Source: Magnetospirillum sp. (GTDB lineage: Bacteria; Pseudomonadota; Alphaproteobacteria; CACIAM-22H2). From it: a stretch of DNA of 64,000 nt. Below are positions 1-64,000 of this stretch, one piece after another. Under the pieces are notes generated by a model, which made no database searches, was not told the DNA's origin, and saw only the letters and a program-made list of their open reading frames with translations. The position numbers and the translations under genes were made by a program. The DNA lies in NCBI GenBank assembly GCA_027532905.1, contig JAPZUA010000005.1, positions 124,001 through 188,000 on the forward strand, given 5' to 3'. Each line of letters starts with the position of its first letter. The first letter of the stretch is position 1.

Positions 1-1
1 G

Positions 2-832
2 CCGCTGATGGCGCAAGCGCAGGCCCCGCAATTGGCGCAAGCGCAAGCTCCGGTGCGCGAGATCGTGCAGATCGCAGGCAATGTCTATCGCTTCCGCAAC
101 AATTTCCATTTCTCGGTTTTTGCGGTCACACCGGCGGGCGTGGTCGCGACCGACCCGATCAATGCCGACGCCGCGACGTGGCTCAAAAACGAGTTGCGCA
201 CAAGATTCAACCAAGCCGTGCGCTATCTCGTCTACAGCCACGACCATCCCGACCATATCAACGGCGGCGAAGTCTTCGCCGATACCGCGACCGTGGTGGC
301 GCATGCCCGCGCGCGCGACAAGATCCGCGACGAGCGCCGCCGCACGGCCCCGGTCAACATCGCCTTCAGCGAAGCGCTGACGCTGGAGCTCGGCGGCACC
401 GTGGTCGAGCTCGAATATGTCGGGCGCAACCATTCGGACAATTCGCTCGTGGTGCGTTTCCCGGCCGCGCGCACGTTGTTTGCGGTCGATTTCATCCCGG
501 TCGAATCGGTCGCCTTCCGCGACCTGCACGAGGGCTACGTGGAAGAATGGTTCGACTCGCTCAAGCGCGTCGAGGCGATGGATTTCGACCTGCTGGCGCC
601 CGGCCACGGGCCGATGGGCACCAAGGCGCATGTGCGCCAGTTCCGCGAATACATGGAAACGATCCGCGACGGCGTGCTTGCCGGCTTGCGCGCCGGCCGC
701 AGCCTCGAAGAAATCCGCCCGAGCATCGATCTTTCGAAATACGCGAGCTGGGCCGGCTACGCGCAGATGCGCGATCTCAATATCGACGGCATGCATCGCT
801 ACTACACGCTCTTCAGCCGCCGCAGCGGCTAA
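2..832 (+). CDS. MBL-fold metallo-hydrolase, 5' end cut off by window start
   Basis: This is a metallo-beta-lactamase superfamily hydrolase whose substrate cannot be read from the sequence. Counting from the ATG at position 8, the zinc-binding motif HxHxDH is at H78-D79-H80-P81-D82-H83. Further metal ligands are probably H142 (NHSDNS), D161 (AVDF) and H200 (APGHG). The frame stays open upstream to the window edge. The first residues are an Ala/Gln-rich stretch that resembles the end of a Sec signal peptide, so the true start probably lies before the window and the enzyme is probably periplasmic. The DUF1194 gene begins five bases after its stop codon, so the two are likely co-transcribed. Confidence 0.8.
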   Translation, partial: PLMAQAQAPQLAQAQAPVREIVQIAGNVYRFRNNFHFSVFAVTPAGVVATDPINADAATWLKNELRTRFNQAVRYLVYSHDHPDHINGGEVFADTATVVAHARARDKIRDERRRTAPVNIAFSEALTLELGGTVVELEYVGRNHSDNSLVVRFPAARTLFAVDFIPVESVAFRDLHEGYVEEWFDSLKRVEAMDFDLLAPGHGPMGTKAHVRQFREYMETIRDGVLAGLRAGRSLEEIRPSIDLSKYASWAGYAQMRDLNIDGMHRYYTLFSRRSG

Positions 833-836
833 GCCC

Positions 837-1553
837 ATGCGCCTCACGCCCAAGCACCTCACCAGACGCGAATTCGGACTGGGCGCACTTGGTTTGGCCG
901 CCGCAACGCCGCTTGCCGCCCAAAGCGCCAATGTCGATCTGCTGCTCGTGTTGCTGAACGACGGCTCGGGCTCGATCGACGAAGACGAATACCGGCTGCA
1001 GCGCGAGGGTACCGCCGCCGCCATCGAACGGCCGGAGATCGTGAACGCGATCCTGCGTTTGCCCACGCGCGCCATCGCGGTTGCCTACGGCGAATGGGGT
1101 TCGCCGCGCGAACCTGCGATCATCCTGCCCTGGGCGCGCATTGCGAGTGCGGACGATGCCGCCGACTTCGCCGACCGCCTGGTGGCGGCCCCGCGCGTGC
1201 GCCAAAGCTGGAACGCGATCGGCGACGCGATCGCCATCGCAACCGACCTCATCGCGGTGGCACCCTTCCGCAGCCCGCGCGCCACGATCGACATTGCGGG
1301 CGACGGCCCGGACATGCGCAGCGCCATCCTGCCGGCCCCTGCCGCCCGCGACCGCGCGGTTGCCGCCGGCATCACGATCAATGCGCTCGCCATCGCCTCG
1401 CCGGGCTCGGGCTCGGCCATGCCGATCGAGCGCCTGCGCGCGAGCTACGAAGAAAACGTCATCGGCGGCCTCGGCGCCTTCGTGATGACGGCCAGCGACC
1501 GCAACGATTTCGCCTACGCGATCTTCAACAAAATGGCGCGCGAATTGGCGTGA
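837..1553 (+). CDS. Tat-exported DUF1194 (VWA-like) protein
   Basis: This 238-residue protein has a twin-arginine signal near its N-terminus (R10-R11-E-F-G-L-G, then a hydrophobic Ala/Leu stretch ending in AAQS). It is followed by a DUF1194 domain that resembles a von Willebrand A fold. A MIDAS-type DxSxS motif is visible at D42-G-S-G-S46, and the length suits the family. The frame is open far upstream, but the ATG at 837 gives a proper signal peptide and follows the previous stop by only five bases, so I chose it. The function is not established. Export, probably folded, and a possible divalent-metal site are inferred from motifs. Confidence 0.8.
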   Translation: MRLTPKHLTRREFGLGALGLAAATPLAAQSANVDLLLVLLNDGSGSIDEDEYRLQREGTAAAIERPEIVNAILRLPTRAIAVAYGEWGSPREPAIILPWARIASADDAADFADRLVAAPRVRQSWNAIGDAIAIATDLIAVAPFRSPRATIDIAGDGPDMRSAILPAPAARDRAVAAGITINALAIASPGSGSAMPIERLRASYEENVIGGLGAFVMTASDRNDFAYAIFNKMARELA

Positions 1554-1580
1554 GGGCGGGCGACGCTCTCCGACCCTAGT

Positions 1581-1964
1581 TCAAGGCGTAGGGCCGCTGG
1601 AACCACCATCGGGTTCGCCGAACTCTCTCTTCGAGGCAATTCCCGCGCTGTCCAGAACCGCATATTCGCGGGGCGACAATGCAGCGACTATTTCGAGAAT
1701 TCGAACGGCGAGATCGAGCACGACGCTTCGCCTGTTGGTCGGCAAGACGAGTATCGAAAGCGTGCTGTCGGAGAGATTCTGCTGGGCGTACATGTTCTTG
1801 TCTGCAGTGATCAGCAGATCGTAGCTGCCTTCCATTTGGGAAAGCAACTTGCCGTTCTTTACGGTCTTCCATCCGATATCTTTGTCGTTGACCGACTTGA
1901 CGACATGCCCCGGAAGCAAGGGCTTCAATTGGATCGGTATGTTCTCGTCGAGAAGAATTCTCAC
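1581..1964 (-). CDS. DUF5615 PIN-like protein, putative toxin
   Basis: This 127-residue protein begins VRILLDENIP, the typical opening of DUF5615. That family is PIN-like and occurs as the toxin-like half of small two-gene modules. Acidic residues that could bind metal are visible in LLDEN and in LLITADKNM. I chose the GTG at 1964-1962 because it overlaps the stop of the upstream DUF433 gene (GTGA), the usual sign of translational coupling, and because a longer ATG start would add residues outside the domain. Nuclease activity is inferred from the family only. Confidence 0.75.
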   Translation of the reverse strand: MRILLDENIPIQLKPLLPGHVVKSVNDKDIGWKTVKNGKLLSQMEGSYDLLITADKNMYAQQNLSDSTLSILVLPTNRRSVVLDLAVRILEIVAALSPREYAVLDSAGIASKREFGEPDGGSSGPTP

Positions 1965-2170
1965 GTAGGTTCGCTTTTGACCGTCGCACAAGCGGCCGCA
2001 AGACACGCGACGAGATCGTCCCGATTGAGACTGGGATAGGACTGGACGATTTCGTCTATCGTGAGTCCGTCCTCGAGATTTTCAAACAGAACTTCGACCG
2101 GAACCCGCGTTCCGCGAAAAACCGGGCGCCCGCTCAGAACATCTGGATCGCGAACGACAATTTCCGCCAT
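1961..2170 (-). CDS. DUF433 protein, putative antitoxin
   Basis: This 69-residue protein matches the DUF433 pattern: IVVRDPDVLSGRPVFRGTRVPVEVL early, then an acidic helix and EIVQSYPSLNRDDL. DUF433 proteins carry a small DNA-binding-like fold and are usually encoded directly upstream of DUF5615 or PIN-type partners, as here. The start is supported by a strong ribosome-binding site (GGAGG, five bases before the ATG). The stop overlaps the partner's GTG. It probably acts as the antitoxin and self-repressor of the pair, which is inferred from family context and not shown. Confidence 0.75.
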   Translation of the reverse strand: MAEIVVRDPDVLSGRPVFRGTRVPVEVLFENLEDGLTIDEIVQSYPSLNRDDLVACLAAACATVKSEPT

Positions 2171-2311
2171 TTACGCCTCCAAGAGCCGATTTTTGCGATT
2201 GCATTAGCTTCATCTTAGCCGTCGCATGCGCAGGCATCAACCGCGTAGCCCGGATCGAAAGCGCAACCGCTAGCGCCGCGAGTGCGCGCGACATCAGGTG
2301 CCCCCCAAACG

Positions 2312-2340
2312 AAAAACCCCGCCCGGTTGCCCGGGCGGGG
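2312..2340 (-). terminator. Intrinsic terminator after ilvC
   Basis: A perfect 10-bp stem, CCCCGCCCGG / CCGGGCGGGG, closes a four-base loop. Read leftwards it is followed directly by five T residues. It lies about 30 bases beyond the ilvC stop codon and should end the ilv transcript. Confidence 0.9.
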
Positions 2341-2369
2341 CTCTGTCGTCGTAGATCGTCGAGAGAGGC

Positions 2370-3963
<1,594 letters not shown>

Positions 3964-4018
3964 GGCGATCTATTCTCTATTTCTTGGGATGCGGCAGGGT
4001 CGAAAGCGGTACCGGCCC

Positions 4019-5848
<1,830 letters not shown>

Positions 5849-5912
5849 TTTGGGTTCCTTTCAAGCACGGGCAAAATCGGGACCGGGACCATATTCGCCG
5901 CGTCCCAGCCCG

Positions 5913-6854
5913 TCAACGGATTTGTTTAACAAACGTGCGAATCTGACCCATCAGACTTTCCGAATATTGCGCATCGAAGCGCAGCGCATGTTTCATCTGG
6001 CCGCGGAACCAGGTCGCCTGGCGCTTGGCAAATTTCGCCGTCGCGAGGCTCAACATATTGATCACACTATCAAAATCGTACTGCCCAGCGAGATGCCCAG
6101 CGAATTCGCGCACGCCCAAGGCGCGCATGGCGGGCAGCGTGTCGGGCAGGTTTTGGGCAAGCAGGGCGCGCACCTCGTCCAAAGCGCCGTTTTCTGCCAT
6201 TTTGCGCGTGCGCGCCGCAATGGCCGCCCGATGCGCCTCGCGCGGCGGCAGCAACACGAGCGTGGGCCATGTCGCGACCATAAGCGGGTCGGCCGCTTGA
6301 AAGTCGGACAGCGTGCGGCCGGTGGCTTCGACGACCTCATAGGCGCGCAGCATGCGCTGGCTGTCAGCCATCGTGAGCTTGGCACCCGCAACGGGATCAC
6401 GCGCCGCAAGCTCGGCATGGAATGCGGCCGCACCGATGTCGGAAAATCTGGCGCGAACGGCGTCGCGGATTTCAGGCGGGATCGGCGGCACGTGGCTCAA
6501 ACCCTCGACCAGCATTTTGAGATACATGCCGGTCCCGCCGCAGACGACCGCAAGTTTCCCTGCGGCGTTTGCAGCCGCGATTTCGGCCAAGGCCGCTTGG
6601 CGCCAGCGCCCGACCGTGCCGTGCGAGGCGGCCTTCCACACGCCGTAGAGACGATGCGGCACAGCGGCTTCGTCTGCGCGCGACGGGCGCGCGGTCAGCA
6701 CGTCGAGCTCGGCGTAGAGCTGCATCGAATCCGCGTTGATCACCACGCCGTCGAATTCGCGCGCGATCGCCATCGCAAGAGCCGATTTGCCCGACGCGGT
6801 CGGGCCCGCGACGATGAGCGCATCGGGCTTGCGCTCGCCCACCGGCTTCACCAT
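5913..6854 (-). CDS. miaA: tRNA dimethylallyltransferase
   Basis: This 313-residue enzyme transfers a dimethylallyl group to N6 of A37 in tRNAs that read codons starting with U. The P-loop is GPTASGKS (residues 17-24). The conserved NADSMQLY (D42) and GGTGMYLKML follow. The C-terminal part contains the conserved KRQATWFRGQ. It runs leftwards and ends about 60 bases before the ilvB start. serB begins 13 bases away on the other strand, so the two genes are divergent and must share a very small promoter region. Confidence 0.96.
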   Translation of the reverse strand: MVKPVGERKPDALIVAGPTASGKSALAMAIAREFDGVVINADSMQLYAELDVLTARPSRADEAAVPHRLYGVWKAASHGTVGRWRQAALAEIAAANAAGKLAVVCGGTGMYLKMLVEGLSHVPPIPPEIRDAVRARFSDIGAAAFHAELAARDPVAGAKLTMADSQRMLRAYEVVEATGRTLSDFQAADPLMVATWPTLVLLPPREAHRAAIAARTRKMAENGALDEVRALLAQNLPDTLPAMRALGVREFAGHLAGQYDFDSVINMLSLATAKFAKRQATWFRGQMKHALRFDAQYSESLMGQIRTFVKQIR

Positions 6855-6866
6855 GATCCCGCCGCC

Positions 6867-7760
6867 ATGAAGCTTGTCCTTGTCCTGACTGCCGATCCCG
6901 CGAAACCCGCACTCGATGCGGCCACGCTTGCCGAATTCGCCGCCGCATTCGGGCCGGCGCGCATCCTCGCCCCCGGCATTGCCGCCGAGCTTTACCCGAA
7001 CGACGAAGATCCTGCACGCATTCTGGCGACTTCTCGAACGCTGGTGGGCGCGCGCGCCATCGACGCCAATGTGGTACCCGCACTGGGCCGCAAAAAGCGC
7101 CTACTCGTGGCCGACATGGAATCGACCCTCATCGAAAACGAAATGCTCGACGATCTGGCCGAGCGCTTGGGCATCGGCCCGCATGTGGCCGCGATCACGC
7201 GCCGTGCCATGAACGGCGAGCTCGATTTCCGTTCAGCCCTCACCGAACGCGTCGGCCTGCTCAAAGGCCACGACGAAGCACTGCTGGCGCAAGCGGCCGA
7301 GGGTATCCGCATCGTGCCGGGTGCCGCCACGCTTGCCGCGACGATGGCGGCCAATGGGGCGCTGACCGCGATCGTCTCGGGCGGATTTACGTTCTATACG
7401 TCGCGCATGCGCCGCCAACTCGGCTTCGCGCGCGACTACGCCAACACGCTCAACGTCGAAAACGGCAAGCTTCTCGGAACCGTCGCCGAGCCCATCCTGG
7501 GCCGCGAAGCAAAACTCGCCACGCTCGAAAAGCTCGCGGCCGAAATCGAAGCGCCGCTCGAGGCGACGCTCAGCGTCGGCGACGGTGCCAACGACCTTGC
7601 GATGCTGGGGGCGGCAGGCTTCGGCGTGGCGTTCCGCGCCAAACCGGCGGTCGCCGCCCAAGCGCGCCTCAACATCGTGCATTGCGACCTGACCGCCCTA
7701 TTGTATCTGCAAGGCTACGCGGCAAACGAGTTCGCAGCCCCCAAAGAGGCGTTCGCATGA
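6867..7760 (+). CDS. serB: Phosphoserine phosphatase (SerB), with DMEST motif
   Basis: This 297-residue HAD-family phosphatase catalyses the last step of serine synthesis, O-phosphoserine to serine. An N-terminal regulatory-like region (about residues 1-75) precedes the HAD core. The nucleophile motif reads D83-M-E85-S-T, where most SerB proteins have DMDST, so the general acid/base Asp is replaced by Glu. The other motifs look intact: SGGFTFY (serine/threonine motif), the C-terminal Lys region and GDGANDLAML. The frame is open upstream, but the ATG at 6867 gives the usual length. Its stop overlaps the ubiX start (ATGA). Confidence 0.9.
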   Translation: MKLVLVLTADPAKPALDAATLAEFAAAFGPARILAPGIAAELYPNDEDPARILATSRTLVGARAIDANVVPALGRKKRLLVADMESTLIENEMLDDLAERLGIGPHVAAITRRAMNGELDFRSALTERVGLLKGHDEALLAQAAEGIRIVPGAATLAATMAANGALTAIVSGGFTFYTSRMRRQLGFARDYANTLNVENGKLLGTVAEPILGREAKLATLEKLAAEIEAPLEATLSVGDGANDLAMLGAAGFGVAFRAKPAVAAQARLNIVHCDLTALLYLQGYAANEFAAPKEAFA

Positions 7761-8329
7761 CCAAACGGCTTGTTGTCGGCATTTCGGGCGCATCGGGGGC
7801 GATCTACGGCGTGCGCGCGTTGCAAGCGCTGAAAGCCGCCGGCATCGAAACGCATCTCGTGATGACCAAAACCGCGGCCATGACGCTCGCCTACGAGACC
7901 GAATGGACCGCGCGCGAAGTGACCGCACTTGCCGACGTCGTGCATTCTTCCGAGGATTTGGGGGCGGCGATTTCGTCGGGCTCGTTCAAGACGCTCGGCA
8001 TGCTCGTGGCCCCGTGCTCGATGCGCTCGGTCTCCGAGATCGCCTACGGCAACACGACAGGCCTGCTCACGCGCGCGGCCGACGTGCAATTGAAAGAACG
8101 CCGCCGCGTGGTGCTGCTGGCGCGCGAAGCGCCCTTGCATGTGGGCCATCTGCGGGCCCTCACGCAGGCCGCCGAAATCGGGGCAGTGATCCTGCCGCCG
8201 GTCCCGGCCTTCTACGCCAAACCCAAGACGATCGACGATCTCGTGGCGCACACGGTGGGCCGCGCCCTCGACCTGTTCGACATCGACACCGGCCTCGTCA
8301 AACGCTGGGGCGAAACGCCCAGCGTTTGA
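7757..8329 (+). CDS. ubiX: Flavin prenyltransferase UbiX
   Basis: This 190-residue UbiX-family protein makes prenylated FMN, the cofactor of UbiD decarboxylases in ubiquinone synthesis. The N-terminus is typical (RLVVGISGASGAIYGVRAL). It is followed by the conserved APCSMRSVSEIAYG and by the LLAREAPLHVGHLRAL stretch. Its ATG overlaps the serB stop by four bases, so the two are translationally coupled. There is no ubiD in the window, so the partner decarboxylase must be elsewhere. Confidence 0.96.
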   Translation: MTKRLVVGISGASGAIYGVRALQALKAAGIETHLVMTKTAAMTLAYETEWTAREVTALADVVHSSEDLGAAISSGSFKTLGMLVAPCSMRSVSEIAYGNTTGLLTRAADVQLKERRRVVLLAREAPLHVGHLRALTQAAEIGAVILPPVPAFYAKPKTIDDLVAHTVGRALDLFDIDTGLVKRWGETPSV

Positions 8330-8342
8330 ACGAAGGCCCGCG

Positions 8343-9947
8343 TCAGCCGCGCGGTTCGACCGGCAAGCCCACGAAGCGCTGCTCGCCGCCGCGCTCGACC
8401 ATAATCAGCACCGAGCGGCGGCCTTGGGTGCGCTGCTCGCGCACCTTGTCCTGAACCTGGCCGGGCTGGGCGACTTCGGTCTGCGCCACTTCGACGATCA
8501 CGTCGCCTGGACGAATGCCGCGCTCCTGCGCGACCGAGCCGTCGACGACAGCCGTCACCACCACGCCGCGCTGGCGCTCGGGCAATTGGAAGCGCTGGCG
8601 CAGTTCGGGCGACACGGGCGCGAGCGTCATGCCGAGCACGTCGAGCTCGTTGCGCGGCGCGCCCGGTGCGGGCTGGCCCGGTGTGGGACGGGCACCCGGG
8701 GCCGCTTGGGCCGCCTGCTCGTCTTCGAGCTCGCCCAACGTCACGTCGAGCGTCACGATGCCGCGATTGCGCCACACCTCGACCTTCACGCTTTTTTCGA
8801 CCGGCGTTTCGGCCACGAGGCGCGGCAGGCGGCGCATGTCGGTCACGTCCTTGCCGTCGAACTTCACGATGACGTCGCCCGCACGGATGTTCGACTTGGC
8901 GGCGGGGCCGTTGTCGGGCACGCGCGCCACGAGGGCCCCACGCGCCTTGTCGAGGCCCACGCCCTCGGCGATTTCGTCGGTGACACTCTGGATGTTCACG
9001 CCGAGCCAGCCGCGCCGCACGCGGCCGTCTTTGCGCAATTGCGCGACCACGTTCGTCGCGATCGAAGACGGGATCGAGAAGCCGATGCCGACCGAGCCGC
9101 CGGTCGGCGAATAGATCGCCGTGTTGACGCCGATCACGTCGCCCTGGAGATTGAACAAGGGCCCGCCCGAATTGCCGCGATTGATCGAGGCGTCGGTCTG
9201 CAGGAAATCGTCGTAGGGGCCTGCGTTGATATCGCGCTGGCGTGCGGAGATGATGCCTTGCGTGACCGTACCGCCAAGCCCAAAGGGGTTCCCGATCGCC
9301 ACGACCCAGTCGCCGACACGCGATCTGTCGCTGTCGCCGAAACGCACGAAGGGCAGCGGCGTACGGCTCTCGACCTTCAACAAGGCGAGGTCGGTGCGCG
9401 CATCCTTGCCCACGAGCTTGGCCGTGAGGGTCTGGTTGTCGTGGAAGACGACGCGGATTTCCTCGGCACCGTCGATCACATGGTTGTTCGTCACGATGAA
9501 GCCGGCCGCATCGACGACGAAGCCCGAGCCCAGCGACTGGCCGCGGCGCTGCTGCGGCTGATCGGGGCCGCGACCCTGGCGGTTCTCGAACTCGCGGAAG
9601 AATTCCTCGAACGGCGAGCCCGGCGGAAATTGCGGCTGCCCATCGGGGCGGCGCTGCTGCGGCCCTTGGCCCTGCGGCCCCTGCCCGCGCGGACCCGCCT
9701 GCGCGGCTTGGGCCGTGACGACCTGGATGTTCACGACCGCCGGCAGCAACCGCTCGGCCAAATCGGCGAACGTGTTGGGCGCCAGCGTGTTGGGCACGGC
9801 GCGGCCCGGGCTCTGCGATGTGGGCGCTTGGGCCTGTGCCTGCACGGCAAAAGGCTGGGCCAGGGCCAAGGTCAGAACGAGGGCAGCGGAAGCGAGGGCG
9901 CGGACGATCACGGATCGGAACTCCCTGAAAACATTTGAACCGACCAA
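8343..9947 (-). CDS. degP: DegP/HtrA-type (Do family) periplasmic serine protease
   Basis: This 534-residue protease and chaperone handles misfolded envelope proteins. An N-terminal signal peptide (hydrophobic about residues 14-30, ending in AVQAQA) is followed by a trypsin-like domain. The catalytic triad is H156 (TNNHV), D186 (RTDLALL) and S260 (NRGNSGGP). Two PDZ domains follow, at about residues 300-390 and 440-525. The region around residues 85-138 is a low-complexity Gly/Pro/Gln/Arg insert that corresponds to the flexible loop region. It points towards ubiX and ends 13 bases after the ubiX stop on the opposite strand. Confidence 0.95.
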   Translation of the reverse strand: MVGSNVFREFRSVIVRALASAALVLTLALAQPFAVQAQAQAPTSQSPGRAVPNTLAPNTFADLAERLLPAVVNIQVVTAQAAQAGPRGQGPQGQGPQQRRPDGQPQFPPGSPFEEFFREFENRQGRGPDQPQQRRGQSLGSGFVVDAAGFIVTNNHVIDGAEEIRVVFHDNQTLTAKLVGKDARTDLALLKVESRTPLPFVRFGDSDRSRVGDWVVAIGNPFGLGGTVTQGIISARQRDINAGPYDDFLQTDASINRGNSGGPLFNLQGDVIGVNTAIYSPTGGSVGIGFSIPSSIATNVVAQLRKDGRVRRGWLGVNIQSVTDEIAEGVGLDKARGALVARVPDNGPAAKSNIRAGDVIVKFDGKDVTDMRRLPRLVAETPVEKSVKVEVWRNRGIVTLDVTLGELEDEQAAQAAPGARPTPGQPAPGAPRNELDVLGMTLAPVSPELRQRFQLPERQRGVVVTAVVDGSVAQERGIRPGDVIVEVAQTEVAQPGQVQDKVREQRTQGRRSVLIMVERGGEQRFVGLPVEPRG

Positions 9948-10090
9948 GTATGCCCGATCAGCCGGGCGTCGGTCGATCCCCTATAGATAGGCGGAAAAAT
10001 GGCGAAAACAGGGCACCCGCAGACAAATCTTTTTAGCGCATGCTCGAAGACGTCGATGGAACCAGCACCAAAATCGCGTGACCAGAATTC

Positions 10091-10118
10091 AAAAAAAACG
10101 GGGCCCGAAGGCCCCGTT
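10091..10118 (-). terminator. Intrinsic terminator after hflC
   Basis: A 9-bp stem, AACGGGGCC / GGCCCCGTT, closes on a TTCG tetraloop when read leftwards and is followed by a run of T. It lies about 25 bases past the hflC stop. The rightward strand also ends in a short T run, so it may work both ways and shield degP from hflKC transcription. Confidence 0.88.
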
Positions 10119-10143
10119 TTCCTGTCTGCCGTTGCGGGCGTCT

Positions 10144-11034
10144 TCAGCGTCGGGCGGGGGCCGGCGCGTTGACGCCGCGTTCGCGGAAATAGCGGAAGAA
10201 CTCGCTGTCCGGCGAGAGCACGATCGTGGCGTTGGTGTCGCCGATGGCCCGGCGATACGCCTCGAGGCTGCGCCAGAAGGCGTAGAACTCCGCATTGGCA
10301 TTGTAGGTACGCGCGTAGATGTCGGCGGCTTCCTTGTCGCCTTCGGCGCGCGTGACCGACGCCTGGCGCTGGGCTTCCGCCAGCAGCACCGTGCGCTCGC
10401 GGTCGGCTTCGGCGCGGATGCGCTGGGCCCCTTCCGCACCTTCGGCACGCGCCTGGCGCGCTTCGCGCTCGCGCTCGGTCTGCATGCGCGCGTAGATCGC
10501 GTTCGAGTTGTCGGGCGGCAGGTCGGCACGCATGATGCGCACATCCACCACTTCGATGCCGAAATTGCGCGTCTCGCCGACCACGCCCGCCGTGATCTGG
10601 CGCATGAGGTCCGAACGCCGGTCGGTGAGCAGTGCCTGCAACGGCACGCCGCCGAACGTGTTCTGCAGGTTCGACTGCACGGCATTGGCCAAGCGCTGGC
10701 GCATGCCGAACTCGTTGCGCGCGGTCGTGAAGAAGGCAAGCGGATCGACGATGCGGTAGCGCGCGAACACGTCCACCACCACGCGGTTCTGGTCGCCCAG
10801 CACGATTTCGCGCGGCGTGTCGTCGAAATCGAGCAAGCGCTTCTCGAAATAGAGCACGTTCTGGACGAAGGGCAGCTTGAACTGCAGGCCCGGATCCTTG
10901 ACCACGCGCACGGGTGCGCCGAACTGCAGCACGAGCGCCTGTTTGTCCTGCGCCACCGTGAAGAAGGCGTTGATGGCCGCAAACAGCACCGCCACGAGGG
11001 CGACGGCTGCGACGATGAGACGGGTCTGGTTCAT
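10144..11034 (-). CDS. hflC: HflC, subunit of the FtsH-modulating HflKC complex
   Basis: This 296-residue inner-membrane protein has one N-terminal membrane segment (about residues 5-24) and an SPFH/prohibitin (band 7) domain on the periplasmic side. It ends in a charged, Ala/Glu/Arg-rich helical region (about residues 185-245). With HflK it forms the large cage that controls the membrane protease FtsH. I chose the ATG at 11034 because it begins a clean membrane anchor and overlaps the hflK stop (ATGA). The upstream frame runs inside hflK and is not real. Confidence 0.95.
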   Translation of the reverse strand: MNQTRLIVAAVALVAVLFAAINAFFTVAQDKQALVLQFGAPVRVVKDPGLQFKLPFVQNVLYFEKRLLDFDDTPREIVLGDQNRVVVDVFARYRIVDPLAFFTTARNEFGMRQRLANAVQSNLQNTFGGVPLQALLTDRRSDLMRQITAGVVGETRNFGIEVVDVRIMRADLPPDNSNAIYARMQTEREREARQARAEGAEGAQRIRAEADRERTVLLAEAQRQASVTRAEGDKEAADIYARTYNANAEFYAFWRSLEAYRRAIGDTNATIVLSPDSEFFRYFRERGVNAPAPARR

Positions 11035-12245
11035 CGTGCGGCTCCTTGCGGGGTAGCGACCGAGGGCGTTTGGTTCGGCATGGCGCTCGTCGAGGGAGCC
11101 GTCGAAACGGGGGCCGCGGGGGCCGGACGGCGCAGCAAATCGCCGAGCGGCAGGATGGGCACCACGCTCTGGTTCTGGCCGGGGCCGCCATTCTGGTCGA
11201 GGATGACCTTCTGGTTGCCGCGCAGCACCTGCTCCATCATCTCGAGATAGAGACGCTGGCGCGTGACTTCGGGTGCGGATGCGTAGGCCGCGAGCAAGGC
11301 TTCGTAGCCAGCGATGTCGCCCTGGGCGCGGGCCACGACCTGCTGGCGGTAGCCTTCCGATTCCTGGATCAGGCGCTGGGCTTCGCCGCGTGCGCGCGGC
11401 ACGATGTCGTTGCGGTAGGCTTCGGCTTCGTTGCGCGCCCGCTCGCGGTCCTGGTTGGCGCGCTGCACGTCGCGGAACGCGTCGATGACCTGGGCCGGCG
11501 GTTCGACCGCGCGGAACTGCACCTGCTCGATCGCAATGCCCGCATCGTAGAAATCGAGGATGCCCTGCATCGTCGTGCGGACGCGCGTTTCGACCGCGTT
11601 GCGGTTCGTGAAGATGGCGGTCGCCGTCGTCTGGCCCACCACTTCGCGCATGCCGGCCTCGGCCACGGCTTTGACCGAGGCTTCGGGCTGGGCAATGTTG
11701 AACAGGAACTTGGCGGCATCCTGGATGCGCCACTGCACGGTGAAGCGCACGTCCAAGATGTTCGCGTCGCCCGTCAGCATCAGGCTTTCATCCAGCATCG
11801 TGCGGTCGCGACGCGCCTCTTGCCCGTCGCGGAAGCCGATATTGAGCTGGTTGACCTGCAGAACGTTGGGCTGGATCACCGACTCGACCGGATACGGCAC
11901 ATGCCAATTGAGGCCCGGATAGGTGATGCGCTCCATCTCGCCGAAGCGCAGCACGACGCCGACATTGGCGGGCTCGACGCGGTAGAAGCCCGTGAGCAAC
12001 CACATCGCCACAAGCGCGATGAAACCGATGGCAAGGCCGCGCCCTGCCCCCATGCCGCCCGGCAAAACTTCGCGCAGGCGCTGCTGGCCTTGGCGGATGA
12101 TGTCCTCGAAATCCGGGCCTTTGCCGCCGCCGCCGAATGGACCCCCGCCGCCGCCGTTGTTGCCCCCCGGGCGTCCGCCCCAAGGGTTGTTCGGTTTTTG
12201 GCCGCTGCCCCACGGGCCGCCGCCACCACCTTGATTCCACGGCAT
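11031..12245 (-). CDS. hflK: HflK, subunit of the FtsH-modulating HflKC complex
   Basis: This 404-residue partner of HflC has a cytoplasmic N-terminal tail rich in Gly, Pro, Trp and Asn (residues 1-45). A membrane segment at about 69-87 and an SPFH domain (RVEPANVGVVLRFGE onward) follow, then an alpha-helical region with REARNEAEAYR-like charge. Its C-terminus is Pro/Ala/Thr-rich. The ATG at 12245 has AAGGA upstream and starts the characteristic MPWNQGGGGG. It forms a two-gene operon with hflC and ends at the terminator near 10.1 kb. The mrp gene is divergent. Confidence 0.95.
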   Translation of the reverse strand: MPWNQGGGGGPWGSGQKPNNPWGGRPGGNNGGGGGPFGGGGKGPDFEDIIRQGQQRLREVLPGGMGAGRGLAIGFIALVAMWLLTGFYRVEPANVGVVLRFGEMERITYPGLNWHVPYPVESVIQPNVLQVNQLNIGFRDGQEARRDRTMLDESLMLTGDANILDVRFTVQWRIQDAAKFLFNIAQPEASVKAVAEAGMREVVGQTTATAIFTNRNAVETRVRTTMQGILDFYDAGIAIEQVQFRAVEPPAQVIDAFRDVQRANQDRERARNEAEAYRNDIVPRARGEAQRLIQESEGYRQQVVARAQGDIAGYEALLAAYASAPEVTRQRLYLEMMEQVLRGNQKVILDQNGGPGQNQSVVPILPLGDLLRRPAPAAPVSTAPSTSAMPNQTPSVATPQGAAR

Positions 12246-12417
12246 TGTGCTGTTGTCCTTTTTCGACGTTGCGGCTCTGCCCGCTGTCGCCGTCGTCACG
12301 CTTGGACGGCGGCTGGGCAAGGCCTATATAAGCGGCAGGCTTGGCTGGGCCAAGCGCTGCTTTTTGGTGCCCCCGTTATTTGGGCGCGATTTACCCCGAA
12401 TCAAGACAGGAATTCAC

Positions 12418-13560
12418 GTGACCGCCGCAAAAGCCCCCTCGGAAGCCGAAATTTTGGCCGCCCTCAAGAAGATCCCCGACCCCGACCGGCGCCAGGACAT
12501 CGTGGCTTTGGGCATGGTCCAGGGGCTGATCGTCAAAGACGGCCATGTCGCGTTTTCGCTCGAGGTCGATGCCAAGCGCGGCGGCGCGATGGAGCCGTTG
12601 CGCAAAGCGGCCGAAAAAGCCGTCGAAGCGCTGCCGGGCGTGCTCAGCGTGAGTGCCGTTCTGACCGCGCAAAAGCAAACAGCGGCGGCAGCTCCTGCCC
12701 GCCAGGCCGGTACGGGACCTGCGGGTGGGCCCAACGCGCCAGGCGGCAAACAATTGGTGCCGGGCGTGCGCGCGATCGTGGCCGTGGCCTCGGGCAAAGG
12801 CGGGGTCGGCAAATCGACGACCGCGACGAACTTGGCGCTGGCGCTGTCGCAGCAGGGGCTCAAAGTCGGCATGCTCGATGCCGACATTTACGGCCCTTCG
12901 CTGCCGCGCATGATGGGCATTGCCGGCAGGCCCAATTCGCCCGACGGCAAAACGCTGACGCCGATGACCAACTACGGCGTCAAGTGTATGTCCATGGGGT
13001 TCCTCGTTCCCGAAGACACGCCGATGATCTGGCGCGGGCCCATGGTGATGGGGGCGCTTGAGCAGATGCTGCGCGACGTGGCGTGGGGTACCCTCGACAT
13101 TCTCGTCGTCGACATGCCGCCGGGCACGGGCGACGCGCAGCTCACGATGGCGCAGCGCGTGCCCTTGGCCGGGGCCGTGATCGTCTCGACGCCGCAGGAC
13201 ATTGCGTTGCTCGATGCGCGCAAGGGCCTCAACATGTTCCGCAAGGTCGACGTGCCCGTGCTCGGCATCGTCGAAAACATGAGCTACCACATTTGCTCGA
13301 ATTGCGGCCATCGCGAGGAAATCTTCGGCCATGGCGGCGCGCATCGCGAGGCCGACAAGCTCGGTGTGGAGTTCTTGGGCGAAGTGCCCTTGCATATCGC
13401 GATCCGCGAAACGTCGGATGCGGGCCAACCCATCGTGGTGAGCCAGCCCGACAGCCCGCACAGTGCCGCCTATCGGGCCATCGCAAAACGCCTGTGGACA
13501 AAAGTCGAAGCAGGGTTCGCAAACCCGGCGGCATCGGGCCCGCGCATCGTGGTCGAATAA
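12418..13560 (+). CDS. mrp: Mrp/ApbC family iron-sulfur cluster carrier ATPase
   Basis: This 380-residue P-loop ATPase acts as an Fe-S cluster carrier or scaffold. An N-terminal FeS-assembly (DUF59/MIP18-like) domain covers residues 1-85, and an Ala/Pro/Gly linker follows. The ATPase domain carries the deviant Walker A SGKGGVGKS (residues 125-133). DMPPGTGDAQ is conserved, and the Fe-S-binding CxxC is in ICSNCG. The GTG at 12418 is chosen because it begins the domain and sits after AGACAGG. The frame before it has no recognisable protein. It is divergent from hflK across a gap of about 170 bp. Confidence 0.94.
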   Translation: MTAAKAPSEAEILAALKKIPDPDRRQDIVALGMVQGLIVKDGHVAFSLEVDAKRGGAMEPLRKAAEKAVEALPGVLSVSAVLTAQKQTAAAAPARQAGTGPAGGPNAPGGKQLVPGVRAIVAVASGKGGVGKSTTATNLALALSQQGLKVGMLDADIYGPSLPRMMGIAGRPNSPDGKTLTPMTNYGVKCMSMGFLVPEDTPMIWRGPMVMGALEQMLRDVAWGTLDILVVDMPPGTGDAQLTMAQRVPLAGAVIVSTPQDIALLDARKGLNMFRKVDVPVLGIVENMSYHICSNCGHREEIFGHGGAHREADKLGVEFLGEVPLHIAIRETSDAGQPIVVSQPDSPHSAAYRAIAKRLWTKVEAGFANPAASGPRIVVE

Positions 13561-13649
13561 TCCCCAGCCGAAGAATCGCTTGTTCGACGCGGCTGCTGCA
13601 GTTGGGTAAAATCCTCGAAACCGGTCGAGTCGATAGGGTTCGAGAGTCC

Positions 13650-14471
13650 ATGGAAAAATTCGTCCCTCTGCGCGTGCTTGCGGGCCTTTGTTTGGCGCTA
13701 GCGGTTGCTTCTTGCGCAAACGAAGGCCCCAACCCGCGCGCAGCCAACATCGCTCCGCCGCCGCCGCCGCCCAATCCGCTGCAAGCGCAAGCGCCGCAAC
13801 AAGCAGCACCCCAGCAGATGGTGCAGCCGCAGCAGATGATGCAGCAGCAGCAAATGCAGCAGCAACGCCCGCAGCAGCAGGCGCAAGCACAGCCGCGCAG
13901 CGCCGGGTCTGCGAGCGGCGGGTCTACGAGTAGCGGGCTCGCGATGGGCGGACATCTCGTATCGTACAAATCGATGGAAGCGGCCGAAGCGGGCTGGCAA
14001 GCCTTGGTGCGTCGGCAACCGGCGTTGCAGCAGCTGCGCCCCTATTTCGTGCCGGTGCTGGTGCGCGGCGAACCGTGGGTGCGCCTCGTGGCCGGCGATT
14101 TCCCCGACCGCGACGAGGTCAACCGCTTCTGCAACTGGGCGCGCGCCCAGCAGCTTTATTGCGCGCCGATGCCGCTCGCAGGGGCGAGCCTCGAAAACCC
14201 GTCATCCTTGACCGGTGGGGCATCCGGCGGCGGCGCACCGGCCGCTTCGCGCCAGCGCCAGCCGCGCCCGGCCGCACCGCCGCAATCGGGCCTCAACGAT
14301 GCGTTGCCGGTCCCCGGCCCGGCGGCGGCCCCCACGCCGGTGGCACCGCCGGTTGCAGCGGCCCCTGCCTTGGTTGCACCGGCACCGAACGCCAACAACG
14401 TGCCGGCCCAGCCGCTTGCCCCGCCGCTGCCGCCGCGCCGCCAGCCCGGCAATCCGAGCCTGCCGCAGTAA
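13650..14471 (+). CDS. Gln-rich lipoprotein with SPOR-like domain, unknown function
   Basis: This 273-residue protein has a lipoprotein signal (LALAVASC, lipid-attached Cys about residue 21). A low-complexity Pro, Ala and Gln/Met-rich segment covers about residues 30-80. A domain from about 95 to 165 (HLVSYKSMEAAEAGWQALV, then PYFVPVLVRGEPWVRLVAGDF and a Cys-Asn-Trp-Ala stretch) looks like the SPOR peptidoglycan-binding fold. A Pro/Ala-rich tail ends it. I chose the ATG at 13650 because it opens the signal peptide. SPOR domains bind denuded glycan strands at division sites, so a cell-envelope role is likely. No named family was recognised. Confidence 0.75.
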   Translation: MEKFVPLRVLAGLCLALAVASCANEGPNPRAANIAPPPPPPNPLQAQAPQQAAPQQMVQPQQMMQQQQMQQQRPQQQAQAQPRSAGSASGGSTSSGLAMGGHLVSYKSMEAAEAGWQALVRRQPALQQLRPYFVPVLVRGEPWVRLVAGDFPDRDEVNRFCNWARAQQLYCAPMPLAGASLENPSSLTGGASGGGAPAASRQRQPRPAAPPQSGLNDALPVPGPAAAPTPVAPPVAAAPALVAPAPNANNVPAQPLAPPLPPRRQPGNPSLPQ

Positions 14472-14474
14472 AAG

Positions 14475-15410
14475 TTAAGCTGGCCGCCCGATTGTGGCCA
14501 TCAGCTCGGTCCATTCGCGTTTGCTGAGGCCGCTGTCGGCTTGCGTTACGGTCTCGCCCGCCAGCATCCGCTTGATTACAGCCATACCCGGCCCCGAGAC
14601 GGCCGTTCCGCCCATGCGATAATCCTGGAACGCTTCGAACGCGATCGGGCACCAGCGCTTGACGATGTCGAGGATCACGGCGGCGTAGACGCGGATCTCG
14701 TACTGCGCATGGTCGTCGGCGCGCAGGCTCAGGAAATGCAGAAGGTTGCTGAGATCGACCTTCCAGTACCATTGCGTGTAGTAGTTCGTCGGCAGCACCA
14801 TGCGCGCCAACTCGCGCGCAAGGCCGGGCTGCTCGGAATTGGCTTTTTCGCCTTCGTTGAGCAAACGCTCGTAGACTTCGTAGGCCTCGTTCGACAGGCC
14901 TTCGATCGCGGCGAGCGTCTGCTCGGCCGCACTGCCTTCGAGCACTTCGCCGCGCCCCTGGCGGTTGCTCTGCGACTGGGCGGCGAGTTTGCCGGGCTCG
15001 GGCACGTAGAATTCGCGGTCGAGGATCGAATAGCGCGCCGAATATTCGTTCACATTGGCGGTGCGATGGCGGATCCATTGGCGCGCCACGAAGATCGGCA
15101 GCTTCACATGCAGCTTGATCTCGCACATCTCGAAGGGCGTGGAATGGCGATGGCGCAAGAGATAGCGGATGAGATTGCGGTCGTCGGAGATCTTTTTGGT
15201 GCCCGTGCCGTAGGACACGCGTGCTGCCTGCACGATCGCCGCATCGTCGCCGAAATAGTCGACCACGCGCACGAAGCCGTGGTCGAGCACCGGCAGGGCC
15301 TCGTAGAGGATTTCCTCGAGGGCGGGCACGGTCGGCCGGCGCGTCGGCGTCGACTGGGCGCGGGCGGCGGCGATTTCGGCAAGCTGTTCGGGCGAGAGCG
15401 AAGACTTCAT
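14475..15410 (-). CDS. thyX: FAD-dependent thymidylate synthase ThyX
   Basis: This 311-residue flavin-dependent enzyme makes dTMP from dUMP with methylene-tetrahydrofolate and NADPH. The ThyX signature RHRx7S is present at R114-H-R116 to S124 ([11 protein letters not shown]), followed by ARYS. The conserved [13 protein letters not shown] precedes it. The ATG at 15410 fits the family's length; a longer frame would add a Pro-rich stretch that lacks support. It converges on the SPOR-like lipoprotein gene, with three bases between the stops, and is divergent from the tmRNA gene. Confidence 0.95.
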
Positions 15411-15510
15411 CGGACGGCTTTCAGGGAAAAGGGCGGGAGCTGGCCCGAATCGACCGGGCGGGGCCAAATCCTACCGCCCCTTCCCCTGGCGAGGCAAAAA
15501 CCCTATATTC

Positions 15511-15786
15511 GGCGGTGCCGGGCAACCGGCTATGACGATAAACGGCTTGCGTAATAGCCGATGCGGACCCGGGGGCAGTGCCCGGCGCCTCCACCATCTC
15601 CGGTCGCTTGTCGAGGCCGTAGGGGGGCGAACCAGGATCGACGCGCGGGTAAAGGCATGACTTTCGTTCGGCATGGTTCCGCCGTTATCGGGCCATTCAA
15701 GAGATGCCAACGACAACGTGGCTCTCGCTTCGGAAGCGCGTCTCGCGGCCTAACGGCCCCTTGATACGTAACCTGTAGCGCGGTTC
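15511..15786 (+). ncRNA. ssrA: Permuted two-piece tmRNA (alphaproteobacterial ssrA)
   Basis: This RNA rescues stalled ribosomes and tags the stalled protein. The gene is circularly permuted. The acceptor piece comes first and ends in CGCCTCC-A-CCA at 15586-15596. A spacer of 26 bases follows, and the coding piece starts with GGGGGCG at 15623. The two ends pair as a 7-bp acceptor stem that includes the G3:U70 pair recognised by alanyl-tRNA synthetase. The line GAACCAGGATCGACG after the stem matches the tmRNA 5' domain. The tag reading frame at 15706-15753 encodes ANDNVALASEARLAA and a TAA stop, so with the charged Ala the tag is 16 residues. A GCCGG-GCAA-CCGGC hairpin opens the acceptor piece. 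A TATATT -10-like box lies at 15504. Exact RNA ends are estimates. Confidence 0.93.
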
Positions 15787-15822
15787 GGGGGGGCACCGGG
15801 CAACAGAAGCCCCCCCACTTTT
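15787..15822 (+). terminator. Intrinsic terminator of ssrA
   Basis: An 8-bp stem, GGGGGGGC / GCCCCCCC (15787-15794 and 15809-15816), is followed by ACTTTT. It stands directly after the coding piece of the tmRNA and before sspB. Confidence 0.8.
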
Positions 15823-15879
15823 CCATTCATAGCTTGACTGAAATTCGCGCTATGCTGGAGCGAACTTGCGAGGATTGCC

Positions 15880-16395
15880 GTGGCCGACGCAGCGAACGAC
15901 AAAATGCAGTACGACCGGATGATGGAGAACGCGCTGCGCAGCGTCGTGCGCGAAGCGCTTGGCGTTGCCGCGGCCGCAGGCCTGCCGGGCGAGCACCATT
16001 TCTACGTGACCTTCCGCACCGACTATCCGGGCGTCGAGATCCCGGCCCGGCTGCGCAGCCGCCATCCCGAAGAGATGACGATCGTGCTGCAGCATCAATT
16101 CTGGGGCCTCGAGGTGGACGCAAACGAGTTCCAAGTGACGCTGTCCTTCGACCGCGTGCACGAAACGCTGAAGATTCCGCTCGCTGCCATCACCGCCTTC
16201 GTCGATCCGTCGGTGCAGTTCGGGCTGCAGTTCCCGCATGTGGCGGCGAGTGTCGCCACGCTCAAAGCCGCACCCGCCAAGAAGGCGGAAGCCCCGCCCG
16301 CACAGCCGGCCGATGCCGACGCCCCGGCTACTGCCGAGGCACCGGCCGACGCGTCGGCGCGCGTCGTCACGCTCGACGCGTTCCGCAAAAAGTAA
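15880..16395 (+). CDS. sspB: SspB-family ClpXP adaptor
   Basis: This 171-residue protein belongs to the alpha-type SspB (stringent starvation protein B) family, which binds ssrA-tagged proteins and hands them to ClpXP. The N-terminal helix (YDRMMENALRSVVREAL) and the beta-rich core (HHFYVTFRTDYPGVEIP, then VLQHQFWGLEV and FEVTL-like FQVTLSF) are typical. An Ala/Pro-rich linker leads to a short conserved tail (RVVTLDAFRKK) that in this family docks on ClpX. It begins at a GTG with AGGA upstream. It is the first gene after the tmRNA gene, a direct functional neighbour. Confidence 0.92.
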   Translation: MADAANDKMQYDRMMENALRSVVREALGVAAAAGLPGEHHFYVTFRTDYPGVEIPARLRSRHPEEMTIVLQHQFWGLEVDANEFQVTLSFDRVHETLKIPLAAITAFVDPSVQFGLQFPHVAASVATLKAAPAKKAEAPPAQPADADAPATAEAPADASARVVTLDAFRKK

Positions 16396-16419
16396 CCTTC
16401 CCAGCAAAGAGATTCCGAG

Positions 16420-18023
<1,604 letters not shown>

Positions 18024-18036
<13 letters not shown>

Positions 18037-18749
18037 AAACCGTCCCCTCCCCCGACGGCGCACTCGTGCTGTTTTCAGGCGGGCAGGATTCGGGCGTGTG
18101 CTTGGCCTGGGCGCTCGAGAATTTCGCGCGCGTCGAGACGGTCGGGTTCGATTACGGGCAGCGCCATCGCGTCGAACTCGAATGCCGACTCACGCTGCTT
18201 GAGAATCTGCGCGCACGCTTTCCCCATTGGGCTGCCAAGCTCGGACCCGACCATGTCGTCGACATGACGGGACTTGCGGCGATCTCGCAAACGTCGCTGA
18301 CCAGCGAAGCCGCGTTCGCTTACGAAAAAAACGGCCTGCCCAACAGCTTCGTGCCGGGGCGCAATTTGCTGTTTTTCGCCTACGCGGCCGCCATCGCCTA
18401 TCGGCGCGATTTGAAACGCCTCGTCGGCGGCATGTGCGAGACCGACTATTCGGGCTACCCCGATTGCCGCGACGATACGCTCAAAGCCCTGCAAGTCGCC
18501 TTGTCGCTAGGGCTCGACAAGCGGCTCGTGCTCGAAACGCCGCTGATGTGGATCGACAAAGCCGCGACCTGGGCGATGGCCGCGAAACTCGGCGGGGACG
18601 CGTTCGTCGATATTCTGCTCGAAGACAGCCACAGCTGCTATGCGGGCGAGCGCAACACGCGCCACGCATGGGGCTACGGCTGCGGCGTGTGCCCCGCGTG
18701 CGAACTGCGCAAGGCCGGTTTCGAGAAGTGGCGCGCCAGCGTCGGTTGA
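18024..18749 (+). CDS. queC: 7-cyano-7-deazaguanine synthase QueC
   Basis: This 241-residue ATP-dependent enzyme makes preQ0, the precursor of queuosine in tRNA. The PP-loop motif is FSGGQDS (residues 17-23). Zn-binding Cys are clustered near the C-terminus (HSCYAG, then [14 protein letters not shown]). I start it at the ATG at 18024, inside the fumarase end; the GTG at 18033, which overlaps the fumarase stop as GTGA, is equally possible. No other queuosine gene is nearby. Confidence 0.93.
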
Positions 18750-18756
18750 GCCGGGG

Positions 18757-19323
18757 CTAGTTGAGCCGGCGCGTCTCGCCCGATTGGTGGGGCGCACCCG
18801 GCACGTTGAGGCCCCATTCCATCGGCAATTCCCACTCCGCCGTGCGGGCGGCATCGCGCAGCAGCTTCATGAGGCCGAACAGCCCGTCGTCGGCGAGCGT
18901 CAAATCGAGACGCATGCGGTCCCAGGTGATCAGCGACAGAAGCGTCGAGCCGTCCGGGTTGCGCAGAATGTGAAAGGCCCACAGGAGATGCGCATCCGGG
19001 ATCGGATTGCTCCCACCCTCGGCGGACGCCGCCGCAGCCGCTTTGGCAGCGGCCGGATCCTCGAACGGCTGGGAGAAATTGGCGGACGCGGTGGCGCGCG
19101 TCTCGGCCATCTCGAGCAGAAAGTCGCGCGCGACGGCGTTTTTGGTTTCGGCGAGCGACTTGTGGAGTTCGCCCGTCAACGCCGTCCAGAACAGCGACAG
19201 ATAGCGCCGCGTGATCAGCAGACGATAGATGTCGGCCGCCCCCTCGGTGCGCAGCCGCAGCAGCAGCCGGTCTTCGAGCGACACATAGTCGATGGCAAAT
19301 TGGCGGATCGCGCTCAGGCTCAT
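18757..19323 (-). CDS. Hypothetical protein, 188 residues
   Basis: I do not recognise this protein. It is soluble-looking, with no signal peptide or membrane segment. The N-terminal half is helical and rich in Leu and Arg (DYVSLEDRLLLRLRTEG). A variable Ala-rich linker lies near residue 95. The C-terminal half holds a Trp/Leu-rich block (HLLWAFHILRNPDGSTLLSLITWDRMRLDL). It lies between queC and the methyltransferase but on the opposite strand. Normal codon use and the lack of a convincing alternative frame suggest that it is real. Confidence 0.6.
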   Translation of the reverse strand: MSLSAIRQFAIDYVSLEDRLLLRLRTEGAADIYRLLITRRYLSLFWTALTGELHKSLAETKNAVARDFLLEMAETRATASANFSQPFEDPAAAKAAAAASAEGGSNPIPDAHLLWAFHILRNPDGSTLLSLITWDRMRLDLTLADDGLFGLMKLLRDAARTAEWELPMEWGLNVPGAPHQSGETRRLN

Positions 19324-19359
19324 GATGCGCTAGTTTGCGGCCGCAAGGGCGCAAACGCA

Positions 19360-20340
19360 ATGGCCGATCCCGATCTCGATCTTCTGTTCGACGCGGAATT
19401 TCCGCCCGGCGAATTGCTGTTCGCCAATGCCGATTGGCACAACGCGATGGGACCGCTCGCAAATCGGCTGTGGTGCCTGCAGGATTGGAAGCCTGCCGCC
19501 GACCGGCTGTCGGCACGCAATCTGCGCCTCGGCACCCCCGAATCATCCGTCGCAACGGCGCTGGTGCGCCTCGGCCGGCAGCGCGCGCGCAATCTTTTCA
19601 ACATTGCCCAGGCGCTCGCGTCCCTCGGCCCCGGCGGGCGTCTGCGCGTCGCAGGCCGCAACGAGATTGGGCCCGCACGCTACGCCAAGGACCTTGCCGC
19701 AATCGGCCTCGTCCCGATTGCCACAAGCAAAGGCAAAGCAAGGCGCCTCGATGCGACCGTGACGGGGCCGCTCGATCTCGCGGCGTGGGCGGGGGAAACC
19801 GCGGAGCGCCCGATCCTCGACGGGCGCTTCGTCTCCGCCCCCGGCATTTTCGCCTGGGACCGCATCGATGCGGGCTCGGCCGCCCTTGCGGCGTTGCTGC
19901 CGACCGACCTTGCGGGCCATGTCGCCGATCTCGGGGCGGGCTTCGGGTATCTTGCGGCAACGGCCTTGGCGCAGTCGCCCGCGATCGAGCGTCTCGACGC
20001 GTTCGAAGCCGATCGCCCGGCGGTCCGCTGTGCAGCTGCGAACCTGTCCGCGTTCGGGGCGCGGGCTCAGGCGAGGTGGCACGACGTGACCGCCGGGGTC
20101 GGCGCAGCACTTTACGACGCGGTGCTGACCAATCCGCCCTTCCACGAAGCGCACGGCGAAGATCGCAGCCTCGGCTTGCGCTTCATCGACGTGGCGGCGG
20201 ATGCGCTCAAACCCGGCGGGCGACTCTATCTCGTCGCCAACCGGCATCTGCCCTACGAGCAGAAGCTCGACGCGCGCTTCAAGCGCGTCGTGCGACTGCA
20301 CGAAGGCAACGGCTTCAAGGTCTACGCAGCCTGGGCGTGA
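19360..20340 (+). CDS. RsmC-like class I SAM-dependent methyltransferase
   Basis: This 326-residue protein resembles the RsmC/RlmG group that methylates guanine N2 in rRNA. The N-terminal half is a degenerate methyltransferase-like domain. The C-terminal half has the SAM-binding loop VADLGAGFGYLA and the catalytic TNPPFHE motif typical of N2-guanine methylation. I chose the ATG at 19360 because the open frame upstream runs through other genes without homology. The rRNA target is inferred from the family. Its 3' end overlaps the end of the convergent GNAT gene by 19 bases. Confidence 0.85.
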   Translation: MADPDLDLLFDAEFPPGELLFANADWHNAMGPLANRLWCLQDWKPAADRLSARNLRLGTPESSVATALVRLGRQRARNLFNIAQALASLGPGGRLRVAGRNEIGPARYAKDLAAIGLVPIATSKGKARRLDATVTGPLDLAAWAGETAERPILDGRFVSAPGIFAWDRIDAGSAALAALLPTDLAGHVADLGAGFGYLAATALAQSPAIERLDAFEADRPAVRCAAANLSAFGARAQARWHDVTAGVGAALYDAVLTNPPFHEAHGEDRSLGLRFIDVAADALKPGGRLYLVANRHLPYEQKLDARFKRVVRLHEGNGFKVYAAWA

Positions 20341-20816
20341 ACGAGGCCCGCCGTATTCGCAAACGCACCCGGCACGAGTTCGAGCCCAAGAAAGCGCTTG
20401 GCTTCGACCGGCCCCGGCAAGGCGAGCGTGCGCGTGTGGTCAGCCGTGAAGCCGAAGCGCCCGTAATAGGGCGCGTCGCCGACCAGGAACACGCGCCGAT
20501 GGCCGAGGCGGCGGGCAAAAGCCAGCCCCTCCTCCACCAGGCGCGCACCGATGCCGCCCGTGCGGGCGTCCGCATCGACCGCAAGCGGACCCAGCATCAG
20601 CCCGTCCTGCGACCGACCGAAGCGCACGTGCCAGAAACGCACCGTGCCCACGAGTTTGCGCCGCGTGCGCGCAACAAGGCTCAAGCCGCGCACCGGCGCG
20701 CGGCCCGCGCGCAGGGCGTGGCAGGTCTTGCCGCGCCACGCACCCGCGAACGCCTGGTCGAGCATCCCCTCGACCGCCGGATCGTGCTCCGGCAGTTCGG
20801 CCGCGATCTCGATCAT
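20322..20816 (-). CDS. GNAT-family N-acetyltransferase
   Basis: This 164-residue acetyltransferase has the GNAT motif A in DARTGGIGARLVEEGLAFA, followed by VFLVGDAPYYGRFGF as in YhbS-type members. The substrate cannot be read from the sequence. A second gene with the same layout (VVLVGDIGYYKRFGF) lies at about 44.2 kb, so the two are related or have similar roles. It ends inside the 3' end of the methyltransferase gene on the other strand and starts just after the ornithine decarboxylase stop. Confidence 0.85.
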   Translation of the reverse strand: MIEIAAELPEHDPAVEGMLDQAFAGAWRGKTCHALRAGRAPVRGLSLVARTRRKLVGTVRFWHVRFGRSQDGLMLGPLAVDADARTGGIGARLVEEGLAFARRLGHRRVFLVGDAPYYGRFGFTADHTRTLALPGPVEAKRFLGLELVPGAFANTAGLVHAQAA

Positions 20817-20823
20817 CGCCGCC

Positions 20824-21957
20824 TCAGATGCAGTAGCACTTCAACGGCTCGAAGCCGTTGAAGGCGACCGCCGAGTAGGTCGTGGTGTACGCACCCGTCG
20901 CACGGATCTCGAGACGGTCGCCCGCCACGAGATCGATCGGCAGACGGTAGTCGGCCTTTTCGTAGAGCACGTCGGCCGAATCGCAGGTGGGCCCTGCGAG
21001 GATCACGCGCTCGACCTTGCTGCCCTTCTTGGCGGACACGATCGGGTACTGGATCGCCTCGTCCATCGTTTCGGCCAAACCGCCGAACTTGCCGATATCG
21101 AGGAACACCCAACGCTTCGTGTCGGTCTTCGACTTGCGCGACACGAGCACCACTTCGGTGTCGATGGTACCGGCATTGCCGACCATCTGGCGGCCGGGCT
21201 CGACGATGATCTCGGGCACGCGGTTGCCGAAATGGCGCGCGAGGGCCGCGTGGATCGCAGCGCCGTAGCTGCCCATCGTCGGGATGTCCTTGCGGTACTT
21301 CGTGGGGAAGCCGCCGCCCATATTCAGCATGTTGAGCTGCACGCCTGCGTCTTCGCATTCGCGGAACAGCCAAGCGGCCTGCGCCACGGCCGCATCCCAT
21401 GCGTTCGGGTCCTTCATCTGGGAGCCGACATGGAACGACACGCCGTGCGGCACGACGCCCTTCGACGCCGCCGCGATCAGCAGTTCGCGCGCCATCGCCG
21501 GATCGCAGCCGAACTTGCGCGACAAGGGCCAGTCCGCCCCTTCGCCCGAGGTGAGAATGCGGCAAAACACTTTCGCGCCCGGTGCGGCAACCGAAAGCTT
21601 CTCGAGTTCGGCTTCCGAGTCGAACGCGAACAGACGCACGCCGCGCGCATAGGCGGCCGCGATATCGGCCTGCTTCTTGATCGTGTTGCCGAACGAAATG
21701 CGGTCGGCCGCCACGCCCGAACGCAGCGCCATGTCGATCTCGTTGACCGACGCGGTGTCGAACGACGAGCCGAGCTTGGCAAGCGTGTCCAAGATCTCCG
21801 GTGCGGGGTTCGCTTTGACGGCGTAGTAGATGCCGGCCTGCGGGACCGCGTCCTTGAGCTTGCGGTAGTTGTCCGCGACGATGTCGAGGTCCACGACCAC
21901 GTAGGGGGTCGGGCGTCGTTCGGCGAGGAAGTCGCGGATCTTTTTGCTGTTGGTCAT
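20824..21957 (-). CDS. odc: Ornithine/lysine decarboxylase, fold III type
   Basis: This 377-residue PLP enzyme belongs to the alanine-racemase-fold ornithine/lysine decarboxylases and should supply putrescine. The PLP lysine is K48 in YYAVKANPAPEIL. The pyridoxal-phosphate motif is LNMGGGFPTKY, the phosphate region is EPGRQMVGNAG, and the active-site Cys is in GPTCDSADVLYE. I chose the ATG at 21957, which gives the family's length and has GGAG upstream. It lies 31 bases after the homospermidine synthase stop, same strand, so the two form one polyamine operon. Strict preference for ornithine over lysine is not proven by sequence. Confidence 0.92.
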   Translation of the reverse strand: MTNSKKIRDFLAERRPTPYVVVDLDIVADNYRKLKDAVPQAGIYYAVKANPAPEILDTLAKLGSSFDTASVNEIDMALRSGVAADRISFGNTIKKQADIAAAYARGVRLFAFDSEAELEKLSVAAPGAKVFCRILTSGEGADWPLSRKFGCDPAMARELLIAAASKGVVPHGVSFHVGSQMKDPNAWDAAVAQAAWLFRECEDAGVQLNMLNMGGGFPTKYRKDIPTMGSYGAAIHAALARHFGNRVPEIIVEPGRQMVGNAGTIDTEVVLVSRKSKTDTKRWVFLDIGKFGGLAETMDEAIQYPIVSAKKGSKVERVILAGPTCDSADVLYEKADYRLPIDLVAGDRLEIRATGAYTTTYSAVAFNGFEPLKCYCI

Positions 21958-21988
21958 CCCGAGATACTCCAGTTCTCCAGAGAATGCG

Positions 21989-23410
21989 TCAGGCGACGCG
22001 GAAGTTGGTGAATTGCCAGGCGTCGGACCGGTCGAGCGGTTCCGGGAACAGAAGTTCGCGGTCCTGCAAGGGCGTCCAGTCGGTGTAGGCGCCGACGACT
22101 TCGCCCAGATACGGGCGGCAGACTTCCATGCAGCGCGCATGGTCCATCTCGTCCGCTTCGACGAGGCCGGCCTTCGGATTTTCGAGCGCCCACACGATGC
22201 CCGCGAGGACCGCCACCGTGACCTGCAGCGAGGTCGCGTTGTTGTGCGGCACGAGCTTGCGGGCCTCGGCGATGGTGAGGCGCGAGCCGTACCAGTAGGC
22301 GCCCTTGGCGTGGCCCATCAGCAGCACGCCGAGCTCGTCCATGCCCGAAACGATTTCGTCCATCATCAGGCGCTTGGCGGGCTGCATGTGCCAGTTCTTG
22401 CCGGCCACTTCGTGCACCGACTTCACGGCGTCGTCGCACGGGTGGTAGGCGTAGTGAACGGTCGGCCGGTACGTGACGGCACCGTCTTTCTTGACCGTGT
22501 AGTAGTCGGCGATCGAGATCGCTTCGTTGTGCGTGACGAGGAAGCCGTGGAACGGCCCTTCGAGCGGCGTCCAGGTGCGCACGCGCGTGCTCGCACCCGG
22601 GCGCAGCAGATAGATCGCCGCGTCGCAGCCGAATTCGTGGCGGCGGCCGTCGGCGGGCAGCGCCTTTTCGTGGCTGCCCCAGCCGAGTTCGGCGGGCTGG
22701 CAGCCTTCGCCAACGAAACCGTCGATCGACCATGTGTTCACGAACTCGCCGACCTTCTTGGGGCGGTCGGCGACTTGCGTGTCGCGCTCGGCGATGTGCA
22801 CGACCTTGACGCCGAGCTTGGCGGCAAGGCCGGCCCAGCCTTCGCGCGTGGCGGGGGCCGCCTGCGGCACGCCCGTGTCATTGGCGATGTTGAGCAGCGC
22901 TTCCTTGACGAGGTGCGAGACGAGGCCCGGATTGGCGCCGTGCGTGAGCACGGCCGTGGGGCCGCCCGCGTATTTCGTGCGCAGTGCGCGCGCGGATTCG
23001 CGCAGCGCGTAGTTCGAACGCTGCGAGGGCGTGAGCGACGGATCGGTGTAGCCGCCGGCCCAGGGCTCGATGCAGGTGTCGAGATAGAAAGCACCCTTTT
23101 CCTGTGCGAGCTCGATCAAAGCGACCGACGACACGTCGACCGACAGGTTCAACAGGAAATCGCCGGCGGCCAGGCGGGAGCCCACCACGGCGCGGTAGTT
23201 TTCGCGCGTGACGGCGATTTCGGCGAAGTCGATACCGTATTCGGCGGCCACTTCGCGGCCGCGCGGCTCGGCCGTCACGATCGCGATGTTTTTGGCCGGC
23301 ATGTCGATGTGGCGCAGGATGAGCGGCAGCACGCCCTGGCCGATCGAGCCGAAGCCCAAGATCAGCAGACGCCCGCCATAGGCCACATGCTTTTTACCCA
23401 ATGCTTCCAT
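21989..23410 (-). CDS. hss: Homospermidine synthase
   Basis: This 473-residue NAD-dependent enzyme makes sym-homospermidine from two putrescines, or from putrescine and spermidine. The Rossmann motif is ILGFGSIGQG (residues 17-26). Conserved blocks are DTCIEPWAGGY, THGANPGLVSHLVKEAL and CDDAVKSVHE. The ATG at 23410 follows GGGAGCG and gives a normal length. The longer open frame runs into the leader region and looks like shadow. It is the first gene of the polyamine operon with odc, and its long structured leader is described separately. Confidence 0.93.
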   Translation of the reverse strand: MEALGKKHVAYGGRLLILGFGSIGQGVLPLILRHIDMPAKNIAIVTAEPRGREVAAEYGIDFAEIAVTRENYRAVVGSRLAAGDFLLNLSVDVSSVALIELAQEKGAFYLDTCIEPWAGGYTDPSLTPSQRSNYALRESARALRTKYAGGPTAVLTHGANPGLVSHLVKEALLNIANDTGVPQAAPATREGWAGLAAKLGVKVVHIAERDTQVADRPKKVGEFVNTWSIDGFVGEGCQPAELGWGSHEKALPADGRRHEFGCDAAIYLLRPGASTRVRTWTPLEGPFHGFLVTHNEAISIADYYTVKKDGAVTYRPTVHYAYHPCDDAVKSVHEVAGKNWHMQPAKRLMMDEIVSGMDELGVLLMGHAKGAYWYGSRLTIAEARKLVPHNNATSLQVTVAVLAGIVWALENPKAGLVEADEMDHARCMEVCRPYLGEVVGAYTDWTPLQDRELLFPEPLDRSDAWQFTNFRVA

Positions 23411-23535
23411 CAAAAGACGCTCCCGATGTCCTGCCGATTGTGCGAGCCTTGCGCAAAAGACAAAGACAAGTCCGGTCCAACGGGGCCGACCAAAGCGGCC
23501 AACGACGTCGAAATCCGGTTGTTCGAACGGAACGG

Positions 23536-23618
23536 AAAAAAGGCTTCCGCAGCGAAGTCGCTGCATCGGGCGCCGTCAGAACCCGAAAGCGGGCATGACG
23601 ACGCTGGTCCCGATGCAG
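23536..23618 (-). promoter_or_regulatory. Candidate attenuator leader upstream of hss
   Basis: On the leftward strand a rod hairpin occupies 23618-23561. It has a 10-bp helix (CTGCATCGGG with CCCGATGCAG), then an 8-bp helix (CGTCGTCA with TGACGGCG, one G-U pair), and a CCCG-CTTT-CGGG tip. Directly downstream a second hairpin, GCAGCG-ACTT-CGCTGC (23564-23549), uses four of the same bases, so both cannot form together. A T6 run follows at 23541-23536, after seven bases. This is the layout of a terminator/antiterminator switch. The first gene, hss, starts 126 bases further on. The seven-base gap before the T run is longer than in a textbook terminator. The structure was read by eye and the ligand, if any, is unknown. 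Confidence 0.5.
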
Positions 23619-23760
23619 GCGATGCCGATAAAGCGCGGCACCGCCCCCGCGGCGGTTATCCTTTTATGGTCGGAAGGCGCAAAGCCCCGAACTCGGCCGC
23701 AACCATGTCACATCCCCTAAGGTTCACCGGCCCACTGTCGACCGGTTCGTACCGAAAAGG

Positions 23761-23989
23761 ACGCGTCACCGTCGTTGCTTGACCTCGAGCGCTTGGTGGT
23801 CGAGAGGCGTGAGAGCTCTTCGCGAGCTCGCCGCCCTACCTCTTAGCGCTTGCCTCGTGGGCCTGGGGCACGTGCGATTGGCGTCTGAGGGGGTAAATAT
23901 CACAAATGCCCGCGCGCGCAATAGGAAATTGGCCCCGCGCGCAATTTTTTTCGCGGCGGCGGCTCAAGCGCTGCACACGGCCGCACGCT
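23761..23989 (-). other. Distal part of the hss upstream gap, possible promoter and structured RNA
   Basis: No gene is visible here; the gap from hss to the next gene is 579 bases. On the leftward strand a TTGCGC (23921-23916) and TATTTA (23899-23894) pair, 16 bases apart, could be a sigma-70-like promoter for hss, which would give a leader of nearly 490 nucleotides. Inside that leader, 23850-23788 folds by eye into a nested element: AGCGCT with AGCGCT, GGCG with CGCC, and GAGCTC-GCGAA-GAGCTC. I do not recognise a known riboswitch class. Confidence 0.3.
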
Positions 23990-24481
23990 TTATTTGTATT
24001 TGGCACTCGCTGCACGCAAGGCCGCGAGCAGTTCGGATTCGATCTGCCCGCCGAAGCCGGTGATGCGCTGGGCGAGCACCACGTAGAGCGCGTCGATATG
24101 GTGGCCGACGATGACGGCGTTCCAGGCACTCGGCGTCTTGATCTGCAGCACGTAGTCGTGCAGCGATTTGGCGATCTGCGTCAGCAGCGGAAACCGGAAG
24201 GTGCCGCCGAGACCCTTGATGTCGATCGCGTCGTTGCCCACGCGCGCCAGCATGTCGCGCGTCAGGACTTCGCCCTCGGGCAGAGCCGCCAGATCCTCGC
24301 GCAGCTTGCGCAAGGTGGCACCGATGTCGCGCACGAATTTCTCGGAACTCTTCTCGACGACGTTCTGCAGCTTCTGCGTTTCGCCTGCCGACAGCACGAC
24401 GCCGAATCCGGTCTTGAAATTGACCGCGCGTTTGCGCAAGTCGCCCGACGGCTGGATGATCTGGACTTTCGGACCGGCCAC
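23990..24481 (-). CDS. Small helical protein beside receiver gene, unknown function
   Basis: This 163-residue protein is not recognised. It has no signal or membrane segment and reads as mostly alpha-helical. Residues 15-75 hold a charged heptad-like stretch (GETQKLQNVVEKSSEKFVRDIG, then LRKLREDLAALPEGEVL). The C-terminal part has ITQIAK-like helices and the block NAVIVGHHIDALYVVLAQRITGFGG. It lies 48 bases downstream of the receiver-domain gene, same strand, so the two are probably co-transcribed. A role as the receiver's partner is plausible, but only from location. Confidence 0.55.
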   Translation of the reverse strand: MAGPKVQIIQPSGDLRKRAVNFKTGFGVVLSAGETQKLQNVVEKSSEKFVRDIGATLRKLREDLAALPEGEVLTRDMLARVGNDAIDIKGLGGTFRFPLLTQIAKSLHDYVLQIKTPSAWNAVIVGHHIDALYVVLAQRITGFGGQIESELLAALRAASAKYK

Positions 24482-24529
24482 GCAACGCTCCCCAAAAACG
24501 GCGCATCGACGCGATGCGAAGCTGCAATC

Positions 24530-25039
24530 CTACCGGGGCGTCGCGTTCGGGTCCACACCGCGCCGGTCGGGCCCGTTGAAGGGCTGCTGGCGGCGGCGGC
24601 GCTCGGGCCCGAAATAGGTGGGCGCGTTCACGTAAGGGCGCGGGAAGGCGATGATCGCGGCGAGGCGCTTGTAGAGCGAGTCGACCGTATAGGGCTTGGC
24701 CACGAACTCGTTGGCGCCGTGGTCGCGCGCCTCGATCACAAACGGCTCTTCCGAGCGCGCCGTCAGCACGATGACCGGCAAGAGCCGGTCGCGCGAGGCG
24801 GGGTCTTTGCGGATATAGTCGAGCATGTCGATGCCCGAAAGCGGCGTGAGATCTCGCTCGGTGATCACGATGTCGATGCCGCCTTCCTTGATCACGGCCA
24901 TCGCCTTGTCGTAGTCGGTCGCCCGGCGCACGTAGTTCGCACCCAGCATCGCCAGAATGTCGTTCAGCATCTGCAGGGCGAGACCGTTCGGATCGACGAT
25001 CAAAAAACGCACTTTGCTGAAATCGATTTTTTCGGCCAT
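24530..25039 (-). CDS. Degenerate response-regulator receiver protein
   Basis: This 169-residue protein has a CheY-like receiver fold over residues 10-130 and a charged, Arg/Pro-rich tail. The residue aligned to the phosphorylated Asp is E61 (VITERDL), placed by its eight-residue distance to the conserved G69. The acidic pocket also lacks its second Asp (IVDPN, with P17). The switch residues T93 (VLTAR) and K115 (VAKPY) are kept. Glu at this site often mimics phosphorylation, so it may be constitutively active or regulated by another route. No output domain is present. It is followed by the small helical protein gene, with which it likely forms a unit. Confidence 0.8.
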   Translation of the reverse strand: MAEKIDFSKVRFLIVDPNGLALQMLNDILAMLGANYVRRATDYDKAMAVIKEGGIDIVITERDLTPLSGIDMLDYIRKDPASRDRLLPVIVLTARSEEPFVIEARDHGANEFVAKPYTVDSLYKRLAAIIAFPRPYVNAPTYFGPERRRRQQPFNGPDRRGVDPNATPR

Positions 25040-25219
25040 CGCTTCGCGTTTCTTCGGACAGTTTCTGACGTTCTATTTACGGCGGCAGCCCGCAGCATAC
25101 AAGCAACATACAAAACCAGCGGCAAAGCGATGCGCCGCACGGCAGCAAAACTTGAAAAACCGCCCGCCCGGGCGCCTAATCGAGAACCAATCTCAGGCAC
25201 CGGCGGAACGGAGTAGGAC

Positions 25220-26629
25220 TTGGAAAAGACAGGCAAAACCACGCGCACCGAACGCGACACGCTGGGGCCGGTCGAAGTTCCGAGCGACCGCTATTGGGGG
25301 GCGGCAACCCAGCGCAGCCTGACCTTTTTCACGATCGGCGACGAGCGCATGCCGACGGCCCTCATCCGCGCCTTCGGCGTGCAGAAGAAGGCGGCCGCCC
25401 TTGCCAACGCCAAGCTCGGGACGCTGGCGCCCGCCCTGCTCGAGCCGATCCTTGCGGCGTGCGATGCGGTCATCGACGGCAGCCTCGACGCGCATTTTCC
25501 GCTGTCGGTCTGGCAGACGGGGTCGGGCACCCAGACCAACATGAACGTCAACGAAGTGATCGCCAACCGCGCCAACGAGATTTTGGGCGCGGCCTTGGGT
25601 GCCAAATCGCCCGTGCACCCGAACGACCATGTCAATCGCGGCCAGTCGTCGAACGATTCGTTTCCGACCGCGATGCACATTGCCGCGGTCGCGGAAATCC
25701 ACGACACGCTGATGCCGGGGCTCGATCGGCTGCACAACGTGCTGCTCGCCAAAGCAACCGAAATGGCGGGCACGGTCAAACTCGGCCGCACGCATCTGCA
25801 GGATGCCGTACCGATGACCTTGGGCCAGGAGATCGGGGCGTGGGCGCGCCAGGTCGAATCGGCGCTTGCACGCCTCGAGCAGATGCTGCCGCGCCTCTAT
25901 CGCGTGGCGCAGGGCGGGACGGCCGTCGGCACCGGGCTCAACACGCATCGCGACTTCGCAAGCCTGTTTGCGCGCGAATTGACGGGCCTCTCGGGCCTGC
26001 CTTTTGCGTCGGCCGACGACAAGTTCGAGGCGATGGCCGCCCACGATGCGCTCGTCGAATGTTCGGGCGTGCTGAACACGATTGCCGTTGGCCTTCACAA
26101 AATCGCCAACGATGTGCGCCTGCTGGCCTCGGGCCCACGTGCGGGACTCGGCGAATTGCGGCTGCCCGAAAACGAGCCCGGCTCGTCGATAATGCCGGGC
26201 AAAACCAATCCGACCCAGGCCGAAGCCCTGACGATGGTGTGTGCCCAAGTTTTCGGCAATCACACGACTGTCACATTTGCGGGTGCCTCCGGGCATCTCC
26301 AGCTCAACGTGTACAAGCCCGTAATCATCCTCAATGTGCTGCAGTCGATCCGCTTGCTGGGCGACGCGGCGGCAAGCTTCGCCGACCATTGCATTGCCGG
26401 ACTTGGCGCAAATGCCCAGCAATTAGCGCAAAATATCGAGCGGGCCTTGATGCTGGTCACGGCGCTCAATCCGCATATCGGCTACGACGCCGCTGCCAAG
26501 ATCGCACGCTATGCCGATGCGCAGGGAATTACCCCCAAGGACGCGGCAATTGCGTTGGGGCTCGTTTCGAAGGAGGATTTCGAACGTTGGGTGCAGCCCC
26601 TCGATATGCTTGGTCCAAACGACAATTAA
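25220..26629 (+). CDS. fumC: Class II fumarate hydratase
   Basis: This 469-residue iron-free fumarase interconverts fumarate and malate. The superfamily signature [15 protein letters not shown] is present, as are the substrate-site blocks [13 protein letters not shown] and [15 protein letters not shown], and TALNPHIGY near the end. It begins at a TTG: no ATG lies between the family's usual start and the GGAG site five to ten bases before this codon. It is divergent from the receiver gene. With fumA in the same window, the cell keeps an oxygen-sensitive and an oxygen-stable fumarase. Confidence 0.95.
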
Positions 26630-26754
26630 CGTGCTATGGTTTTCAGTCGGTCGTGTTTGGTTTACGGGGGAACGACCGGCATCGGAATTTCGAAGGGGAC
26701 TTCGAGAAGCTTGGGGGCTGCGGCCTCATTGGGGTAAAATCGGGGGAGTGGGAT

Positions 26755-27012
26755 ATGTCAGGTTCGATTCGCAAGCGGTCCGTGGTGATCGCAGGACACC
26801 GCACGAGTATTTCGCTGGAGCCGGAATTTTGGACGGCACTCAAAGACATCGCGCGCCAGCGCAACGCATCGATCAACGATCTCGTGACCGAGATCGACAA
26901 GATGCGTGCAGTCAAGGACGAGGCCGGCAATTTGTCGAGCGCCTTGCGCGTCTATGTGCTGCAGGCTTTGACGGGCGGCAACTCGACCATGGGCGACGCC
27001 GTCCCCGCCTGA
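26755..27012 (+). CDS. Ribbon-helix-helix domain protein
   Basis: This 85-residue protein matches the RHH_4 type: KRSVVIAGHRTSISLEPEFW gives the beta strand that reads DNA, then ALKDIARQRNASINDLVTEID gives the two helices. It is likely a small DNA-binding regulator. A GGGGGAG site precedes the ATG. Its stop codon overlaps the presumed CTG start of the Sel1 gene. The gene is too short to be an enzyme, and the C-terminal tail (SALRVYVLQAL) may dimerise. Targets are unknown. Confidence 0.85.
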   Translation: MSGSIRKRSVVIAGHRTSISLEPEFWTALKDIARQRNASINDLVTEIDKMRAVKDEAGNLSSALRVYVLQALTGGNSTMGDAVPA

Positions 27013-27785
27013 TCGGCAAACTACTCGGCCTGGGTTTGGCGCTGGCGGTTTGGGGCAGTCCCGCCGCAGCGTTCGACCGGGACCAGGAATGGGAGCGCGG
27101 TGTCGCTGCCTTCGCGGCTGGCGATTTCGAATCCGCGTGGTTCCGGTTTTTTGGACTCGCCCGTGCGGGCGACGTCGAATCGCAATTCAATCTCGGACAG
27201 ATGTACCGGACGGGGCGCGGCATCCAGCGCGACGTGCTGGAGGCCAAACGCTGGTACGAGCGCGCGGCGGCCCTTGGCTATGCGCCCGCGCAATTCCAAC
27301 TCGGCGTGCTGTGGGAGCGCGGCGACGGCGTGCCGCCCGATCTCGTCGAAGCACGCAGCTGGTTTGCGCGCGCGGCCCAGCAGAATTTCGAACCGGCGCG
27401 CGAAGCGCTTGAAGCCGTCGAACAGATCCTGGCCGGGCGCGGGCGCCCGCTGCGCCAACCGCCCGCAACGGCCGCAACCGAAAACGCCGCCCCGCGCCCG
27501 AATCCGCCGGCCCGCCCCGGCCAGAATAGTCCGGGCCAGACCAGCCCGACGGCCGCAGCTCCGACCCCGCCAGCGCCAGCGGCTGCTCCGGCACGCGCGG
27601 CAAACCAGCCCGCACCGGCGGCGCGCACCGCTGCACAAACGACAACGCCGCCCGCAACCTCGCAACGTCGCGAGCCGGCCGGCGGCTGGCCCACAAGTGC
27701 CGGTGCGATCGCGCCGACACTTACCGTGCCGGCGACGGCCGCCCCTGCCCCGGTGCCTGCCCAGGGGCCTGCAGTAGCAAATTGA
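27009..27785 (+). CDS. Exported Sel1-repeat protein, probable CTG start
   Basis: This protein of about 258 residues has a signal peptide (IGKLLGLGLALAVWGSPAAAF) and Sel1/TPR-like repeats at about residues 30-140 (SQFNLGQMYRTGRGIQRDV, then AQFQLGVLWERGDGVPPDL). A long Pro/Ala/Thr-rich tail follows. Sel1 repeats bind proteins. The start is uncertain: the frame has no ATG, GTG or TTG before the signal peptide. A CTG at 27009 overlaps the previous gene's stop as CTGA and would begin a complete signal peptide. A TTG at 27036 would cut it. The end overlaps the convergent AsmA gene by 65 bases. Confidence 0.7.
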   Translation: MIGKLLGLGLALAVWGSPAAAFDRDQEWERGVAAFAAGDFESAWFRFFGLARAGDVESQFNLGQMYRTGRGIQRDVLEAKRWYERAAALGYAPAQFQLGVLWERGDGVPPDLVEARSWFARAAQQNFEPAREALEAVEQILAGRGRPLRQPPATAATENAAPRPNPPARPGQNSPGQTSPTAAAPTPPAPAAAPARAANQPAPAARTAAQTTTPPATSQRREPAGGWPTSAGAIAPTLTVPATAAPAPVPAQGPAVAN

Positions 27786-29823
27786 CGCGCGGCCGGTCGG
27801 CGGCCCCGGCCAAGCCCACCACGGCGCGCGGCGCGTTTGCGGCGGCGCTCAAACCGAACGCCAGATCCAATCGCCAATTCGCGATGTCGAAATCGCCGAC
27901 GAGATCGCCCGCGAGTTCGCGTGTCCCGCCGCGCAAGGCAAGGCGCGTATCAGTTGTGCGCGCCACACCCTTGGCGACGGTCCAGCTGCCGGCAAGATTG
28001 CGAAAATCGCTGCGCCCGCCGCGCGCGAGCAGGCGGCCAAGCTCGAGCAGATCGGGTGCCCGCCCGCCGCTGGCGAGCCGGTCGGCAATGCCGGAAAACT
28101 CGACGCCTTCGATCGAGCCTGTGGGTGCCGACATGCGGATCTGACCGGCGAGCCCCGCCGCCATTTCGGCCGCATCGCGCCCGGCCGTTGCAAGACGGCC
28201 CGACAGGCTCAACGGCCCGCGCAAGCTTTGCGGATTGCCGAACAGTGCGGCAAGGCGCGCGAGCTCGGCGTCGACAAGCGCAAACTCGACGGCGAGATCG
28301 GGACGCGGACCGCCGGTGAGGCGCATCGCAGCCTCGAGCCGTCCACCCCAAAAGCCGCCGACGAGCCGCGTGACCGTCAGGCCGTCGGGCGCAAAGGTCG
28401 CGGCGAGTTGGGCATCGGCCAAACTGAACGCATCGAACACCAGCGTGCGCGCGGCCAGGGCGAGATCGAAACGGCTGCCGCCGACAAGATCGAACTGCAG
28501 CGGCGTGCGCGCCCAGCCGCCGGGACCAGGCGGCGGCGGTTGGGCGGCGGCGGCGGCGCGCGCGGTTTGGCTGCGCGTCAAAAGCGGGCCGCGTTCGGGC
28601 GGGGCTGTCGCAGCCCGCGCAAAAAACGGCCCGAGATCGATGCGGTCGCCATTCAATTGCGCGCGCAATCGGCCGTCACGGAATGAAACTGCCCCGGTCG
28701 CCCGCTGGCCTGCGAGCGACAATTCGAGCGGGCTCAGCACTGCACTCTCGGTGGCGGGATCGACCGCAAGACGCCCGCGCATCGACAAAGCGCCCAGATG
28801 CCGCGCCACGTCAAGGCCGAGGCCGCGCAAGAACCGCGTCGCATCGGGCGCTTGCAGATCGAGCTGGCCGTCGCGCACGCGCAATTGGGCACCGGCAAAA
28901 GCGCGGACCGCTAACTCGTCGATGGCAAGCGTGTCGCCGGTGCGGGCGGCCGCCAGCACGATCCCTTCGGCCTCCCCGCCCGCCCAGCCAAGCCGCGCGA
29001 GGCGGATGCGCAGATCGAGATCGCCCATCGGCAATGCTGCCGCAAGGGCCGCAAGACCGGCCAGATCCGTGTCGGTCACACGCAGGTCGAGGGCGGTGCG
29101 CCCGGCTTCTTGCTGCAAAGCCCCGCTCGCCGCCAACAGACCGCCGCCGAGCTCGAACGCGGCGATGTCGAGCAGCGTGGTGCTCGCGCGCAGCGATCCT
29201 GCCACCGTGCCCAGCGCCGCGACGGGCCCTTCGAAGCGCGCCTCGAGAATATTCTCGCGCGGATCGTAGCTGCCCGCGAGCTTAAGCGGCGACACGCCCG
29301 CGAGCGCAAGGTCGACCGCGACATTCGATGCTTGCCAAGCGACTTCGCCGGTCGCCGCCAGATCGCCCCATTGCACGGCGACCTTCGCGCCCTCGCCCAC
29401 GACCGCGACGGCGCGGCCGGCAAGCGTGCCTTCGATGCGCCACGCAGCGCCCGACGCCGCCCGTTCGAACGCGACCCCGTCGCCCGCAAAACGCAGGCGC
29501 TCGGCATCGCCCGAAATCTGCCCGGCCCGGCCGAACAGTTCGGCCGTACCCGCAAGTGCTGTGCCGGTCGCCGCCACGTCGCCAAGCCAGCCGACAGCCC
29601 CCAGCTCGATGCGCGCCACATGCAGTGTGCCGGGCCAGCCGTAATCGTAGGCAACCGGCCCCGCCACACGCGCAGGCTGGCCGACGGCTGCCCCGAGCCG
29701 TTCGGCAAGCAGGTCGGCTTCGCGCGCGGGGTCCGGCAGCAGCAACGCGACCGCGGCACCTGCAAGGGCCACGAGCCCCACAAGCCCAAAACCGGCCTTT
29801 TGGATGCGATTCATGGCGCGCAT
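27721..29823 (-). CDS. AsmA-family envelope protein
   Basis: This 700-residue protein has an N-terminal membrane anchor or signal (residues 11-28) and a long beta-rich body of the AsmA/YhjG kind. The C-terminal AsmA_2-like part contains GGFWGGRLEAAMRLTG and GPLSLSGRLATAGRD, and the run GVEFSGIADRLASGG follows. AsmA-like proteins move or bind phospholipids or assist outer-membrane assembly. The first residues could also start at M4. The Ala/Gly-rich body has no enzyme motifs. It converges with the Sel1 gene and is divergent from terC. Confidence 0.85.
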   Translation of the reverse strand: MRAMNRIQKAGFGLVGLVALAGAAVALLLPDPAREADLLAERLGAAVGQPARVAGPVAYDYGWPGTLHVARIELGAVGWLGDVAATGTALAGTAELFGRAGQISGDAERLRFAGDGVAFERAASGAAWRIEGTLAGRAVAVVGEGAKVAVQWGDLAATGEVAWQASNVAVDLALAGVSPLKLAGSYDPRENILEARFEGPVAALGTVAGSLRASTTLLDIAAFELGGGLLAASGALQQEAGRTALDLRVTDTDLAGLAALAAALPMGDLDLRIRLARLGWAGGEAEGIVLAAARTGDTLAIDELAVRAFAGAQLRVRDGQLDLQAPDATRFLRGLGLDVARHLGALSMRGRLAVDPATESAVLSPLELSLAGQRATGAVSFRDGRLRAQLNGDRIDLGPFFARAATAPPERGPLLTRSQTARAAAAAQPPPPGPGGWARTPLQFDLVGGSRFDLALAARTLVFDAFSLADAQLAATFAPDGLTVTRLVGGFWGGRLEAAMRLTGGPRPDLAVEFALVDAELARLAALFGNPQSLRGPLSLSGRLATAGRDAAEMAAGLAGQIRMSAPTGSIEGVEFSGIADRLASGGRAPDLLELGRLLARGGRSDFRNLAGSWTVAKGVARTTDTRLALRGGTRELAGDLVGDFDIANWRLDLAFGLSAAANAPRAVVGLAGAADRPRVNLLLQAPGQAPGQGRPSPAR

Positions 29824-29944
29824 CCTTCCCGATTTCGGCCCCAGCCGCTACCCCAGAAACGCGCTGGGGAAAGAGGCTGGCAATGGCAGCCGCCGCCGTG
29901 CTATCGAGCGGGACAATCTACAAGAGCCGAAAGCAAAAAACGCC

Positions 29945-30601
29945 ATGCTGGAAGATTTTCTTGCCTCGTTTACGCCGGATGCCTTCGTGGCTTTGGGCAC
30001 GGTCATCATGATCGACCTGGTGCTCGCAGGCGACAATGCGGTCGTGATCGGCATGGCGGCTGCGGGCCTTCCGGCCGAGCAGCGCAACAAGGTACTGCTG
30101 ATCGGCATCGCGGCCGCAACGGTGCTGCGCATTGCGTTTGCGAGCGTCACCACGCAGCTTTTGGGCATCGTCGGGCTGCTTTTTGCGGGCGGCGTGCTGC
30201 TGCTGTGGGTATCGTGGAAACTGTGGCGCGAAATCCGCGAGCAGGGCCGCCACGACGCCGAAGAAGGCGAGCGCGTGCTCGAAGGCCAGGAACCCGATGC
30301 CGGCACGCCGCGCAAGACGCTGCGCCAGGCCGTGATCCAGATCATCGTCGCCGACGTGTCGATGTCGCTCGACAACGTGCTGGCCGTGGCCGGTGCGTCG
30401 CGCGACCATCCTTACGTGCTGATTATCGGGCTCGCCGTGTCGGTGGTGCTGATGGGCGTCGCGGCCGTCGCGATCGCGAACCTGCTGCAGAAGCACAAAT
30501 GGATCGCCTATGTCGGCTTCGCGCTGATCCTTTATGTCGCGTTGCAGATGATGTGGGACGGCGGGCACGAGATCTACAGAACGATCGGCGTTCCCGCTTA
30601 G
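29945..30601 (+). CDS. TerC-family integral membrane protein
   Basis: This 218-residue multi-pass protein has about six to seven membrane segments. The two TerC motifs are present: IDLVLAGDNAVVIGMAA near residue 24 and VADVSMSLDNVLAVAGAS near residue 140, each with acidic residues inside the membrane. A hydrophilic loop (about residues 95-130) is rich in Glu. TerC/YjbE-type members are linked to manganese or calcium export. The ATG at 29945 is chosen over an open upstream frame because the membrane topology starts there. Its stop overlaps the stop of the convergent hydratase gene. Confidence 0.88.
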   Translation: MLEDFLASFTPDAFVALGTVIMIDLVLAGDNAVVIGMAAAGLPAEQRNKVLLIGIAAATVLRIAFASVTTQLLGIVGLLFAGGVLLLWVSWKLWREIREQGRHDAEEGERVLEGQEPDAGTPRKTLRQAVIQIIVADVSMSLDNVLAVAGASRDHPYVLIIGLAVSVVLMGVAAVAIANLLQKHKWIAYVGFALILYVALQMMWDGGHEIYRTIGVPA

Positions 30602-31389
30602 ACGAAGCGAACCTCGACCGTGCCGAACGGCCCGAAATCGGCCGTGAGCTTTTCGCCTTCTTTGGCGCGATAGAAACCCGTGCAGGTTCCGGTCGAGACG
30701 ATCTCGCCGGCCTGCAAGCCCTCGGGCGTGGGCGGATTGTTGACGAGCCACCGCAACGCTTCGAGCGGATGGCCGAGCACGTCGGCCCCCGTCCCGCGTC
30801 CGACGATGCGCCGGCCCGCGCGCATCGTGACCGCGGCGGCCGCCAAATCGCGCCGCCGCCAGTTTTTGGCGGGTGCCCCGATCACGAGGGCCCCGTTGGC
30901 GCCGAGATCGGCGACAATCTCGGGCAAGGTCACGCGGCCCCAATCTCTATAGCGGCTGTCGATGATTTCGATGACCGGATAAAGATCTTCGACGGCGGCC
31001 AGCACTTCGGCGCGGCTATAGGGCTTCTTGCGCGGCTTGAGGGGCTTGGCGAGGGCAAACGCAAACTCGCCCTCGATGCCGCGCATCGGATAGCTCTGGC
31101 TCGGGATGGCAGCGCCGCCCGCAAAACAGCGCGGGGCGAGCACACGGCCCGCAAACGGCCCGTCGGCGCGCAGGATGGCGCGCGCAGCCGCACTCGTGCA
31201 GCCGATCTTCCAACCCGCCGGATCGATGGCGAGTTCGGCCACGAGTTTGGCCTGCACCGCATAGGCCTCTGCCATGTTGCGCGGGCGGCAGGCCTCGGGC
31301 AGTTCGGGCAAGGTCATGCCGATCGAATAGGATTGCAGCAGTTGATCCGCTGCTTCCGCGATCTGCGCTGCCGACAGTTTCTTGGCCAT
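30598..31389 (-). CDS. FAH-family hydratase/decarboxylase (2-keto-4-pentenoate hydratase type)
   Basis: This 263-residue enzyme resembles 2-oxo-4-pentenoate hydratase (MhpD) and 2-oxo-3-hexenedioate decarboxylase. Metal ligands are probably in GIEGEFAFAL and EIIDSRY, and KIGCTS and the ending STGTCTGFYRA are conserved. These enzymes act late in meta-cleavage of aromatic rings. Its ATG overlaps the stop of dctM (ATGA), so it belongs to the TRAP transporter operon. That suggests the transporter brings in an aromatic or short keto acid used by this enzyme, which is inference. Confidence 0.85.
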   Translation of the reverse strand: MAKKLSAAQIAEAADQLLQSYSIGMTLPELPEACRPRNMAEAYAVQAKLVAELAIDPAGWKIGCTSAAARAILRADGPFAGRVLAPRCFAGGAAIPSQSYPMRGIEGEFAFALAKPLKPRKKPYSRAEVLAAVEDLYPVIEIIDSRYRDWGRVTLPEIVADLGANGALVIGAPAKNWRRRDLAAAAVTMRAGRRIVGRGTGADVLGHPLEALRWLVNNPPTPEGLQAGEIVSTGTCTGFYRAKEGEKLTADFGPFGTVEVRFV

Positions 31390-33131
31390 CAGTTGTTCCC
31401 GTACAGAAACTCCGGCAGCCACAAGGTGAGGCCCGGCCAGATATACATGAGCACCATGCACAGGATGACGATGAGCATATAGGGCATCATGCCCGCGAAT
31501 ATCTGGTTGATCGTCACGTGCGCAGGAGCAACGCCCTTCAGATAGAAGGCCGACATCGCAACCGGCGGCGACAGGAAGGCCGCCTGCAGATTGACGAACA
31601 CCAAAACGCCCCACAGGATCGGGTCGATGCCGAAATGCTTGAGCATCGGCAAGAAGATCGGCACGAAAATCACGATGATTTCCGTCCATTCGAGCGGCCA
31701 GCCCAGGATGAAGATAATCGCCTGGGACAGCAGCATGAACTGGAACGGCGAAAGGTCGAGTGCGAGCACCCAGCTTTCGAGCAGCGCTTGGCCGCCCAGA
31801 ATGGCGAACACGCCCGAGAAGATCGCCGAGCCCACGAACAGCCAGCACACCATCGCGGTGGTCTTGGCCGTGAGGAACACGGCTTCTTTCGTGCGCTTCA
31901 TGTCGAGCGTGCCGGCATAGAGGGCGAGCAGGAACGCACCCGCCGCCCCCACGGCCGCCGACTCGGTCGCCGTCGTGATGCCGAACAGGATCACGACCAG
32001 CACGATCGCCGTCAGCAGCCCCAGCGGCATGATCGAGGTCGTCAGCAGCCGTACGACTTCGAGCCGTTCGGCCGTCATGCGCAGATAGTAGCGCGCCATC
32101 ACGAACGCCATAAACGCCGTGATAATCCAGAACCACATCTGGAAGCCTTCGGGCGGCCCACGCTCGACGACTTCTTCTTCGATCGGATCGCCGAGCTGCT
32201 CGAGCACTTCCGAATAGTCGACGAGCGCGTCGGCCTGCTGGTGGACCATCACGTACCACCAGACGAGGGCAAGCGTGCCGCCGACGAGCAGGATCGGCAC
32301 GAGTGCGAAGCCCAGATACTGCAACAGCAGGCCCGCACCGACGCGGCCCTTGCCGGTATCGATCGTCTTGGCTTTGGCGGGTGCCAACAAAGCGCCGACG
32401 AGCATGCGCGGCATGTTGCGCGAATAGGCGTCGCTTAAGCGATCGAGCCAAGTCGGGACCGGCACTTTTCTCTGCTCGGGCGGCAGAGGCGGGGCGATCC
32501 TCGGATTGAGGAGCGCCCAACCGACGATGTAGACGAGATAGAGGAAGGCCAGGAAAAAGCCGGGGAACATCGCGGCCGCATAGAGCTTCACGACCGACTG
32601 GCCGGCCACGGCCGCGTAGACGATGATCATAACCGAGGGCGGAATGAGAATGCCGAGCGTGCCGCCGGCGGTGATCACACCCGAGGCGAGCTTCACGTCG
32701 TAGCCTGCGCGCAGCATCGGATTGAAGGCGATGACACCCATCAGCACGACGACCGCCCCCACGAGGCCGCTCGCGATGCCCCAGAAGGTGCACACGATGA
32801 GCGTGGCGACCGCAAGGGCGGCGGGCACGTTGCGAAACGCGAGCTGCACCGAATAGAACATGCGGTCGACGAGGGCACCGCGCTCCATCACGTAGCCCAT
32901 CAGCACGAAGAGCGGGATCGAGATCAGCACGTCGTTGGTCATCGCACCGTAGGTGCGCTGGACCATCAGGTCGAAGACGAGATTGTCGGTCCACGCCTGG
33001 CCCGATTTGAAATAGGCGATGAAGCCGAAAAGAATGCCGAGACCCATCAAGGTGAAGGCGGTGGGGAACCCCATCATGATCACGACCACGATGAGGACGA
33101 GCATCAACAGCCCGAGTGCGGGATCGCTCAT
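31389..33131 (-). CDS. dctM: TRAP transporter large permease (DctM)
   Basis: This 580-residue subunit has twelve or more predicted membrane segments and the DctM core (SIPLFVLMGYVMERG, then ASGVITAGGTLGILIPPSVMIIVYA). It drives substrate uptake by an ion gradient. The family is usually about 430 residues. The extra length is an insert at about residues 215-370 with two added hydrophobic stretches and an acidic loop (VDYSEVLEQLGDPIEEEVVE). It follows dctQ closely and overlaps the hydratase gene. The insert is typical of a subset of TRAP permeases, and its role is not known here. Confidence 0.94.
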   Translation of the reverse strand: MSDPALGLLMLVLIVVVIMMGFPTAFTLMGLGILFGFIAYFKSGQAWTDNLVFDLMVQRTYGAMTNDVLISIPLFVLMGYVMERGALVDRMFYSVQLAFRNVPAALAVATLIVCTFWGIASGLVGAVVVLMGVIAFNPMLRAGYDVKLASGVITAGGTLGILIPPSVMIIVYAAVAGQSVVKLYAAAMFPGFFLAFLYLVYIVGWALLNPRIAPPLPPEQRKVPVPTWLDRLSDAYSRNMPRMLVGALLAPAKAKTIDTGKGRVGAGLLLQYLGFALVPILLVGGTLALVWWYVMVHQQADALVDYSEVLEQLGDPIEEEVVERGPPEGFQMWFWIITAFMAFVMARYYLRMTAERLEVVRLLTTSIMPLGLLTAIVLVVILFGITTATESAAVGAAGAFLLALYAGTLDMKRTKEAVFLTAKTTAMVCWLFVGSAIFSGVFAILGGQALLESWVLALDLSPFQFMLLSQAIIFILGWPLEWTEIIVIFVPIFLPMLKHFGIDPILWGVLVFVNLQAAFLSPPVAMSAFYLKGVAPAHVTINQIFAGMMPYMLIVILCMVLMYIWPGLTLWLPEFLYGNN

Positions 33132-33137
33132 GCTGTT

Positions 33138-33800
33138 TCAGGACTCCCCGCCGCGGCCGCGCTGGCGGGCGGCTTCGTCGATATCGTGGACATGGGCCAG
33201 CACCTGGCTGCGCGATTCCGCATCGACATGTTCGCTGCCTTCGAGCTGTTCGGCGATAACGTCGGTCTCCGACACGTCCTTGAGGCGGGCGGGCCATTCG
33301 CCGGTCTTGAGGCACACGACGCAGCGCACGATTTCGGCAAGGCCCTGCAGCATCACGAGGGCACCCGCAACCGGGATCACGGTCTTGAAATGGTAGATGG
33401 GCGGCCCGTCGGCGGTCACGCTCGAATGTTCGCCAATGCGCCAGCTGTCGGCCGCGAAGGACGAGCCCGCATAGACGAGAGCGGCAATGCCGGGCAGGAA
33501 AAACACGACATAGAGCACGATGTCGAGCATGGCTTGCGTGCGCGGGCGCATCGAGCTGTAGAGGAAATCGCCGCGCACATGCGCGTTCTGCGCCAGCGTG
33601 TAGGCGCCACACAGCATGAAGGTGGTGCCGTAGAGCATGTTGGTGGCGTCGAAGATCCACGCCGTCGGCGCGTTCAGAATGTAGCGTTTAAAGACTTCGG
33701 CGCACACGAGCAGCATGAGCCCCACGATCAGCCAGGCTGCCGCCTTGCCGACCCAGGTGCTGATGCCGTCGATCGCGAAAAGAAACCGTTGGACCGTCAT
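33138..33800 (-). CDS. dctQ: TRAP transporter small permease (DctQ)
   Basis: This protein of about 220 residues has four hydrophobic segments of the DctQ type (WVGKAAAWLIVGLMLLVC, and YVVFFLPGIAALVYAGS) and an acidic C-terminal tail of about 50 residues. It links the binding protein to DctM. I start it at the ATG at 33800. A second ATG 21 bases further upstream, at 33821, is possible and neither has a strong ribosome-binding site. The hairpin just upstream may set its expression level relative to dctP. Confidence 0.9.
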   Translation of the reverse strand: MTVQRFLFAIDGISTWVGKAAAWLIVGLMLLVCAEVFKRYILNAPTAWIFDATNMLYGTTFMLCGAYTLAQNAHVRGDFLYSSMRPRTQAMLDIVLYVVFFLPGIAALVYAGSSFAADSWRIGEHSSVTADGPPIYHFKTVIPVAGALVMLQGLAEIVRCVVCLKTGEWPARLKDVSETDVIAEQLEGSEHVDAESRSQVLAHVHDIDEAARQRGRGGES

Positions 33801-33830
33801 CGCCCGTCTTTCTGCATCCATCCGAACAAG

Positions 33831-33862
33831 ACGCCCGCCGACCTGTCGAGGTCGGCGGGCGT
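33831..33862 (-). promoter_or_regulatory. Strong hairpin between dctP and dctQ
   Basis: A perfect 14-bp stem, ACGCCCGCCGACCT with AGGTCGGCGGGCGT, closes a four-base loop. Neither side has a long T run, so it is probably a partial terminator or an mRNA stabiliser at the end of dctP. Such an element between the binding-protein gene and the permease genes gives excess binding protein in many transporter operons. Confidence 0.65.
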
Positions 33863-33884
33863 TTGTCGGTTCACCCCGTTCGGG

Positions 33885-35024
33885 CTAGGCGCGGCGATGC
33901 ACGCCGCGTGCGCCGAAATAGTGGTCGTAGGCCATGCGGCGGCCGACGACCGTGTCCTGCTCCCACTTCGTCGCACGGCGCGCGAAGGCGATCTGCGATT
34001 CGAGGATTTCCTTGAACAGCGGATTTTCGGCCGCCTTCTTGGCCACGACCTCGTCGTAGACCTCGAGCTGGCGCTTCAAGACCGCATCGGGCGTGCGGAA
34101 GAAGCGCACACGGTCCTTGGTCTGCAGCTCGGCATAGTCGGTCGAATAGCGATCGACCGCCTTCCACGACATGTCCGACGACGCCGCTTCGACCGCGTTG
34201 TCGATGATCGCCCGCATCTTTTCGGGCAAGGCGTCGTAGCGCGCCTTGTTGAACATGATCTCGAACTGCTCGGCGTTCTGGTGGTAGCTCTGCAGCATGC
34301 AGATCTTCGAGACGTCGGCGAAGCCGAGAACGCGGTCGGACGAAGCGTTGTTGAACTCGGCTGCGTCGAGCAGACCGCGATCCATCGCCGAGACGATTTC
34401 GCCGCCCGGCAGCGCGTTGACGGCAACGCCCAGGGCGGTGAACACGTCGATCGAGATGCCGACTGTGCGGTATTTGAGGCCCTGCAGGTCTTCGATCTTC
34501 GTGATCGGCTTCTTGAACCAGCCGAGCGGCTGGGTCGGCATCGGCCCGTACGGGAACGACACGACGTTCGCACCGATCGAGGCGTAGAGCTTGGCGAGCA
34601 GCTCTTTGCCGCCGCCGTATTTGTGCCAGGACAGCAGCATGTTGGCGTCCATCGCGAAGCCGGGGCCCGAGCCCCAGAGGGCGAGTGCGGTCTGCTTGCC
34701 GTAGTGATAGACGAGCACGCCGTGGCCGCCGTCGAGCGTGCCGCGCGAGACCGCATCAAGCAGGCCGAAGGCCGGCACGACCGCACCCGCAGGCAGCACT
34801 TCGATGCGCAGATCGCCGCCGGTCATGTCGTTGACCTTCTTGGCGAAGTCGTTGGCGTATTCGTGGAAGATGTCGCGTGCGGGCCAGGTACTCTGCCAGC
34901 GCATTGTGATCGGGCCCTGCGCCTTCACCACGCTGGGGGCGGCGACGCTGGCGGCAGCGGCGGCCGCGAGCGAGGCAGTCAGGAACCGGCGCCGATCGGG
35001 CGCGGCTTTGGCGGTCTTGGTCAT
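33885..35024 (-). CDS. dctP: TRAP transporter substrate-binding protein (DctP), Tat-exported
   Basis: This 379-residue periplasmic protein starts with a twin-arginine signal ([17 protein letters not shown], cleavage near residue 35). It has the DctP/TAXI-like fold: MRWQSTWPARDIF at the mature N-terminus, and the PGGEIVSAMDRGLLDAAEF segment that includes the usual binding-site region. Length suits the family. It is the first gene of dctP-dctQ-dctM-hydratase. The ligand is likely an organic acid, and the adjoining hydratase suggests an aromatic or keto acid, not proven. AGGGAGC lies upstream of its ATG. Confidence 0.92.
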   Translation of the reverse strand: MTKTAKAAPDRRRFLTASLAAAAAASVAAPSVVKAQGPITMRWQSTWPARDIFHEYANDFAKKVNDMTGGDLRIEVLPAGAVVPAFGLLDAVSRGTLDGGHGVLVYHYGKQTALALWGSGPGFAMDANMLLSWHKYGGGKELLAKLYASIGANVVSFPYGPMPTQPLGWFKKPITKIEDLQGLKYRTVGISIDVFTALGVAVNALPGGEIVSAMDRGLLDAAEFNNASSDRVLGFADVSKICMLQSYHQNAEQFEIMFNKARYDALPEKMRAIIDNAVEAASSDMSWKAVDRYSTDYAELQTKDRVRFFRTPDAVLKRQLEVYDEVVAKKAAENPLFKEILESQIAFARRATKWEQDTVVGRRMAYDHYFGARGVHRRA

Positions 35025-35194
35025 TGGGCTTGCTCCCTATTGGTTGTTTTGTCGAACCGGGGGTGGAAGGATTCGAGTTTCCCTCTCTTGATCGAGAGGC
35101 AACTTTGCTATCGAATCTTTCCTTTACGCAATAGGAACGTGAAATTCCGCCTAGTTTTTGCAGTGCACCAAATCACGAAGGTTTATCGTAAAAT

Positions 35195-36019
35195 ATGGCG
35201 ATCGCGCTGGAAACCGATTTCGAAGCCTACGTCGCCGACGGCGTTGCGGTTGTGCGCGGCTTGGTCGATGCGGCAATGGTGGCGCGGCTCGCCGCCGCGA
35301 TCGATCGCGCGATGGCAACGCCTGCCAAACGCGCGATCGAGTTCAACGCGCCCGGCGAGGCCGGTCGGTTTTTCGGCGACATGTTCATGTGGCGGCGGGA
35401 TGCCGATTTCCGCGCGGCGTTTTTCGAAACGCAGGCGGCCGCCATTGCGGGTGCTGCCATGCAATCGGGCGAGGTGCGCCTATTCTACGACCAAGTGTTC
35501 GCCAAAGAACCCGCCACACCGCGCACGACCCCGTGGCACCAGGACTATCCTTATTGGCCGGTAACGGGCGACCAGTTCTGCACGGTCTATGTGGCACTCG
35601 ACGAGATCGATGCCGAGAATGGCGGCGTCGAATACGTGGCGGGCTCGCATCGCTGGGGCAACGACTATCGCCCGGCCCCGTTCCGCGCAGGCGGCGAAGA
35701 CGCCCAGCGCTACACGAACTCCCCGCTCGCCCCCGGCCCCGACATCGAAAACTTGCGCGCCACTCTCGACATTCGCCGCTACGCGCTTGCCCCCGGCGAC
35801 GCGACGATCTTCCACGGCCGCCTCGTACATGGGGCACCCGGCAATGCGAGCCCCACACGCCGGCGCCGCACGCTTGCCTTGCGCTTTGCGGGCGACGATG
35901 CGCGCTGGCAAACCGGCATCAACACGTTCCAGGCGTTGCGCAAAGCCGGCCTCAAAACCGGCGACCCTTTGAGTGCGCGCCCCGACCTGTTCCCGATGCT
36001 GTGGCAGGCCGGAGCCTAG
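35195..36019 (+). CDS. Phytanoyl-CoA dioxygenase (PhyH)-family protein
   Basis: This 274-residue Fe(II)/2-oxoglutarate oxygenase has the iron triad H115-x-D117 (PWHQDYPYWP) and H212 (LVHGAP). The Arg-rich stretch TRRRRTLALR (about 221-230) should hold the 2-oxoglutarate carboxylate. The substrate is unknown; bacterial PhyH proteins hydroxylate many small molecules. It is divergent from the TRAP operon, and its stop overlaps the stop of the convergent FAD-linked oxidase gene (CTAG shared). Confidence 0.88.
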   Translation: MAIALETDFEAYVADGVAVVRGLVDAAMVARLAAAIDRAMATPAKRAIEFNAPGEAGRFFGDMFMWRRDADFRAAFFETQAAAIAGAAMQSGEVRLFYDQVFAKEPATPRTTPWHQDYPYWPVTGDQFCTVYVALDEIDAENGGVEYVAGSHRWGNDYRPAPFRAGGEDAQRYTNSPLAPGPDIENLRATLDIRRYALAPGDATIFHGRLVHGAPGNASPTRRRRTLALRFAGDDARWQTGINTFQALRKAGLKTGDPLSARPDLFPMLWQAGA

Positions 36020-37422
36020 ATCCGCACGACCTTGCCCGGATTCATGATGTTGTCGGGATCGAGCGCTTTTTTGAGCGTGCGCATGACCGAGACGGCGGCC
36101 CCGTGCTCGTCGTCGAGAAAGTCGATCTTGCCGTAGCCCACCCCGTGTTCGCCCGTGCACGTGCCTTCCATCGCGAGGGCGCGCGCAACCAGGCGGTCGT
36201 TGATGCGGTTGGCCTCGGCGATCTCTTCGGGCTTCGTGGGATCGAGCACGAAGGCCAGATGGAAATTGCCGTCGCCGACATGGCCCACGATGGGGGCGGG
36301 AAGATGCGTGCTTTCGAGATCCTTCTGCGTTTCGACGATGCAGTCGGCCAAGCGCGAGATCGGCACGCATACGTCGGTCGCCCACACCTGGCAGCCCGGG
36401 CGCAATGCCTTGGCGGCGTAGGCCGCGTCGTGGCGCGCCTGCCAGATGCGCTTGCGCTCGGCTGGATCGGTCGTCCACTGGAAATTCTCGCCGCCATTGT
36501 CGGCCGCGATCGCCTGCACCATGCCGGCCTGCTCGGCAACCGACGCTTCCGTGCCGTGGAATTCGAGCCACAGCGTGGGGACTGCCGCGAGATCGAGCTT
36601 CGAATAGCGCGCGATGGCGCCCATCTGCACGCCGTCGGCAAGCTCGATGCGCGCAACCGGCACGCCCGCCTGGATCGTCGCGATGGTGGTGTCGACAGCA
36701 CCCTTCACGGTCGCGAAGGTGCACATCGCCACGCTCGAGGCTTCGGGAATGCCGTAGAGCCGCAGCGTGACTTCCGTTATCACGCCGAGCGTGCCTTCCG
36801 AGCCCACGAACAGGCGCGTGAGATCGTAGCCCGCCGACGATTTGCGCGCGCGCCGTGCGGTGCGGATCACGCGCCCGTCGGCCAGCACCACTTCGAGCGA
36901 CAGCACGTTCTCGCGCATCGTGCCGTAGCGCACGGCGTTGGTGCCCGAAGCGCGCGTGGCCGTCATGCCACCCAGCGACGCGTCGGCCCCCGGATCGATC
37001 GGGAAGAACAGGCCGGTGTCGCGCAGATGGTCGTTGAGCTGCTTGCGCGTGACACCCGGCTGCACGCGCACATCGAGATCCTCGGCATTGACCGCAAGGA
37101 TGCGGTTCATGCGCGAGAGATCGATGCAAATGCCGCCGTGCAGTGCTGCCGTATGGCCTTCGAGCGACGTGCCTGTGCCGAAGGGCACAACCGCCAACCG
37201 ATGGCGCGCGCAGATCTTCACGATCGCGGCGACCTCATCGGTCGATTCGGCGAACGCCACCGCATCGGGCGGGATCGAATGGTGGTAGGCCTCGCCCTTG
37301 CCGTGCTGCTCGCGCACGGCACCTGCAGTCGAGAGCCGCTCGCCGATCAGCGCTTTGATCTCGGCGATCGCGCCGTCGCGCGCGACCGGGTTGGAAGCTT
37401 TGATTTGGGCCATGCTGGCCAT
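36016..37422 (-). CDS. FAD-linked oxidase, D-lactate dehydrogenase/glycolate oxidase type
   Basis: This 468-residue flavoprotein has a PCMH-type FAD-binding domain (VVPFGTGTSLEGH, then GVTRKQLNDHLRDTGLFFPIDPGADASLGGM) and a C-terminal FAD-oxidase domain ending in GEHGVGYGK. It most resembles D-lactate dehydrogenase (cytochrome) or GlcD. The ATG at 37422 follows GAGGGA and gives the normal length. It is soluble-looking. The 2-hydroxy acid substrate is inferred from the family only. Confidence 0.88.
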   Translation of the reverse strand: MASMAQIKASNPVARDGAIAEIKALIGERLSTAGAVREQHGKGEAYHHSIPPDAVAFAESTDEVAAIVKICARHRLAVVPFGTGTSLEGHTAALHGGICIDLSRMNRILAVNAEDLDVRVQPGVTRKQLNDHLRDTGLFFPIDPGADASLGGMTATRASGTNAVRYGTMRENVLSLEVVLADGRVIRTARRARKSSAGYDLTRLFVGSEGTLGVITEVTLRLYGIPEASSVAMCTFATVKGAVDTTIATIQAGVPVARIELADGVQMGAIARYSKLDLAAVPTLWLEFHGTEASVAEQAGMVQAIAADNGGENFQWTTDPAERKRIWQARHDAAYAAKALRPGCQVWATDVCVPISRLADCIVETQKDLESTHLPAPIVGHVGDGNFHLAFVLDPTKPEEIAEANRINDRLVARALAMEGTCTGEHGVGYGKIDFLDDEHGAAVSVMRTLKKALDPDNIMNPGKVVRI

Positions 37423-37463
37423 GTTCGCGATCCCTCGGCTGGTGCTTCTGTTTGGATGCAAGC

Positions 37464-38405
37464 CTAGTCCGCTTGCGCCGTTTTCGCAATGTGCGCGGCT
37501 GCCACACGCACGCGCTCGCGCCATATCGTATAGAGCCCGGCTGCGACGACGACCGAAGCCCCCCACCAGACATTCGCGGGCGGCCATTCGTGCCAAAAGA
37601 CGAGCCCGATGATCGAGGCCCAGACGAGCTCGGTATACTGCAAGGGGGCGACCGCCCCCACGGGGGCGAGCCGCATCGCGCGGAAGCTCAAAAACTGCCC
37701 GCCGATCAACGCGGCCGCAAGGGCTGCTGCAACGCCCCACATGAAATCGGGCACAGGGATTGCCACGAACGGCAGAAAGGCGGCACTCGCGCACAGCAGG
37801 AAGGCCCCTTGCGTGAGCATCATCGTGATGTCGCTCTCGGTCGCCGACAGCACACGCACCATCGTCATGCCGAGTGCGTAGAGGGCGGCCGAAGCGAGCG
37901 CCCACAAGGCACCCGCCGCAACGACGCCGTCGGCGGCATCGGGGCCGACGATGATGCCCACACCGACCAGCCCCAATGCCAGCGCCGCCCAGCGATGCAC
38001 GCCCACGCGCTCGCGCAACAGCACCACCGAAAACGCCGTCATCAGCAAGGGAGCCACGAAACAGATCGCCACGGCCGTGGCGAGCGGCAGCGTGCGCAGG
38101 CATTCGAGAAAACCGTAGACGGCACCGATCGAGATGGCGCCGCGCGCGGCATGCGCCCAGGGGCGCTTGGTACGGAACGCGGCGGCCCCGTGCACGAACC
38201 ACGCGAACGGCACGAGGACGACCAGCACATAGGCCGAGCGGAGTGCGACGAGCTGGAAGACCGGCAACTGGCCGACCGAAAATTTCGACAGCGCATCCAT
38301 GACCGACAGCACGAACATGCCGGCCAGCATGTAGACGATGCCGGCCAGCGGCCGGTTGTGGCGGCCGACACTATCCGGGCGCTGGGAAGAAGAGAGGTCG
38401 CTCAT
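37464..38405 (-). CDS. EamA/DMT-family transporter
   Basis: This 313-residue protein has ten predicted membrane segments in two EamA repeats (AGMFVLSVMDALSKFSV and the second-half YTELVWASIIGLVFWHEWP). DMT proteins export amino acids, sugars or other small metabolites. A short hydrophilic start precedes the first segment. I chose the ATG at 38405 because it opens the membrane topology; the longer frame runs into the region upstream. It lies 41 bases upstream of the FAD-linked oxidase gene on the same strand and is probably in one transcript with it. Confidence 0.88.
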   Translation of the reverse strand: MSDLSSSQRPDSVGRHNRPLAGIVYMLAGMFVLSVMDALSKFSVGQLPVFQLVALRSAYVLVVLVPFAWFVHGAAAFRTKRPWAHAARGAISIGAVYGFLECLRTLPLATAVAICFVAPLLMTAFSVVLLRERVGVHRWAALALGLVGVGIIVGPDAADGVVAAGALWALASAALYALGMTMVRVLSATESDITMMLTQGAFLLCASAAFLPFVAIPVPDFMWGVAAALAAALIGGQFLSFRAMRLAPVGAVAPLQYTELVWASIIGLVFWHEWPPANVWWGASVVVAAGLYTIWRERVRVAAAHIAKTAQAD

Positions 38406-38493
38406 CGCCCCTCTATAGACGCTCAGCACCGCCGCCGACAGAAGCCGATTGTCAGGCGACATTCCCGGCCCGGTTGGCGGACCCCGGCGACGC

Positions 38494-40518
38494 TTACGCT
38501 TGCCGCAGGTTGGCGACGATGCCGCCAACGTCGCTGCGCAACCGGTCGGCTTGTGCTGCCAAGTCGCGCGACTGGGTTTCGAGCGCCCCCGTGCGCTCGG
38601 CGGCTGCCGCCGCATCCGCAACGATCTCGGCCATCATGTCGGAAACCCCGCTGGTCGTTGCGGCCGTCTGCGCGACGTTGCTTGCGATGGCGCTCGTAGA
38701 CTGGTTCTGATTCTCGACCGCATCGACGATGGCGCCGGCATAGCGCTGCACTTCGCCGAATGCACCGCGCACGTCGCCGATCGTCTCGACCACGCGGTCC
38801 GTCGCCGTGCGGATCGCTGTGATCTGGCGGCCGATATCTTCGGTGGCGCGCGCGGTCTGCAGGGCGAGCGACTTCACCTCTCCCGCCACCACCGCGAAGC
38901 CCTTGCCGGCATCGCCGGCGCGGGCGGCTTCGATCGTGGCGTTGAGGGCCAGCAGATTGGTCTGGCCCGCGATCTCGGCGATCAGCTTGGCGACGTCGCC
39001 GATCTTCTGGGCCGCCTCAGCAAGGATCGCGATCTCGCGGTCGGTGCGCGCGACGGCGTCGTTGGCGGTCGCGACACTCTGCGAGGATTGCTGCGCTTGG
39101 CCGCGCACCTCGTGGATCGAAGCGGCAAGCCGCTCGCATTCGGCGGCAAAACCGCCGACGGCTTGCGAGGCTTCGACGGCCGAGGATGCCGCGCGCGTCG
39201 AGCCCTGGCGAATGCGCGCCGAGTTCGCGACGAGTTCGGCCGCCGTCCCTTGGCCGGCTTGTGCGGCCGCGACGACGCGTTCGATCACGTCGCGCACGCG
39301 CGCTTCGAGCGTTTGGGCGAGCGTGTCGAGCGCTTGGCGACGTTCGGCGGCCGACTGTGCGGCTTGCGCTTCGCGCGCCTGCGCCTGGCGTACCTGGTCG
39401 GCCAGCAGGCCCTGGCGAAACAGCTCGACCGCTTTGCCGATGCGCCCGATCTCGTCGCTGCGCTTGGCTTCCGTGAACTCGACATCAAGTTCGCCCGCCG
39501 CCAGCCGGTTCATGGTTTCGGTCAGGTGTGCAAGCGGCCGCACGATCGACAGCAGCAAGCCGACGCCGACCGCGACTGCGATCACGACCAAGCCGACGGC
39601 GAGAGCGACGCCCGCGATCAAATCCTGGCGCCGGGCGCCGAGTTCGGCGGCGTTCGCGGCGGCAAGATCGGCCAGCAAGGCGGTTTCGGCATTTTGTGCT
39701 GCACGGCCGCGGGCCGCCGCCGCATCGAGCCACGCGTCGCCCGCCATCCGCTCGCCCGCCAACAGACGCGTGCGCAAGGCCGCGATCGCCGCCCCGTCGC
39801 TGCCGGAGAGGGCCGACAAGCCCGCCGCCTTGATCGAGCCGTCGGCAAAGGATTCGAACAAGGTCGCATAGACGGTCTGTTCCGCCCCGAAGCTGCGCAA
39901 GTTCGACAGATCGGGGGCCGCCATCGCACCGGCAGTCGCAAGGTTGCGCGCAACGAACACGGTTTCGCGCGCCGCCGCATCTTTGGCGCGGAGCAGAAAC
40001 ACGTACGCGTTGACGCGCGCCGAGATTTCGGGTGCGGCCCCGAGCCCGGCAATCTCGCCCACTACATCGAGCATGCGTGCGATCGTCGTATCGAAGTAGG
40101 CGGCTGTCTCGGCAGGGCCGAGGCGGCCCGCATCGAACTCCGCACGACGCCCGTCGAGATTGCCGAAAGCTTCGCCTGCGCGCGCAAACGCATCGGCGAA
40201 GCGCTTGCCGAAACGCTCCTGCGTGATGCGGTCGGCGACTTCGTAGAGCCGGGCGCTCGCGGCGTCGGTCGTCGCACGCTGTGCGCGCAGGTCCGCGCGC
40301 GAGGCCCCTGCCGCCAGGGCAGCTTGCGACGCGGAGTTCTCGAGTTGCAGCGCGTGCAAGGTGGGGCCAAGACGTCCGGCCAGTTCGACCACATCGGCGA
40401 TGCGCTGGGTGTCGCCAAGGGTGCGCCAACCCTCGAGGCCGCGCTGAATTGCAAGCCCGCACAGGCCCAGCAGCGGGATCAGCAGCAGAAGAACGATTTT
40501 GCGGCGAAGGTCGAGCAT
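38494..40518 (-). CDS. Methyl-accepting chemotaxis protein, NIT-like sensor
   Basis: This 674-residue chemoreceptor has two membrane segments (residues 7-25 and about 300-326). The periplasmic part between them is mainly helical and resembles a NIT (nitrate/nitrite-sensing) domain, with the pattern LGPTLHALQLENSASQAAL. HAMP (about 327-378) and the methyl-accepting signalling domain follow, and the tip reads GQTNLLALNATIEAARAG (about 518-535). It lacks a C-terminal CheR-binding pentapeptide. No che operon is in the window. Nitrate sensing is inferred from weak resemblance. Confidence 0.88.
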   Translation of the reverse strand: MLDLRRKIVLLLLIPLLGLCGLAIQRGLEGWRTLGDTQRIADVVELAGRLGPTLHALQLENSASQAALAAGASRADLRAQRATTDAASARLYEVADRITQERFGKRFADAFARAGEAFGNLDGRRAEFDAGRLGPAETAAYFDTTIARMLDVVGEIAGLGAAPEISARVNAYVFLLRAKDAAARETVFVARNLATAGAMAAPDLSNLRSFGAEQTVYATLFESFADGSIKAAGLSALSGSDGAAIAALRTRLLAGERMAGDAWLDAAAARGRAAQNAETALLADLAAANAAELGARRQDLIAGVALAVGLVVIAVAVGVGLLLSIVRPLAHLTETMNRLAAGELDVEFTEAKRSDEIGRIGKAVELFRQGLLADQVRQAQAREAQAAQSAAERRQALDTLAQTLEARVRDVIERVVAAAQAGQGTAAELVANSARIRQGSTRAASSAVEASQAVGGFAAECERLAASIHEVRGQAQQSSQSVATANDAVARTDREIAILAEAAQKIGDVAKLIAEIAGQTNLLALNATIEAARAGDAGKGFAVVAGEVKSLALQTARATEDIGRQITAIRTATDRVVETIGDVRGAFGEVQRYAGAIVDAVENQNQSTSAIASNVAQTAATTSGVSDMMAEIVADAAAAAERTGALETQSRDLAAQADRLRSDVGGIVANLRQA

Positions 40519-40589
40519 GGCGGATTTCCCGGCGAAACGAACGCGTGCGAAACGCACGCCGATGCGTTTCGGATCGGGGGCGACGAAGG

Positions 40590-43500
40590 TTACGCGGGGC
40601 CGAACCCGCCGCCGCCCGGCGTTTCGATGACGAAAACGTCGCCGGGCTCGACCTGCCATTGCGCGGTCGCCCCCTTCTCCTCGATTCGGCCGTCGACGCG
40701 CACGACCCAATTGCGGCCGAGTTTTCCAGCCTTGCCGCCTTCAAGGCCGAACGGGGCGACGATACGGCGGTTGGCGAGGATCGCGCAGGTCATTGCTTCG
40801 AGGAAGCGGATCTTGCGCACCACGCCGTCGCCGCCACGATTGCGCCCTCCCCCGCCCGAATCTCGGCGGATCGAGAAACTTTCGACGCGCACGGGGAAGC
40901 GCCATTCGAGCACTTCGGGATCGGTCAGGCGCGAATTGGTCATGTGCGTCTGCACCGCATCCGTGCCGTCGAAATCGGGGCCCGCGCCCGAGCCGCCCGC
41001 GATCGTCTCGTAATACTGATGGCGGGCATTGCCGAAGGTGAAGTTGTTCATGGTCCCTTGCGCACCGGCCATCGCACCCAGTGCGCCGTAGAGACAGTCC
41101 GTCACGGTCTGCGAGGTCTCGACATTGCCCGCGACGACGGCAGCCGGATAGCGCGGCCGCAGCATCGAGCCTTCGGGGATGCGCACCTCAAGCGGCTTCA
41201 ACACGCCCGCATTCATCGGAATGTCGCCGGGGACGAGCGTGCGGAACACGTAGAGGACTGCCGCCATGCAGACGGCGGCGGGCGCGTTGAAATTGTTCGG
41301 GCGCTGCGCGGAAGTGCCCGCAAAGTCGATAATCGCACTGCGCGCCTGCCGGTCGATCGAAATCACGACGCGCACGACCGCGCCGTCGTCCATCGCGTAC
41401 TCGAACGCGCCGTCTTTAAGCACGTCCAGCACGCGGCGCACTTGTTCTTCGGCATTGTCCTGCACATGGCCCATATAGGCGCGCACGGTGTCGAGCCCGA
41501 AATCGCGCACCATCTTGCGCAGCTCCTGGGCACCCTTCTCGCACGCCGCGATCTGCGCTTTGAGATCGCCGATATTCTGGGCGGGATTGCGCGCGGGGTA
41601 CCGCCCGCTTTGCAGCAAGGCCACCATCTCGGCCTCGCGCAGACGGCCTTCTTCGACGAGCAGGAAATCGTCGATCAGCACGCCCTCTTCTTCGACGCTC
41701 GTCGAATCGGGCGGCATTGAGCCCGGCGTGAGGCCGCCAATATCGGCCTGGTGGCCGCGACTTGCGACGAAAAACAGGATCTCCGCTCCTGCTTCGTCGA
41801 ACACCGGCATCACGACGGTGACGTCCGGCAGATGCGTGCCGCCATTGTAGGGCGCGTTCAGCACATAGACATTGCCCGGCCGCATCGTGCCTTCGCGCGC
41901 GCGTGTGACGGCGGCCACACTCTCGCCCATCGAGCCCAGATGGACAGGCATGTGCGGCGCGTTGGCGATGAGGTTGCCGGCCCGGTCGAACAGCGCGCAC
42001 GAAAAATCCAAGCGCTCTTTGATGTTGACCGAAAACGCCGTGTTCTGCAGCGCCACGCCCATCTGCTCGGCGATCGACATGAACAGATTGTTGAAGACCT
42101 CGAGCATCACCGGATCGACCTTGGTGCCTGCCGCATGCGAGCGGACGATCGCCGCCACGCGGCGCAGCACGAGATGGTCCTTCGCCGTGACCTCCGCCTG
42201 CCAGCCCGGCTCAACGATCGTGGTGGCGTTGGCGTCGGCAAGGATCGCGGGGCCATCCACGCGCATGCCGGGCTTGAGCCTTTCGCGGCGATAGATCGGC
42301 GCATCGACAAAAGCTCCATCGGCGAACATTCGCACGTTCGCGTCTGCGGCCGGCGGTTCGGGATCGCCGCATGCGACGGTCGCATCGTCGCTCGCCTCCG
42401 ATCGGCCGATCGCCTCGATCGCGACTTGCTCGACGACGATCGCCTTGCCCGGCAGCGTAAAGCCGTAGCGCTGGCGATGCGCCTCCGCGAATTCGGCCCG
42501 CATGGTGACGAGCGGCGCATCGGCAACCGGCAACGTGGAATCCGTACCCTCGTATTTGAGATGCAAACGGCGCTGGACCTCGATCTTGTCGCCCGGCACG
42601 TCCTGGCGGCGCAGCTCGGTCAAACCTTCGGCGGCGAGCGCGTCGAGATCGGCGGCGATGCTGGGGAGCAGGCTTTCTTCGAGGCGCCGTTCGACCGCGC
42701 GCTCGCGCAACACGCGCAGGTCGGCCAAGCCCATGCCGTAGGCCGACAGCACGCCCGCAAACGGATGCACGAACACGGTGCGCATGCCGAGCGCGTCGGC
42801 CACTTTGCAGGCGTGCTGGCCGCCAGCCCCGCCGAAGCAATTCAGCGCGTAGCCTTGCACGTCGTAGCCGCGCTGGATCGAGATCTGCTTGATGGCATTC
42901 GCCATGTTCTCGACAGCGATCTTGAGGAAGCCTTCGGCGACTTCTTCGGGCGTCGTGGGCTTGCCCGTCGCGGTCGCGACGCGGGCGGCCAGGGCCGCGA
43001 ATTTTTCGCGCACAATGTCGGCATCGAGCGGCGCGTCGCCGGTGGAGCCGAACAGCTTCGGGAAAAACGCAGGCACGATCTTGCCGACCATGACGTTGGC
43101 GTCTGTGACTGCGAGCGGCCCGCCGCGGCGATAGCAGGCGGGGCCTGGATTGGCGCCGGCACTGTCGGGGCCGGCGCGAAAGCGCGCCCCGTCGAAATGC
43201 AGGATCGAGCCGCCGCCGGCCGCGACCGTGTTGATCTTCATCATGGGCGCGCGCATGCGCACGCCCGCCACGATCGTCTCGAAGGTGCGCTCGAAGGCGC
43301 CGTTGTAGAGGGCGACGTCGGTGGACGTTCCGCCCATGTCGAAGCCGATGATCTTGTCGAACCCGGCCGAAGCACCCGTGGCCGCCGCGCCCACAATGCC
43401 GCCCGCCGGGCCCGACAGGATCGAGTCTTTGCCCTGGAACAGGCGCGCATCGACAAGCCCGCCGTTCGACTGCATGAACAAGAGCCGCGTTTCGCCAAGG

Positions 43501-44183
43501 GCAGTCGCCACGCGGTCCACATAGCTGCGCAGGATCGGCGACACGTAGGCGTCCACCACCGTCGTGTCGCCGCGCCCGACGAGCTTCATCAAGGGCGACA
43601 CGGCGTGGCTCGCCGAGATTTGGGTAAAGCCGATGCGCCGCGCGATCGCGGCCACCGCCTGTTCGTGCGCGGGATAGCGATAGCCGTGCATCAGCACGAT
43701 CGCGAGCGCGCGAATGCCGTCGTCGTAGGCTTTCTGCAATGCGGCTTCGGCCGCCGCCTCGTCGAGCGCTTGCACAAGCGTGCCGTCGGCGGCGACGCGC
43801 TCGACGATCTCGAGGCTGCATTCGTAGAGCAGCTCGGGCAGCTCGATCTTGCGCACAAAAAGCTTGGGCCGATTCTGGTAGGCGATGCGCAGCTGGTCGG
43901 CGAAGCCCGCCGTGATCGCGAGCGCCACGCGTGCACCCTTGCGCTCCAGGAGCGCATTGGTCGCAACCGTGGTGCCCATCTTGACCGCGTCGATGGGTCG
44001 GCCTGCAAGGCTTGCGTCGGCCGGCAAGCCCAGCAGATCGCGTATCCCCTGCAAGGCTGCATCGTCGTAGCGCCCTGGGTTTTCCGACAGCAGCTTGTGC
44101 GTGGCGAAGCTGCCGTCGGGCCGCTTGGCGACGATATCGGTGAAAGTGCCGCCGCGGTCGATCCAGAATTGCCAGCCGGTCAT
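40590..44183 (-). CDS. oplaH: 5-oxoprolinase-type hydantoinase, fused A and B subunits
   Basis: This 1197-residue protein fuses the HyuA-like part (residues about 1-690; WIDRGGTFTDIVA, then FDMGGTSTDVALY) with the HyuB-like part (about 700-1190; starting VMLEVFNNLFMSIAEQMG, with GGTHLPDVTVVMPVF). This is the layout of ATP-dependent 5-oxoprolinase, which opens 5-oxoproline to glutamate. Relatives act on hydantoins or N-methyl compounds, so the substrate is not fixed by sequence. Length is close to the usual 1200-1290. The stop lies 71 bases beyond the chemoreceptor start, on the same strand. Confidence 0.93.
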   Translation of the reverse strand: MTGWQFWIDRGGTFTDIVAKRPDGSFATHKLLSENPGRYDDAALQGIRDLLGLPADASLAGRPIDAVKMGTTVATNALLERKGARVALAITAGFADQLRIAYQNRPKLFVRKIELPELLYECSLEIVERVAADGTLVQALDEAAAEAALQKAYDDGIRALAIVLMHGYRYPAHEQAVAAIARRIGFTQISASHAVSPLMKLVGRGDTTVVDAYVSPILRSYVDRVATALGETRLLFMQSNGGLVDARLFQGKDSILSGPAGGIVGAAATGASAGFDKIIGFDMGGTSTDVALYNGAFERTFETIVAGVRMRAPMMKINTVAAGGGSILHFDGARFRAGPDSAGANPGPACYRRGGPLAVTDANVMVGKIVPAFFPKLFGSTGDAPLDADIVREKFAALAARVATATGKPTTPEEVAEGFLKIAVENMANAIKQISIQRGYDVQGYALNCFGGAGGQHACKVADALGMRTVFVHPFAGVLSAYGMGLADLRVLRERAVERRLEESLLPSIAADLDALAAEGLTELRRQDVPGDKIEVQRRLHLKYEGTDSTLPVADAPLVTMRAEFAEAHRQRYGFTLPGKAIVVEQVAIEAIGRSEASDDATVACGDPEPPAADANVRMFADGAFVDAPIYRRERLKPGMRVDGPAILADANATTIVEPGWQAEVTAKDHLVLRRVAAIVRSHAAGTKVDPVMLEVFNNLFMSIAEQMGVALQNTAFSVNIKERLDFSCALFDRAGNLIANAPHMPVHLGSMGESVAAVTRAREGTMRPGNVYVLNAPYNGGTHLPDVTVVMPVFDEAGAEILFFVASRGHQADIGGLTPGSMPPDSTSVEEEGVLIDDFLLVEEGRLREAEMVALLQSGRYPARNPAQNIGDLKAQIAACEKGAQELRKMVRDFGLDTVRAYMGHVQDNAEEQVRRVLDVLKDGAFEYAMDDGAVVRVVISIDRQARSAIIDFAGTSAQRPNNFNAPAAVCMAAVLYVFRTLVPGDIPMNAGVLKPLEVRIPEGSMLRPRYPAAVVAGNVETSQTVTDCLYGALGAMAGAQGTMNNFTFGNARHQYYETIAGGSGAGPDFDGTDAVQTHMTNSRLTDPEVLEWRFPVRVESFSIRRDSGGGGRNRGGDGVVRKIRFLEAMTCAILANRRIVAPFGLEGGKAGKLGRNWVVRVDGRIEEKGATAQWQVEPGDVFVIETPGGGGFGPA

Positions 44184-44201
44184 GCCGAGGAGGCTAACGC
44201 G

Positions 44202-44723
44202 TCATGCGGCCTGCCGCCAACTGCCGCGAAGCAACCTCCGGCGTTCGACGGCACCCGACACGCCGGCAAACGCGTTGCGCGCCAACGCACAAGCGAACAG
44301 CCGGTCTGGATTTTCGCCGGGCATATGCAAGCCCATCGGGGCGGCGGGCACAAAGCCGAAGCGCTTGTAGTAGCCGATGTCGCCGACCAAAACGACGCGT
44401 GCTGCATTCATCCAGGCGGCCGCGTCGAGCGTGTCGCGGATGAGGGCAACTCCGATGCCGCGGCCTTTCAAGGCGGGCTCGGCCGCGACGGGGCCGAGCA
44501 GCAACGCGTCATGGCCGCCGATTGCGACGGGCCAATAGCGGATCGTGCCGAGGATGCGGCCGTCGGCGTCGGCGCGCGCGACGCGCGACAATTCCCGCAC
44601 CGGCGGCACGTCCGACCGGTAGCGGTACGAGATTTTGGCGTGCCGGTCGGGGCCGAAAGCCCGGTCGAGCAGGGTTTCGATGGCCGACCCGTCTTCGGGC
44701 CGTTCGGTGGTCAGGTGGAACAT
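44202..44723 (-). CDS. GNAT-family N-acetyltransferase, second copy
   Basis: This 173-residue acetyltransferase has the GNAT motif A region EPALKGRGIGVALIRDTL and the block VVLVGDIGYYKRFGFVPA, shared in layout with the GNAT gene at 20.3 kb. The substrate is unknown. I prefer the ATG at 44723 (MFHLTTERPED) over one 18 bases upstream. It lies 18 bases from the oxoprolinase start on the same strand, so co-expression is likely. Confidence 0.85.
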   Translation of the reverse strand: MFHLTTERPEDGSAIETLLDRAFGPDRHAKISYRYRSDVPPVRELSRVARADADGRILGTIRYWPVAIGGHDALLLGPVAAEPALKGRGIGVALIRDTLDAAAWMNAARVVLVGDIGYYKRFGFVPAAPMGLHMPGENPDRLFACALARNAFAGVSGAVERRRLLRGSWRQAA

Positions 44724-44812
44724 GGAATCCTCAAGCGGCAAAGCGGTGACGTCGATCAGCGACGCGCGCGATTGCCGGAGAGGACGGGCTTAATTTATGG
44801 GTAAAACGAAAA

Positions 44813-44886
44813 GCCGGTCGGACGACGAATCAACGCGCACAAGGGCCGAAGCCCTGCGCTCGTCGTCGCAACCGAAGAAGACCGGC
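44813..44886 (-). terminator. Long rod-shaped terminator after the ABC transporter operon
   Basis: Read leftwards, a long nested hairpin is built from GCCGGTC/GACCGGC, GACGACGA/TCGTCGTC, GCGCA/TGCGC and GGGC-TTCG-GCCC. It is followed by TTTTCGTTTT. It starts about 40 bases after the dppC stop. The T-rich tail and position make an intrinsic terminator the likely role. Confidence 0.75.
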
Positions 44887-44927
44887 GTTTTCCATGGTTT
44901 CTATTTAGACGACGACGCGGCCGGCCG

Positions 44928-45824
44928 TCAAACCTTGAATTTGGGGTCGAGCCAGTCGCGCAAGCTGTCGCCGAACAGATTGAAGGCAAAGACGGCGACC
45001 GAGATGGCGAGGCCCGGAAACAGGATCATCCAGGGCGCTTCGCGGTAGAAGTCCGACGCATTGCCCGACAGCATGAGGCCCCAGGCGGGCGTGGGCTCGG
45101 TGACGCCGAGGCCGAGGAACGACAGCGAGGCTTCGAGCAGGATCGCCTGGGCGATGAAGGCCGTGAACATGATGAGGAACGGGGCCGAGACGTTCGGCAC
45201 CATGTGGCGGAAGATGATGCGCGTGTGGCTGAAGCCTGCCGCACGTGCGGCGTCGATATAAGGCATCTCGCGGATCGAAAGTGCTGCCGAGCGCACGACG
45301 CGCGCGACCTTCGGCACGATCGGGATCGCGATGGCGACGATGAGGTTCACGTCCACGCCGCCCACGAGATTGCGGCCCAGCATCGCCACGACGACGAGGG
45401 CCAGCACGATGATCGGGAAGGCCAGCATCACGTCGATGAAGCGCTGCACGGCCATGTCGATGCGCCCGCCGAAATAGGCCGACGACACGCCGACGACGGC
45501 CCCCAGCGTGCAGCCGAACAGCGACGAGAAGAAGCCGATCGTGAGAGCGGTGCGCGCGCCGTAGATCACGCGGCTGAAAATGTCGCGCCCGAACGCGTCG
45601 GTCCCCATCGGATGTTCAGCCGAGGGTGCCGCCAGCATCGCGCCGAAATCGATCGTCAGCGGATCGAACGGGGCGACGAGCTCGGCGAACATGCCCGCAA
45701 ACAGCATCACAAGGATGGCGACACCCGAGATCGCACCCAACGGCTGGGCAATGCAGAACTCGACGATGGCCGGGCGGCGCTTGCGGATATTGTAGGTAAC
45801 GGTGGGTTGGGATACGGCCGCCAT
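44928..45824 (-). CDS. dppC: Peptide-type ABC transporter permease (DppC-like)
   Basis: This 298-residue inner-membrane subunit has an N-terminal OppC_N region and about six membrane segments. The permease motif that binds the ATPase is visible in PKVARVVRSAALSIREMPYIDAARAAG. The family signature (MGTDAFGRDIFSRVIYGAR) near residue 90 is typical. The ATG at 45824 follows GGGAGC; an upstream in-frame ATG would add an unlikely stretch. It is the last gene of the operon dppA-dppB-dppC and ends at a long terminator. The ligand is probably a peptide or similar solute. Confidence 0.93.
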   Translation of the reverse strand: MAAVSQPTVTYNIRKRRPAIVEFCIAQPLGAISGVAILVMLFAGMFAELVAPFDPLTIDFGAMLAAPSAEHPMGTDAFGRDIFSRVIYGARTALTIGFFSSLFGCTLGAVVGVSSAYFGGRIDMAVQRFIDVMLAFPIIVLALVVVAMLGRNLVGGVDVNLIVAIAIPIVPKVARVVRSAALSIREMPYIDAARAAGFSHTRIIFRHMVPNVSAPFLIMFTAFIAQAILLEASLSFLGLGVTEPTPAWGLMLSGNASDFYREAPWMILFPGLAISVAVFAFNLFGDSLRDWLDPKFKV

Positions 45825-45825
45825 A

Positions 45826-46785
45826 TCACTTGCTCCCGTAGCGGATGCGCGGATCGAGCCAGGCATAGAGCAGGTCGACGACCAGATTGGTCACGATGAA
45901 CACGACTGCGATCAGCATGACGATGGACTGGATCAGCGTGAAATCGTTGCGGCTGATCGCCTGCACGAACAGGCGGCCGAGGCCGTTCAAGTTGAAGACC
46001 TGCTCGGTCACCACGAGGCCGCCGATCAGGAACGCGAATTCGAGGCCGATCACAGTGATGGCGGGCAGCATCGCGTTGCGCATGGCGTGGCGCGAGACGA
46101 CGAGCTTCTCGAACACGCCCTTGGCGCGCGCGGTGCGGATATAGTCTTCCTTCATCACTTCCACGATCGACGAGCGCACCATGCGCGCCACGACCGCCGA
46201 ATAGCGGTAGCCCACGGCCAAAGCGGGCCAAATGAGCTGGCTGATATTGGCAACCGGATCGACGTAGAACGGCGTGTAGGTGATCGGCGGCAGCCAGTTG
46301 AAGAGATAAAGCAGACCCAGAATGATGATCATGCCGAGCCAGAAGCTCGGCACGGCCAGACCTGCGATGGTGACAATACGTATCGTGTAGTCGATCCACG
46401 TGTCTTTGAACAAAGCCGACAGCGTGCCGAGCGGGATGGCGATCAAGATCGCGATCACCGTCGCCATCACCGCGACCTGCAAAGTGAGCTCGAGGCGAAG
46501 CGAAATCTCCTCGACCACCGGCCGGTCGGTCCACATCGAATTGCCGAGATTGAGCGTGGCGAGGCCCGTCATCCACTGACCGAATTGCACGATCATGGGC
46601 TGATCGAGGCCCAGGCGCGCGCGCTCCTTCTCGATCGTCTCTTGCGTCACGCTGCCGCCGTCGCCGCGCAGTTTTACCTCGACAATGTCCCCCGGCACGA
46701 CCCTGAGCATGAAGAAGATCAGGATCGCGACCCCGACCAAGGTCGGGATCATCAGGAGGGTGCGGTTGGCGAGATATCCGAGCAT
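45826..46785 (-). CDS. dppB: Peptide-type ABC transporter permease (DppB-like)
   Basis: This 319-residue permease has the DppB layout: an N-terminal membrane segment (RTLLMIPTLVGVAILIFFML), a periplasmic domain with RARLGLDQPMIVQFGQWM, and the ATPase-contact loop RSSIVEVMKEDYIRTARAKG. It pairs with DppC. Its stop is one base from the dppC start, so translation is probably coupled. The gene order A-B-C is typical of Opp/Dpp-like operons. Confidence 0.93.
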   Translation of the reverse strand: MLGYLANRTLLMIPTLVGVAILIFFMLRVVPGDIVEVKLRGDGGSVTQETIEKERARLGLDQPMIVQFGQWMTGLATLNLGNSMWTDRPVVEEISLRLELTLQVAVMATVIAILIAIPLGTLSALFKDTWIDYTIRIVTIAGLAVPSFWLGMIIILGLLYLFNWLPPITYTPFYVDPVANISQLIWPALAVGYRYSAVVARMVRSSIVEVMKEDYIRTARAKGVFEKLVVSRHAMRNAMLPAITVIGLEFAFLIGGLVVTEQVFNLNGLGRLFVQAISRNDFTLIQSIVMLIAVVFIVTNLVVDLLYAWLDPRIRYGSK

Positions 46786-46821
46786 CGGCGACGGCGGCTT
46801 TCTGTGACGTGGACGGCGACG

Positions 46822-48405
46822 TTACTGGTTCAGCCACACCCCGGCCAGGTTCTGGCCCAGATTGTGGCTCGGCGACATTTCCCAGCCCATCACGGCCTTG
46901 TTGGTCGGGATGATGCGGTGCCACCACAGCAGCGGAGCTTGGTAGACCTGGTCGAACATGCGCGCTTCGAACTGGCGGATGATGTCGTAGCGCTTGCTCG
47001 TGTCGCGCTCGCGCGACTGCAGATCGTAGAGCCGGTCAAGCTCGCGGTCGATCGAGCGCGAGCGGTTTTCCGGCGCCCGGTCGAACGACACGTACTTGGC
47101 AAGGCCCAAGCTCGGCTCGTCCATGAACAGGTTCGAGAAGTCGACCGCGACGTCGAAGTTGCCGCTCGACATGGCCGCAAGATACGGCGACGTCTCCGAC
47201 TGGCGATGCTCGACCTCGACGCCGATCTGGCGCCACTGGTCGACCAGATAGATGCCGGCCGGCGTGTAGGGCTGCGGGGTCGCACGGTTGTGCAGCACGA
47301 ATTTGAGGTTCGGAACCCCTGCCGCCTGCAGAAGACGGCGCGCTTCGGCGCGGGCGGCGGCGATGTTGGTGCCGTAGCCCGGAACCTTGGCGAGGTCTGC
47401 GTCCTTGATCGCGAACGGCGAGCCGGGGCGCACGAGGCCGCCCACGTCGCGCAACGTCGCTTGGCGCGCAAGACCTTGGGCACCCGCACGGCGGTCGATC
47501 GCCATGTTGAGGGCCTGACGCACGCGCACGTCGTCGAAGGGCTTCTTCTCGACGTTGAACACGACGAGCAGATTGAGCGTCCAACCGGATTCTTCGATGC
47601 GAACCCGGTCGCCCATGCCCTGCACGAGACGGTCGCGCTCGGCGGGGCTGATGCCGCGGAACTCGGCCATCACCTGCCCGCCCTGCAGCGCGTTCAGCAT
47701 CGCGGCAGGCTGGCTCATGAACACGCCGCGGAAGCCGTCGAGATAGGGCTTGCCGGGCTCGAAATAGCGCTCGTTGCGCAGACCCGTGACATGGCTGCCC
47801 TTGACGTGCTCGCCGAAGCGGAACGGCCCCGAGCCCATGATGTTGTTGCGCGGGAAGTTGGGATCGGTCGCGAGTTTGGCGGCCGAATAGACGCAATTCC
47901 ACGGGCTTGCGAAATGCTCCATCATCGCGGGATTGGGCGCCTTCATCTTGAAGGTGATCGTGGTCGCGTCCGGCGTTTCGATCGTGTCGATGTCGCCGAA
48001 CGTGGCTTGGCGCGTGGACACGATGCCCGTGGGCGGGCTGCGCAGGCGGTCGTAGGTCGCCTTCACGTCGGCCGAGGTCAGCGGCGTGCCGTCGTGGAAC
48101 GCGGCGTTGCTACGCAGCTTGAAGGTATAGGTCATGAGGTCGGGAGCGACCGTCCAGCTCTCGGCCAGATCGCCCTTTACGCCCGGATATTTCGACAAGT
48201 CGAACTGCATCAGCGTCGAATAGAAGGGCGAGACGAAATGCAGCGTGGCGAACGTGTCGGACGCGTGGCAGTCGTAGTGCGGCGTTTCAGCCGAAATCGC
48301 GAAGGTGAGCGTGCCGCCGCGCTTGGGAGTCTGGGCATCGACCGGGCTTGCGAGGGCAAGACCGGCAGCGGCAATGCCTGCCGCAAGCAAACGAAGATAG
48401 CTCAT
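46822..48405 (-). CDS. dppA: Peptide-type ABC transporter substrate-binding protein
   Basis: This 527-residue periplasmic SBP_bac_5 protein has a Sec signal peptide (residues 1-24, cleaved near ASPVDAQ). Domain blocks include DLAESWTVAPDLMTYTFKLR and GSGPFRFGE. These proteins bind di- or oligopeptides, or in some cases nickel, opines or glutathione. The gene is downstream of the fused ATPase gene and upstream of dppB on the same strand. The solute cannot be named from the sequence. Confidence 0.92.
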   Translation of the reverse strand: MSYLRLLAAGIAAAGLALASPVDAQTPKRGGTLTFAISAETPHYDCHASDTFATLHFVSPFYSTLMQFDLSKYPGVKGDLAESWTVAPDLMTYTFKLRSNAAFHDGTPLTSADVKATYDRLRSPPTGIVSTRQATFGDIDTIETPDATTITFKMKAPNPAMMEHFASPWNCVYSAAKLATDPNFPRNNIMGSGPFRFGEHVKGSHVTGLRNERYFEPGKPYLDGFRGVFMSQPAAMLNALQGGQVMAEFRGISPAERDRLVQGMGDRVRIEESGWTLNLLVVFNVEKKPFDDVRVRQALNMAIDRRAGAQGLARQATLRDVGGLVRPGSPFAIKDADLAKVPGYGTNIAAARAEARRLLQAAGVPNLKFVLHNRATPQPYTPAGIYLVDQWRQIGVEVEHRQSETSPYLAAMSSGNFDVAVDFSNLFMDEPSLGLAKYVSFDRAPENRSRSIDRELDRLYDLQSRERDTSKRYDIIRQFEARMFDQVYQAPLLWWHRIIPTNKAVMGWEMSPSHNLGQNLAGVWLNQ

Positions 48406-48514
48406 CGGGACAGTTCCTCCTTCAATGGCGGCGCGGGGTTCTTGGGGGGTCCTAGCCCCCGCGTCCGTTCTGTTGCACGCAATGGAAGACGCGTTGCAGG
48501 CGTTCCGTCAAGCG

Positions 48515-50566
<2,052 letters not shown>

Positions 50567-50648
50567 GCGGGGCGTCCCTGCATTTTATCGTTGGCAAAGC
50601 GTCTAACACGCTTGCGGTACATTTTCCAGCCTTCGAACGGCGCGCGCA

Positions 50649-51323
50649 TCAGCCCAACAAAGCGGCAACCCCGTCGAGATCGGCGACGATCCAATCGGGC
50701 TTCGGCACCTCCGGCGACAAGGCGACGCCCCGCCGATTGACCCAGGCGATCGCAAGGCCGAGCGGCTTGCCGCCGACAAGATCGGTGAATTGCGACTGGC
50801 CGGAATGCAGGATGGCCTCGCGCGGCACGCCCGCGTTATCCAGCAAATGCCGAAACAGCGCGCCGTCCGGCTTGTAGCCGCGCGCGCGCTCGGCCGTGCA
50901 AACGAGATCGAACAGCTTGGGCAACTTGGTTGCAGCCAAAAGATCGTCGTCGATGTTCGACACGATCGCGAGCCGGCAGCGTTTTGCGAAGTTTTCGAGT
51001 GCCTGCGGCACGTCGGCAAACAGCGGAAAGCCGCCGAAGGCGGCAAAGTAGCGGTCGATCAACGAAGGATCGCCCGCAATGCCGAACTGCGCGAAGGATT
51101 GCGCAAGGGAGTCCCGGCAGATCGCGCGATAGCCGCGATAGGGCTGCCAGTATTGCGCGATGTTGCGGTGCTCCCAATCCTCCCAGAAAAGTCTGACGTC
51201 GACATTTGCGGCTCCGCAATCGTCGAGGATCGATTGGAACGCCGCATACGAGCCCGCACGCACATCGAGCAGCGTGCCGAACACGTCGAACGACATGAGT
51301 TGCGGGTGCAGCTGCCCCGTCAC
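50649..51323 (-). CDS. HAD-family hydrolase (haloacid dehalogenase type II-like)
   Basis: This 224-residue protein has the HAD nucleophile motif in SFDVFGTLLD, motif II in VSNIDDDL, and the Lys in GYKPDGALF; the ending WVNRRG is common in this family. A GTG at 51323 overlaps the stop of the upstream tartrate dehydrogenase-like gene (GTGA) and is needed to include the first beta strand before the nucleophile. 2-haloacid dehalogenase or phosphatase activity cannot be separated by eye. It is coupled to the dehydrogenase gene. Confidence 0.82.
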   Translation of the reverse strand: MTGQLHPQLMSFDVFGTLLDVRAGSYAAFQSILDDCGAANVDVRLFWEDWEHRNIAQYWQPYRGYRAICRDSLAQSFAQFGIAGDPSLIDRYFAAFGGFPLFADVPQALENFAKRCRLAIVSNIDDDLLAATKLPKLFDLVCTAERARGYKPDGALFRHLLDNAGVPREAILHSGQSQFTDLVGGKPLGLAIAWVNRRGVALSPEVPKPDWIVADLDGVAALLG

Positions 51324-52393
51324 CAATTCCCGCCTTCGATCGCCGCGACGAGCGCGTCCGTCACGGACTCGGTCGTGGCTTTGCCGCCGAGATCGGGCGT
51401 GTGGCAGGCAGGATCGGCGGTCACGCGTTCGATCGCAGCCATAAGGCGGGCGGCCGCTGCAGGTTCGCCCAAATGCTCGAGCATCATCACGGCCGACCAG
51501 AAGGAGCCGACGGGATTGGCAATGCCCTTGCCCATGATGTCGAAGGCCGAACCGTGGATCGGCTCGAACATCGAGGGGAAGCGGCGCTCGGGGTTCAGAT
51601 TGGCGGTGGGGGCGATGCCGATCGACCCGCCCAGTGCCGCGGCAAGATCGGACAAGATATCGGCATGCAGGTTGGTGGCAACGACCGTGTCGATCGAGGC
51701 GGGCTTGCGCACCATGCGCACGGTCATCGCATCGACGAGTTCCTTGTCCCAGGCTACGTCGGGGAATTCGGCCGCAACTTGGGCGGCGATCTCGTCCCAC
51801 AGCACCATGCCGTGGCGTTGGGCGTTGGATTTTGTCACGACCGTGAGTTTGCGGCGCGGCCGCGAGCGTGCGAGCGCGAACGCAAAGCGCATGATGCGCG
51901 TCACCCCGGCGCGCGTGAAGATCGAAGTTTCGGTCGCAACCTCCTCGGGCAGGCCCTTGTGCGTGCGCCCGCCTTGGCCCGCATATTCGCCTTCGGAATT
52001 CTCGCGCACGATCACCCAATCGAGATCGCCGCGCTTGAGGCCCGCGATCGGCGATTCGATGCCGGGCAGCAGGCGCACCGGGCGCACATTGGCGTACTGG
52101 TCGAAAGGCTGGCAGATCGCCAGGCGCAAGCCCCACAAGGTAACGTGGTCCGGCACGTCCGGCATGCCAACGGCCCCGAAAAAGATCGCATCGAACGGTT
52201 TGAGCTGGGCCAGCCCGTCGGCCGGCATCATGATGCCGTGGCGCTTGTAATAGTCGCTGCCCCAGTCGAAGGCTTCGGGGGCAAGCGCAAACCCGCTGCG
52301 TTTTGCGAGTGCGGCCAGTGCCCGCAATGCGGCGGGCACCACTTCCTTGCCGATTCCGTCGCCGGGTATGGCGGCGATGCGATAGGTTTTCAC
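51320..52393 (-). CDS. ttuC: Tartrate dehydrogenase-like enzyme (TtuC/D-malate type)
   Basis: This 357-residue NAD-dependent beta-decarboxylating dehydrogenase belongs to the isopropylmalate/isocitrate/tartrate group. Visible parts are IAAIPGDGIGKEVVPAA at the start, DWVIVRENSEGEYAGQGG, and NPVGSFWSAVMMLEHLG near the C-terminus. VRENSEGEYA and the overall pattern suit tartrate or D-malate dehydrogenase more than LeuB. The GTG at 52393 follows AGAGGA and gives the family start VKTYRIAAIPGDG; an ATG at 52432 is possible. It is read together with the HAD gene. Confidence 0.85.
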   Translation of the reverse strand: MKTYRIAAIPGDGIGKEVVPAALRALAALAKRSGFALAPEAFDWGSDYYKRHGIMMPADGLAQLKPFDAIFFGAVGMPDVPDHVTLWGLRLAICQPFDQYANVRPVRLLPGIESPIAGLKRGDLDWVIVRENSEGEYAGQGGRTHKGLPEEVATETSIFTRAGVTRIMRFAFALARSRPRRKLTVVTKSNAQRHGMVLWDEIAAQVAAEFPDVAWDKELVDAMTVRMVRKPASIDTVVATNLHADILSDLAAALGGSIGIAPTANLNPERRFPSMFEPIHGSAFDIMGKGIANPVGSFWSAVMMLEHLGEPAAAARLMAAIERVTADPACHTPDLGGKATTESVTDALVAAIEGGNW

Positions 52394-52470
52394 GGTGTGC
52401 GATTCCTCTCGGATGCTTTTGCTTGGCGACATCTGATATACGAACTGCAGTGCCGGGGGAACAGCACAGC

Positions 52471-53202
52471 ATGTCGATTTGGGTCGGTATTCTCGGAGGG
52501 ACGGCGGGTTTTGCGTTGGGCGGGCCGCTGGGCGCATTGCTTGGGGCTGCTGCCGGCTACACCTTGGCGACGGTCGCCAAAAAAGCCACAAGCCCCGACG
52601 CCAACGCGGCGCGCGAAATCGCCTTCACGATCGCGACCGTCGCACTCGCCGCCAAGATGGCCAAATCCGACGGGGCCGTGTGTGTGCGCGAAAAGGCGGC
52701 GTTTGCCGAGCTGTTCCGTTTCGATCCCGCCGAACGCGCCAACGTCGAGCGCGTCTTCGATCTCGCCACGCGCTCGACCGCCGGGTTCGAGGCCTATGCA
52801 AGCCAGCTTGCCGCGATGTTCGAGCCCGGTGCGCCTGCACTTGAAGAATTGCTCGACTGCCTGTTCCACATCGCGCGCGCCGACGGCAATCTGCGGGCCG
52901 ACGAGGTCGCGTTTCTGGCCGCCGTCGCCAAGATCTTCGGCATCTCCGACAGCTCCTTCGAAAGCCTCGTCGAAGCCCAGCGCGATCCAGCGACTGCCGA
53001 CCCCTATCGCGTGCTGGGGATCGCAGCCGACGCTTCGGAAGACCAAGCGCGAACGGCGTGGCGCCAATTGGTGCGCGACCACCATCCAGACCGCCTGACG
53101 GGGGCCGGCATGCCGCAGGAGTTCGTGGCCCTCGCCAACGAACGGCTTGCCGCAATCAACGTGGCGTGGGCGGCTGTGCGCCGCCGGAAAGGCTGGACAT
53201 GA
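52471..53202 (+). CDS. djlA: TerB-DnaJ (DjlA-like) protein
   Basis: This 243-residue protein has a Gly/Ala-rich hydrophobic N-terminal segment (residues 5-33) that could anchor it in the membrane. A TerB-like helical domain follows (about 45-170), then a J-domain (about 178-243). The J-domain has the HPD motif at H205-P-D207 (DHHPDRL), needed to stimulate Hsp70/DnaK. DjlA-type proteins are membrane-linked DnaK co-chaperones. Its stop overlaps the next gene (ATGA), so the group 52.5-54.8 kb is a small operon. Confidence 0.88.
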   Translation: MSIWVGILGGTAGFALGGPLGALLGAAAGYTLATVAKKATSPDANAAREIAFTIATVALAAKMAKSDGAVCVREKAAFAELFRFDPAERANVERVFDLATRSTAGFEAYASQLAAMFEPGAPALEELLDCLFHIARADGNLRADEVAFLAAVAKIFGISDSSFESLVEAQRDPATADPYRVLGIAADASEDQARTAWRQLVRDHHPDRLTGAGMPQEFVALANERLAAINVAWAAVRRRKGWT

Positions 53203-54065
53203 CGCCGCGCGACAGGGCGATCGCGGTTGCGATCACCGCGACCTGGGGCCTCAATTTCGTGATCGGCAAATGGGCGCTGGCCGAATTGCCGCCGATCCTC
53301 ACGATGACATTGCGCTTTACGTTGGTCGCGATCTTGCTGCTGCCATTCGTGCGCACGCCGTGGGCGGATCTGCCGCGCATTGCGGGCTTGGCCTTCACGC
53401 TTGGGCTCGTGCATTTCAGCCTGATGTTTACCGGCCTCGTCGGCGTCGATGCAGGGCTCGCCTCGATCATCGCGCAAAGCCAGGTGCCGTTCGTGGCATT
53501 GCTCGCCGCGATCTTCCTGCGCGAAATGCCGGGGCCGCGCCAATGGCTCGGCATGGCTCTGGCGTTTTTCGGCATCTGGCTTGCGGTCGGCGAGCCGCGC
53601 GCGGGCGGCGCACTTGGCGACATCCTGCTCGTTCTGGCGGGCAGTTTCGTGTGGGCGATCGCCAATTTCCAGATGAAAACGCTCGGCCATGTCGACGGTT
53701 TTGCGCTGAATGCCTATATGGCGTTGTTCACGGTGCCGATGCTCGCAACCGCCTCGGCCGTGCTCGAAACCGGCCAGTTTGCGGCGATGGCGGCGGCGAG
53801 CTTGTGGGCGTGGAGCGGTGTCGCCTTCATGGCCTGCATCATCACGATCGTGACCTACTGGGCGTGGTATCGCCTGCTGCGGCGCTATTCTGTAAATATT
53901 GTGGTGCCTTATTCGTTGCTGATCCCGATATTCGGCGTTCTGGCAGGTGTGGTGATGATGGGCGATCCGTTCGGCTGGCAGAGTTTTGCAGGGGCCGCCG
54001 TGACCGTAGCCGGCGTTGCCGCCATCACGCTCGGCAAGCGCAAACCAAACGGGGCCGCCGCATGA
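53199..54065 (+). CDS. EamA/DMT-family transporter, second copy
   Basis: This 288-residue membrane protein has ten predicted segments in two EamA repeats (TATWGLNFVIGKWAL and, in the second half, NIVVPYSLLIPIFGVLAGV). It resembles the O-acetylserine/cysteine-exporter group (YdeD/EamA) in overall pattern. Its ATG overlaps the DjlA-like stop and its stop overlaps the amidase start. The exported solute is not known. Confidence 0.88.
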   Translation: MTPRDRAIAVAITATWGLNFVIGKWALAELPPILTMTLRFTLVAILLLPFVRTPWADLPRIAGLAFTLGLVHFSLMFTGLVGVDAGLASIIAQSQVPFVALLAAIFLREMPGPRQWLGMALAFFGIWLAVGEPRAGGALGDILLVLAGSFVWAIANFQMKTLGHVDGFALNAYMALFTVPMLATASAVLETGQFAAMAAASLWAWSGVAFMACIITIVTYWAWYRLLRRYSVNIVVPYSLLIPIFGVLAGVVMMGDPFGWQSFAGAAVTVAGVAAITLGKRKPNGAAA

Positions 54066-54802
54066 GTCCGGTGCACGACCGGCCGTCGCCCAATTTCGAC
54101 GCAAGACCCGTCGGCGTTGCGCCGGAAATTCTGGTGCTGCACTACACCGACACCGAAAGCCTCGACGAATCGCTCGGCATCCTGCTCGACCCGGCCAAGC
54201 AGGTCAGTGCCCATTATCTGATCGACGAAGACGGCACGGTCTATCGGCTTGTCGACGAGACTATGCGCGCATGGCATGCCGGCAAAGCCAGTTGGCGCGG
54301 CCTCACCGACATCAACGCCCGCTCGATCGGCATCGAGTTGCAGAACCCCGGCCATCGCTGCGGCTATCGCGCCTTCGCCGAAGCGCAGATCGAAGCCGCG
54401 ATCGCCCTCTGCGGCGACATCGCCGCGCGCCACAAAATCAGCCCCCGCGACCTCGTTGCCCATTCCGACATTGCGCCGGCGCGCAAAAAGGATCCCGGCG
54501 AGTTGTTTCCGTGGGATCGATTGGCCATGGCCGGCCTTGGCTATTGGCCGGGCCATGTGGCGCGACGGCGGCGCACAATCCGCGATTTCGGCCCCGGTGC
54601 GACGGACGACGCCGTCGTTTTTGTGCAGCGCGATATGGCTGCGATCGGCTATGCGTGCCCGCAATCCGGCACGCTCGATGCGGCGACTGCGGACGTGCTT
54701 TGCGCCTTCCAGCGCCGCTATCGGCCCTGGCGAATCGACGGGCGGCTCGACGGCGAAACCCATGCCCGGGCTCGGGCATTACGAGAGCTAATAAACTGCT
54801 AG
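54062..54802 (+). CDS. N-acetylmuramoyl-L-alanine amidase (AmiD-type)
   Basis: This 246-residue enzyme has an amidase_2 domain that cuts the peptide from muramic acid in peptidoglycan. Zn-binding His are probably in ILVLHYTDT and VAHSDIAPARKKDPG, and WHAG near residue 71 is also conserved. A peptidoglycan-binding-like helical domain follows at about residues 175-240. No signal peptide is visible at this start, so it may be cytoplasmic and act on recycled muropeptides. The ATG at 54062 overlaps the EamA stop. Confidence 0.9.
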   Translation: MSPVHDRPSPNFDARPVGVAPEILVLHYTDTESLDESLGILLDPAKQVSAHYLIDEDGTVYRLVDETMRAWHAGKASWRGLTDINARSIGIELQNPGHRCGYRAFAEAQIEAAIALCGDIAARHKISPRDLVAHSDIAPARKKDPGELFPWDRLAMAGLGYWPGHVARRRRTIRDFGPGATDDAVVFVQRDMAAIGYACPQSGTLDAATADVLCAFQRRYRPWRIDGRLDGETHARARALRELINC

Positions 54803-54864
54803 ACACGCAAGCGCTGCGAATGATAATAGATGCTATCTAAAAGATTACAGAGAGATTGCATTCT

Positions 54865-55347
54865 ATGTTTGCTTATCCTGCACGGCTTTTCGCCAAGGAC
54901 AACGGCTTTGTCGTCGCCTTCGCAGATTTCGGCGATCTCCGAGCAACGGGCAAGAACGCGCATGAAGCCGTCCGCAATGCCTCGATGGCGCTGACGCGCC
55001 ATTTGGAGAGTTTGGTGGCCAAAGGCCAGGCCGTACCCCCGCCCAGCCTGTTCGACGCCGAATTGCGTCGCCCGAAAGGCGATTCGCTCGCCCAACTGCT
55101 GATCCCGGCCGACTATGTCGGGCGCGTCGTTCGGCTCAATATCAGCATGGACGAAAGCGTGCTGACCATGTCCGACCGGCAATCGACCCTGCTCGGCATG
55201 ACGCGCTCAGGCTATATCGCGCATTTGATCCGCTCGGACCGCGACCGGCTGATGCGTGCCGCCCATTCGGAAGCGAAGACCGAGCCGAAGGCGGAGCCCA
55301 AGGTCAAGCCGTCGGCCAAAGCGAAAGCCAAAGGCAAAAAACGCTAA
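54865..55347 (+). CDS. HicB-like antitoxin-type protein, no HicA nearby
   Basis: This 160-residue protein begins with a HicB-like fold (MFAYPARLFAKDNGFVVAFADF, then DLRATGKNAHEAVRNASMAL). A DNA-binding-like helical part follows (NISMDESVLTMSDRQSTLLGMTRSGYIAHLIRSDRD, about 95-130). It ends in a Lys/Ala/Pro-rich tail. HicB normally pairs with the HicA RNase. No small HicA gene is visible on either side. The ATG at 54865 is preferred; a TTG nine bases upstream is possible. Confidence 0.78.
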   Translation: MFAYPARLFAKDNGFVVAFADFGDLRATGKNAHEAVRNASMALTRHLESLVAKGQAVPPPSLFDAELRRPKGDSLAQLLIPADYVGRVVRLNISMDESVLTMSDRQSTLLGMTRSGYIAHLIRSDRDRLMRAAHSEAKTEPKAEPKVKPSAKAKAKGKKR

Positions 55348-55402
55348 GCCGTTTGCCAAGCCCCTGTTGACGGGGCGGGCCTTCTGCGCGCATCTACCCC
55401 CT

Positions 55403-55829
55403 GCCAGACGGTCGGACGGCCGCGGTGCGGCCTTGCCTTTGCGGCAGGACAGCATCGAGGAAAGTCCGGGCTCCACGGAAACAAAGGTGCCGGGTAACGC
55501 CCGGCGGGGGCGACCCCAGGGAAAGTGCAACAGAAAACAGACCGCCAACCGGGCTTCGGCCCGCGGCAAGGTTGAAACGGTGGGGTAAGAGCCCACCGCG
55601 GACGCGGCAACGCGGACGGCATGGCAAACCCCACCTGGAGCAAGACCAAATAGGGGCGGCACGCAGACACGCGCAAGCGTTCTGCCGTCGGTTTCCGGAC
55701 CGCCGCCCGGGTCGGTCGCGCGAGGTGCCTGGCAACAGGCACCCAAGAGGAATGGTCGTCGCCGTCGCCCCTTGTTGCAAGCGATTGCGCAAGAGACGAC
55801 GACACAGAACCCGGCTTACAGACCGTCTG
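55403..55829 (+). ncRNA. rnpB: RNase P RNA
   Basis: This is a class A bacterial RNase P RNA of about 427 nucleotides, the catalytic RNA that trims tRNA 5' ends. Its ends pair as GCCAGACGGTC (55403-55413) with GACCGTCTGGC (55819-55829). Conserved blocks are GAGGAAAGTCCGGGCTCC, GGTGCCGGGTAACGCCCGG, ACAGAAAACAGACCGCC, GGTAAGAGCCCACCGCG and ACAGAACCCGGCTTACAGACC. Several antisense open frames across it are shadows. Its exact ends are estimated from the end pairing. Confidence 0.96.
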
Positions 55830-55983
55830 GCATTTTCCCTTTGAAGTTGAAACGTCGCGACGGCGGCCCCCTTAAAGCCGTATTTTCGCCAGAAATTTAG
55901 CCCGAATTATCGTTAAATTCAGTGCATCGCCGGCGCCGACGACACCAAGAACGAAACGTGTTCAAGCAAAAACAGGGGCTTAG

Positions 55984-56027
55984 CCCATTGACGCCCATAT
56001 ACACCCATGATATCCCATATTGTCCCA
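55984..56027 (+). promoter_or_regulatory. Candidate MraZ operator, five 10-bp-spaced repeats
   Basis: The 313-base gap between rnpB and mraZ holds five CCCA units starting at 55984, 55994, 56004, 56014 and 56024, exactly 10 bases apart. On the other strand they are TGGG repeats, the core bound by MraZ in families studied. MraZ normally represses its own operon through three such repeats. A TTGACG box (55988-55993) with TATCCC 17 bases later overlaps the repeats and could be the dcw promoter. Beyond this I see nothing clear in the gap. Confidence 0.7.
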
Positions 56028-56142
56028 CAAACCCTGTTTTGCACGCTGCAAAGCCGGGGCGGGACCGCGCGGAAAGACGAATATCTCCCGTTTTTCAAGG
56101 CGTTGCTGGATTGGGGACGGCACGGGATCGACACCGCGGACG

Positions 56143-56574
56143 ATGGCCAAAACCACGTTCAAATCGACCTACAAGTTCAAGATCGACCGGAAGGGACGCG
56201 TCTCCATTCCGGCCGACTTTCGAACCGTGCTCGCCGCCAAGGGCGAAGAAGAGCTCAATGTGTTGCCCTGGGAAGGCCAGGTCGCGCGCGTGATCGGCGA
56301 CGACGTGCTGGCCCGCATCGGTGCCAATGCCGATCCGCTGGCCGCCTTCAGCGCCAACCCGCTCGACGAGGCTGCAATGCGCGCGGCCGACCTCATCCCG
56401 CTGTCGCTCGACGCCGAGGGCCGCGTGATGCTGCCCGAGCGGCTGATCGCACATTGCAACCTTTCCGAGACCGTCGCGTTCGCCGGCCGCAATACGTTTT
56501 TCGAGATCTGGAATCCCGAAGCGCTCGACGCCTTCCAGGCCGCATGGCATGCGCGCGCAAGCGGGCGCAGCTGA
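56143..56574 (+). CDS. mraZ: Transcriptional regulator MraZ
   Basis: This 143-residue protein has two SpoVT/AbrB-like domains: the first opens [20 protein letters not shown] (about residues 8-27) and the second carries [14 protein letters not shown] (about residues 87-100). It binds DNA repeats and controls the dcw cluster. The ATG at 56143 gives the family start MAKTTFK; the longer frame upstream lacks support. Its stop overlaps the rsmH start (TGATG). Five TGGG-core repeats upstream fit autoregulation. Confidence 0.94.
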
Positions 56575-57542
56575 TGGACGCAAATTTCGTCCACGTGCCG
56601 GTGCTGTGCGTCGAGGCGGTCGAAGCTTTGTGCCCGCGCGGCGACGCGGTCTATATCGACGGCACGTTCGGCGGCGGGGGCTACACAAAAGCTTTGCTCG
56701 AGGCCGCTTCCTGCACGGTCGTGGCGATCGATCGCGATCCGGCGGCGATCGCGCGCGCAGCCCCGTTGCAGGAACGCTTCGGCAGCCGGTTGCGCATCGT
56801 CGAAGGGCGCTTTGGCGAGCTTGACCGGCTGGCGCAGGCGCAAGGCTATGCAGCCGTCGAAGGTGTCGCACTCGATCTTGGCGTTTCCTCGCCGCAGATC
56901 GACGATCCGGCGCGCGGCTTCTCGTTCCGCTTCGACGGGCCGCTCGACATGCGCATGGGGACGACCGGTCCCACGGCCGCCGACATCGTCAATGGCTGGG
57001 ACGAAACTTCGCTCGCCGACACGATCTACGGCCTTGGCGAAGAGCGCCATTCGCGCCGCGTGGCACGCGCGATCGTGGCGGCAAGGCGTACAGCACCCAT
57101 TGCGCGCACGTTCGAGCTTGCGCGCATCGTGCGCGGGGCCGTGCCGCGCAGCAAAGATGGCATCGATCCCGCCACGCGCACCTTCCAGGCGTTGCGCATC
57201 GCGACCAACGACGAGCTCGGCGAACTCGCGCAGGGTCTTGCGGCGGCCGAGCGCATCTTGGCTCCCGGCGGCAGGCTTGCGGTCGTCTCGTTCCATTCGC
57301 TCGAAGACCGCGCGGTCAAACAGTTCCTGAAGCAGCGCGCGGGCGAAGGCGATCGCGGCTCGCGCCATCTGCCGCAGCGCACATCGCGCGCGGCGGCAAG
57401 CTTCCGCCTTGTGTCGCGCAAGGGCATTCGCCCGAGCGACGCCGAGATCGCGCGCAATCCGCGCGCGCGTTCGGCCACCTTGCGCGTCGCCGAGCGCACC
57501 AACGCGCCCGCCTGGGTCGCAACCAATGCAGGTGCCGCATGA
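56574..57542 (+). CDS. rsmH: 16S rRNA (cytosine1402-N4)-methyltransferase RsmH
   Basis: This 322-residue SAM-dependent methyltransferase modifies C1402 of 16S rRNA. The N-terminus has [18 protein letters not shown] and the SAM motif [16 protein letters not shown]. Further conserved blocks are [27 protein letters not shown] and [16 protein letters not shown]. It is the second gene of the dcw cluster, with its ATG overlapping the mraZ stop and its stop overlapping the ftsL start. Confidence 0.96.
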
Positions 57543-57889
57543 TCCGGCTGGCGACCTTGCTGTGGATCGCGATCGCGGGCGTGATGGGCTACGGGCTCTA
57601 CCAGCTCAAGCACGAGGTCATGTCGCTCGAAGCCGAGCTTGGGCGCGTGAACCGCCAGATCGTGCGCGAGCAGGAGAACATCCACGTGCTGCGCGCCGAA
57701 TGGGCCTACACGAACCAGCCCCAGCGCCTGCAGGCGCTGGCCCAGCGCCATCTCGATCTCGTGCCGATGAGCCCGCGCCAGTTCGGCCGGCTCGATGCGT
57801 TGCCCGCACCCGCCGCAGCATCAGCCGCGCCCACCGCAACGCAAGGTGCCGTGAAACCCACCGCCGCAAGCCCGGGGGTGCAGCGCTAG
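57539..57889 (+). CDS. ftsL: Cell division protein FtsL
   Basis: This 116-residue single-pass inner-membrane protein has a short cytoplasmic start, one membrane segment (about residues 4-20) and a periplasmic coiled coil (about 22-60, [22 protein letters not shown]). An Ala/Pro-rich tail follows. It joins FtsB and FtsQ in the divisome. Sequence identity in this family is always low, so position and topology carry the assignment: it lies between rsmH and ftsI, with its ATG overlapping the rsmH stop and ftsI starting one base after its TAG. Confidence 0.9.
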
Positions 57890-59593
57890 ATGGCCACGCG
57901 CCTTTCCGACATCGTGCGCGCGATCCCGGCCCGCCTGCGCCTGCAGGGAACGGCCGCACACGCGCTCGAAACCGCACGCCACCGTCTCGTGATCGGCGGG
58001 CTGCTGTTTGCGGTCGCGTTTGCCGTGGTCGGCGGCCGCCTCGTCGATGTGACGCTGCTCACCGAAGCGCGCGAGCCGCGCGCCGCGCGCGTGCCAAACA
58101 CCGGCCCGCTCGAACTTGCGCGCGCCGACATCGTCGACCGCAACGGCGTGCTGCTGGCGACCTCGCTCGTCACGCAGTCGCTCTACGCCAATCCCAAACT
58201 CATCGCCAATCCGGAAGCGACCGCGCGGCGCCTGGCGGCCGTCCTGCCGGGCCTCGACGAAAGAGCCGTGCGCGAGCGCCTGGCTTCCGACCAGCGCAGC
58301 TTCGTGTGGATCCGGCGCAGCCTCACGCCGCGCCAGCAATACGAGGTCAACCGCCTCGGCGTGCCGGGGCTGTTTTTCCAGCGCGAGGAACGGCGCGTCT
58401 ATCCGCACGGCGTGCTCGCAAGCCACGCGGTGGGTTTCTCAGATCTCGACAATCGCGGCCTCGCGGGTGCCGAACAGGCGTTCGACGAACGGCTCAAGAC
58501 CGAGCGCGAACCCGTGCGCCTGTCGCTCGACATCCGCGCCCAGCACGTGGTGCGCGAAGAGATCAAGCGCGCCATCGAAGACTTCAACGCGATCGGCGGC
58601 ATGGGCGTGCTGCTCGACGTCGCGACCGGCGAAACGCTCGCCATGGTCTCGCTGCCCGACTTCGATTCGAACGCTCCGGGCCTTGCCGACGACGACGCGC
58701 GCTTCAACCGCAACACGCTCGGCACCTACGAGATGGGCTCGACCTTCAAGATGTTCACGGCCGCGATGGGCTTCGACAGCGGTGCCGTGCGCATGCAGGA
58801 CAGCTGGGACGCAAGCCGGCCCTACACGATCGGCCGCTTCACGATTTCGGATTTCCACGGCAAAAACCGCTGGCTCACGACGCCCGAGGTTTTCATCTTT
58901 TCCTCGAACCTCGGCGCGTTGCGCATGGCCCAGCGCATCGGCGTCGAGCGCCAGCGCGATTTCATGGACCGCGTGGGCTTCCTGCGCCCCTCGCCCATCG
59001 AGCTGCCGGAAGTCTCGCATCCGCTCATCCCCAAGCCCTGGCGCGAGATCAACGCGCTGACGATTTCCTACGGCCATGGCATCACCGTGTCGCCGATGCA
59101 GCTCGTGGGTGCCGCCGCCGCAAGCGTGGGTGGGGGCATTCTGCGCCCCGTCACGATCCTCGCGCGCGAAGAAGGGGTGCGCGTGCCGGGCGAGCGCGTG
59201 ATGAGTGCGGCCGCCTCGGCCCAGCTCAACCAGCTCATGCGCCTCAACGTGGAGCGCGGCTCGGGCCGCAGTGCCGAAGTGGCCGGCTACTATGTCGGCG
59301 GCAAGACGGGCACTGCCGAAAAGATCCAGCGCGGCGGCTACAAAAAGAATTCGCGCATCTCTTCGTTCGTCGCCGCGTTCCCGGCGCACGATCCCAAATA
59401 CGTGCTGCTAGTAATGGTCGACGAGCCGCAAGGTCGGCGCGAGACCGGCGGCTACGCGACCGGCGGCGTGGTTGCAGCCCCCACGGCCGGGCGCATCATC
59501 GCGCGCGTGGCGCCGCTTATGGGCTTGGCGCCGATGCGCGAAGCCGTCCCCGACCTCACGCAGCCGCTGCTTGCAGCGGCCACCTTGAGGTAA
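57890..59593 (+). CDS. ftsI: Septum-specific peptidoglycan transpeptidase FtsI (PBP3)
   Basis: This 567-residue class B penicillin-binding protein cross-links septal peptidoglycan. A short cytoplasmic stretch and a membrane segment (about residues 33-52) precede the dimerisation domain. The transpeptidase domain has S284-T-F-K287 (active-site Ser), S338-S-N340 and K472-T-G474. It ends without a PASTA domain. Start is the ATG directly after the ftsL stop. It is the target of beta-lactams in this family. Confidence 0.96.
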   Translation: MATRLSDIVRAIPARLRLQGTAAHALETARHRLVIGGLLFAVAFAVVGGRLVDVTLLTEAREPRAARVPNTGPLELARADIVDRNGVLLATSLVTQSLYANPKLIANPEATARRLAAVLPGLDERAVRERLASDQRSFVWIRRSLTPRQQYEVNRLGVPGLFFQREERRVYPHGVLASHAVGFSDLDNRGLAGAEQAFDERLKTEREPVRLSLDIRAQHVVREEIKRAIEDFNAIGGMGVLLDVATGETLAMVSLPDFDSNAPGLADDDARFNRNTLGTYEMGSTFKMFTAAMGFDSGAVRMQDSWDASRPYTIGRFTISDFHGKNRWLTTPEVFIFSSNLGALRMAQRIGVERQRDFMDRVGFLRPSPIELPEVSHPLIPKPWREINALTISYGHGITVSPMQLVGAAAASVGGGILRPVTILAREEGVRVPGERVMSAAASAQLNQLMRLNVERGSGRSAEVAGYYVGGKTGTAEKIQRGGYKKNSRISSFVAAFPAHDPKYVLLVMVDEPQGRRETGGYATGGVVAAPTAGRIIARVAPLMGLAPMREAVPDLTQPLLAAATLR

Positions 59594-59600
59594 GGGCAAG

Positions 59601-61067
59601 ATGCGGCTCAGCGACATCCTCGACGGCGAAATGCAGCTGCGCAACGCAGCCGGCCGCGACCCGCAGATCGCGGGCCTCACGGCCGATTCGCGCCGCGTGG
59701 CGCGCGGCTTCGTGTTCGCGGCTTTGCCTGGCGCCAAACAAGACGGGCGCAGCTTCGTGGGCGAAGCGTTGCGCAGCGGTGCCGCCGCCGTGCTCGCCGC
59801 CCCGGGCCTCGATCTGCCGGCCGGCATTCCTTACGTGGAGGCCGCCAACCCGCGCCGGTCGTTCGCGCGCGCGGCTTCGCGCTTTGCAGGCCCCCAGCCG
59901 CGCATCGTTGCCGCCGTGACAGGCACGAGCGGCAAGACCTCGGTCGCCAGCTTCACGCGCCAGCTGTGGCAGACGACGGGCAGGCCGGCCGCCAGCCTCG
60001 GCACGCTCGGGCTCGTGGCCCCGCACACGACGCGCAGCGGTGCCCTCACCACGCCCGATCCGGTTTCGCTGCACACAGATTTGGCCGAGCTTGCCAAAGC
60101 GGGCGTGGATCATGTGGCGATGGAAGCCTCGAGCCACGGGCTCGACCAATGCCGCCTCGACGGCGTCAAGCTCGCGGCGGCGGCGTTCACCAATCTCAGC
60201 CGCGACCATCTCGACTACCACGCCACGATGGCGGCCTATTTAGCAGCCAAGCGGCGCCTGTTCGACACGCTGCTGCCGCCGGGTGCCGTGGCCGTGCTCA
60301 ACGCCGACATTCCGGAATTCGAAGCGCTGAAAGCCGTGTGCCAAACGCGCCACCACCGCATTCTGTCGTTCGGGCGCAACGGCAACGATCTGAAGCTCGT
60401 CGATGCGGCCCCGCTGCCGCACGGCCAGCGTCTGACGCTGCAGGCCTTCGGCACCACGCGCACGCTCGACCTGCCGCTCGCCGGCACGTTCCAGGCGATG
60501 AACATGCTTGCGGCCGTGGGGCTCGCGATCGGCGGCGGCGTCGCTCCGTTTGCGGCCCTCGATGCCGTCGCGAACCTCGAAGGCGTGCCCGGCCGTCTGC
60601 AATTGGCCGGCACCACGGCCAATGGGGCTGCGGTCTATGTCGACTACGCGCACAAGCCCGATGCGCTTGCGACCGTGCTGGCCGCGTTGCGCCCGCACGT
60701 GACCGGGCGGCTGCACGTGCTGTTCGGCTGCGGCGGCGACCGCGACGTGGGCAAGCGCCCGCTCATGGGCAAGATCGCCGTCGAACGCGCCGACCGCGTG
60801 ATCGTGACCGACGACAATCCGCGCTCGGAAGATCCCGCCGCGATCCGCAAGGCCGTGCTGACGGGCGCCCCCGGTGCGCGGGAAATCGCCCCGCGCGATG
60901 CGGCCATCCGCGCTGCGATCGAAGACCTTGCGGCAGGCGACGTGCTCGTGATCGCGGGCAAGGGCCACGAGCGCGGCCAGATCATCGGCGACATCACGCT
61001 GCCTTTCGACGACCTCGAACAAGCGCAGATGGCCTTGGGCCTTGCCGCGCGCGAGGGGGCAGCATGA
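59601..61067 (+). CDS. murE: UDP-MurNAc-tripeptide synthetase MurE
   Basis: This 488-residue Mur ligase adds the third residue to the peptide stem. The ATP loop is GTSGKTS (residues 108-114), and the Lys near residue 218 (AAKRRLF) should be carbamylated. The motif D405-N-P-R408 is typical of ligases that add meso-diaminopimelate, as expected for a Gram-negative. The gene follows ftsI by a few bases. Its stop overlaps the murF start (ATGA). Confidence 0.96.
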   Translation: MRLSDILDGEMQLRNAAGRDPQIAGLTADSRRVARGFVFAALPGAKQDGRSFVGEALRSGAAAVLAAPGLDLPAGIPYVEAANPRRSFARAASRFAGPQPRIVAAVTGTSGKTSVASFTRQLWQTTGRPAASLGTLGLVAPHTTRSGALTTPDPVSLHTDLAELAKAGVDHVAMEASSHGLDQCRLDGVKLAAAAFTNLSRDHLDYHATMAAYLAAKRRLFDTLLPPGAVAVLNADIPEFEALKAVCQTRHHRILSFGRNGNDLKLVDAAPLPHGQRLTLQAFGTTRTLDLPLAGTFQAMNMLAAVGLAIGGGVAPFAALDAVANLEGVPGRLQLAGTTANGAAVYVDYAHKPDALATVLAALRPHVTGRLHVLFGCGGDRDVGKRPLMGKIAVERADRVIVTDDNPRSEDPAAIRKAVLTGAPGAREIAPRDAAIRAAIEDLAAGDVLVIAGKGHERGQIIGDITLPFDDLEQAQMALGLAAREGAA

Positions 61068-62464
61068 GCGCTTTGTGGCACGCCGCCGATGCGATCGCCG
61101 CAACCAAGGGCCAAGCGCTGGGTGCCAAGGACTGGCACGCGACCGGCGTTTCGATCGACACGCGCACGCTCGCCAAAGGCGATCTGTTCGTCGCGCTTAA
61201 GGGCGAAACGCAGGACGGCCACGCTCACCTGGCCGATGCGTTCGCCAAGGGCGCTGCGGCAGCCCTCGTGTCGCATGCCATGGAACACGGGCCCGGCATC
61301 TTGGTGCCCGACACGCTCGCGGCATTGGGCGCTTTGGGCGTTGCCGCCCGCGCGCGCTGTGCCGCACGTGCATTGGCCGTGACGGGCTCGGTCGGCAAGA
61401 CGAGTACGAAAGAAGCGCTCGCCGCCGCCCTCGGCCGGCAGGCCAAAACGCATGCCGCCGCCGCCTCGTTCAACAACCATATCGGCGTGCCGATCACGCT
61501 CGCGCGCCTGCCCATCGACAGCCGCTACGGCGTGTTCGAAGTCGGCATGAACCATGCGGGCGAGATCGCGCCGCTCGTGCGCATGGTACGCCCGCATGTG
61601 GCGATGATCACGACGGTCGAAGCCGTCCATGTCGAAAACTTCGCCGACGGTATTGCGGGCGTTGCCGCCGCCAAAGCCGAGATTTTCGACGCCGGCGGCG
61701 AAACCGCCGTACTCCCGCGCGACAATCCGTTTTTCGATTTTCTCGCCGCCCGCGCCAAAGCCTGCGGCGTGGCCAACATGCTGTCCTTCGGCACGCACGA
61801 GAAAGCCGATGCGCGCCTGGCCGATTGGCAGGGTACGCCCAACGGCAGCAAGGCCAGCGTCGTTCTGATGGGCGAACGCCTCGACTTTTCGATCGGCGCA
61901 CCCGGTCGCCATTGGGCGATGAATCTCGCCGGCGCCTTGCTCGCGATCAAAGCGCTGGGTGGGGATGCCGCAGCGGCCGCCGCCAGTTTCGCCGCGATCG
62001 CAGCCCCCAAAGGGCGCGGAGCGCAGCATCGTATCGTGCGCGCCGACGGCACGCAGTTTCTGCTGATCGACGACAGCTACAACGCCTCGCCGCCCTCGAT
62101 GCGCGCCGCCTTCGCCGTTTTGGCCGCCACACCGGCAACGCGCCGCGTGGCCGTGCTCGGCGACATGCTCGAATTGGGGCCGGACTCGCCCACCCTGCAT
62201 GCCGATCTCGCCCCGGCCTTGGTCGAAGCGGGCATTGCCAAGGTTTTCTGCTGCGGCACCAACATGGCGCGGCTCTACGAAAAACTGCCCGCCTCGATGC
62301 AGGCCGTGCACGCGCAGGATTCTGCAGCACTCGAACCCCTGGTTCTGGCCGGCATCGCTTCGGGCGACGCAATCGTCGTCAAAGGATCGCTCGGCAGCCG
62401 CATGGGCCGCATCGTCGCGGCCTTGCTGGCGCAACACCAACCCTTGCCCGTCGGCGGAAGGTAG
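61064..62464 (+). CDS. murF: UDP-MurNAc-tripeptide:D-Ala-D-Ala ligase MurF
   Basis: This 466-residue Mur ligase adds D-Ala-D-Ala to the stem. The ATP loop is GSVGKTS (residues 108-114). [22 protein letters not shown], and the C-terminal [14 protein letters not shown], are conserved. It starts inside the murE stop and ends 10 bases before mraY. The N-terminal substrate domain ([19 protein letters not shown]) is complete. Confidence 0.96.
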
Positions 62465-62474
62465 CGACACGGCC

Positions 62475-63560
62475 ATGTTCTTCAATCTGCTCGTTCCCTT
62501 CGCCGACGAATTTTCGCCGCTCAACGTGTTCCGCTATCTCACGTTCCGCTCGGGCGGCGCCGTGATGACCGCCTTGCTGATCTCGTTCCTGTTCGGCGAG
62601 CGCATCATCGGCTGGCTCAAATCCAAGCAGCCCGAGCCGCCGATCCGCGAAGACACGCCCGAGCGCCACGCGCTGACCAAGAAGGGCACGCCCACGATGG
62701 GCGGCGTCTTGATCCTGCTGTCGCTCGGCGTTTCGACGCTGCTGTGGGCGGATCTTAGCAACGGCTACGTGTGGGCGGTGCTGCTCGTCACACTCGGCTT
62801 CGGCGCCATCGGCTTCTACGACGACTATCTGAAGCTGACCAAAAAGAACTCGAAGGGCCTCGCGGGCCGCTGGAAGCTCGTGCTGCAGTCGCTGATCGCG
62901 TTCGTGGCGACGGCTTGGATCGTGTCGCTGACGCGCGAACCGCTCGACACGCAGCTCGCCATTCCCTTCGTCAAGGACATGCTCGTCAATCTCGGCTGGT
63001 TCTTCATGCCCTTCGCGATCTTCGTGATGGTGGGCTCGTCGAACGCCGTAAACCTCACCGACGGGCTCGACGGATTGGCGATCGTGCCGGTGATGATCGC
63101 GGCCGGCTGCTTTGCGGCGTTCGCCTACGTCGCAGGCAACGCGATCTTCGCCAACTATCTCCTGATCCACCACGTGCCGGGCTCGGGCGAGCTTGCAGTC
63201 GTGTGCGCGGCCATCGTCGGCGCTTCGCTCGGGTTCCTGTGGTTCAACGCGCCACCTGCCATGGTGTTCATGGGCGACACGGGCTCGCTGTCGATGGGCG
63301 GCGCACTGGGCAGCATCGCCGTCATCACCAAGAACGAGCTCACGCTCGCCATCGTCGGCGGGCTGTTCGTGGTCGAGGCCGTGTCGGTCATCGTGCAGGT
63401 CGCTTCGTTCAAGCTCACCGGCAAGCGCGTATTCCGCATGGCGCCGCTGCACCACCATTTCGAGAAGAAGGGCTGGGCCGAGCCCACCATCGTGATCCGC
63501 TTCTGGATCATTGCCTCCATCCTCGCGCTCGCGGGTCTCGCGACGCTGAAGCTGCGGTGA
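62475..63560 (+). CDS. mraY: Phospho-MurNAc-pentapeptide transferase MraY
   Basis: This 361-residue membrane enzyme moves phospho-MurNAc-pentapeptide to undecaprenyl phosphate, making lipid I. It has about ten membrane segments. Catalytic blocks include [11 protein letters not shown], the acidic [29 protein letters not shown] and [15 protein letters not shown], with [12 protein letters not shown] near the end. It sits between murF and murD in the usual dcw order. Confidence 0.96.
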
Positions 63561-63564
63561 GGGC

Positions 63565-64000
63565 ATGATCGAAGTCTATCCCTTCGCAGGCTATCCGGTG
63601 GGCGTGCTGGGGCTCGGCAAATCGGGCCTTGCGACGGCGCGCGCGCTGATGGCATCGGGGGCCGAAGTCTGGGCGTGGGACGACAGCGAAGACCGCCGTG
63701 CTGAAGCGCGCGCACTCGAAGTACCCCTCGTCGATCTCGGCACAGCCGACCTTGCCGAGCTCACGAGCCTCGTGATCTCGCCCGGTATTCCGCACACGCA
63801 TCCGGCCCCGCACCCGGTTGCGGTGCGCGCGAAGGCGGCCAAGCTCGAACTCATCTGCGACATCGAACTGCTCGTGCGGTCGCAGCGGGAAGCCGCCTAT
63901 ATCGGCATCACAGGCACCAACGGCAAATCGACGACGACGGCGCTGATCGGCCACGTGCTGCAGACGGCCAAGCGCGCCGTCCAGGTTGGCGGCAATATCG
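63565..64000 (+). CDS. murD: UDP-MurNAc-L-Ala:D-Glu ligase MurD, 3' end cut by window
   Basis: The first 145 residues of MurD are present and the frame runs on past the window end. It adds D-glutamate to UDP-MurNAc-L-Ala. The N-terminal Rossmann-like domain is intact (VGVLGLGKSGLATARAL), and the ATP loop of the central domain is ITGTNGKSTTT (residues 115-125). The ATG at 63565 is four bases after the mraY stop. The rest of the gene, and the continuation of the dcw cluster, lies outside. Confidence 0.93.
   Translation, partial: MIEVYPFAGYPVGVLGLGKSGLATARALMASGAEVWAWDDSEDRRAEARALEVPLVDLGTADLAELTSLVISPGIPHTHPAPHPVAVRAKAAKLELICDIELLVRSQREAAYIGITGTNGKSTTTALIGHVLQTAKRAVQVGGNI

Follow-up and report, generated by a model that had tools for sequence, protein, structure and literature searches.

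The window, that is, the whole stretch of 64,000 nucleotides analysed here, contains a cluster of polyamine genes on the minus strand. The first gene, hss (21989-23410, 473 aa), encodes a protein with the saccharopine-dehydrogenase-type domains PF03435 and PF16653, the make-up of bacterial homospermidine synthase; the gene name comes from an earlier note on this DNA and from family knowledge. At 31 nt beyond its end starts odc (20824-21957, 377 aa), a COG0019-type gene, as at speF loci, for an ornithine decarboxylase-type PLP decarboxylase (PF02784 and PF00278). The third gene of the cluster, located directly after odc (20322-20816), encodes a GNAT acetyltransferase (PF00583), possibly a polyamine acetyltransferase; a similar gene follows odc in L147. 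The earlier note was right that the region ahead of hss belongs to a polyamine operon: it forms the 5' leader, with the genes in the order hss, odc. The gene order differs among relatives, odc being mostly first in Azospirillum, and the conserved leader described below is found at the 5' end of the operon in both orders.

A putative promoter was seen by eye at 23894-23921 (minus strand), with the -35 box TTGCGC (23921-23916), a 16-nt spacer and the -10 box TATTTA (23899-23894). The putative transcript start is A 23886. Elements of the form CTTGCA..TATWTW occur at comparable places upstream of many relatives. This call is tentative, as a strict consensus scan for promoters found none.

The earlier note had pointed to the segment 23618-23536, reading it as an attenuator or riboswitch composed of a rod hairpin and an overlapping terminator hairpin. 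Both hairpins are found in the minus strand exactly as it described them. The rod (23561-23618) has an outer helix CTGCATCGGG/CCCGATGCAG, an inner helix GCGTCGTCA/TGACGGCGC and a tip CCCG/CGGG. The second hairpin, GCAGCG-ACTT-CGCTGC (23549-23564), has GCAG in common with the 3' arm of the rod, and folding agrees that the two exclude each other, the second being unable to form fully once the rod is formed. The rod is exceptionally stable in this sequence (-37.6 kcal/mol, z -5.9, equalled by 0 of 200 shuffles) and ranks by stability among the top 0.4% of 64-nt segments in this GC-rich window. It is unusual but not unique, since 40 of 10,656 sampled segments, at roughly 25 places of the window, are equally stable.

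Comparison with relatives argues against this reading. The fold z-score at the rod site weakens from -3.6 in this genome to -2.8 in a neighbour with 98% identity and -1.7 in the next species, and lies between -1.3 and +0.9 in seven further loci of the Tagaea-like genus, so that in most of its species the site folds no better than shuffled sequence. The conservation of the helices in relatives, proposed in the earlier note as a check, is thus not observed: the rod is lineage-specific, being exceptional only in the two nearest species. The T6 run (23541-23536) is separated by seven bases from the stem of the second hairpin, whereas in an intrinsic terminator the GC stem directly abuts the U run. 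The two nearest relatives have TTTCTT and TGATTT instead. The run also lies within a small hairpin CGGAA/TTCCG (23533-23549), in its loop and its 3' arm, and the substitutions that break the run preserve the GGAA/TTCC pairing; in L035 and L036, where the run is lost, CGGAA..TTCCG is retained or extended to CGGAAAT..ATTTCCG. A terminator scan called none on the minus strand. We therefore rejected both the second hairpin as a terminator, with no terminator called and no conserved T run, and the rod as a conserved riboswitch; that this segment acts as an attenuator or riboswitch is very improbable.

Strong conservation among hss upstream regions is observed in the alignment at about 23890-23656 on the minus strand, upstream of the rod. 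The conserved leader consists of, in this order, TCGCACGTGCC, a variable insert, GCAACGACG, GCGTCCTTTTCGG, a CCGGTC/GGGCCGG hairpin, a Shine-Dalgarno box AGGG(G/A) and an ATG codon. All its parts are given here on the minus strand. Near the putative transcript start lies the 5' strand of helix P0, GACGC (23881-23885); its 3' strand, GCGUC (23760-23764), has two bases in common with the anti-Shine-Dalgarno strand. The box TCGCACGTGCC (23867-23877), the 5' side of P1, is near-invariant in relatives and is also present in the Rfam consensus of αr45. The following insert (23779-23866), with a stem GCGCT..AGCGC, is specific to the genus, the starts of the conserved boxes being about 99 nt apart here versus about 30 nt in most relatives. 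The core (23707-23778) contains the GCAACG box, the anti-Shine-Dalgarno strand, the hairpin P4 and the masked Shine-Dalgarno box. It is matched at 23778-23706 with 59.5 bits (E 2e-10) by the covariance model R1, trained on other genera with this genus left out. Helix P3 is formed by the anti-Shine-Dalgarno strand UCCUUUUCGG (23752-23761) and the strand CCUUAGGGGA (23713-23722), which holds the masked box AGGGG; between them lies P4, ACCGGUC-loop-GGCCGGU, with seven pairs (23726-23746). A leader reading frame of 16 codons, MVAAEFGALRLPTIKG and a stop, occupies 23656-23706. Beyond its stop codon lies one more hairpin, GGCGGUGCCG-CGCUUUAU-CGGCAUCGCC (23618-23645). Six loci from the genus have this hairpin there, and three of its nine pairs are changed on both sides among five distinct sequences.

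In helix P3 the conserved strand UCCUUUUYGG pairs with the Shine-Dalgarno box of a start codon over ten positions, eight of which are paired in this sequence. In 21 species outside the genus, 8 of the 17 pairs of the outer 10-position and inner 7-bp helices are changed on both sides; for P4 the count is five of seven. None of 500 shuffles equals the covariation of P3 and P4, and sliding of the register destroys the signal. Larger model-fitted sets, with canonical speF loci included, give 14/17 and 10/17 pairs changed on both sides, in alignments that lean towards the structure. The outer helix was missed by RNAalifold on a poorly registered alignment and was seen with a hand-set register and a cleaner set. 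Wherever both strands of P0 were located in a non-canonical sequence, they can pair. The helix has compensatory changes GAUGC:GCAUC (L094, L108) and GACGU:ACGUC (L142), and canonical loci have GCCC and GGGC at these positions. Covariation thus supports the predicted helices, P1 excepted. The candidate P1 pairing CGUGC:GCAACG showed no compensatory change; the P1 pairing of Rfam αr45 (UCG:CGA, UGC:GCA) suits L079 better, but several sequences with GCTACG mismatch it.

Fold prediction leaves the Shine-Dalgarno box of this sequence unpaired with a probability of at most 0.05, and the box is predicted to be paired in the window and most tested relatives. The predicted folds of L142 and L157 contain P3, whose probability is about 0.6 in L056 and L062 and about 0.2 in L094. 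Masking is therefore the prevailing, not universal, prediction, since L105 favours P0 (0.79), leaving the box largely open, and L094 masks weakly.

The masked box is followed by a start codon. An ATG 6-10 nt beyond it is present in 93 of 98 non-canonical copies, and an ATG or GTG in 95 of 98, while control windows give a mean of 4.3; the species in this count are related, not independent. Of 88 short frames, 68 have at most 20 codons and 19 have 21-62 codons, and the remaining one, L149, actually opens the ornithine decarboxylase gene. Indeed, the masked start is the ornithine decarboxylase start in nine loci (L054, L137, L139/L152, L142, L149, L151, L155, L157, L161), and in some of these the decarboxylase has an N-terminal extension that looks like a leader frame fused to it. 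The stop codon of the leader frame overlaps the ATG of hss in L015 and L053. First stops are concentrated at 10-18 codons in the leader frame and scattered in the other two frames. Within the genus the start, the reading frame and the stop are kept, the sole length change being one whole codon, and the variants GGATAA and GGGTGA retain glycine followed by a stop. Here 245 nt separate the end of the leader frame from hss, and thus coupling of the two cannot be direct. Longer leader frames of 42-61 codons in L138, L140, L153 and L158, from different families, have in common a C-terminal motif like GRKNPLSS, possibly for ribosome arrest or as a signal in the RNA. In-frame CGA AGT (Arg-Ser) codon pairs are found repeatedly in the leader frames of several families (L061, L084, L093, L116, L131 and L159).

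Judged by sequence and pairing, the element 23886-23656 is a diverged homologue of the αr45 (RF02347) and speF (RF00518) leaders taken together. Like αr45, it has at its 5' end the stem P0, which closes this part, and the conserved boxes TCGCACGTGCC and GCAACGAC. The RF02347 model matches at 23884-23757 with 18.2 bits, below its gathering score of 40. P0 differs, being GACGC:GCGUC here and GCCC:GGGC in αr45, and the subsequent U run is shorter and interrupted here. As at speF, a homologous GCAACGAC box and a long bulged stem-loop lie before a COG0019-type ornithine decarboxylase gene, at the head of its operon, in the diverged form often with hss. R1 finds canonical speF loci at the corresponding site with 28.4, 25.9, 24.4 and 15.8 bits, three at E 0.001-0.007 and one at 0.39. 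The reverse search with RF00518 gave no match in the window at the gathering score (37 bits), nor at E up to 5 over 20600-24000, and none in the genome from which the window comes. The strand after the stem-loop contains the Shine-Dalgarno box and a start codon here versus the CACACC..UUGCC block in canonical speF; the canonical 3' block GGCACACC..UUGCC and its small hairpin are absent, with the ATG and the leader frame in their place. Four canonical speF loci examined have no ATG or GTG at the masked position. In canonical loci the Rfam αr45 and speF models abut, αr45 lying directly upstream, and the outer helix extends over the two.

At Rfam gathering thresholds the leader matches no known class. 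Since it falls short of these curated thresholds and lacks the canonical 3' block, we do not file the element as an Rfam member; it is a new variant of a known orphan leader class. The earlier note recognised no described class, which holds as far as Rfam models stay below threshold, and has to be amended in view of the homology between the leader and the known orphan αr45/speF RNAs. Its expectation of a structured RNA suited to control before this operon, by a logic comparable to that of speF leaders, is borne out by the conserved element. The description of the speF leader of Alphaproteobacteria in 2005 gave neither a ligand nor a mechanism (Corbino et al. 2005, PMC1273637). In-line probing of its relative from A. 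tumefaciens was negative with six compounds, homospermidine not among these (PMC1273637). A literature search, mostly without subscription journals, found neither a description of the variant nor a later explanation of the speF leader. The enterobacterial speF leader orf34/speFL also combines a small leader frame and RNA structure before an ornithine decarboxylase gene (PMC6386406), and a short frame upstream of an ornithine decarboxylase operon is present here too. The two are alike on paper; informal comparison gave no sign of homology. The hidden ribosome binding site is that of the downstream speF gene in the enterobacterial leader and that of the leader frame here.

We suggest that the leader probably governs translation initiation at the masked start codon, and hence expression of hss and odc. 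The operon is headed by a diverged αr45/speF-type leader, in which the long P3/P4 hairpin buries the Shine-Dalgarno box of the first start codon of the mRNA by means of the conserved anti-Shine-Dalgarno strand. The 5' end of the RNA, in P0, pairs with bases overlapping that strand by two nucleotides and could therefore compete with it. A signal tied to the supply of ornithine or polyamines would shift the balance between P0 and the mask and thus set the frequency of initiation. In some relatives the masked start is that of ornithine decarboxylase itself. Here it is that of the 16-codon frame, whose translation may license the operon, either through coupling or in that the leader farther downstream stays open. 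This reading is favoured by the covariation of the masking helix and P4, the R1 match, the homology to speF and the ATG spacing, as well as by the loci where ornithine decarboxylase is masked directly, the overlap in L015 and L053, the odc and hss neighbours, the predicted pairing of the Shine-Dalgarno box and the constant 5' location. Against it count the non-uniform fold predictions (L105, L094), the absence of an ATG at the masked position in the canonical speF loci and in a second copy in this genome, the distance from the leader frame to hss, and the poor conservation of the peptide sequence between families.

Two other modes of regulation have to be weighed. P0, closing the αr45 part, and the following CUUUU (canonical GGGCUUUUUU) may form a leaky terminator that yields a short αr45-like RNA, hss being reached by read-through only; the masking helix would then be less important. 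Rfam αr45 ends at the same U run, covariation backs P0, Bartonella reportedly makes short αr45 transcripts distinct from the speF leader that lies downstream (PMC7717549), and there is a candidate sRNA at the speF locus of S. meliloti (PMC2573895). However, P0 has only five pairs here and is followed by a weak U run, CUUUUC, the terminator scan does not call it, and the conserved ATG after the masked box is left unexplained. We regard such attenuation as possible but not likely. Alternatively, the leader frame might sense arginine or ornithine by ribosome pausing, as in Salmonella orf34, where two consecutive arginine codons, Rho and a hidden ribosome binding site are involved (PMC6386406), and the RNA would just shape the response. 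A leader frame is indeed present in nearly all non-canonical copies, and the Azospirillum-type frames end in ..AL-AGA-CGG-stop with synonymous changes at alanine and leucine, thus containing an arginine pair. However, the frame of the window has a single arginine codon (CGC) and no pair, the C-termini differ among families, and a short frame is altogether absent from several relatives. Arginine in the leader peptides is above the level of base-shuffled codons, but not above that of the +2 frame, and for this reason was not taken as evidence. A sensor of this kind seems unlikely. Control of initiation by masking, attenuation by P0 and codon sensing are not mutually exclusive.

A broader reading, rather doubtful and offered as a conjecture, is that αr45 and speF together make up a single switch, each being one half of it. 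The terminal U run of αr45 consists of the same bases as the anti-Shine-Dalgarno strand, so that one element would decide whether a short RNA is terminated or the start codon is masked or open. This switch would have become a translational gate in Rhodospirillales and related groups, with either ornithine decarboxylase directly or a licensing leader peptide as its target, and would sense a polyamine-pathway signal such as homospermidine. So far αr45 has been filed apart from the speF leader, as an sRNA. The diverged form supplies for the outer helix, invariant in the 2005 description, the covariation that that paper could not show (PMC1273637). The helix hides a start signal, and about 100 sequences are now at hand, including the natural cases of direct ornithine decarboxylase masking; an orphan leader thereby becomes a directly testable gate on polyamine synthesis.

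R1 matches were found in 39 of 385 sampled alphaproteobacterial genomes, from 27 genera, and all matches with a legible neighbour lie before odc or hss. A sample of 299 genomes from the phylum gave no match outside this class. The second copy in the genome of the window (L145; G000, C1:1630792-1630861, minus strand, 43.6 bits) lies upstream of a second ornithine decarboxylase-type gene (397 aa) and has ATT, not ATG, after an SD-like AAGGGA. Two loci titled Asaia bogorensis (L036, L051) have hss genes and leaders resembling those of this Rhodospirillales group, and these bin names may be wrong. The window also contains an ordinary alphaproteobacterial tmRNA (15477-15819) and RNase P RNA (55404-55834), both on the plus strand.
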